A stretch of DNA of 29,845 nucleotides from a virus, in the IMG/VR virus record IMGVR_UViG_3300025732_000193, positions 1 through 29,845 of that record. One strand, written 5' to 3'. The position numbers were made by a program, and so were the translations under genes. The notes beneath the pieces are model-generated. The model did no database searches, had not been told where the DNA came from, and was given only the letters and a program-made list of their open reading frames with translations. How positions within the stretch are numbered: the first letter of the stretch is position 1; each line of letters starts with the position of its first letter. This document shows positions 1-29,845 of this stretch, piece after piece.

Positions 1-1221
1 CGTAAAGAAGTAACTGCTGTTCTTCTTGAGAACCAAGAACGTGAAATGCAAAAACAGCGCGAGGCTCTATTTGAAGCCGCTCCAGCTAACGCTGTTGGTT
101 CTTATGGCGATACCAATGGTTTCGCTAAGTTCGACCCAGTTCTTATCTCTCTAGTTCGTCGTGCTATGCCACAAATGATCGCTTACGACGTTTGCGGTGT
201 TCAGCCAATGACTCAACCTACTGGTCTAATTTTCGCAATGAAGAGCCGTTACAGCACTCAAGACGGTACTGAAGCTCTTTTCAACGAAGCTGATACTGAC
301 TTCTCTGGTACTGGTACTCACTCTGGTGCTTATGACTTCGGTGGTTCTGAAACTACTGGTACTGGTCTAGCAACTGCTGACGGTGAGCGTCTTGGCCAAG
401 GTGGTACTGGTGACGGTTCTTTCGGTGCTATGGCTTTCAGCATCGAAAAGACTTCTGTTACTGCTAAGACTCGTGCTCTAAAAGCTGAGTACAGCATCGA
501 ACTAGCCCAAGACATGAAATCTGTTCATGGTCTTGACGCTGAAGGTGAACTAAGCAACATTCTCTCTACTGAGATTCTTGCTGAAATCAACCGTGAAGTT
601 ATCCGTACAATCTACAAAACAGCTAAAGCTGGTGCACAAGGTGGTTCTACTGCTGTTGCTGGTACTTTCAACCTAGACGTAGACAGCAATGGTCGTTGGT
701 CAGTTGAGAAGTTCAAAGGTCTAATGTTCCAAATCGAACGTGAAGCCAATGCTATCGGTCAACAGACACGTCGTGGTCGTGGTAACGTGATCATCACTTC
801 AGCTGACGTAGCTTCTGCTCTAGCTATGGCTGGCGTACTAGATTATTCTTCTGGTCTAACTGGCAAGAACGATCTAACTGTTGATGACACAAGCACCACT
901 TTTGCTGGCGTTCTAAATGGCAAGTACAAAGTATATGTTGACCCATATACCAGCAACGTATCTGCTACTCAGTTCTTCGTAGTTGGTTACAAAGGCGCTT
1001 CTGCTTTTGACGCTGGCTTGTTCTACTGCCCATACGTACCACTACAGATGGTACGTGCTGTTGATCCTAACAGCTTCCAGCCAAAGATTGGCTTCAAGAC
1101 TCGTTACGGTCTAGTTGCCAACCCATTCGTCAATCTAGACGATGGCACCAGCGGTCAGGACAATCTAACTGCTAACGCAAACTACTACTATCGTCGTGTT
1201 AAGGTTTCTAACCTAATGTAA
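1..1221 (+). CDS. 23: Major capsid protein gp23 (5' end outside the window)
   Basis: This is the hexamer-forming shell protein of the T4-like head. The reading frame is open from base 1 with no stop, so the gene begins upstream; about 406 codons are present. Recognisable gp23 stretches include VRRAMPQMIAYDVCGVQPM, AEYSIELAQDMKSVHGLDAE, TEILAEINREVIRTIY, FAGVLNGKYKVYVDPY and GFKTRYGLVANPF. In T4 the precursor is trimmed by the gp21 prohead protease after a (L/I)-x-E motif; here L-F-E at bases 67-75, followed by AAPANAVG, sits at the expected distance before the conserved core, so the mature chain probably begins at base 76. The gene is strongly expressed late in T4, and the terminator and late promoter just downstream fit that role. 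No gene 24 follows it, unlike T4. Confidence 0.97.
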   Translation, partial: RKEVTAVLLENQEREMQKQREALFEAAPANAVGSYGDTNGFAKFDPVLISLVRRAMPQMIAYDVCGVQPMTQPTGLIFAMKSRYSTQDGTEALFNEADTDFSGTGTHSGAYDFGGSETTGTGLATADGERLGQGGTGDGSFGAMAFSIEKTSVTAKTRALKAEYSIELAQDMKSVHGLDAEGELSNILSTEILAEINREVIRTIYKTAKAGAQGGSTAVAGTFNLDVDSNGRWSVEKFKGLMFQIEREANAIGQQTRRGRGNVIITSADVASALAMAGVLDYSSGLTGKNDLTVDDTSTTFAGVLNGKYKVYVDPYTSNVSATQFFVVGYKGASAFDAGLFYCPYVPLQMVRAVDPNSFQPKIGFKTRYGLVANPFVNLDDGTSGQDNLTANANYYYRRVKVSNLM

Positions 1222-1260
1222 TCTTCGGATTATTTTAAACCGACATAGAAGCGGTACTTT

Positions 1261-1288
1261 AAGGGAGACAGAAATGTCTCCCTTTTTT
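1261..1288 (+). terminator. Strong rho-independent terminator after gene 23
   Basis: A ten-base stem (AAGGGAGACA pairing with TGTCTCCCTT) closes a GAAA tetraloop and runs directly into six T residues. It lies 40 bases after the gp23 stop and immediately before a late promoter, so it separates the capsid message from the next transcription unit. Confidence 0.93.
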
Positions 1289-1290
1289 AT

Positions 1291-1298
1291 TATAAATA
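1291..1298 (+). promoter_or_regulatory. T4-type late promoter (TATAAATA)
   Basis: The octamer TATAAATA is the exact T4 late promoter consensus recognised by the gp55 sigma factor with gp33 and the gp45 clamp. It sits right after the gp23 terminator and about 28 bases before the next start codon, which places the expected transcription start near base 1304. It would drive the 74-aa gene and gp3, a structural late gene. The gp55 gene itself is encoded at 4658-5194 in this window. Confidence 0.85.
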
Positions 1299-1325
1299 GT
1301 AATGTTCTAACTGTTTTTATGTATT

Positions 1326-1550
1326 ATGGAAGAAAATAGAGTTAAGGTTGTTATATTAACCGATCTTTTAGATAGCCGTGCAAGGAAAGAAAAAGAACTT
1401 GCATTTTACAATGAACAGTTAAGAGATTTACAAATAAAAATGGCTTGGGTCAGACATGAAATTGATTTAACCACAACTATAATTGATATGATTGAAAAAG
1501 AAAAGATATTAGATTTTCAAGAGTATCTCAAAAATAAAAGAGAGTCTTAA
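1326..1550 (+). CDS. Small hypothetical coiled-coil protein (74 aa)
   Basis: I do not recognise this protein. It is 74 aa, highly charged, and its middle (residues 20-65, rich in K, E, R and spaced L/I/M) looks like a coiled coil or helical hairpin; there is no signal peptide or membrane segment. The gene follows a late promoter and its stop overlaps the start of the gp3 gene by one base (TAATG), so the two are probably translated together late in infection. A structural or assembly role is possible from context only. The upstream ribosome binding site is weak. Confidence 0.7.
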   Translation: MEENRVKVVILTDLLDSRARKEKELAFYNEQLRDLQIKMAWVRHEIDLTTTIIDMIEKEKILDFQEYLKNKRES

Positions 1551-2080
1551 TGACTACCATAATTAACTCATCTTATCCATCTTCAATTAATCCATTATCT
1601 CCTAATGGGTTTATGTTAAACATCTTAAAACTGCCAGATGTTTCTTACTTCTGTCAGCAAGCAAATTTACCTTCAATTTCTTTGGGGGAGATTGATCAAT
1701 ACACTCCATTAAGTGTTGCTGGAATTCCAGGAGAAATGTTAGAATACACCAAACTTGATATTCAGTTTTTAATAGACGAACAAATGAATAATTACAAATC
1801 TATTTTTAATTGGATGACTGGTCTTGGGTTCCCAGAAAATAATACTCAATATTCATCTATGCTTGCATTAGACAATAAAAATAGGACTGAACTTTCTAAA
1901 AACTATTCAGATGGTACATTAAGTGTTTTGTCTGCAACAAATAATGTAATTGAGCAAATTTCTTTTATTGATTTATTTCCAATATCATTAGACTCTTTAG
2001 TGTTCCAATCAACAAACAACGATGTGCAATACATGGTTGGTCACGCCACTTTCCGCTATTCATATTACAAATTTATTTGA
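1550..2080 (+). CDS. 3: gp3-like tail completion and sheath stabiliser protein
   Basis: At 176 aa this has the same length as T4 gp3, the protein that caps the tail tube and stabilises the contractile sheath before head joining. Diagnostic stretches for the gp3-like family of distant T4-like phages are LNILKLPDVSYFCQQANLPS near the N-terminus, VAGIPGEMLEYTKLDIQFLI with acidic D-E-Q following, the IFNWMTGLGFPEN segment and the closing HATFRYSYYKFI. The ATG overlaps the stop of the preceding 74-aa gene. Placement just after gene 23 rather than near gene 2/4 as in T4 matches the order seen in marine T4-like phages. Expression is expected from the late promoter at 1291. The -35 box of the uvsY promoter overlaps its stop codon. 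Confidence 0.85.
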   Translation: MTTIINSSYPSSINPLSPNGFMLNILKLPDVSYFCQQANLPSISLGEIDQYTPLSVAGIPGEMLEYTKLDIQFLIDEQMNNYKSIFNWMTGLGFPENNTQYSSMLALDNKNRTELSKNYSDGTLSVLSATNNVIEQISFIDLFPISLDSLVFQSTNNDVQYMVGHATFRYSYYKFI

Positions 2081-2105
2081 TTTTTTGTAAGATTTGTTGT
2101 ATAAT
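2077..2105 (+). promoter_or_regulatory. Sigma70-like early promoter for uvsY-uvsW
   Basis: TTGATT at 2077-2082 and TATAAT at 2100-2105 are separated by exactly 17 bases. The -10 box is flanked by a perfect six-base inverted repeat (TTGTTG 2094-2099, CAACAA 2108-2113). The start codon of uvsY follows 27 bases downstream. The -35 box overlaps the gp3 stop codon, so the late and early units abut with no spacer. Confidence 0.8.
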
Positions 2106-2131
2106 AGCAACAAGTCAACTTGAGGATTATT

Positions 2132-2569
2132 ATGAACATTGAACAATTGCAAGAACTGTGGGAACAAGATTGCCAGATAGATGATAACTATCTCGGTGAA
2201 GCTGCAACAACCACTCCCAAACTCCACGCAAAATATGTTAAAATGCTTGTGCAAGTTAAACTCAAGCATACAAAACTTCAATCTGATTACAATCTTGCTC
2301 GTAAGAATAAGTTTCGATACTATCGGGGTGAGATGTCACGTGATGAATTGAAAGAACTTGAATGGAATCAATGGCAAGGCGTGAAGCCACTTAAGAATGA
2401 GATGGACGAATTTCTCACTGGAGACGAAGACCTAAATTCTTTAGAGGTTAAAATCAAATATCTTGAGACAATGATCTATTTGCTTGAGTCTATCCTACAA
2501 CAGATCAAAGCACGTGACTGGCAGGTACGTTCGCATATAGACTGGAAAAAGTTTTTGGCGGGAATGTAA
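2132..2569 (+). CDS. uvsY: UvsY recombination mediator protein
   Basis: UvsY loads the UvsX recombinase onto single-stranded DNA coated with gp32. The protein is 145 aa against 137 in T4, all-helical and strongly charged, and aligns with T4 UvsY at MNIEQLQELWEQDCQID, the KYVKMLVQVKLKHTKLQ segment, the FRYYRGEMSRDELKELE segment and the C-terminal ILQQIKARDWQVRSHIDWKKF. The ATG at 2132 is chosen because TGAGGA (2121-2126) precedes it at proper spacing; an in-frame TTG twelve bases earlier lies inside the ribosome binding site. It is transcribed from the promoter at 2077 and its stop directly abuts the start of uvsW. Confidence 0.9.
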   Translation: MNIEQLQELWEQDCQIDDNYLGEAATTTPKLHAKYVKMLVQVKLKHTKLQSDYNLARKNKFRYYRGEMSRDELKELEWNQWQGVKPLKNEMDEFLTGDEDLNSLEVKIKYLETMIYLLESILQQIKARDWQVRSHIDWKKFLAGM

Positions 2570-4051
2570 TTGATTAAAATTGAAAAACTGGATGAAGTTT
2601 ATGTTCGTGTGTTTTCTGATCCAAACATTGAACAAGAACTAGCAGACTTCTTTACATACGAATATCCAGGCGCTCGATTCACGCCACAATATAAGGCTAG
2701 GATCTGGGATGGTCGCGTGAGGCTTTTCGATCAAGTTAGAAAATCTCTTTATTCTGGTTTAGTGAACTATGTCATCGAATTTGCTAAAAGGAATGACTAT
2801 GAAGTACAACTATCAGATGACCTCGCCATACAAAATAACATCAATCACGATGACTTACATGAATGGCTTAAAGATCTCAATCCCCAATCCAGAAACGAAG
2901 CAATCCAAGTTCGAGACTACCAGTTTGACGCAATATACAAAGCACTGTCTGATGAGCGAGTTCTTCTCTTGTCGCCAACGGCATCTGGAAAGTCACTTAT
3001 TATCTACTCAATCCTCAGATGGCACTTGGAGCATAAACGTAAGTGCATCGTAATCGTTCCAACAACATCTCTTGTTGAGCAATTATACGCTGACTTTGAA
3101 GATTATTCAAGCGCAAATGGATGGAGCACATCTAAACATTGCCAAAAACTTTACTCTGGTTTTTCAAAAGAGTTTTCAAAAGACATTCTAATTACAACTT
3201 GGCAATCTGTTTATCTACAACCACGTGCATGGTTCAAACAGTTCAATGTAATTATTGGTGATGAGGCGCATCAATTCAAAGCGAAGTCCCTTACAACAGT
3301 TATGGAAAAGATGGATAACATTCGTTATCGCATCGGCACAACTGGAACACTCGACAACAAGAAAATACACCAGCTAGTTCTGGAAGGTATTTTTGGTCCA
3401 GTTCATAGAGTCACTACGACTAAGGCTCTGATGGATTCTGGAAGATTGTCAAACCTAAATATAAAGTGTATCATGTTGAGGTATTCAGATGAGATACGCA
3501 AAGAAAGAAAAAACAAGACTTATCAAGAGGAGATGGATTGGTTAGTCACCAACGATAAGCGTAATAAATTTATACGCAATTTAGCTCTTGCATCCGATGG
3601 TAATGCCCTTGTCCTTTTTCAGTATGTAGAGAAACACGGTAAGTTGCTTTATGAAATGATTAAAGATAAAGCACATGATAACCGTAAGGTATTTTTTGTA
3701 TATGGCGGAACAGACACTTCTGATAGGGAAGCTATTCGTCATATAACAGAAGGAGAAGATGACGCTATTATTATTGCGTCATATGGGACATTTTCTACTG
3801 GGATTAATATCCCATCACTTGAGAACGTGATCTTCGCATCACCATCGAAAAGTAAAATTCGTAACTTGCAGTCAATTGGTCGTGGACTGCGATTGAAAAG
3901 TGGTAAGACTTCATGTAAATTATTTGATATTGCTGACGACTTACATTGGAAGTCGTGGAAGAATCATACTCTAAATCATGCAGCAGAGCGTTATAAAACA
4001 TATGCTGAAGAAGAATTTAAAGTTAAAATATTGGAGGTAGATCTATGTTAA
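2570..4051 (+). CDS. uvsW: UvsW superfamily 2 DNA/RNA helicase
   Basis: UvsW is the T4 helicase that unwinds R-loops and branched DNA and helps switch replication to the recombination mode. The N-terminal 100 residues form the UvsW-specific region (FTPQYKARIWDGRVRLFD), followed by the RecA-like domains: SPTASGKS at 135-142 (Walker A), DEAH at 231-234, and QSIGRGLR at 434-441 (motif VI). At 493 aa it is close to T4 (about 500). It starts with TTG immediately after the uvsY stop; GGCGGGA lies just upstream, and no ATG fits the start of the conserved N-terminus. The C-terminus overlaps the next gene by 7 bases. Confidence 0.96.
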   Translation: MIKIEKLDEVYVRVFSDPNIEQELADFFTYEYPGARFTPQYKARIWDGRVRLFDQVRKSLYSGLVNYVIEFAKRNDYEVQLSDDLAIQNNINHDDLHEWLKDLNPQSRNEAIQVRDYQFDAIYKALSDERVLLLSPTASGKSLIIYSILRWHLEHKRKCIVIVPTTSLVEQLYADFEDYSSANGWSTSKHCQKLYSGFSKEFSKDILITTWQSVYLQPRAWFKQFNVIIGDEAHQFKAKSLTTVMEKMDNIRYRIGTTGTLDNKKIHQLVLEGIFGPVHRVTTTKALMDSGRLSNLNIKCIMLRYSDEIRKERKNKTYQEEMDWLVTNDKRNKFIRNLALASDGNALVLFQYVEKHGKLLYEMIKDKAHDNRKVFFVYGGTDTSDREAIRHITEGEDDAIIIASYGTFSTGINIPSLENVIFASPSKSKIRNLQSIGRGLRLKSGKTSCKLFDIADDLHWKSWKNHTLNHAAERYKTYAEEEFKVKILEVDLC

Positions 4052-4506
4052 ATGACAATGACCTCTATGTAATTTTTAAACTCACATCTGGTGAAAATGT
4101 GATGGCTGTTCTTCGTCAGGAAGACGAAGAAAATATATTAATAGAATATCCGATGATTATGAGATCTATTATTAATTTTGAAGAAGGTAGAGAATCTCTT
4201 ACTGCCCAACCACTATGCATGTTTACAGATGAACATGATTTTATAATTTCTAAGAAAAATATTACATTTATAAAAAAGATGCATCATATTTTTATACCAC
4301 ATTATAAAAAGATTGTGGACGAACATGAACAATCTACTTTCTTTATACCAAATGAAGAAGATAATAAATTGTCATGGGAAGATGATACACCCACACAAAA
4401 ATCTAAACTTATTATTAAAAAATTAAAAGATATTCTTGAATCAGACGAAGAAAGTATAACAGAAAAGCTAAAGCGTTTAGTGCCTGGAAATGATACTATT
4501 AACTAA
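4045..4506 (+). CDS. Sm/Hfq-like fold protein (153 aa)
   Basis: The first 65 residues contain the opening of an Sm-like beta barrel (YVIFKLTSGENVMAVLRQ), a pattern also present in the 102-aa protein at 17063-17371 (FKLVSGEEIIGEVF), so the two are likely paralogues. The remaining C-terminal part is acidic then lysine-rich. Conserved proteins of this type occur beside gene 55 in marine T4-like phages; an RNA-binding or transcription role is possible but unproven. A strong GGAGG (4033-4037) sets the ATG, which overlaps the uvsW stop. No terminator is seen after it; 150 bases of AT-rich DNA with the gene 55 promoter follow. Confidence 0.7.
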   Translation: MLNDNDLYVIFKLTSGENVMAVLRQEDEENILIEYPMIMRSIINFEEGRESLTAQPLCMFTDEHDFIISKKNITFIKKMHHIFIPHYKKIVDEHEQSTFFIPNEEDNKLSWEDDTPTQKSKLIIKKLKDILESDEESITEKLKRLVPGNDTIN

Positions 4507-4589
4507 TCTATTCTAATCATCCCTAGACACCGTGAATTATGCCCCAAGTCAAGTAAAAAATCAAATTTATTTTGTAATTTAAAATAAAC

Positions 4590-4618
4590 TTGTCTTTTTG
4601 TTTGGGGTGTTGTATAAT
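4590..4618 (+). promoter_or_regulatory. Early promoter for the 55-47-46 operon
   Basis: TTGTCT at 4590-4595, exactly 17 bases, then TATAAT at 4613-4618. The gene 55 start follows at 4658 after a 33-base leader that carries AAGAGGAAA as ribosome binding site. It is the only promoter candidate before three overlapping genes that end at the terminator at 7974. Confidence 0.82.
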
Positions 4619-4657
4619 ACATAACATAGCCTCTAATTAGAAAGAGGAAATATATTA

Positions 4658-5194
4658 ATGGCACACTATGTAAACAACAAAGATTTTCTTGAGGCACTTA
4701 TTGACCATCGAGAAAAATGTAAAGACGCAAAAGAAAATGGTGCAGAAAAACCAAGAGTTAGTAATTATATTGGCGAATGTATCTTAAAGATAGCAACCCA
4801 TCTTTCTTATAAACCCAATTTTATAAACTATTCCTATCGGGATGATATGATTCTTGATGGGGTTGAAAATTGTATTCAATATCTGGACAATTTTAATCCT
4901 GATAAATCTCAAAATCCTTTTGCATACTTTACGCAGATTATTTACTATGCATTTTTACGTCGCATAGCCAAAGAAAAGAAACAATCATACATTAAAGGTA
5001 AGTTAATTATGGATATGTCTTTTGACTCATTCGAAGTTCAAGATGATGACGAGCGAGAGTTTCATAATGCTTACATGCAATTTGTTCAACAGAATCGTAA
5101 TTTTGACGAAGTGACCACTTTTGAAGAAAAGAAACGTAAAAAGAAAAAGAATAAAATTGACTTAGATGATTTTATTGAGGGTGATAAAGAATGA
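4658..5194 (+). CDS. 55: gp55 late-transcription sigma factor
   Basis: gp55 is the highly diverged sigma-family protein that directs host RNA polymerase to TATAAATA late promoters. At 178 aa it matches T4 gp55 (185 aa) in length and at YVNNKDFLEALIDHR, the YRDDMILDGVENCIQYLDNF region, NPFAYFTQIIYYAFLRRIAKE and the basic linker KKRKKKKNK. The last residues, IDLDDFIE (167-174), correspond to the T4 C-terminal clamp-binding tail (SLDFLYE in T4), through which gp55 contacts the gp45 sliding clamp. The gene overlaps gene 47 by 4 bases (ATGA). Its product would read the promoter at 1291. Confidence 0.96.
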   Translation: MAHYVNNKDFLEALIDHREKCKDAKENGAEKPRVSNYIGECILKIATHLSYKPNFINYSYRDDMILDGVENCIQYLDNFNPDKSQNPFAYFTQIIYYAFLRRIAKEKKQSYIKGKLIMDMSFDSFEVQDDDEREFHNAYMQFVQQNRNFDEVTTFEEKKRKKKKNKIDLDDFIEGDKE

Positions 5195-6243
5195 AAGTAG
5201 CGATTATAACCGACATTCACTTTGGTGCTCGCAATGATAGTATTGCTTTCTTAGACTTCTTTCATAAATTTTATAATGATGTATTCTTTCCTAAACTTGC
5301 TGAGTATGGTATTACTACCGTGCTTATTCTTGGTGATACTTTTGATCGCCGTAAATACGTCAACTTTTATGCGCTCCAAAGAGCAAAAGAAATGTTCTTT
5401 GATAAACTGGCCAACCTTGGTATTGCTGTTCATATGTTGGCTGGTAATCACGACACTTACTATAAAAACACCAACGATGTAAATTCTCCAGATCTTCTTT
5501 TAAGAGAATACACTAATATTAATGTAATTGATTCACCCACAGATATTACACTTGCTGGTGTAGATATTTGCATGATGCCTTGGATTTGTCCTGAAAACTA
5601 TCAGGAAAGTCTTGACCATATGAAGAATACCAAAGCTGAACTTTGTATGGGACATTTTGAGATTTCTGGCTTTGCGATGTATAGAGGTATGGAATCCCAT
5701 GAAGGACTTTCTAAAGAAACTTTTCAAAAGTTCGATCTTGTATTTTCTGGTCATTATCATCATCGCTCAAATGATGGTCATATACATTATCTGGGAAACC
5801 CCTACGAACTTACTTGGCAAGACTATAATGATCCCCGAGGATTCCATCTGTTCGATCTGGACACACGAGGACTTGAATTCATTGAAAATAGTTATACAAT
5901 GTTCTCAAGAATCGAATACGATGATAAAACCCAAGACCCAATTGATCTAGATACTTTAGACTTAAATCAAAAATATGTAAAACTGGTTATTGTAAATAAA
6001 ACTGATTTTTATAAATTTGACAAATTCATACAGAAGTTGTATAATAAAGGATGTCATGAGATCAAAATTATTGAAGACCTTTCTGAATTTGAAGAAGGTG
6101 ATATTGGTGAAGAAATCAATTTAGAAGACACACTATCAGTTCTTTCTCATTATATTGATTCAATTGAAACCGATGTCGATAAAGAACAAGTTAAAACCTT
6201 TATGAGATCTCTTTATACAGAGGCAGTTAACCAAGAAGTATGA
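5191..6243 (+). CDS. 47: gp47 recombination nuclease subunit (SbcD/Mre11-like)
   Basis: gp47 is the metallophosphoesterase nuclease of the gp46/gp47 complex that resects DNA ends for recombination-dependent replication. All phosphoesterase motifs are visible: D8-x-H10 (TDIHFG), GD at 48-49 with FDRRK, GNHD at 85-88, GHFE at 154-157 and GHYHH at 187-191. Length is 350 aa against 339 in T4. It overlaps gene 55 upstream and gene 46 downstream by 4 bases each, so the three proteins are translationally coupled. Confidence 0.97.
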   Translation: MKVAIITDIHFGARNDSIAFLDFFHKFYNDVFFPKLAEYGITTVLILGDTFDRRKYVNFYALQRAKEMFFDKLANLGIAVHMLAGNHDTYYKNTNDVNSPDLLLREYTNINVIDSPTDITLAGVDICMMPWICPENYQESLDHMKNTKAELCMGHFEISGFAMYRGMESHEGLSKETFQKFDLVFSGHYHHRSNDGHIHYLGNPYELTWQDYNDPRGFHLFDLDTRGLEFIENSYTMFSRIEYDDKTQDPIDLDTLDLNQKYVKLVIVNKTDFYKFDKFIQKLYNKGCHEIKIIEDLSEFEEGDIGEEINLEDTLSVLSHYIDSIETDVDKEQVKTFMRSLYTEAVNQEV

Positions 6244-7955
6244 TCAAATTTAAATCAGTGACTTGGTCGAATTTTCTATCTACAGGTAATTCGCCCAATA
6301 AAGTTTTATTAGATAAATCTCCAACTACTCTTATTATTGGTAAAAATGGCGAGGGTAAAAGCACGATCTTAGATGCATTGTGCTTTTCACTTTTTGGTAA
6401 ACCCTTTCGCAATATCAATAAGGGTCAGCTTGTAAACTCAATCAATCAAAAGAAATGTCTTGTTGAGATTGAGTTTGATATTAATGGTAGGGAATACGTA
6501 ATTAAGCGTGGCATCAAACCAAACATTTTTGAGATTTACCAGGACGGTGAGTTGTTGAATCAAGATGCTGCATCCCGTGACTACCAAAAAGTTCTTGAAC
6601 AACAAATTCTAAAACTAAACTATAAAACATTTACGCAAGTTGTTATTCTTGGGTCTGCATCATTTGTGCCATTTATGCAGTTGCCATCGCTTCAACGTAG
6701 GGAAGTTATTGAGGACATTCTTGATATTCGTATTTTCTCTACAATGAATCAGTTATTGAAGGAGAAAGTGAGTGATACTAAAGCAGAAATTCAGCAAATT
6801 GAAAACGAGATTGCGAATGCAAAGACTAAAGTCGAAGCACAAAATGCTATTATTAAAACTATCTCGGAAGCAAAAGCAGATAATATACGATCTATCCAAA
6901 CGAAAATCGCTAACAGCACTGGCGAAGTTGAGCGAACTCAGTCAGAAGTGGACACCCTTATCGGAGAAATTGAGGTACTCAAAGCACAAATTAGCGATAA
7001 AAAAGATGTCGAGTCAGAACTCAAAAAAGCCGAGTCAATTAGAAGTAAACTCCATAACAAAATTGAAACATATGAACAGCACAAAGAATTTTTTGACACA
7101 CATGACGTATGCCCCTCTTGTGATCAAGGTATCCCACATGAGCACAAGGAAAGTATCGTCAGCAGTCTTAACGCAAAAGTGTCTGAACAAAATGACAAGG
7201 TTGGTGAACTCGAAACAATTCTTGGGTCTCTCAATGAGAGACTTTCGAACATTAACACTATCCTTAATACGATTACGGAAAAGAACATTGAACTCTCAAC
7301 AAAGAACTCGGCTGTTTCCCTCATTAACAAACAAATCTCTAACCTTGAACGAGAGATTGAAAATAATCAAGCGGACACGGCAAATATTGACGAGGAAAAA
7401 CGTAAATTAAAAGAGTTGGCCAAAGCAGCAATTGAAAAGATTTCTGTTAAAACAACACTACACGAACATAGAAATCTACAAGAAGTTTCTTCTATCCTTC
7501 TTAAAGATACTGGTATTAAAACAGCGATTATTCGTGAGTATCTTCCTGTCATGAATAAGCTAATTAATAAGTACCTTAATGCCATGGATGCTTACATTCA
7601 CTTTGAATTAGATGAATCATTCAATGAAATTGTTAAGTCTAGATTCAGGGATGAATTTACTTATGCAAGTTTTTCGGAAGGTGAGAAGTTCAGAATCGAT
7701 ATTGCTATTCTATTTACTTGGCGTCAAATTGCCAAGATGAAGAACTCAGTAAATACTAATTTATTAATCCTGGATGAGATTTTTGATTCTTCATTGGATA
7801 CATCTGGAACAGATTATTTCTTAAATCTAATGAATCAGTTTGGTGAACATACTAATATATTTGTCATTAGTCATAAATCTGATCAGATGTTTGATAAATT
7901 TAGGTCTGTTATTAAGTTTGAAAAGCGCAATGATTTTAGTATAATTTCTACATAA
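6240..7955 (+). CDS. 46: gp46 recombination ATPase subunit (SbcC/Rad50-like)
   Basis: gp46 is the ATPase arm of the gp46/47 end-resection complex. The N-terminal Walker A is GKNGEGKS at 34-41, a long coiled coil (about 165-420) is interrupted by the zinc hook CPSC at 291-294, and the C-terminal half carries the ABC signature SEGEK from 479 and Walker B LLILDE with D512-E513. At 571 aa it is near T4 (560). It is the last gene of the 55-47-46 unit; its stop codon overlaps the palindromic element and terminator that follow. Confidence 0.97.
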   Translation: MIKFKSVTWSNFLSTGNSPNKVLLDKSPTTLIIGKNGEGKSTILDALCFSLFGKPFRNINKGQLVNSINQKKCLVEIEFDINGREYVIKRGIKPNIFEIYQDGELLNQDAASRDYQKVLEQQILKLNYKTFTQVVILGSASFVPFMQLPSLQRREVIEDILDIRIFSTMNQLLKEKVSDTKAEIQQIENEIANAKTKVEAQNAIIKTISEAKADNIRSIQTKIANSTGEVERTQSEVDTLIGEIEVLKAQISDKKDVESELKKAESIRSKLHNKIETYEQHKEFFDTHDVCPSCDQGIPHEHKESIVSSLNAKVSEQNDKVGELETILGSLNERLSNINTILNTITEKNIELSTKNSAVSLINKQISNLEREIENNQADTANIDEEKRKLKELAKAAIEKISVKTTLHEHRNLQEVSSILLKDTGIKTAIIREYLPVMNKLINKYLNAMDAYIHFELDESFNEIVKSRFRDEFTYASFSEGEKFRIDIAILFTWRQIAKMKNSVNTNLLILDEIFDSSLDTSGTDYFLNLMNQFGEHTNIFVISHKSDQMFDKFRSVIKFEKRNDFSIIST

Positions 7956-7956
7956 G

Positions 7957-7974
7957 TAAGTAAGTGCTTACTTA
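7957..7974 (+). repeat. Palindromic element, copy 1 (TAAGTAAG-TG-CTTACTTA)
   Basis: Two perfect eight-base arms separated by TG, starting just after the gene 46 stop. The inner 14 bases AGTAAGTGCTTACT occur again in inverted orientation at 17371-17384, also directly at the end of a gene and just before an intrinsic terminator. It could be a protein-binding site or part of a transcript 3' end structure. Confidence 0.75.
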
Positions 7975-8003
7975 ATAACCTCAAACCAGTGAGGGTTATT
8001 TTT
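7974..8003 (+). terminator. Rho-independent terminator after gene 46
   Basis: AATAACC (7974-7980) pairs with GGTTATT (7994-8000), extended inward by TC/GA with one bulged G, and the stem runs into five T residues. It ends the 55-47-46 unit just before the next promoter. Confidence 0.82.
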
Positions 8004-8011
8004 GTCAATAC

Positions 8012-8040
8012 TTGCCTTTTATTCATACTTGTTGTATACT
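8012..8040 (+). promoter_or_regulatory. Early promoter for the 57-aa gene and the VWA protein
   Basis: TTGCCT at 8012-8017 and TATACT at 8035-8040 with a 17-base spacer. The bases after the -10 box (AACGGTATGAAAATTGAAAA, 8041-8060) closely match the leader of the promoter at 17459, showing that this whole block is a reused promoter-leader cassette and that the ATG at 8047 is leader sequence near the transcription start, not a start codon. Confidence 0.8.
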
Positions 8041-8070
8041 AACGGTATGAAAATTGAAAAGGACTTTGCA

Positions 8071-8244
8071 ATGTGGGAAGAGTTCAGTGACTTTGAACTG
8101 GCTATCTTATGCCGTAAATATCAACTTGAAGATTTGCCAAAATTTGTTTTTGCGTCTAATGGGATCCCCTTTACTTTGGCAAATCGTGCAGAAGTTGAAC
8201 GTGCTTTGACTGAGCACGAAATGACTGAAGCATTTGGAGTATAA
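8071..8244 (+). CDS. Small hypothetical protein (57 aa)
   Basis: I do not recognise this acidic 57-aa protein (MWEEFSDFELAILCRKYQLE at the start). The ATG at 8071 is chosen because AAAAGGA (8057-8063) is placed well before it and because the in-frame ATG at 8047 lies where transcription should begin. It is the first gene of a two-gene unit: three bases separate its stop from the start of the large VWA-domain gene, so it may work with that protein. No membrane segment or known motif is visible. Confidence 0.65.
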   Translation: MWEEFSDFELAILCRKYQLEDLPKFVFASNGIPFTLANRAEVERALTEHEMTEAFGV

Positions 8245-8247
8245 ATA

Positions 8248-10446
8248 ATGGAAATGAAAGCAACTGATCTATCCGCAAGGCTTCTTGCAACTGAAAATCT
8301 TTCAGTGATTCGTGCAAGAACTCGCACTGCATCTTTCGACATCAAGTCACGCATTTTGACTTTGCCGATGTGGAAAGAAATGACTCCCGAGATCGAAGAT
8401 ATGCTCATCGGTCATGAAGTGGGTCATGCCCTTTACACCACCGAAGAATATATCAAACCCATCGAGGAAAATCGTAAACTCATGAGCTACATGAACATCA
8501 TCGAGGATGTTCGTATCGAGAAACTTATCAAACGCAAGTATCCAGGTCTGCGTAAACGCATGAACGATGGTTACAAGCAACTCAACGATCGTGACTTCTT
8601 TGGAGTCAAGACTGTCCAGAATTTTGACGACATTCTTTTGATTGATAAAATCAATCTATACTTCAAAGTTGGTTTCCAATGTGGTGTTAAATTCACACCA
8701 GAAGAAAAACAATTTGTCAATCGTGCCGAGCGCACTGAAACTGTGCAGGAAGTTATTCAACTTGCACAAGACATCTATGCTTATTCCAAACAACAAGCTG
8801 AAGAACGCAAAGAGCGTCTGCAAGCAGAAGGTTTGGATGATGAGGAAGATGATTTGGATCCAATCGAAAGTGATTTTGATGTTGACATGGATGGGGATTG
8901 GGATCAAGAAGAAGATGAAGATTCTGATCTGAATCCTTTCAAATCAGGTGGTTCTAATAAACAGAATGACGAGAAAGCACTTGATGAAACTGACTTGGAA
9001 TCAAAAACCGAGCGAGTGTTCCGAGACAAACTCGAAGATCTAGCCGATGAATCAACTGAATATGACTACTGGAAATTTGATACTGATTTCTTTGAATCTC
9101 CAGTGGTTGGCTACAAAACCATCTTGAAAGAAACTAAATCTACAGAGCAATGGACTGATGAAGAAAATCAAGAACATGGTAGTTGGCGTCAACGCAACTG
9201 GTCTGATGAGGAACGCGCAAACTGGTATGCTAACCAAAACAAAGATTTTGAGAACTTCAAAGTCGAGACTATGCGCACTGTAAATTATCTTGTCAAAGAA
9301 TTCGAGATGAAAAAGTCTGCACAACTTTACAAACGTGCTCAGACTTCTAAGATCGGTTCGTTGGATATGCGTAAAGTGTATGCATACAAGATCAAAGATG
9401 ACTTGTTCAAGCGAGTGACTACTCTACCACAAGGTAAGAATCATGGTATGATTATGCTTGTAGACTGGTCTGGTTCGATGAATGATGTATTGCAAGATAC
9501 CATGAAACAGGTTGTCAGTCTTGCACAATTCTGTACACGTATTCAAGTGCCTTATCGTGTGTATGCGTTTACTAGTCAATATAATGATAGAGGCTCGCGT
9601 ATAGATTATGATAGTTATATTGCAAAACAACAAAAACGCTCTGAATATATCAAAGCTAAAATTGAGCGTGGCGGAAATATTCTCCAGCTTGATGGCAGCT
9701 TCCATCTGTTGGAATTGTTCTCTGATAAAATGACTACCAGTGAATTTCAGTCAATGGCTAAACGCACAATCGACTATCGGTTCCAGTGGAACGACGGTTA
9801 CAGTACTGGTGGCACTCCGCTGAACGAAGCGATTGCATGGGTTTATCTGAATATTGGAGATTTCATTAAGAATAACAATATCGAGAAAACTACATTCATT
9901 ACGTTGACTGATGGCGAGGGTGGCTCGCTACAACCGATCACTGGTCGTTATGCTTTGGATTCAGGTCGTAGTGAAGTTGTTGATGGTATGTATAAACGTA
10001 TCAAGATGAAACACTTTATTAAAGATGAAGTTACTCAGAAAACTTACGAATTGACACGTGATGCTACTGTGCAGGCAGATGCAATTCTTAAAATGATCAA
10101 GGATCGCTATAATGTTGCAGTTGTTGGTTTTCATATCTGCCGTAATAATAAACGTGAATTGCGTGGTGTTATTGATGCTAACATTCCTAACTACAAGGGT
10201 GACAAATACGCATTGATTGAACAGTGGAGAAAAGATTTCCGTAAGGATAACTTTGCTTCTATTAAAAACACTGGTCGTGATGAACTATTCATCATTCCGC
10301 AAACTGCAACTAAGATTGTAGACGGTGAGTTGGAAGTAGATGCCGATGCAAATGCAAAGGCGATTGCAAAGAATTTCGGTAGGTTCTTAAATACAAAGAA
10401 GACTAGCCGAATCCTATTGAACCGATTTGTGTCTCTAGTTGCGTAA
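8248..10446 (+). CDS. HExxH + VWA-domain protein, NorD/CobT-like partner of a MoxR ATPase
   Basis: This 732-aa protein pairs with the AAA+ ATPase encoded next. Its N-terminal part has a zinc-protease-like HEVGH at 56-60 and, 26 residues on, IIEDVRIE (84-91) followed by KRKYPGLRKR, a combination resembling NorD/CobT-type partners of MoxR ATPases. A very acidic linker (about 197-230, Asp/Glu-rich) and a mixed middle follow. From about residue 400 there is a VWA domain with a complete MIDAS: D406-x-S408-x-S410 (VDWSGSMND), TGGTP at 520-524, and LTDGEGG. In characterised MoxR-VWA pairs the two proteins remodel or insert metal into a target enzyme; whether this one cleaves peptides is unknown. GGAG at 8236-8239 sets the start. 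It is cytoplasmic by composition. Confidence 0.85.
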   Translation: MEMKATDLSARLLATENLSVIRARTRTASFDIKSRILTLPMWKEMTPEIEDMLIGHEVGHALYTTEEYIKPIEENRKLMSYMNIIEDVRIEKLIKRKYPGLRKRMNDGYKQLNDRDFFGVKTVQNFDDILLIDKINLYFKVGFQCGVKFTPEEKQFVNRAERTETVQEVIQLAQDIYAYSKQQAEERKERLQAEGLDDEEDDLDPIESDFDVDMDGDWDQEEDEDSDLNPFKSGGSNKQNDEKALDETDLESKTERVFRDKLEDLADESTEYDYWKFDTDFFESPVVGYKTILKETKSTEQWTDEENQEHGSWRQRNWSDEERANWYANQNKDFENFKVETMRTVNYLVKEFEMKKSAQLYKRAQTSKIGSLDMRKVYAYKIKDDLFKRVTTLPQGKNHGMIMLVDWSGSMNDVLQDTMKQVVSLAQFCTRIQVPYRVYAFTSQYNDRGSRIDYDSYIAKQQKRSEYIKAKIERGGNILQLDGSFHLLELFSDKMTTSEFQSMAKRTIDYRFQWNDGYSTGGTPLNEAIAWVYLNIGDFIKNNNIEKTTFITLTDGEGGSLQPITGRYALDSGRSEVVDGMYKRIKMKHFIKDEVTQKTYELTRDATVQADAILKMIKDRYNVAVVGFHICRNNKRELRGVIDANIPNYKGDKYALIEQWRKDFRKDNFASIKNTGRDELFIIPQTATKIVDGELEVDADANAKAIAKNFGRFLNTKKTSRILLNRFVSLVA

Positions 10447-10465
10447 GTTGTTGATTTATAAAGGA

Positions 10466-10495
10466 AATAATGACCCTACTGGTGGTAGGGTTATT
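10466..10495 (+). terminator. Hairpin after the VWA gene, probable terminator
   Basis: ACCCTAC (10473-10479) pairs with GTAGGGT (10485-10491), and flanking AATAA/TTATT can lengthen the stem. The T run is short (TTATT), so termination may be partial and some read-through into the MoxR gene is possible. Confidence 0.6.
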
Positions 10496-10506
10496 GCAGA
10501 AAGTTG

Positions 10507-10535
10507 TTGACTTTTATTGCGACTTGATGTAAAAT
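10507..10535 (+). promoter_or_regulatory. Early promoter for the MoxR-type ATPase gene
   Basis: TTGACT at 10507-10512, 17-base spacer, TAAAAT at 10530-10535. The spacer (TTTATTGCGACTTGATG) is almost the same as in the promoters at 11814 and 17459, and AACGGTAT follows the -10 box as it does at 8041. Confidence 0.85.
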
Positions 10536-10572
10536 AACGGTATCGAAATTTGATTATGAATGGAGTGAAATG

Positions 10573-11739
10573 ATGGCTAAAGTTGATTCAGTGTTTCGTC
10601 GTGAGTTTGAAATCAAACTCTTTGAAATGTATCCTGATGTACAGTCCAAGGGTACTGTAAGTCGTCCACAGTTGATTGATGTTATGAAAAAACTTAAGAC
10701 TGAAAAATTCCCATTGTGGCTGATGAAAGATAAAGTCGGTCGTGGCTTGTATGCTCTCGATGGTGGCATGAATCGTGTAGCTGTTGTTGGTAATACTGTG
10801 TTGAAATCTGAACCTGTGAAAGAATCTTTTGTTGTGGATTATAATGATACTAAAGCACTGATTCCTGCGAAGGATCCTAACTTTGTTCCATTCGGTAACT
10901 ACAGTGACCTAGAGAACATTATTAAGTCTGGAATCTTTTATCCTGCATACATCTCTGGTCCAACTGGCAATGGCAAGTCCACGATGGTTGAACAGATTTG
11001 CGCCAAACATAAGAAACCACTCATTCGTGTTAACCTTAACATGATGACTGACGAAGAACAACTCATCGGCTCCAAGACTCTTCAAGACGGTAATGTAGAG
11101 ATTGTCGAAGGTCCAGTCCTTATTGCAATGCGCACTGGCGTCACGTTACTGCTTGATGAGATTGACGCTGGTGCAGCAAATACTCTGTTGTGCTTGCAAC
11201 CGATTCTCGAAGGTAAACCCTACTATTTCAAACTCAAGAACGAGATGATTGTTCCTGCAGCTGGATTCAATATCATTGCCACTGCAAACACTAAGGGTAA
11301 GGGTTCAGACGATGGTCGTTACATCGGTACCAACGTGCTGAACGAAGCATTCTTGGAACGATTCGCTGTAACATTCGAACAGGATTATCCTAACGCTAAG
11401 ATTGAAGTCAAGATTGTTCGCAATCTTATGGAGACTTTTGGTTGTTTGGATGATGAGTTTGCAGAAACTCTTGTCAAATGGGCTGACGCAATCCGTCGCA
11501 CGTTTGCTGATGGTGGTGTGGATGAAACTATTACGACTCGTCGTATGATTCATATTGTTCGTGCTTTTGCGATTTTCAAGAATCGTGTTAAGGCAGTCGA
11601 ACTCTGCTGCAATCGTTTTGACGCTGCAACTAAGGCTGCATTTATCGACCTATACGATAAGGTTGAGAATCCTCAGCCTGAACCTGCTCCCGAAGCTGCA
11701 GTGGAAAAAACTCCAGAAAGCGAGGAAGTACCCTTCTAA
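10573..11739 (+). CDS. MoxR/CobS-type AAA+ ATPase
   Basis: A 388-aa MoxR-family ATPase. The central AAA+ domain has GPTGNGKS at 129-136 (Walker A), LLLDEIDA with D195-E196 (Walker B), a sensor 1 segment NIIATANTKG and an FLERFAVTFE arginine-finger region. The first 60 residues are a separate domain ending in FPLWLMKDKVGRGLYAL; the same ending pattern is found in the 162-aa protein encoded downstream (YPNWLFNKNKVERGVYQL). The C-terminal tail is rich in Pro, Glu and Ala. The ATG at 10573 has better spacing to GGAG (10562-10565) than the one three bases earlier. CobS of cobaltochelatase is a relative, but without a CobN subunit that reaction is unlikely; it most plausibly drives the VWA protein upstream. 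Confidence 0.88.
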   Translation: MAKVDSVFRREFEIKLFEMYPDVQSKGTVSRPQLIDVMKKLKTEKFPLWLMKDKVGRGLYALDGGMNRVAVVGNTVLKSEPVKESFVVDYNDTKALIPAKDPNFVPFGNYSDLENIIKSGIFYPAYISGPTGNGKSTMVEQICAKHKKPLIRVNLNMMTDEEQLIGSKTLQDGNVEIVEGPVLIAMRTGVTLLLDEIDAGAANTLLCLQPILEGKPYYFKLKNEMIVPAAGFNIIATANTKGKGSDDGRYIGTNVLNEAFLERFAVTFEQDYPNAKIEVKIVRNLMETFGCLDDEFAETLVKWADAIRRTFADGGVDETITTRRMIHIVRAFAIFKNRVKAVELCCNRFDAATKAAFIDLYDKVENPQPEPAPEAAVEKTPESEEVPF

Positions 11740-11758
11740 AATGGAGAAATTTGGAATT

Positions 11759-11780
11759 CTGGAGAGAGAAATTTCTCCAG
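11759..11780 (+). other. Hairpin in the MoxR-162-aa intergenic region
   Basis: CTGGAGA (11759-11765) pairs perfectly with TCTCCAG (11774-11780) around an eight-base loop. No T run follows, so it is not a typical terminator; it may protect or shape the 3' end of the MoxR message. The rest of the 11740-11813 interval is A-rich with no gene I can support. Confidence 0.5.
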
Positions 11781-11813
11781 CCAAAAAAGTTGCAAAAAAG
11801 ATGAAAAAAACTG

Positions 11814-11842
11814 TTGACTTTTATTGTAACTTAGGGTATAAT
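11814..11842 (+). promoter_or_regulatory. Early promoter for the 162-aa protein gene
   Basis: TTGACT at 11814-11819, exactly 17 bases, TATAAT at 11837-11842. The spacer begins TTTATTGTAACTT, nearly the same as at 10513. Leader of about 42 bases to a good ribosome binding site (AAAGGAA, 11877-11883). Confidence 0.87.
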
Positions 11843-11890
11843 AATACCTGTGATGTTAGTTTTTGTGAAACTTTTTAAAGGAAATATATC

Positions 11891-12379
11891 ATGCTAAAAT
11901 TTGCAAACCTGTCATTGGCTCAGAAGCGTTTCGTTGTCGCTGTGATTGAGTCTAACCCTCAGTACAAAAAAGATCCTCAGATCACTCTGAAAGAATGTGC
12001 TGCAATTTATTACACCTTGCGTGATACTCGCACTGGTGCTAAGAATGAGAAGATCGGTTATCCGAACTGGCTCTTCAATAAAAACAAAGTCGAGCGTGGT
12101 GTGTATCAACTGCCTGTGCCGACTGCTACCGAACTTTCTGACTACCAGAAAGAACTTGATTCCAAGTTGAATCCAGTTGCTAAAGCTAAGGCTAAAGTTG
12201 CGAAACTTGCTAAGGCTAAGACTGTCAAAGTCAAGTCCGCTCCTGCTGCAAAAGCAGAGAAGAAACAAACTGTTCGAGATAAATCTCGTCTGCAGTCCGT
12301 TATTGATGAGTCTGTAGAAGTCGATACTGATGTCGAAGACTTCAACCAAATTTTACGAGAGAATGGTATTCAAGTTTAA
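11891..12379 (+). CDS. Basic protein sharing the N-terminal domain of the MoxR ATPase (162 aa)
   Basis: Two regions are visible. Residues 1-75 (opening LSLAQKRFVVAVIESNPQYK, closing YPNWLFNKNKVERGVYQL) align with the first 60 residues of the MoxR-type ATPase just upstream, with a longer loop; the pattern suggests a small winged-helix-like module. Residues about 95-130 are a low-complexity Ala/Lys/Val run (KAKAKVAKLAKAKTVKVKS) like histone H1 or nucleoid-protein tails, which would favour DNA or RNA binding. A short acidic end closes with DFNQILRENGIQV. I do not recognise a characterised homologue. It has its own promoter of the same type as the ATPase and VWA genes, and a strong terminator after it. 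Confidence 0.78.
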   Translation: MLKFANLSLAQKRFVVAVIESNPQYKKDPQITLKECAAIYYTLRDTRTGAKNEKIGYPNWLFNKNKVERGVYQLPVPTATELSDYQKELDSKLNPVAKAKAKVAKLAKAKTVKVKSAPAAKAEKKQTVRDKSRLQSVIDESVEVDTDVEDFNQILRENGIQV

Positions 12380-12397
12380 TACCTGACTCTTATCTGT

Positions 12398-12431
12398 CGC
12401 TGGGGTTTGCCATCGCCCCAGCGTCTTTTTT
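12398..12431 (+). terminator. Strong rho-independent terminator
   Basis: CGCTGGGG (12398-12405) pairs with CCCCAGCG (12416-12423), an eight-base GC-rich stem, followed by TCTTTTTT. It ends the accessory VWA-MoxR block. Confidence 0.92.
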
Positions 12432-12464
12432 CATTTGATGGATTTATAATGGAGATATTATAAT

Positions 12465-12725
12465 ATGTCTAAACAAGCAAAACTACTTAACTACCTAACA
12501 CGTGGTAACCAAGTTACTGCTCGCCAGATCTCTGGTTCTTTTGGTTTGAGCAATCCCCACGACGCAATTTATCAGTTGCGTAATCAAGGTCATTGCATTT
12601 ATGGCAACAAAGCCAAGCTAGCCGACGGTTCAGAAACCGTAAAATATCGCATTGGTCGTCCGACCAAGCGCATGGTTGCTATCGTTAACCGTGTTGTTGG
12701 CGCACAACTCTTTACTCGTGCTTAA
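12465..12725 (+). CDS. Winged-helix DNA-binding protein (86 aa)
   Basis: An 86-aa basic protein with a helix-turn-helix-like start: QAKLLNYLTRGNQVTARQIS then GSFGLSNPHDAIYQLRNQGH, followed by a wing (CIYGNKAKLADGSETVKYRI). This is the common small winged-helix family found in many T4-like and other phages, probably a transcription or DNA-organising factor; the target is unknown. GGAG at 12451-12454 precedes the ATG by 10 bases. It lies alone between a strong terminator and a hairpin, and no promoter of the family seen elsewhere is present (only a TATAAT at 12445 without a matching -35), so it may depend on read-through. Confidence 0.78.
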   Translation: MSKQAKLLNYLTRGNQVTARQISGSFGLSNPHDAIYQLRNQGHCIYGNKAKLADGSETVKYRIGRPTKRMVAIVNRVVGAQLFTRA

Positions 12726-12737
12726 TTAGTGAGTTAC

Positions 12738-12771
12738 ATATGGACATTCGTTGAGTGTCCATATTTGATTT
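12738..12771 (+). terminator. Nine-base-pair hairpin, probable terminator
   Basis: ATATGGACA (12738-12746) pairs perfectly with TGTCCATAT (12756-12764) around a nine-base loop, followed by the T-rich TTGATTT. It sits between two convergently ordered small genes; strength as a terminator is moderate. Confidence 0.6.
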
Positions 12772-12784
12772 CATTGGAGTGATT

Positions 12785-13114
12785 ATGGCAACAAAAGACG
12801 ATGTGAAGAAATCTCAAACTGCCACAACTGGTGGTCGTAAATTTGATGGTGGTAAACTACAGTATGGTTTACTACCACCACTCGCATTAAAAGCAACCGT
12901 AGAAATTCTAACATTTGGTGCGGAGAAATACGAACCAGATAATTGGAAGCATGTTCCTGACTCAAAACGCAGATACTTTGACGCAATGCAAAGACATCTT
13001 TGGGCATGGAAAGAGGGTGAGCAAAACGATCCCGAAACTGGTAAAAACCACTTGGCACATGCAATGTGTTGCCTAATGTTCCTCTACGAACATGATGTGA
13101 AATACTCAAAATAA
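12785..13114 (+). CDS. MazG-like dATP/dGTP diphosphohydrolase-type protein (DUF5664)
   Basis: A 109-aa protein with the hallmarks of the DUF5664/dATP-dGTP diphosphohydrolase N-terminal family: RKFDGGKLQYGLLPPLAL (18-35), FGAEKYEPDNW (44-54), FDAMQRHLWAWKEGEQND (65-82) and ETGKNHLAHAMCC. Relatives of the MazG fold remove pyrophosphate from deoxynucleoside triphosphates; in some phages such enzymes clear dATP or dGTP to support altered DNA bases. No purZ-like gene is in the window, so diaminopurine synthesis is not implied. The ATG at 12785 follows GGAG (12776-12779); the protein motif begins after a Lys/Thr-rich tail. Confidence 0.85.
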   Translation: MATKDDVKKSQTATTGGRKFDGGKLQYGLLPPLALKATVEILTFGAEKYEPDNWKHVPDSKRRYFDAMQRHLWAWKEGEQNDPETGKNHLAHAMCCLMFLYEHDVKYSK

Positions 13115-13115
13115 T

Positions 13116-13144
13116 TTGCCTAGAAACATGTTTTGAGGTATAAT
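13116..13144 (+). promoter_or_regulatory. Early promoter for gene 45 and the replisome operon
   Basis: TTGCCT at 13116-13121, 17 bases, TATAAT at 13139-13144. It starts two bases after the stop of the diphosphohydrolase gene. The gp45 ATG lies 40 bases downstream behind TGGAGAAAAT. Confidence 0.8.
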
Positions 13145-13184
13145 ATTTTATACATAGTAATGTGTTAATTTGAATGGAGAAAAT

Positions 13185-13844
13185 ATGAAACTTAGTAAAG
13201 AAACTGTTGCCCTCTTTAAGAACTTCGCTGGAATCAATTCCAACTTGCTTCTGAAAAGTGGTAGCAAACTAGCAACCATTTCCGCACAGAAAAACGTAAT
13301 GGCAGACGCAACCGTTGGGGAAACATTTCCCGATTTTGCGATCTATGATCTGAACGAATTTCTTGGTGCAATGTCGTTGTTTGAAGATCCCGATTTGGAC
13401 TTCCAAGACAAGTATGTATCAATCAGTCAGGGAAGTAGCAAGATCAAATTCTTTGCGGCAGACGCATCTGTTCTAACTGCACCTCAGAAAGCAATTACCT
13501 TCCCGCAGGCAGAGATTACCTTTAATATCACAGCAGAGAAACTGAGCATGATCCAGAAAACTGCATCTGTTCTTCGTGCTGCCGATGTATCAATCGTTGG
13601 TGATGGTTCAACTGCAACTGTAGTTGTTGGTGATAAAAAGAATGCTACTGGTAATTCTTTTAGCGAACCTGTTGGGACTACAGACAAAACTTTCAAAGTT
13701 AATCTGAAAGTGGAAAATCTGAAGATGCTTCCAGGTGATTATGAAGTATCAATCTCAAGCAAGAAAATCTCTCGTTTTAAATCACCATCTAGTGATCTAG
13801 TTTATTATGTAGCAGTAGAAGCTGACTCAACTTTCGAGTTTTAA
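13185..13844 (+). CDS. 45: gp45 sliding clamp
   Basis: gp45 is the ring-shaped processivity factor of the phage polymerase and also the activator of late transcription. It is 219 aa (T4: 228). MKLSKETVALFKNFAGINSN, the FAIYDLNEFLGAMSLF segment, MLPGDYEVSISSKK and the end VAVEADSTFEF match T4 gp45 well. The ATG at 13185 is preferred because it follows ATGGAGAAA and reproduces the T4 N-terminus; an earlier in-frame ATG at 13170 lies upstream of the ribosome binding site. It heads the 45-44-(107 aa)-62-regA operon. Confidence 0.96.
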   Translation: MKLSKETVALFKNFAGINSNLLLKSGSKLATISAQKNVMADATVGETFPDFAIYDLNEFLGAMSLFEDPDLDFQDKYVSISQGSSKIKFFAADASVLTAPQKAITFPQAEITFNITAEKLSMIQKTASVLRAADVSIVGDGSTATVVVGDKKNATGNSFSEPVGTTDKTFKVNLKVENLKMLPGDYEVSISSKKISRFKSPSSDLVYYVAVEADSTFEF

Positions 13845-13861
13845 TCAAAAGTTGATATATT

Positions 13862-14812
13862 ATGAATAAAGTTGAGAACCAGTTTTTATGGGTAGAGTCG
13901 TACAGACCTCAGACAATTGATGACTGTGTACTACCCGAGACACTAAAGAAAACCTTCAAGGAATACATCGCACAAGGTGAACTTCCTTCCTTCTTGTTTA
14001 GTGGTACTGCAGGTGTAGGTAAAACTACTGTGGCGAAAGCACTATGTAATGAGATTGGTGCAGAGTACATTATGATCAATGGATCCGATGAGGGTCGTTC
14101 GATCGATGTTTTACGAACTACTATTAAATCGTTTGCATCAACCGTATCTCTAACAGATGCTAAAAAGGTTGTAATAGTTGATGAAGCAGATTATATGAAT
14201 GCTTCATCAGTTCAACCTGCTCTTCGTTCGATGATTGAAGAGTTTTCCTCAAATTGTCGATTCATTTTTACCTGTAACTTTAAAAATCGTATCATTGAAC
14301 CACTCCATAGTCGTTGTGCTGTGATTGAGTTTAAGATTGATTCAGCTGATAAACAGCAGATTGCAGCACAGTTCTTTAAACGTGCTTCTCAGATCCTTAA
14401 AGAAGAGCAGATTGAGTTTGATCCTAAAGTTGTAGCAGAACTTATCACCAAACACTTCCCTGACTATCGTCGTATTCTAAACGAACTACAACGCTATTCT
14501 GTTTCTGGCAAGATTGATTCTGGCATCCTAGTTAATATGTCAGAGGAATCATTTAAGTCTTTGGTTCGTTTAATGAAAGATAAAGACTTTGTTGAAGTGC
14601 GTAAGTGGGTTGCTAAACAATCTGATGCAGACACTGCAACTTTGTTTAGAGAATTCTATAACACTGCGTCACAATATATTGAGTCAAATAGTATTCCATC
14701 CCTTGTTCTCTTACTAGCCGACTATCAGTTTAAAGCAGCATTTGTGGCTGACCATGAACTAAATATAATGGCAGCACTGACTGAAATTATGGCTCAGTGT
14801 AAATTCAAATGA
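13862..14812 (+). CDS. 44: gp44 clamp loader ATPase subunit
   Basis: gp44 is the AAA+ subunit that, as a tetramer with one gp62, opens gp45 and places it at primer ends. The 316-aa protein (T4: 319) shows SYRPQTIDDCVLPE near the start, Walker A GTAGVGKTT from residue 48 with K54, Walker B VDEAD with D107-E108, and the SRC box at 150-152. FPDYRRILNELQRYS in the second half matches the conserved FPDFRK segment of T4. It lies 17 bases after gene 45. Confidence 0.96.
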   Translation: MNKVENQFLWVESYRPQTIDDCVLPETLKKTFKEYIAQGELPSFLFSGTAGVGKTTVAKALCNEIGAEYIMINGSDEGRSIDVLRTTIKSFASTVSLTDAKKVVIVDEADYMNASSVQPALRSMIEEFSSNCRFIFTCNFKNRIIEPLHSRCAVIEFKIDSADKQQIAAQFFKRASQILKEEQIEFDPKVVAELITKHFPDYRRILNELQRYSVSGKIDSGILVNMSEESFKSLVRLMKDKDFVEVRKWVAKQSDADTATLFREFYNTASQYIESNSIPSLVLLLADYQFKAAFVADHELNIMAALTEIMAQCKFK

Positions 14813-14818
14813 GGAACT

Positions 14819-15142
14819 ATGGAACTTCTAATATTATTTGGAATTGCTTTTTGCTTTTATCTGATGGGCTTGGTTGGTGGTTGGAAAGCGAGAGAACGCA
14901 ACCTTATAGCAGAAAACATAGAATTAACAATTAAAGAAAACAAAAAACCTTTACAAGAGATGATTCATATCACCATTGAAAAACATGCTGATATGCTCTT
15001 TGTGTATAACAAAGAAAGTCAAGAATTTATGGGGCAAGGTTCAACCATGAAAGAGGTTAATGAAGTCCTTGAAAAAAGATATCCTGGGAAACTGTTTGGA
15101 TGTTCTGAGACAGAACTAAAACTACTAAAGGCTAAACAATGA
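14819..15142 (+). CDS. Membrane-anchored hypothetical protein (107 aa)
   Basis: The first 22 residues (LLILFGIAFCFYLMGLVGG) form one transmembrane helix, followed by a KARER positive patch, so the remaining 80 charged residues should face the cytoplasm. No homologue of known function is recognised. The gene sits between the two clamp loader genes, 6 bases after 44 and overlapping 62 by 4 bases, so it is translated with the clamp loader. A membrane protein here could tether or regulate replication, but this rests on position only. Confidence 0.75.
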   Translation: MELLILFGIAFCFYLMGLVGGWKARERNLIAENIELTIKENKKPLQEMIHITIEKHADMLFVYNKESQEFMGQGSTMKEVNEVLEKRYPGKLFGCSETELKLLKAKQ

Positions 15143-15519
15143 CTCCCTTCGATTATCTTAATTCGATCAATCTCACAAAAAAGAACATTTTTGCAGAAGA
15201 TCCACTAGCCGAAAAGGAGTATGTTCCCTATATTATTAATAGGGGTCTTTCCTATTTTCCAGATACCGTTTTATACGCTAATGAGATGAATAGGAGGTAT
15301 GATACACCGAATGAATGGCAATTTTTATATTTACTAAATAGTATCTCTAAGAAAAAAAGATTCAGTAAGTGGCACAAAAAAGATGCTGAAACTGAGTCCT
15401 TTCGATTGGTGAAAGAATACTATGGTTACTCGAATGAGAAAACGAAAGAAGCGCTAACGATTCTCACAGAAAACCAGTTGGTAATGATAAAAGAAAAATT
15501 ATTCAAAGGTGGAAAATAA
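15139..15519 (+). CDS. 62: gp62 clamp loader subunit
   Basis: gp62 is the non-ATPase subunit of the clamp loader. At 126 aa it is shorter than T4 gp62 (187), as in distant T4-like phages. Similar stretches are INRGLSYFPDTVLYANEMNR (compare FPECMPAVYAMN in T4), EWQFLYLLNSISKKKRFSKW and the VKEYYGYSNEKTKEALTIL segment. It overlaps the gene before it by 4 bases and regA by one (TAATG), the same 44-62-regA order as T4. Confidence 0.88.
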   Translation: MTPFDYLNSINLTKKNIFAEDPLAEKEYVPYIINRGLSYFPDTVLYANEMNRRYDTPNEWQFLYLLNSISKKKRFSKWHKKDAETESFRLVKEYYGYSNEKTKEALTILTENQLVMIKEKLFKGGK

Positions 15520-15938
15520 TGACTGTAGAGATGGTATACTACGACTGGACGCCAGAGTCGATGCTTGAAGTGAGTCTGCCAGAGCCAGACAACTTTCTAA
15601 AGGTGCGAGAAACTCTCACACGCATCGGAATCGCCTCCAGAAAAGAAAACAAACTGTACCAGAGTTGTCATATCTTACATAAGCAAGGTAGATATTTCAT
15701 CGTACATTTCAAAGAATTGTTCGCTCTTGATGGTAAAGAATCAAACATCACTAGTGGAGATGTTGAGAGAAGAAATGCTATTGCTACGTTGTTACAAGAT
15801 TGGGAACTATTAAAGATTCTAAATCCTACACAAGCGGAACAAAAAGCATCACTATCTCAAATAAAAGTTGTTTCTTTTAAAGAAAAAAATCAATGGGAAC
15901 TTGTGGCTAAATATAATATTGGTAAAAAAACTAAATGA
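15519..15938 (+). CDS. regA: RegA translational repressor
   Basis: RegA binds ribosome binding regions of many early phage messages, including its own and those of clamp and clamp loader genes in T4, and blocks translation. The 139-aa protein contains the near-invariant DNFLKVRETLTRIGIAS, LYQSCHILHKQGRYFIVHFK, and the closing VVSFKEKNQWELVAKYNIG. It begins with about 14 residues that T4 RegA lacks: an internal ATG at 15561 gives MLEVSLPEPDNF, which lines up with the T4 start MIEITLKKPEDF. The ATG at 15519 is kept because it has AAAGGTGG upstream and overlaps the gp62 stop, but the shorter form is a real possibility. Confidence 0.95.
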   Translation: MTVEMVYYDWTPESMLEVSLPEPDNFLKVRETLTRIGIASRKENKLYQSCHILHKQGRYFIVHFKELFALDGKESNITSGDVERRNAIATLLQDWELLKILNPTQAEQKASLSQIKVVSFKEKNQWELVAKYNIGKKTK

Positions 15939-15949
15939 CTGGAGTTAAA

Positions 15950-16114
15950 ATGATTAAACTTGAATTGACAATTGAAGAAGTTAACACTATTCTGGCATCA
16001 TTGGGTAAACACCCATTTGAACAGATTTTTCAATTGATGAACAAAATTCAGCAACAAGGCGCTGAACAAGTTAAACAGTTAGAAGCTGAGCAAGCTAACA
16101 AAGATACTAAATAG
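15950..16114 (+). CDS. Small conserved phage protein (54 aa)
   Basis: A 54-aa open reading frame with a good ribosome binding site (GGAG, 15941-15944) starting 11 bases after regA. The sequence begins MIKLELTIEEVNTILASLGK and continues with a helix rich in Gln (NKIQQQGAEQ). The pattern of a beta-strand-like start, EEVNxIL, LGKxPFEQI and IQQQ is familiar from short phage proteins of unknown function. It ends the replisome operon and is followed by a long structured non-coding interval. Confidence 0.75.
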   Translation: MIKLELTIEEVNTILASLGKHPFEQIFQLMNKIQQQGAEQVKQLEAEQANKDTK

Positions 16115-16271
16115 TATTGTCCCAATCGGGATGGGAATTGTCCCTACTACCTTAGGGATCGTTTTAAAGCGGACATGACGTACGATGTCGCTGGATCTCG
16201 TAACCAGCATTTAACCGCATTGCCTTCGGGGATGCATTTTAACTTACTCGCTTATTAAAGGAGCAAAAAGC
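16115..16271 (+). promoter_or_regulatory. Structured RNA leader of hsp20, candidate ROSE-like thermometer
   Basis: This 157-base interval has no gene but many stems: TCCC/GGGA (16120-16131), TCCCTA/TAGGGA (16141-16158), a possible three-way junction closed by GCGG (16169-16172) and CCGC (16215-16218) that encloses ACAT/ATGT (16173-16188) and GCTGG/CCAGC (16190-16208), and GCAT/ATGC (16217-16235) capped by CC-TTCG-GG. The last stem competes with the junction for bases 16217-16218. Just before the start codon, TCGCT (16248-16252) can face AGGAG (16259-16263) across six bases, the arrangement of ROSE heat-sensing elements (UYGCU opposite the ribosome binding site). No promoter is evident. Function is inferred, not shown. 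Confidence 0.55.
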
Positions 16272-16748
16272 ATGACTAGATTCATTCCATCTGTATTCAG
16301 CGATCTTTCAAATTTCGACAAGTTCTTTGTCGGGTTCGACGATCAGTTCAAACGCATGCAAACACTGCATGATGATTTGACTAAGAATATTCCCAACTAT
16401 CCTCCATACAACATCAAGAAAGTTGACGAAAACAAATACGTCATCGAGATTGCTGTTGCTGGTTTCGCTCAACAAGACATTGAGATTGAGATTGATGGAG
16501 ACAAGTTGATCGTTAAAGGTAACACTACCTCTGACGAGAAGGAAGACGCATTCCTATTCAAAGGGATTGCGAATCGTGCTTTCACTCGATCCTTTGCCCT
16601 TAACGATCATATCGAAGTTAAGGACGCTGAGATGTTCAATGGTATGCTAAAGGTTTTCCTTGAGCGTATTATTCCTGAGCATAAGAAGCCAAAGAAGATC
16701 GCTGTGAAAACAGGAAAAGAAAAACAGCTTTTAAATGAAAGTCTATAA
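16272..16748 (+). CDS. hsp20: Hsp20/alpha-crystallin small heat shock protein
   Basis: A 158-aa IbpA-like small heat shock protein, an ATP-independent holdase that keeps unfolding proteins soluble. The alpha-crystallin domain spans about 45-145: YPPYNIKKVDENKYVIEIAV then AGFAQQDIEIEIDGDKLIVK, AFTRSFALNDHIEVKDAEMF and NGMLKVFLERIIPEHKKPKK, the latter containing the conserved G-x-L and the IPE-KP ending of the IbpA class. Such genes are a hallmark of marine T4-like phages and are rare elsewhere in phages. The ribosome binding site AAAGGAG (16257-16263) lies at the base of a possible inhibitory hairpin. Confidence 0.95.
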   Translation: MTRFIPSVFSDLSNFDKFFVGFDDQFKRMQTLHDDLTKNIPNYPPYNIKKVDENKYVIEIAVAGFAQQDIEIEIDGDKLIVKGNTTSDEKEDAFLFKGIANRAFTRSFALNDHIEVKDAEMFNGMLKVFLERIIPEHKKPKKIAVKTGKEKQLLNESL

Positions 16749-16819
16749 TGAATATTCTTTCCAGAATTAAATCATTCATTGAACGATTTAAAAAATATAA
16801 ACACCGTAAGGTAAAGTAA
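16748..16819 (+). CDS. Tiny basic amphipathic peptide (23 aa)
   Basis: An ATG overlaps the hsp20 stop by one base (TAATG) and opens a 23-codon frame starting MNILSRIKSFIERFKKYKH. It is strongly basic and would form an amphipathic helix. Translational coupling to hsp20 is suggested by the overlap, and a perfect terminator starts five bases after its stop. It is too short to judge by homology, so it may be chance. Confidence 0.4.
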   Translation: MNILSRIKSFIERFKKYKHRKVK

Positions 16820-16823
16820 CAAG

Positions 16824-16856
16824 TTTAGGGGATCTTGGATCCCCTAAATATTTGTT
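16824..16856 (+). terminator. Perfect 11-bp hairpin terminator after hsp20
   Basis: TTTAGGGGATC (16824-16834) pairs without mismatch with GATCCCCTAAA (16838-16848) around a three-base loop, followed by TATTTGTT. The stem is very stable; the T run is interrupted, so efficiency is likely but not certain. The next start codon is only eight bases beyond the stem. Confidence 0.8.
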
Positions 16857-17063
16857 ATGAAAGCAAAAGTAACAAAGAACATGATCTCTTTCATCCCAGT
16901 GATGAGGGGTGAGTGGATATTTAAAATTTCTGTTTGGAAAAATAAACAAGTTTTAGTTATTGTACAACATCAATATGATGTATCAAAAATGTATGTTGAG
17001 TGCTTCCCAAATGAAGATTTAGCTGCAGATTTTATAGAAAGAGTATCTAGTGAGGAGTTATAA
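16857..17063 (+). CDS. Hypothetical protein (68 aa)
   Basis: Not recognised. The 68-aa product has a hydrophobic central stretch (WKNKQVLVIVQHQY) that looks like beta strands rather than a membrane helix, and an acidic C-terminus. No clear ribosome binding site precedes the ATG, which sits right behind the terminator hairpin. Its stop overlaps the start of the Sm-like gene by one base, so it is probably read together with that gene. Confidence 0.6.
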   Translation: MKAKVTKNMISFIPVMRGEWIFKISVWKNKQVLVIVQHQYDVSKMYVECFPNEDLAADFIERVSSEEL

Positions 17064-17371
17064 TGAAACCTGGTAATATTGTGGTATTTAAATTGGTGAG
17101 TGGTGAAGAAATTATTGGTGAAGTGTTCAACACTTTCGACTTCACTGAAGAGATCAAAAACCCTGCAGTTGTTATGATGCAGAGAACTGAGCAAGGTATG
17201 GGTGTAGCATTAATGCCTTATCTTCCATACTGTGATGGTAATATAAGTTTCCATAAAAATGGAATCATTGCTGAAGGTGAGCCGAGCCAGAATATGCGAA
17301 ATGAATATAACCGAATCTTCGGATCTGGTATTGAAATCGTCTCCGCATCAGCCCTAAATCTGGTTAAGTAA
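17063..17371 (+). CDS. Second Sm/Hfq-like fold protein (102 aa)
   Basis: The 102-aa product opens with GNIVVFKLVSGEEIIGEVFN, the Sm-like first strand pair also seen in the 153-aa protein at 4045-4506 (FKLTSGENVMAVL). Later parts, VALMPYLPYCDGNISFHKNG then a helix QNMRNEYNRIFGSGIEI, align loosely with the same protein (MFTDEHDFIISKKNI ... IFIPHYKKIV). Proteins of this kind are annotated as hypothetical or Sm-like in phages; binding to RNA is a guess. The gene overlaps the preceding 68-aa gene and its stop codon lies inside the palindromic element that leads to the terminator. Confidence 0.75.
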   Translation: MKPGNIVVFKLVSGEEIIGEVFNTFDFTEEIKNPAVVMMQRTEQGMGVALMPYLPYCDGNISFHKNGIIAEGEPSQNMRNEYNRIFGSGIEIVSASALNLVK

Positions 17372-17388
17372 GTAAGCACTTACTAACC
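17362..17388 (+). repeat. Palindromic element, copy 2 (AGTAAG-CA-CTTACT core)
   Basis: The core 17371-17384 is the reverse complement of AGTAAGTGCTTACT at 7959-7972. GGTTA (17362-17366) and TAACC (17384-17388) can extend it into a longer hairpin. As with copy 1, it overlaps the end of a gene and precedes an intrinsic terminator. Confidence 0.72.
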
Positions 17389-17400
17389 ACTCCCCGAGAA

Positions 17401-17447
17401 CCCTGTACTAGACAGGGCTAGAAAACCCTACTTTTTGTAGGGTTTTT
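17401..17447 (+). terminator. Double-hairpin rho-independent terminator
   Basis: A first small stem (CCCTGT 17401-17406 with ACAGGG 17412-17417) is followed by a perfect ten-base stem (AAAACCCTAC 17422-17431 with GTAGGGTTTT 17437-17446) ending in a run of five T. The second stem is a clear terminator and, with A residues on its left arm, could also work in the other direction. Confidence 0.9.
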
Positions 17448-17458
17448 GCATTTAAGTG

Positions 17459-17487
17459 TTGTCTTTAATTGCAACTTGATGTATAAT
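17459..17487 (+). promoter_or_regulatory. Early promoter for the ligase-region genes
   Basis: TTGTCT at 17459-17464, 17 bases, TATAAT at 17482-17487. The spacer and the leader (AATGGTATAGAAAGTTGAAA, 17488-17507) closely match the promoter-leader cassette at 8012-8060, including the AAAAGG ribosome binding site. It starts a run of tightly packed genes that includes the DNA ligase; no further terminator was found before about 24675. Confidence 0.87.
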
Positions 17488-17520
17488 AATGGTATAGAAA
17501 GTTGAAAAGGAACTTATATT

Positions 17521-17853
17521 ATGATGCTCGTGATTTCTACTCAAGTGTATGAGAACTATGCCTGGAACGAAGACGGTTCCCTGGGTACAGGTGCTGATGC
17601 CTATTGGAAACCGAAGGGTGGTCGGGACTACAAAGTCCTGGGTGTTCCCCTCAACATCGACTACGAATCCGTGGTCGCTGCTGCTGGCGTCGAGGTAGCC
17701 AATGACGGCTACACCGAAACTGTTATCGGGTGGTCCATCGAGTCGGATGACTACATGAGTGAATTTGAACAACAACAGCTAGACTATATGGGCAAGATCG
17801 ACTATCCTGAGCCTACTATGGAGTACAGCGATCTCGTAGCGAGGGCAGCATGA
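17521..17853 (+). CDS. Conserved phage hypothetical protein (110 aa)
   Basis: Function unknown. The 110-aa protein starts MMLVISTQVYENYAWNEDGS and has the motif GTGADAYWKPKGGRDYKV, a pattern I associate with a family of uncharacterised phage proteins, and ends in an acidic helix (DDYMSEFEQQQLDYMGKIDY). AAAAGGAA (17505-17512) supports the first of two consecutive ATGs. The gene is visibly richer in G+C (for example 17580-17720) than the genes around it and uses codons such as CCC, GTC and ATC more, which suggests acquisition from another source. It overlaps the next gene by 4 bases. Confidence 0.78.
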   Translation: MMLVISTQVYENYAWNEDGSLGTGADAYWKPKGGRDYKVLGVPLNIDYESVVAAAGVEVANDGYTETVIGWSIESDDYMSEFEQQQLDYMGKIDYPEPTMEYSDLVARAA

Positions 17854-18212
17854 TCCTTGTTAGAGAGGTTACGAACGACTGGGCTGGAAATGTTCGTCCA
17901 AATCATACCTATTTAATGGATGATAAGATGAATAAGGTTCTTGGATATTTTAAGTGGCACAACCCAAACGATTTTGAACTTTGCAAGTTTCCAATTACAA
18001 TCGATAGACGCTATCGTAAATTCCAAATTTTGCAGACTGGTTATAAATTTGCAAACGAAACACCCAATACAAAGACTTGGGAAATTGCAGGATCAGGGAG
18101 CAACAAATATCTTGTCTCGCAAGATGATATGGGGTATAATTGTTCTTGTATCGGTTTCAAATATCATGGCAAGTGTAAACACATTGAGCAGGTAAAAAAT
18201 GAATCTAAATAG
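17850..18212 (+). CDS. SWIM-type zinc finger protein (120 aa)
   Basis: The C-terminal part has a C-x-C-x8-C-x-H arrangement (C98, C100, C109, H111; sequence NCSCIGFKYHGKCKHIEQV), the SWIM zinc finger signature used for DNA or protein binding. The first 85 residues, with GYFKWHNPNDFELCKFPI, match no family I can name. The gene overlaps its neighbours on both sides (4 bases upstream, 14 bases into the ligase gene), so it may be made together with the ligase and assist a DNA transaction, an inference from position. Confidence 0.8.
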   Translation: MILVREVTNDWAGNVRPNHTYLMDDKMNKVLGYFKWHNPNDFELCKFPITIDRRYRKFQILQTGYKFANETPNTKTWEIAGSGSNKYLVSQDDMGYNCSCIGFKYHGKCKHIEQVKNESK

Positions 18213-19488
18213 TTTTTTCGAGAGTCTGGCGAACAATGCCTCCCGCAACTTCAAAATTGAGCAACTAACTGAGCACAGCAATAACGAAGTGTTGCGTGAA
18301 GTTGTTCGTCTGGCTCTCGATCCCTTCACTCAATTTTATCAGCGCAAGATTCCGATCTATCGCACAGACAGACCTAAGTCGCTAGAACTTTCTGATGCAT
18401 TGAATATGTTATATGATCTGAGTTCCCGTGCTTATACTGGAAATGCTGCAGTTGCATATCTTACAGATATTCTTGAGCAGTGCACCGAACCGAAAGTCAT
18501 TGAGCGCATCATTCAGAAAGATCTGAAGTGTGGTGTATCAGTTGCCACAGCCAATGATGTTTGGATGGGATTAATCAAAGAATACCCAGTAATGTTGTGT
18601 AGTGGTTTCGAACAGAAACTAGTAGATAAAGTAGAATTCCCTGCACTGGTTCAAACCAAGATGGATGGTATGCGATTCAACGCAATCGTTCGTGATGGTA
18701 AGGTAGAATATCGTTCACGCAATGGCAAAGAAATTCAGTTATTGGGAAATTTAGATGATGACTTTATTCGAATGGCAGGTGATGTTGATTGTGTTTTTGA
18801 CGGTGAGTTACTTGTTGATGGTGGCTCTGGTGTCATGGATCGACAAAGTGGTAACGGCATTCTTAACAAAGCAAACAAAGGAACAATTTCTGCGAAAGAA
18901 GCTGCGATGGTTCGTGCGACTGTTTGGGATGTGATTCCCTATGCATATTTTGTGGATGGATATTGTCCAATTGCGTATGGAAAAAGATTTTCTTCTCTTG
19001 AGTTACTAATGGCTGATAGAAAACCGAAGAAAATTACACTTGTAGATTCAGTTGAGGTTGATAGTTTTGATCAAGCAAAAGTATTGTTTGAAGATCTGCT
19101 TTCTCAAGGTGAAGAGGGTGTTATCCTAAAAGATAAACGTGGTGTATGGGAAGACAAACGTGCTAAACATCAAATTAAAATGAAAGGTGAACTTGAATGC
19201 GATCTTAAGATTGTGTCAGTTGAATCTGGGACTGGTAAGTATGAAGGTATGCTAGGTGCTATCGTCTGTGAATCTGCCGATGGTATTATTAAAGTTAATG
19301 TAGGAAGTGGGTTTAATGATGATCATCGCAAGACGCTTAAAGAGAAGGATTTATTGGGCAAGATTGTGGCTGTTAAATACAACGCTAGGATTAAAAATAA
19401 AGCTGGTGAAGAAAGTTTGTTCCTCCCCATCTTTGTCGAAGTCCGCGAAGACAAAGATATCGCGGACACTTCTAAGGAGATAAAATGA
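18199..19488 (+). CDS. 30: ATP-dependent DNA ligase (gp30)
   Basis: A 429-aa nucleotidyltransferase ligase that seals nicks between Okazaki fragments, shorter than T4 gp30 (487 aa). Motif I is K154-M-D-G157 in ALVQTKMDGMRFNAIV, with motif III CVFDGELLV, motif IV EEGVILKD, motif V HQIKMK and an OB-fold C-terminal half. The N-terminal 140 residues are the helical DNA-binding region (for example VIERIIQKDLKCGVSVATAN). Its ATG lies inside the end of the SWIM gene with AGCAGG upstream; its end overlaps the next gene by 4 bases. Confidence 0.95.
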   Translation: MNLNSFFESLANNASRNFKIEQLTEHSNNEVLREVVRLALDPFTQFYQRKIPIYRTDRPKSLELSDALNMLYDLSSRAYTGNAAVAYLTDILEQCTEPKVIERIIQKDLKCGVSVATANDVWMGLIKEYPVMLCSGFEQKLVDKVEFPALVQTKMDGMRFNAIVRDGKVEYRSRNGKEIQLLGNLDDDFIRMAGDVDCVFDGELLVDGGSGVMDRQSGNGILNKANKGTISAKEAAMVRATVWDVIPYAYFVDGYCPIAYGKRFSSLELLMADRKPKKITLVDSVEVDSFDQAKVLFEDLLSQGEEGVILKDKRGVWEDKRAKHQIKMKGELECDLKIVSVESGTGKYEGMLGAIVCESADGIIKVNVGSGFNDDHRKTLKEKDLLGKIVAVKYNARIKNKAGEESLFLPIFVEVREDKDIADTSKEIK

Positions 19489-19715
19489 TTCTTGAAACAC
19501 TTGTTAGAGCAAAACGCTATTTTGATGTTAATAATGAACGTGACATTGAGACAGCAAGACAGTTCTTTTTAACTTATAGTTGGAAGCATGAGGGCAGTTG
19601 TCCATTTACTTTGGAATACCCACACCTGACTATCCCAGATATGATTAAACATAAATTGATTCATAAATTTTTGGGAATCGAAGAACGCTCACGTGATGCG
19701 GAACTGTTAAAATGA
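19485..19715 (+). CDS. Hypothetical protein (76 aa)
   Basis: Not recognised. A 76-aa soluble protein with an N-terminal helix (LETLVRAKRYFDVNNERDIE), a central CPFTLEYPHLTIPDMIKHKL segment and one Cys. The ATG overlaps the ligase stop by 4 bases and follows AAGGAG (19474-19479), so expression is coupled to the ligase; its own end overlaps the next gene by 4 bases. Confidence 0.72.
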   Translation: MILETLVRAKRYFDVNNERDIETARQFFLTYSWKHEGSCPFTLEYPHLTIPDMIKHKLIHKFLGIEERSRDAELLK

Positions 19716-20071
19716 AAGTTGTAATCAACGCATGTAACGGTGGATTTGGTTTGAGTGAACAAGCAATTGAGAAACTGCTTGAGCGTAAGGGTATTGCTTT
19801 CGATAAAGTAGAGCGAGAACAAAAATTTCTTGGTGCGTCTTATTACAAAGCTGGGCAACCACACACCAATGATAATTATATTTCTGAATACGATCTTGTC
19901 GAACATCGTTCTGATGAAGACTTGATTGCTGTTGTTGAAGAGTTAGGAACTGCAGCAGATGGTCGATTCTCAGAATTGAAAGTTATTGAGATTCCTGATG
20001 ATGTGGAATGGTACGTTGAAGAATATGATGGTCTTGAGTGGATCGCTGAAGTTCATCGCACTTGGAGATAA
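19712..20071 (+). CDS. Conserved phage hypothetical protein (119 aa)
   Basis: The 119-aa protein begins MKVVINACNGGFGLSEQAIE, an opening that recurs in many unrelated tailed phages, and continues with a helix-rich acidic half (EDLIAVVEELGTAADGRFSE, LKVIEIPDDVEWYVEEYDG, ending WIAEVHRTWR). The function of the family is unknown to me. It overlaps the previous gene by 4 bases and is followed two bases later by the next start. Confidence 0.78.
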   Translation: MKVVINACNGGFGLSEQAIEKLLERKGIAFDKVEREQKFLGASYYKAGQPHTNDNYISEYDLVEHRSDEDLIAVVEELGTAADGRFSELKVIEIPDDVEWYVEEYDGLEWIAEVHRTWR

Positions 20072-20073
20072 GT

Positions 20074-20625
20074 ATGAGAGAAGAACTTGACGCAAAACTT
20101 GTAGAGAAGTATCCCTTAATCTTTAAGAATCGTTATGCATCTATGCAAGAGACTGCCATGTGTTGGGGTTTCTCTTGCGGAGATGGCTGGTATAATATCA
20201 TTGACGTACTTTGTGGTTTGTTGTATAGTAAATACAATCAAGCTAAAGATCGATACGAATCTATCAAAGGATATTATGAAAATGGTGGACGTTATCCATG
20301 GACTGATGGAAAAGAAATCACTGCTGAAGAAGTTGAAGAAAAACGACTAAAGATGGAAGAAGAAGCAGTTAAAGTACCTATTGCTTCTCAAGTCAAAGAA
20401 AAGTTTGGCGGACTTCGATTCTATGTTCAAGCAGCAACTGATGAACATTATAACTACATTCATTTTGCTGAGAGTATGAGTTATAAGACATGTGAAGTGT
20501 GTGGTGCTCCTGGGACTTACTATCCATTTGGTTGGCATCATGTAGCATGTGATGAGCATGCAAGTGAAGATGATAAAGAAAATCTTAAGGAGTGTAATAA
20601 TGAAAACGTGGACAGCAACAGTTGA
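20074..20625 (+). CDS. Zinc-binding phage hypothetical protein (183 aa)
   Basis: The N-terminal half contains CWGFSCGDGWYNIIDVLCGL, the middle has a charged helix, and the C-terminal half has the recurrent phage pattern VKEKFGGLRFYVQ (107-119), followed by a probable zinc knuckle: C140-x2-C143 and C159-x2-H162 (YKTCEVCGAPG, ACDEH). Such proteins are common in tailed phages with no assigned function. The ATG at 20074 follows GGAGATAAG; an in-frame TTG twelve bases earlier is part of that site. The end overlaps the next gene by 26 bases, unusually long for this genome. Confidence 0.78.
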   Translation: MREELDAKLVEKYPLIFKNRYASMQETAMCWGFSCGDGWYNIIDVLCGLLYSKYNQAKDRYESIKGYYENGGRYPWTDGKEITAEEVEEKRLKMEEEAVKVPIASQVKEKFGGLRFYVQAATDEHYNYIHFAESMSYKTCEVCGAPGTYYPFGWHHVACDEHASEDDKENLKECNNENVDSNS

Positions 20626-21055
20626 AGAAGATGCATGGGGTGAACCAATCTTGGTATTTCCAGATGGTTGTTTACCTGAAGATTGGGTTGAAGGAACTAC
20701 AGTTGAATGGATTGATCAAAAAGATGGCTCTTGGCTTCTAAGGAAGAAAGAAATGACTAGTAAATATGTAATGGTTGAGTGTATCTCTACATTTCGTCAG
20801 CGATATGTGGTTGAAGTTCCTGCAGACGCTAAATGTGGTCCAATTGAATATGCAGAAGACACTGTGGCACTCGAAGAATACAAAGAATTTTCTCAGAAAC
20901 ATATTGGTGAAACTATTGTTAGTTCACGTGAGGTTACTCGAGAAGAGATTCTAAAGATCTGCGATATCGATAATGACTACTGTAAATCTTGGACTGATGA
21001 ACAAAAGATGGATGTATTTGTTACTCCTCCTGACTATGTAAATGAGAACAAGTAA
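20600..21055 (+). CDS. Two-module hypothetical protein, AbrB-like N-terminus (151 aa)
   Basis: Residues 1-51 (MKTWTATVEEDAWGEPILVF, EGTTVEWIDQKDGSWLLRKK) resemble the small AbrB/MazE-like strand module seen as a stand-alone phage protein. Residues 52-151 form a second module that opens with MTSKYVMVECISTFRQRYVV. An internal ATG at codon 52 (20753) has AAGGAAG (20740-20746) before it, so the second module could also be made on its own. The full-length start at 20600 has a strong AAGGAG (20587-20592). The gene ends at the dexA start (TAATG overlap). Function unknown. Confidence 0.75.
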   Translation: MKTWTATVEEDAWGEPILVFPDGCLPEDWVEGTTVEWIDQKDGSWLLRKKEMTSKYVMVECISTFRQRYVVEVPADAKCGPIEYAEDTVALEEYKEFSQKHIGETIVSSREVTREEILKICDIDNDYCKSWTDEQKMDVFVTPPDYVNENK

Positions 21056-21624
21056 TGTTCATCTTCGATTGCGAGACATTGGGGGTTGAGTCAAACGCTG
21101 TCGTTCTATCGGCAGCGTTGATTCATTTTGACCCAGAGAAAAGACCTACATATCAAGATCTACTTGACGATGCATGTTTTGTTAAGTTTAATGCAAAGGA
21201 ACAGATGGGTGTTGGTCGAACTGTTTCAAAGTCCACGCTTGAGTGGTGGAAAGAACAACACGACTATGTAAAACAAGTTAGTTTACATCCCTCTCGTGAG
21301 GACATGACTGTTGAGAATGGAATGCAAAGGTTCTATGACTACATGGCAAAGTTTCCAAATGCAGATAAACAAACAATGTGGGCACGTGGTTCGTTAGATC
21401 AGTTAGCAATTGATTCCCTCGCAGTTAAATTTGGCTTGCAAGAAATCACAGGGTATAATATGTGGAGGGACGTCAGAACAGCGATTGATATTCTTTATGG
21501 AACCACCAATGGATATTGTGATATTGTTCATCCACTCTTTAAAAGGCACGAAGTTATCAAGCATATGCCTGTACATGACTGCGCTCTTGACGCACTACAA
21601 TTAATGTATGGAAAATCAGTTTAA
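21055..21624 (+). CDS. dexA: DexA-like 3'-5' exonuclease
   Basis: A DEDDh-family exonuclease related to T4 DexA (exonuclease A), 189 aa against 227. Catalytic residues are visible: D5 and E7 in FIFDCETLG, D115 in ARGSLDQ, and H174 with D179 in HDCALDAL. KSTLEWWKEQ and the NMWRDVRTAIDIL segment also match T4 DexA. The gene lies directly upstream of the polymerase, with a one-base overlap (TTTAATGG), an arrangement that differs from T4, where dexA is elsewhere. Confidence 0.92.
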   Translation: MFIFDCETLGVESNAVVLSAALIHFDPEKRPTYQDLLDDACFVKFNAKEQMGVGRTVSKSTLEWWKEQHDYVKQVSLHPSREDMTVENGMQRFYDYMAKFPNADKQTMWARGSLDQLAIDSLAVKFGLQEITGYNMWRDVRTAIDILYGTTNGYCDIVHPLFKRHEVIKHMPVHDCALDALQLMYGKSV

Positions 21625-24125
21625 TGGAATTTTATACCACAGCACAGCAATGGGGTGACAAGATCCTCGTTCGAGGATATCAAAACGGTAAACCGTATAT
21701 GCGTAAGGTAGATTTCTACCCTACGCTTTTTGTCACTTCTAAGACGCCATCTAAATGGCGCACTCTTGACGGCACTTATGTCGATGAGATGAAACCTGGA
21801 ACTATCAAAGAAACAAAAGAATTCGTAAAGAAATACGAAGACGTTGCTGGGTTCAATGTATATGGTCAGACTAACTACAGTTATCAATATATCAGCGACA
21901 CCTATGAAAAAGATATCAATTGGGATATCGAACAGATTAAAGTGTTCACTATTGACATTGAGACTGCCACTGAATCTGGTTTCCCAGATATTCGTTCTGC
22001 CTCAGAAGAGATTCTTCTAATCACTGTCAAGGATCTTCAGAAGAAAACTGTAATGACTTTCGGCTACTCGCCAACTGGAGATCTTTATAATAACCATCGT
22101 GATAATGTGACTTATCAGGCATACACAACTGAGATGGCTATGCTAAAGGACTTCATTATCTGGTGGCAACAAAATTATCCAGACATCATCACTGGATGGA
22201 ACACTGACTTCTTTGACGTACCATATTTGATCAACCGCATCAATCGTGAGTTGGGTGAATCGTTTGCCAAAAAGATCAGTCCTTGGGGACTCATTAACCA
22301 ACGTAATACCTTTATCAAAGGTAACGAAGAACAACATTACGATATCTCTGGTATTAGTCAGCTAGACTATCTGGAACTCTACAAAAAGTATACATATACT
22401 AAACAAGAATCGTATCGTTTGGATTACATCGCTGACCAAGAACTCGGTGACAAGAAAAAAGAGAATCCTGGAGATACATTTAAAGAATTCTATACCAAAC
22501 ACTGGCAGGATTTTGTTGCATATAACATCCATGACGTAGAGTTGGTTGATAAACTGGAAGACAAGATGCGATTGATTGAACTGCATCTGACCATGGCTTA
22601 TCAGGCAAAGATCAACCCGCAGGATGTTTACTCGCAGGTTCGTATGTGGGAAGCTATCATTTATAATCACCTACGTAAGAAAGGTATTGTTATCCCTATC
22701 AAAGTTAGCAATGAGGGTAAGAATGCGCAATTCGAAGGAGCATTCGTTAAAGATCCTCTGATTGGGCAGCATAAGTGGATGGCATCCTTTGACTTGAACA
22801 GTCTGTATCCCCACTTGATTATGCAATACAACATCAGTCCAGAGACTCTTACTGATGAAAAGATCTCTGTCACCGTTGACAAGTTGTTGGCAAAAGAAGT
22901 TGATACCTCATATTGTAAACGTAGGGATCTTGCTTTGACTGCCAATGGCTGGTGTTATCGCCGAGATGTTAAGGGGTTTTTACCAGAACTTATGGAAATA
23001 ATGTATAGTAATCGTTCCAAGTTCAAAAAACAGATGCTGAAAATTCAACAAGAGTATGAGCATGATAAAAGTAAGAAACATTTGTTGAAAGAAATTAGCA
23101 GACTGAATAACCTACAGATGGCCATGAAGATTGCTTTGAACTCTGCATATGGTGCGATTGGTAACGCATATTGTAGGTATTTTGATATTCGTATGGCTGA
23201 GGGTATTACAATTTCTGGTCAGTTGTCCATTCGTTGGATGGCCAATAAGTTGAATGCCATGCTTAATAAAACTCTTAAGACTGAGGATCAAGATTATGTA
23301 GTTGCGATTGATACAGATTCGATCTATCTAACTCTAGAAAATCTAGTCGAGAAAGTTGCTGTCGATAAAGATACTGCAGGTAAGATTAAGTATATGGATC
23401 GTATCTGCGAAGAAGTTATTCAACCATTCATTGATCAGGGATACCAGGAACTTGCTGAATACATGAATGCGTATTCTCAAAAGATGCAAATGAAGCGAGA
23501 GGTTCTTGCCGATAAAGCCATCTGGACTGCGAAGAAACGATATGTTATTAATGTTCATAACTCGGAAGGAGTTCAATTTGCGAAGCCTAAAGTTAAGGTT
23601 ATGGGTTTGGAAATGGTCAAGTCCAGTACACCTGCGGTTATTCGTGACAAGCTGCATGATTCGTTGGAAGTTATTCTGCATGGAACTGAAGCGGATCTAC
23701 ATAAGTATGTGATGGACTTCAAACATGAGTTTGATAAGATGCCAGTTGAGGATATCGCATTCCCTCGTTCTTGTAATGGTCTAAAGCAATACGCTGGATC
23801 ACCCATTTATACGAAGGGCACACCCATTCAAGTTCGTGCAGCATTATTGTTTAATCATCACTGTAAGCGACTGGGTATTCAGAATAAGTATCAGGCGATT
23901 AGAGATGGCGATAAACTCAAGTTTGTTTATCTACGAACACCCAATCCTTTGCAGGAAGATGTAATTGCCTTTACTACACAGTTACCAAAAGAACTAGGAG
24001 TGCATCCATACATAGATTACGATAAGATGTTTGAGAAAGTATTTACGGATGCTCTTCAAATTGTTATTGAATCCCTTGGTTGGAAAACTCAAGAAGAAAC
24101 ATCATTGGAGTCTTTCTTTGGATAA
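21624..24125 (+). CDS. 43: gp43 family B DNA polymerase
   Basis: The replicative polymerase, 833 aa against 898 in T4. The proofreading domain has Exo I (D111-x-E113 in TIDIETATESG), Exo II (WNTDFFDVPYL) and Exo III (YNIHDVELVDKL). Polymerase motifs are A (SFDLNSLYPHL, D390), B (K502, MKIALNSAYGAIGN) and C (AIDTDSIYL, D563 and D565). The last residues, TSLESFFG, look like the C-terminal peptide by which T4 gp43 binds the clamp. No autoregulatory hairpin like the T4 operator was evident at its start, which overlaps the dexA stop. Confidence 0.98.
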   Translation: MEFYTTAQQWGDKILVRGYQNGKPYMRKVDFYPTLFVTSKTPSKWRTLDGTYVDEMKPGTIKETKEFVKKYEDVAGFNVYGQTNYSYQYISDTYEKDINWDIEQIKVFTIDIETATESGFPDIRSASEEILLITVKDLQKKTVMTFGYSPTGDLYNNHRDNVTYQAYTTEMAMLKDFIIWWQQNYPDIITGWNTDFFDVPYLINRINRELGESFAKKISPWGLINQRNTFIKGNEEQHYDISGISQLDYLELYKKYTYTKQESYRLDYIADQELGDKKKENPGDTFKEFYTKHWQDFVAYNIHDVELVDKLEDKMRLIELHLTMAYQAKINPQDVYSQVRMWEAIIYNHLRKKGIVIPIKVSNEGKNAQFEGAFVKDPLIGQHKWMASFDLNSLYPHLIMQYNISPETLTDEKISVTVDKLLAKEVDTSYCKRRDLALTANGWCYRRDVKGFLPELMEIMYSNRSKFKKQMLKIQQEYEHDKSKKHLLKEISRLNNLQMAMKIALNSAYGAIGNAYCRYFDIRMAEGITISGQLSIRWMANKLNAMLNKTLKTEDQDYVVAIDTDSIYLTLENLVEKVAVDKDTAGKIKYMDRICEEVIQPFIDQGYQELAEYMNAYSQKMQMKREVLADKAIWTAKKRYVINVHNSEGVQFAKPKVKVMGLEMVKSSTPAVIRDKLHDSLEVILHGTEADLHKYVMDFKHEFDKMPVEDIAFPRSCNGLKQYAGSPIYTKGTPIQVRAALLFNHHCKRLGIQNKYQAIRDGDKLKFVYLRTPNPLQEDVIAFTTQLPKELGVHPYIDYDKMFEKVFTDALQIVIESLGWKTQEETSLESFFG

Positions 24126-24675
24126 TATTAGAATCATAGAAACAGGTATTGATGTATCTAAAATTTTAGATCAATTAAAAGAATATAAAGAAGATTGGGG
24201 TGCTCAGAAAAATATTGATGGTGTAGCAGATCTGGTTGAAGATAAAGAATATGGATTCCCAAAAATTGAAGCAGGTGTGTTACAGTTGATAATGGGTGGG
24301 GTGGAAAAAGAAGGGGAATATGTTGGTGATACAGAAACTTGCGTTCCAACTCCTGCGTTTTTTCACCATACAGAAGTTATAAATGTATTAAAAAAATATA
24401 TTAAATCAATTAGTCGTTGTGGGTTTTTATCCTTACCAGTTGGTGGAGAGGTTGGACAACATATTGACATTGGATCTTACTACCAAACAAGAGATAGATA
24501 TCACCTTGCAATACAAGGCGTATATGACTATACAGTTGGTGGAGAAACTGTAAGAGTAGAACCTGGAACTTTGCTATGGTTTAATAATAAATTATTACAT
24601 GGAACTAAAAATGTTGGAGATGTAGTTCGTATTACATTTGTATTTGATGTGAAACACCACCCAAGCAATCCTTAA
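24118..24675 (+). CDS. Aspartyl/asparaginyl beta-hydroxylase-like 2-oxoglutarate dioxygenase
   Basis: A 185-aa Fe(II)/2-oxoglutarate oxygenase with the Asp/Arg hydroxylase pattern: H115-x-D117 (GQHIDIGSYY), RDRYHLAIQG, distal H161 (LLHGTKN) and R171 (VVRITFVFDV) for the cosubstrate. The substrate cannot be read from the sequence. The start is TTG at 24118, inside the last codons of gene 43, with GGAG (24107-24110) seven bases before; an upstream ATG would overlap the polymerase by 95 bases and has no ribosome binding site. The gene ends just before the next promoter. Confidence 0.82.
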   Translation: MDNIRIIETGIDVSKILDQLKEYKEDWGAQKNIDGVADLVEDKEYGFPKIEAGVLQLIMGGVEKEGEYVGDTETCVPTPAFFHHTEVINVLKKYIKSISRCGFLSLPVGGEVGQHIDIGSYYQTRDRYHLAIQGVYDYTVGGETVRVEPGTLLWFNNKLLHGTKNVGDVVRITFVFDVKHHPSNP

Positions 24676-24704
24676 TTGTCTTGCAAACAAATTTAGTGTA
24701 TAAT
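24676..24704 (+). promoter_or_regulatory. Early promoter for thioredoxin, uvsX and downstream genes
   Basis: TTGTCT at 24676-24681, exactly 17 bases, TATAAT at 24699-24704. It begins immediately after the hydroxylase stop. The thioredoxin ATG is 22 bases further, behind ATGGAAGG. Confidence 0.82.
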
Positions 24705-24726
24705 AAAAATAGATGGAAGGTCTAAT

Positions 24727-24972
24727 ATGAAGTTGTTAAAATTTTATGCTGATTGGTGTGGTCCATGCAAAGCATTATCTAAGGTTATGGAAACTGTAGA
24801 TCTCGGTATACCAATAGAAGAAATTGATGTTGATAAAAATATGAACGTAGCCATGGAATATGGAGTTCGAGGAGTCCCAATGTTAGTACTTGTTGACGAA
24901 CATGGAAACACTGTAAAATCTAAAACTGGTTTATTAAATGAGTCCCAGTTAATTAAATTTGTGAAAGGTTAA
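24727..24972 (+). CDS. Small thioredoxin
   Basis: An 81-aa thioredoxin-fold protein with the active site W10-C11-G-P-C14 and the cis-proline P51 in RGVPMLVLVD. It is shorter than host thioredoxins (about 105-110 aa), as is usual in phages, where it can reduce ribonucleotide reductase; no reductase gene lies in the window. It is the first gene of the uvsX transcription unit, two bases ahead of uvsX. Confidence 0.92.
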   Translation: MKLLKFYADWCGPCKALSKVMETVDLGIPIEEIDVDKNMNVAMEYGVRGVPMLVLVDEHGNTVKSKTGLLNESQLIKFVKG

Positions 24973-24974
24973 TT

Positions 24975-26033
24975 ATGTCGATCTTAGAAAAAATTAAGAA
25001 GAATTCTACAATTAAGGATACTGCTATCCTTTCCCAATCTAAATTCTTCACAAAGAAGGATATGATTCCTACTACCATTCCAGTCATCAACGTAGCGTTA
25101 TCTGGTCGTCTTGATGGTGGTTTAACTCCAGGACTGACAATGTGGGCTGGACCAAGTAAACACTTTAAGACTGCTTTTAGTTTACTAATGGCTCGTGCAT
25201 ACTTAGACAAATATGAAGATGCTGCATTGTTGTTCTACGATTCTGAGTTTGGTACTCCGCAGTCTTACTTTGATGCATTTGGAATTGATACTGAGCGTGT
25301 AGTTCATACACCAGTTACTGATGTTGAGCAGTTGAAGTTTGACATTATGCAACAGCTACAAAACATTGAACGTGGTGAGCGTGTCATGATTGTTATTGAC
25401 TCCATCGGTAACTTGGCTTCCAAGAAAGAAGTTGAAGATGCGTTGGATCAGAAGTCTGTTGCAGACATGAGTCGTGCCAAACAGATGAAGTCATTGTTCC
25501 GTATGGTAACACCTCACTTAACCCTAAAAGACATTCCTATGGTTGTAGTGAATCATACATATAAAGAGATTGGAATGTTTCCCAAAGATATCGTTGGTGG
25601 GGGTACTGGGAGTTATTATTCAGCGGACAACATCTTTATTCTTGGGCGTCAGCAAGAGAAAGATGGAACCGAAGTTACTGGCTACAACTTTATCATTAAT
25701 GTAGAAAAATCGAGATATGTTAAAGAAAAATCTAAAATACCTGTTTCTGTATCTTTTGATGGTGGTATCAGCAAGTGGTCTGGCTTATTGGATCTCGCTC
25801 TCGAGAGTGGGCATGTAATCAAACCAAAGAATGGTTGGTACCAGCGAGTGGGTGAAGAGAAAAACTACCGTGAAAAGGATACTGACTCCAAAGATTTTTG
25901 GATGCCAATCTTAATGAACAAAGACTTTTATGACTTTGTTAAGAACAAATATTCAATCGGTCAAGTAGATATGGTAAATGGTAGCGATCTAGACAAAGCA
26001 TTGGAAGAATTAGATTTTGAAGATGTTGAATAA
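24975..26033 (+). CDS. uvsX: UvsX RecA-like recombinase
   Basis: UvsX forms filaments on single-stranded DNA and carries out strand exchange with UvsY. The 352-aa protein (T4: 391) has the characteristic UvsX-type P-loop AGPSKHFKT (58-66, with K65-T66), in which the second glycine of a normal Walker A is replaced, as in T4 (GPSKSFKS). LLFYDSEFGTP with E90 and RVMIVIDSIGNLASKKE (Walker B) follow, and KEIGMFPKDIVGGGTGSYYS is the DNA-binding loop region. The acidic end ELDFEDVE matches the UvsX tail. Its stop lies within the start of the next gene. Confidence 0.97.
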   Translation: MSILEKIKKNSTIKDTAILSQSKFFTKKDMIPTTIPVINVALSGRLDGGLTPGLTMWAGPSKHFKTAFSLLMARAYLDKYEDAALLFYDSEFGTPQSYFDAFGIDTERVVHTPVTDVEQLKFDIMQQLQNIERGERVMIVIDSIGNLASKKEVEDALDQKSVADMSRAKQMKSLFRMVTPHLTLKDIPMVVVNHTYKEIGMFPKDIVGGGTGSYYSADNIFILGRQQEKDGTEVTGYNFIINVEKSRYVKEKSKIPVSVSFDGGISKWSGLLDLALESGHVIKPKNGWYQRVGEEKNYREKDTDSKDFWMPILMNKDFYDFVKNKYSIGQVDMVNGSDLDKALEELDFEDVE

Positions 26034-26352
26034 ACCTTATGTTGTTGTGCAGTCCAAATATACAGGATTGGACGCGATAAAGTTGACAGAACATCCATTT
26101 GATGGTATAATATACGCTTATGGAAAGATTGAATTTGAAGAAGATGAAGAAAATGATACTCTTCATCTAAAGTTTGATTATGAAATTCTAGAAGATAGTG
26201 GTAAGAAGTTTACAGATAAAAAACCATTTGAAAAATATATTGGCGATATTCTGCAAGAACTACTCCACGAAGGTATAGCACAAAATAATTTAATTTACAC
26301 AGGCGGAGTTGATGAGAATAGAACAAAAGATTCTAACGAATCTGATTTATGA
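26023..26352 (+). CDS. Hypothetical protein in the gene 40 position (109 aa)
   Basis: The 109-aa acidic protein (opening MLNKPYVVVQSKYTGLDAIK) lies between uvsX and gene 41, where T4 has gene 40, a head-vertex assembly factor of similar size. Homology to gp40 is not something I can confirm by eye, so the name rests on position. The ATG at 26023 lies 11 bases inside uvsX; the upstream TTG at 26017 is an alternative. A perfect sigma70 promoter lies inside the gene. Its last 41 bases overlap gene 41. Confidence 0.75.
   Translation: MLNKPYVVVQSKYTGLDAIKLTEHPFDGIIYAYGKIEFEEDEENDTLHLKFDYEILEDSGKKFTDKKPFEKYIGDILQELLHEGIAQNNLIYTGGVDENRTKDSNESDL
26083..26111 (+). promoter_or_regulatory. Perfect consensus sigma70 promoter inside the gp40-position gene
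   Basis: TTGACA (26083-26088), exactly 17 bases, TATAAT (26106-26111): a full match to the bacterial consensus, and the only one in the window with TTGACA. It would start transcripts near 26118, about 195 bases before gene 41. Because it is inside a coding frame it could be chance, but both hexamers and the spacer are ideal. Confidence 0.6.
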
Positions 26353-27700
26353 TGAGCATTATTGTCGAAAAGTAATTCCCTTCATTAAGAAAGATTATTT
26401 TCAAGATCGTAAGGAAGCAATCCTTGCATCAGAAATTATTAAGTTCTTTAACCAATACAACAAGCCAGCCACAAAAGAAGTCTTGTCAATCGAAGTGTCG
26501 AATCGTAAAGATTTAAATGACAAGGAAGCACTTGAACTAACCGAATTCATCGGCAAGCTGGAACACGAACCAGTCAATGAAGACTGGATGATGGAAAATA
26601 CTGAAAAGTTTTGTAAGGATAAAGCAGTCTATAACGCTATCCTAAAATCCATTTCGATTATTGATGGTCGAGATAAAACACTAACACAAGATGCGTTACC
26701 ATCTATCTTATCTGATGCATTGGCAGTATCGTTTGATAGTCACGTTGGCCACGATTATTTGGATGACCATGGTTCACGTTTTGAATATTATCATCGAGTT
26801 GAAGAGAAGATTTCATTCGACTTGGAGATGTTCAACAAGATTACTAAGGGTGGTTTATCTAAGAAAACTTTGAACATTGCACTTGCGGGGACTGGTGTTG
26901 GCAAATCTTTGTTCATGTGTCACGTTGGTGCTTCATGTTTGGTACAGGGTAAAAATGTATTATACATAACAATGGAAATGGCAGAAGAAAGAATCGCAGA
27001 ACGTATTGATGCGAACCTCTTGAATCTGACCATGGATGAGTTGAAGGTTATTGATAAGGATATTTTTGATAATCGTATTGATAAGATTGCCAAAAAAACT
27101 CAAGGCAAACTAATCGTTAAAGAATATCCTACTGCATCTGCCCATGCTGGTCACTTTCGTGCATTGTTAGAAGAATTGAAGTTGAAGCGTGATTTCAAAC
27201 CTGATATCATCTTCATAGATTATCTTAATATCTGTTCTTCTCAGCGTATGAAGCAGGGTGGAAGTATTAACTCTTATACATATGTTAAGGCAATTGCAGA
27301 AGAACTACGTGGACTGGCAGTTGAGTATAATGTTCCAATCGTTTCAGCTACTCAAACGACACGATCTGGTTACACAAACTCTGATCCAGGACTGGAAGAT
27401 ACTTCTGAATCGTTTGGTCTTCCTGCGACTGCTGACTTCATGTTTGCTTTAGTGAGTAATGAAGAACTAGAGGGATTAAATCAGATACTTGTTAAACAGC
27501 TGAAGAATCGATATAACGATCCAAGTTATTTTAAACGATTTGTGGTTGGTATTGATAGAGCGAAGATGAAATTGTATGATGTTGAAGCATCGGCACAAGA
27601 GAATATCTCTGATGCTGGTCAGGATGATGAACCAATGTTTGACAAGTCTACATTTGGTCGTAGACAAAGAACAGAAAACTTTGAAGGTTTTAAGTTTTAA
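26312..27700 (+). CDS. 41: gp41 replicative DNA helicase (DnaB family)
   Basis: gp41 is the hexameric 5'-3' helicase of the fork and the partner of the gp61 primase. The 462-aa protein (T4: 475) has Walker A AGTGVGKS (192-199), VLYITMEMAEERIAERIDAN, Walker B DIIFIDYLNIC and the QTTRSGYTNSD/ESFGLPATADFM region typical of the DnaB C-terminal domain. VGHDYLDDH and FNKITKGGLSKKTLNIALAG match T4 closely. The ATG at 26312 reproduces the T4 N-terminus better than the TTG three bases upstream. Expression probably comes from 24676 and perhaps the internal promoter at 26083. Confidence 0.96.
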   Translation: MRIEQKILTNLIYDEHYCRKVIPFIKKDYFQDRKEAILASEIIKFFNQYNKPATKEVLSIEVSNRKDLNDKEALELTEFIGKLEHEPVNEDWMMENTEKFCKDKAVYNAILKSISIIDGRDKTLTQDALPSILSDALAVSFDSHVGHDYLDDHGSRFEYYHRVEEKISFDLEMFNKITKGGLSKKTLNIALAGTGVGKSLFMCHVGASCLVQGKNVLYITMEMAEERIAERIDANLLNLTMDELKVIDKDIFDNRIDKIAKKTQGKLIVKEYPTASAHAGHFRALLEELKLKRDFKPDIIFIDYLNICSSQRMKQGGSINSYTYVKAIAEELRGLAVEYNVPIVSATQTTRSGYTNSDPGLEDTSESFGLPATADFMFALVSNEELEGLNQILVKQLKNRYNDPSYFKRFVVGIDRAKMKLYDVEASAQENISDAGQDDEPMFDKSTFGRRQRTENFEGFKF

Positions 27701-27709
27701 GGAGAAGAA

Positions 27710-29035
27710 ATGGTAAAGGTAGTTGTAGCAGATAAAAAGATTGACTGCGAACATTTAATTGGACAGTTCGTAGACGAACAACATTACGATCTTCTAATTG
27801 AAGAGGACATGGATGTATACATGCCAGAGATTCCTGGACATCCAGAACTACTACATTCTGAAGAGCGAATTGTATTGAAGTTCCGTAAGAACTTCTTTAC
27901 TAAAGAGCAACAAGATCAGGCATACATTGGACTTCGTGAAGCAGCAACTGAAACACAGAATCGTGGTGCTGCAGCTGGTCCACGTGCAGAGAAATTGGGT
28001 AATCGTGAGTGGGTGACTGAGTATGAATCAGACATTCTTGATTATTTCTTAGATCCAAAAGCAATGATTGGAGTAGATCCAATTGATGAAATCAAACGCA
28101 AACACGAAGGTAAGACTGATAAACCATCTACACGAAACAACGTGTGGGGTATCAATGCAGTTACCAAAGACAAGTTTGTGTTTGCTGATTGGGTAGAAGC
28201 AACTCGTAAGTTACCTGCAGCAGAACAGATTGCTGAAGCCAGACGAATTGAGAAACGATACGTCTGTGCCACTACATACGCCAATGGTGTGTTCTCTGGT
28301 ATTGCTGGATGGTTCGATCGTTATCCTCGACTTCCTTATGGTCGTGCGACTTCTTACACTGCACGTGAACCAGAGAAGTTTGCGATGGCTTATCCATTCC
28401 TACAGACTCTTGCTAGAGGATTTGAGAAATTGCTACCGTTGCGTTATGAGAATCAGATGCAGGCAGCACGTAAGATGGATCCTCGCTTCTTGGTTCCTGG
28501 AACACCATTCACTACGATTACAGTGAACAAAACATTCCGCACTGCTGCACACCGAGATGCTGGTGACTTAAATGCAGGATTATCCAATCTGTTGGTTCTT
28601 TCTAACAATGGTAATTACTCTGGTGGCTATTTGATTGCTCCTGAGTATCGTGTGGCAGTAAATGTAAGACCTGGAGACTTGCTTCTGATTAACAATCACG
28701 AAGTTATCCATGGCAACACACCAATCGTTTTGAATGACGAAGAAGCAGAACGTGTTTCATTGGTTTGTTATTTCCGTGAGAAGATGCTTGAACTTGGTAG
28801 CAAAGAATACGAAGATTGTCGTTATGACTATGTTGAAGAACGTAGACTCAACAAAGAACATCCAGGTCACAAGTATGAAGATGGAACAGATCGTCATTTG
28901 TGGAATGGCATCCATCCTGGGATGTGGGACTCTGAGGAATGGTATGAATACCTAGAACGAAGACTAGGTCATGATGTTCTGATGAAGTATCATCCAGAAG
29001 CAGAGAAAGCGAATTCATTGGAAGGATTCTTTTGA
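27710..29035 (+). CDS. TET/JBP-like 2-oxoglutarate dioxygenase with clamp-like C-terminal tail
   Basis: A 441-aa protein whose second half (about 265-360) is a TET/JBP-type Fe(II)/2-oxoglutarate dioxygenase: VNKTFRTAAHRDAGDLNAGL with H281-x-D283, GGYLIAPEYRVAVNVRPGD, H334 in NHEVIHGNTPI and R348 for 2-oxoglutarate. Characterised relatives hydroxylate 5-methylpyrimidines in DNA (TET, JBP1, some phage enzymes), so a base-modifying role is likely but the substrate is unknown; no DNA methyltransferase is in the window. The N-terminal 180 residues have no domain I can name. The last residues ANSLEGFF resemble the end of the phage polymerase (TSLESFFG). It follows gene 41 by 9 bases with AAGGAGAAG as ribosome binding site. 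Confidence 0.85.
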   Translation: MVKVVVADKKIDCEHLIGQFVDEQHYDLLIEEDMDVYMPEIPGHPELLHSEERIVLKFRKNFFTKEQQDQAYIGLREAATETQNRGAAAGPRAEKLGNREWVTEYESDILDYFLDPKAMIGVDPIDEIKRKHEGKTDKPSTRNNVWGINAVTKDKFVFADWVEATRKLPAAEQIAEARRIEKRYVCATTYANGVFSGIAGWFDRYPRLPYGRATSYTAREPEKFAMAYPFLQTLARGFEKLLPLRYENQMQAARKMDPRFLVPGTPFTTITVNKTFRTAAHRDAGDLNAGLSNLLVLSNNGNYSGGYLIAPEYRVAVNVRPGDLLLINNHEVIHGNTPIVLNDEEAERVSLVCYFREKMLELGSKEYEDCRYDYVEERRLNKEHPGHKYEDGTDRHLWNGIHPGMWDSEEWYEYLERRLGHDVLMKYHPEAEKANSLEGFF

Positions 29036-29739
29036 TGTGTGCAGTTATTGGTGCCATCGTGCTTGAACCCACCAAGCAGGACTTTGCTATGATTCGTAGG
29101 GTATTCCATGAGTCCAAGATTCGTGGAATGCATGCAACAGGTATCTCATTCCTACCGAACTGGTCATCTGGAATCGAAACTATCAAGGAATCAATTCCAG
29201 CAGATCAGTTTGTGGACAAGCATCTACACGATGATAATCTTGCGAGCATGATAGCTAACGATGGTAATCTTTATCTAATAGGACATTGTCGTTATTCTAC
29301 GTCTGATTTAGAGTATAACCAACCTTTATACAAGGACAATAAATCAATTGTTCACAACGGTGTTATTACTCAAGAACTTCCAGAAAACTGGAAAGACAAG
29401 TATGGTTATGATTGCATCACAAAGAATGATAGTGAGTTAGTCTTACATTCTGACGATCCATTACGAGAGTTTAGCCATATGTCAATGGGTGTAGTTGAAT
29501 TGTATGCAAACAAAACTATAAGGTTCTATCGTAATGGTAAGAGACCATTATACTTGACATCTATTCCAAATGGTAGTATAATTACTTCTACAGCGGATAT
29601 TGCTAAACGTGCTGAAGTTGGGGGATTCCCAGTTGAAGTTTTGATGAACCATTACATTACATTTGATGAGCATCTTGCAATGATGATTGAGAAAGTCCCA
29701 GTTGAAGATGCCGTTGATTACCAACATGCTGTTAGTTAA
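29035..29739 (+). CDS. Stand-alone class II glutamine amidotransferase domain
   Basis: A 234-aa N-terminal-nucleophile glutaminase. Cys2 directly after Met is the expected catalytic residue, which fixes the start at ATG 29035 (overlapping the previous stop by one base) rather than the TTG three bases before. Other marks are R30-G with HATG, GHCRYST (83-89), HNG at 107-109 and K-NDSE (130-134), the pattern of GlmS/PurF glutaminase domains. No synthase, isomerase or phosphoribosyl domain is attached, so the ammonia acceptor must be a separate protein, perhaps encoded just downstream or the product of the dioxygenase pathway. Confidence 0.88.
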   Translation: MCAVIGAIVLEPTKQDFAMIRRVFHESKIRGMHATGISFLPNWSSGIETIKESIPADQFVDKHLHDDNLASMIANDGNLYLIGHCRYSTSDLEYNQPLYKDNKSIVHNGVITQELPENWKDKYGYDCITKNDSELVLHSDDPLREFSHMSMGVVELYANKTIRFYRNGKRPLYLTSIPNGSIITSTADIAKRAEVGGFPVEVLMNHYITFDEHLAMMIEKVPVEDAVDYQHAVS

Positions 29740-29845
29740 TTCAACAAGAGTAGAAGAACTCATTAAAAACAGTCCAGCTGGTAAGAACACTAAGTTCTTA
29801 TCGGCTGCACATTCATTGTGGTATCGTTTTCATAACTACGATAAA
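29726..29845 (+). CDS. Start of an unidentified gene (cut by the window end)
   Basis: An ATG at 29726, overlapping the amidotransferase gene by 14 bases, opens a frame that stays open for 40 codons to the window end. It begins MLLVNSTRVEELIKNSPAGK and continues with FLSAAHSLWYRFHNYDK. I do not recognise it. The overlap suggests coupling to the amidotransferase, so its product could be the acceptor enzyme, which cannot be tested here. A ribosome binding site is not obvious. Confidence 0.5.
   Translation, partial: MLLVNSTRVEELIKNSPAGKNTKFLSAAHSLWYRFHNYDK

Follow-up and report, generated by a model that had tools for sequence, protein, structure and literature searches.

A MoxR ATPase and a putative metallopeptidase-like VWA partner among the replication genes of a T4-like phage

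A T4-like phage carries, amid its replication genes, a MoxR-type AAA+ ATPase together with a VWA protein whose N-terminal domain looks like a zincin-type metallopeptidase, and the label of cobaltochelatase fits this pair poorly. The explanation that we tentatively place first, with somewhat less than even confidence, is that the motor and its metallopeptidase-like partner serve phage DNA replication or recombination and not B12 synthesis, by remodelling or cleaving a protein of DNA metabolism. The MoxR-VWA pair itself is not new, because it is known as viral cobS/cobT (PHROG 249/459) and from a published jumbo-phage pair (PMC7824862). New are the invariant HExxH, N83xxE86-D87 and MIDAS in a protein with a zincin-like N-domain, the misfit with cobaltochelatase, and an E-[IV]-P-F tip on the ATPase. 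The stretch analysed, here called the window, comprises the 29,845 nucleotides of IMG/VR record IMGVR_UViG_3300025732_000193 (positions 1 to 29,845).

The block (positions 8012-12431; Table 1) consists of three consecutive units with a common 31-bp promoter. That the units share one promoter cassette had been claimed in a sequence-only reading of this DNA and is borne out: TTGMCTTTTATTNNNACTTNNNGTAWAMTAA occurs exactly at 8012, 10507 and 11814, and a further copy with 2 mismatches lies at 17459. No copies were expected from 100 shuffles, a flattering figure since the pattern was built from these very sites. In relatives, an 11-bp core of the promoter precedes the ATPase gene in 23/79 distinct loci, its overall frequency being 0.027 per kb, and no T4-late promoter was found upstream of the module genes in the relatives examined. 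TATAAATA at 8240 was considered as a late promoter for the VWA gene and rejected, since it abuts the start codon of that gene. The start of the small ORF was placed at its second ATG because the first, at 8047, would be leaderless; in 43 of 74 loci a relative of this ORF immediately precedes the VWA gene.

Table 1. Features of the block and its downstream neighbour, in window coordinates
Feature	Position	Strand	Basis
Sigma70-like promoter cassette, copy 1 (TTGCCT-17-TATACT)	8012..8042	+	Exact match to 31-bp pattern; promoter scan
Small ORF, 57 aa	8071..8244	+	ORF call; second ATG, preceded by AAAGGA
VWA protein, 732 aa (viral 'CobT', PHROG 459 'peptidase')	8248..10446	+	ORF, PHROG profile, alignment, structure model
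Zincin-like N-terminal domain (predicted), residues 1-195	8248..8832	+	AF2 model, pLDDT 90.8; PDB matches
HEVGH, residues 56-60	8413..8427	+	H56, E57, H60 invariant in 78/78 relatives
NIIED, residues 83-87	8494..8508	+	N83, E86, D87 invariant in 78/78 relatives
Acidic linker, residues 197-247	8836..8988	+	Modelled as disordered, pLDDT <50
VWA domain, residues 399-684	9442..10299	+	Alignment, model, Foldseek match to NorD VWA
Promoter cassette, copy 2	10507..10537	+	Exact match to 31-bp pattern
MoxR AAA+ ATPase, 389 aa (viral 'CobS', PHROG 249)	10570..11739	+	ORF, profile and structure matches
ATPase N-terminal domain (PxWL...KVxRGxYxL), common to basic protein	10570..10794	+	hhalign
Walker A GPTGNGKS	10957..10980	+	G and K invariant in ATPase family alignment
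ATPase C-terminal tip SEEVPF	11719..11736	+	Resembles bacterial SSB tip DDDIPF
Promoter cassette, copy 3	11814..11844	+	Exact match to 31-bp pattern
Basic protein, 162 aa	11891..12379	+	N-domain common to ATPase; Lys/Ala-rich middle
Winged-helix protein (HTH_39), 86 aa	12465..12725	+	Pfam-type domain, syntenic neighbour

The gene content first read from the sequence, namely a 57-aa ORF with a HExxH/acidic-linker/VWA protein, a MoxR ATPase and a basic protein, was confirmed at the level of ORFs and domains, as was the position of the block amid replication genes, with gp46 on one side and gp45/gp44 on the other. This gene order is kept in dozens of IMG/VR contigs, and the position of the pair between gp46 and gp45/gp44 is fixed in T4-like phages, while in unrelated phages a related pair adjoins DNA polymerase III alpha. 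Whether the 86-aa HTH_39 protein belongs to the system is uncertain.

In the VWA protein the HExxH is invariant in all 78 relatives, in line with the protease-like zinc motif first proposed, and the AF2 model sets this motif in a strand-strand-strand/helix context, giving the N-domain a zincin-like predicted fold. The ten best PDB matches of the modelled domain (Foldseek) are all zinc metallopeptidases, with weak E-values of 0.14 upward; minigluzincins, ArdC and the PprI/IrrE zincins are the best of these weak structural matches, and sequence searches returned no match of the domain to them. By the pattern of conservation, E86 is a candidate for the third metal ligand. The MIDAS is complete and invariant in the 78 relatives (DxSxS at 406-410, with D406, S408 and S410; T523; D555), and the VWA domain matches that of NorD as seen in the NorQ complex. 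Phages nickie and BUCTxx99 have lost the HExxH, and in cellular CobT other residues take its place, so that catalysis is not essential everywhere. An identity with the DUF2201 metallopeptidase-VWA family (PF13203) was rejected, since the VWA protein had no Pfam match at E up to 1; DUF2201_N itself gave a single sub-threshold match across 120 genomes, which did not suffice for profile comparison.

The closest solved relatives of the ATPase are NorQ, CbbQ and CobS, and profile and structure matches agree with the original placement of the pair among those of the CobS/CobT and NorQ/NorD kind. The C-terminus of the ATPase reads E-[IV]-P-F in 68 of 84 distinct ATPases of the lineage. Only the ATPases end in this way, and the source phage's own gp32 has no such tip. 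The likeness to the bacterial SSB tip, as judged from the residues, lies in an acidic-[I/V]-P-F at the extreme C-terminus after a variable linker; the difference is that it is borne here by an ATPase. No such tip was found in the ATPases of cyanophages, HTVC008M or E. coli-type phages. In Herelleviridae (Staphylococcus, Listeria) the ATPase matches were weak, and no HExxH-VWA protein was found among the flanking genes examined.

Motor and VWA partner form an inseparable pair: their genes occur together in 66 of 67 loci, with the order swapped in the 67th, and their record counts are equal (Synechococcus 365, Cyanophage 61, Prochlorococcus 24). The proposal that three genes travel together stood for the ATPase and VWA genes but was partly contradicted for the third: the basic gene, although co-inherited with the pair in this lineage, is present in only 48 of 58 loci and had no match among isolated phages. 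The N-domain that the basic protein was thought to share with the ATPase was recovered by hhalign (prob 97.5, E 6.9e-12; unrelated control profile, prob 0.1). Against the PDB the shared domain hit a scatter of EF-hand and tRNA-synthetase structures that point to no single family, and the basic protein family gave nothing consistent against PHROG; the short domain common to both proteins is adaptor-like. Ten matches to relatives, at 26-44% identity, were found in bacterial genome bins, most of which we suspect to be phage contigs binned with bacteria.

The idea of a previously unseen phage system did not hold, as the pair belongs to the core genes of cyanophages (PMC3037559, PMC8651126) and the combination of a MoxR ATPase with a metallopeptidase-vWA protein has already been described for jumbo phages (PMC7824862). 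The viral cobST of cyanophages, pelagiphages and haloarchaeal tailed viruses (PHROG 249 + 459; PMC3037559, PMC8651126, PMC7029224) is homologous and in the same order, the window genes being adjacent and matching both PHROGs over nearly full length; in Syn1 and HTVC008M it likewise lies between gp46 and gp45. The VWA protein of these viruses is ∼31-35% identical to that of the window, but the basic gene and the SSB-like tip of the window lineage were not found in them. The group 2.2 jumbo-phage pair of T4-related phages (ASV44728/ASV44729), compared by description, also places a MoxR gene next to one for a vWA protein whose N-terminal domain is a metallopeptidase, as the window ATPase adjoins a vWA protein with such a predicted domain; the window locus differs in its third, basic gene sharing the ATPase N-domain, in the SSB-like tip and in lying inside the replication block. 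NorQ/NorD and CbbQ/CbbO share the MoxR-VWA coupling, with a VWA fold close to NorD and an ATPase close to NorQ and CbbQ, whereas the window system adds the zincin-like N-domain and the replication setting.

In favour of a role in replication we count the invariant HExxH, NxxED and MIDAS, the zincin-like N-domain, the NorD-like VWA, the linkage of the pair, its place beside the recombination nuclease and the clamp and clamp loader, the sigma70-like promoters, the ATPase-specific SSB-like tip and the lack of a T4-late promoter upstream in relatives; against it we count the losses of HExxH, the weak E-values of the N-domain, the absence of the SSB-like tip from several groups and the indirectness of any argument from neighbouring genes. 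According to this reading, a hexamer of the motor, coupled through the VWA domain, would engage a client protein, which would be delivered or exposed to the metallopeptidase domain and thereby cleaved or disassembled. The basic protein may be an accessory that relies on the docking domain it has in common with the motor, and the motor's own E-[IV]-P-F tip, in this lineage, may bind to proteins that are normally partners of the bacterial SSB tip. One may speculate further, although we consider it doubtful, that the tail imitates the SSB tip of the host and would send the machine to SSB-binding host enzymes (e.g. PriA, RecO, RecQ, ExoI, HolC), removing or cleaving them at replication takeover. 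An attack by the phage machine on a host complex, as first suggested, is possible.

A role in virion assembly or maturation, in which the machine would fold or process structural proteins as proposed for jumbo phages (PMC7824862), appears unlikely: the domain combination is the same, a viral MoxR-vWA pair is cited as required for ATV tail development, and p618/p892 of Acidianus two-tailed virus offer an analogy, but the pair sits amid replication and not virion genes and its promoters are sigma70-like and not T4-late. Less probable still is a metallocofactor or complex-maturation chaperone of the NorQ/NorD type, acting for example on the phage class I ribonucleotide reductase (RNR) and using HExxH for metal handling and not for proteolysis. 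NorQ/NorD, CbbQ and CobS are indeed the closest solved relatives, class I RNR occurs in 8 of 11 records with the pair, and some lineages dispense with HExxH; however, no RNR gene adjoins the pair in the loci read, and ICP2 has the pair without an RNR match.

A cobaltochelatase, in which viral CobS/CobT would join host CobN and raise the B12 supply for nucleotide synthesis (PMC8651126), is weakened by the tests run and is the least probable reading. The ATPase is CobS-like, the acidic linker recalls cellular CobT, homology to CobT is clear for related VWA proteins of phages, and CobN is present in the cyanobacterial control genome. Yet CobN is absent from all 11 phage records, 8 of which encode class I RNR, and a phage infecting E. 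coli K-12 encodes a related pair, while E. coli has no CobN-family protein. The ATPase scores 92.7 bits against the curated CobS cut-off of 558.55 (TIGR01650), the CobT profile PF06213 matches nothing in the window record, a Pfam scan of the VWA protein likewise giving no match to it, and the HExxH of this protein is intact, unlike that of cellular CobT. Compared directly with the cellular CobT profile the VWA family gives a weak match (prob 11, E 0.003), and its link to CobT runs only through CobT proteins of other phages (E 9e-19 and 1e-45).

The pair belongs to the core genes of T4-like phages that are very abundant in marine and fresh waters, and it is routinely counted among the auxiliary genes of B12 metabolism. 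If a replication-linked machine for remodelling or proteolysis is what it encodes, a widely used ecological annotation would be wrong and a conserved phage enzyme would have been overlooked. The intact HExxH and the SSB-like tail offer concrete targets for point mutation, making the question directly testable, and phage PhiR41_1 in E. coli K-12, whose related pair keeps the HExxH, provides a convenient laboratory system.

The module genes and their coordinates were read correctly from sequence alone, and the single promoter type proposed for its units is real. It is a 31-base pattern found in three exact copies, with 0 occurrences in 100 shuffles, a chance figure that is flattering because the pattern was derived from those very sites. 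Independent support for the predicted shared promoter is its recurrence in relatives: of 79 distinct loci, 23 have the promoter core ahead of the ATPase gene (background, 0.027 per kb). For the small ORF the best start is the ATG preceded by AAAGGA, giving 57 aa; an alternative ATG at 8047 lies approximately at the expected transcription start of the first promoter copy.

Features of the module and other loci of interest in the window
Feature	Position	Remark
Promoter pattern, exact copies	8012; 10507; 11814	
Small ORF	8071-8244	
VWA protein gene	8248-10446	
MoxR ATPase gene	10570-11739	
Basic protein gene	11891-12379	
Promoter cassette, fourth copy	17459-17489	2 mismatches; outside block
TATAAATA, T4 late-promoter consensus	1291-1298	directly after major head protein gene
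MazG/dATP-dGTP pyrophosphohydrolase-like gene (phrog_801)	12755-13114	just before gp45
441-aa protein, phrog_24024	27710-29035	weak queuine tRNA-ribosyltransferase match, E 5e-8; downstream of replicative helicase
Glutamine amidotransferase, phrog_4736	29032-29739	after 441-aa protein

The VWA protein, which belongs to PHROG 459 ('peptidase', E 9e-181) and had no match in a Pfam scan, is modelled as three strands, an HEVGH helix and then an NIIED helix, a disordered acidic linker and a C-terminal VWA domain; the latter matches the NorD VWA from the complex with NorQ. Residues H56, E57, H60, N83, E86 and D87 are invariant across 78 distinct IMG/VR sequences, as are the MIDAS residues D406, S408, S410, T523 and D555. 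When residues 1-195 were modelled on their own, using 44 sequences (pLDDT 90.8), the best ten PDB matches, which represent about five distinct proteins, were all zinc metallopeptidases (jannalysin, abylysin, selecase, antirestriction protein ArdC and PprI), at weak E-values from 0.14 up. Judged from these models, the predicted architecture of the N-domain is well supported as zincin-like, and a zincin activity is putative. At the other end of the protein (10408-10443), 77 of 78 relatives share the final residue, A732, and the majority finish in -VA; for this reason the extreme C-terminus may be functional.

HExxH is retained in related proteins of Rhizobium, E. coli, Roseobacter, Gordonia, Vibrio, Pelagibacter and Synechococcus phages, and is missing from those of Pseudomonas phage nickie and Stenotrophomonas phage BUCTxx99 and from the corresponding region of fifteen cellular CobT proteins. 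Profile comparison joins the window's VWA family to other phage proteins (E 9e-19) and these to cellular CobT (E 1e-45), the direct link being marginal. Most simply read, all belong to a single superfamily, of which cellular CobT and certain phage members would be degenerate forms. The control genome of Caulobacter vibrioides matched the CobT profile PF06213 and not the CobN profile PF02514, so that a CobT without CobN may occur in cells too.

The partner is a MoxR-type AAA+ ATPase (Pfam AAA_5 and CbbQ_C; PHROG 249, E 1e-104), CobS-like at E 2e-26 yet far under the curated CobS cut-off, with midasin, CobS, CbbQ and NorQ among its structurally solved relatives. In the Rhizobium, E. coli, Pseudomonas and Stenotrophomonas phage loci (L189, L196, L198, L199), its PxWL...RGxY domain appears to be replaced by an N-terminus resembling a Ros/MucR-type C2H2 zinc finger. 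The window ATPase ends in SEEVPF, which resembles the bacterial SSB tip DDDIPF (PMC5872125; PMC5928155). An E[IV]PF ending, behind a variable linker, occurs in 68 of 84 distinct full ATPases. Of the 2254 distinct ORFs from all loci that are 100 aa or longer, 79 share it; the GNGK motif marks 69 of these as ATPases, and the remaining ten, derived from contig-edge or broken ATPase genes, are therefore read as ATPase fragments. In the near-complete relative G125, the ending [DE][IVL]P[FYW] is unique to the ATPase among 274 ORFs. The gp32 of five relatives (L211-L215) has a conserved C-terminus, DVMSYFxKIAxxx, unlike the bacterial SSB tip. Syn1, HTVC008M and the E. coli-type phages lack the ATPase tip.

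The third gene encodes a basic protein for which no database family and no match among INPHARED phages was found; IMG/VR relatives are many. The N-domain it was thought to share with the ATPase was recovered by profile alignment (probability 97.5, E 7e-12; unrelated control profile, probability 0.1). Where upstream sequence sufficed, its immediate predecessor was the ATPase gene in 57 of 59 loci, and in 37 of 37 the VWA gene lay no more than 2.5 kb away. The expected three-gene co-occurrence holds in this direction only, the basic-protein gene being missing from 10 of 58 VWA loci. By these counts, the stable unit is the ATPase-VWA pair, to which the basic protein is a lineage-specific addition.

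Earlier publications describe the pair and where it occurs, and also the metallopeptidase-vWA-MoxR combination (PMC3037559, PMC8651126, PMC7029224, PMC7824862). The present analysis adds the basic paralogue and the SSB-like tail, of which we found no earlier description in the open-access literature; it also compares HExxH between this family and cellular CobT and adds the CobN and RNR tests.

The order gp46-(small)-VWA-ATPase-basic-HTH-gp45-gp44 is conserved, and cyanophage Syn1 and pelagiphage HTVC008M carry the pair at the same place; in a different phage group, with members from Rhizobium, E. coli, Pseudomonas and Stenotrophomonas, the related pair lies near DNA polymerase III alpha. In relatives, no T4-late TATAAATA occurs in the 100 bases upstream of module genes, the last 8 bases excepted. 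The sole second copy in the window adjoins the VWA start codon. Further downstream, the 441-aa protein and the glutamine amidotransferase are possibly a 7-deazaguanine DNA-modification pair.

Viral CobST has been published as hijacking host CobN for B12 (PMC8651126). This is possible for cyanophages, and the cyanobacterial control host has CobN. As a general account it is weakened by the lack of CobN in 11 phage records and by a related pair in a phage recorded with host E. coli K-12 MG1655, the E. coli control genome having no CobN-family protein. Moreover, class I RNR, which needs no B12, is present in 8 of 11 records with the pair. Virion assembly with peptide processing, proposed for jumbo-phage proteins of identical domain combination (PMC7824862), is possible, but the replication setting and non-late promoters of the pair point elsewhere. 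We tentatively prefer, from the anatomy and setting of the pair, an ATP-driven remodelling or proteolysis machine that would act on a DNA-metabolism protein. The same setting and promoters favour a role in replication here.
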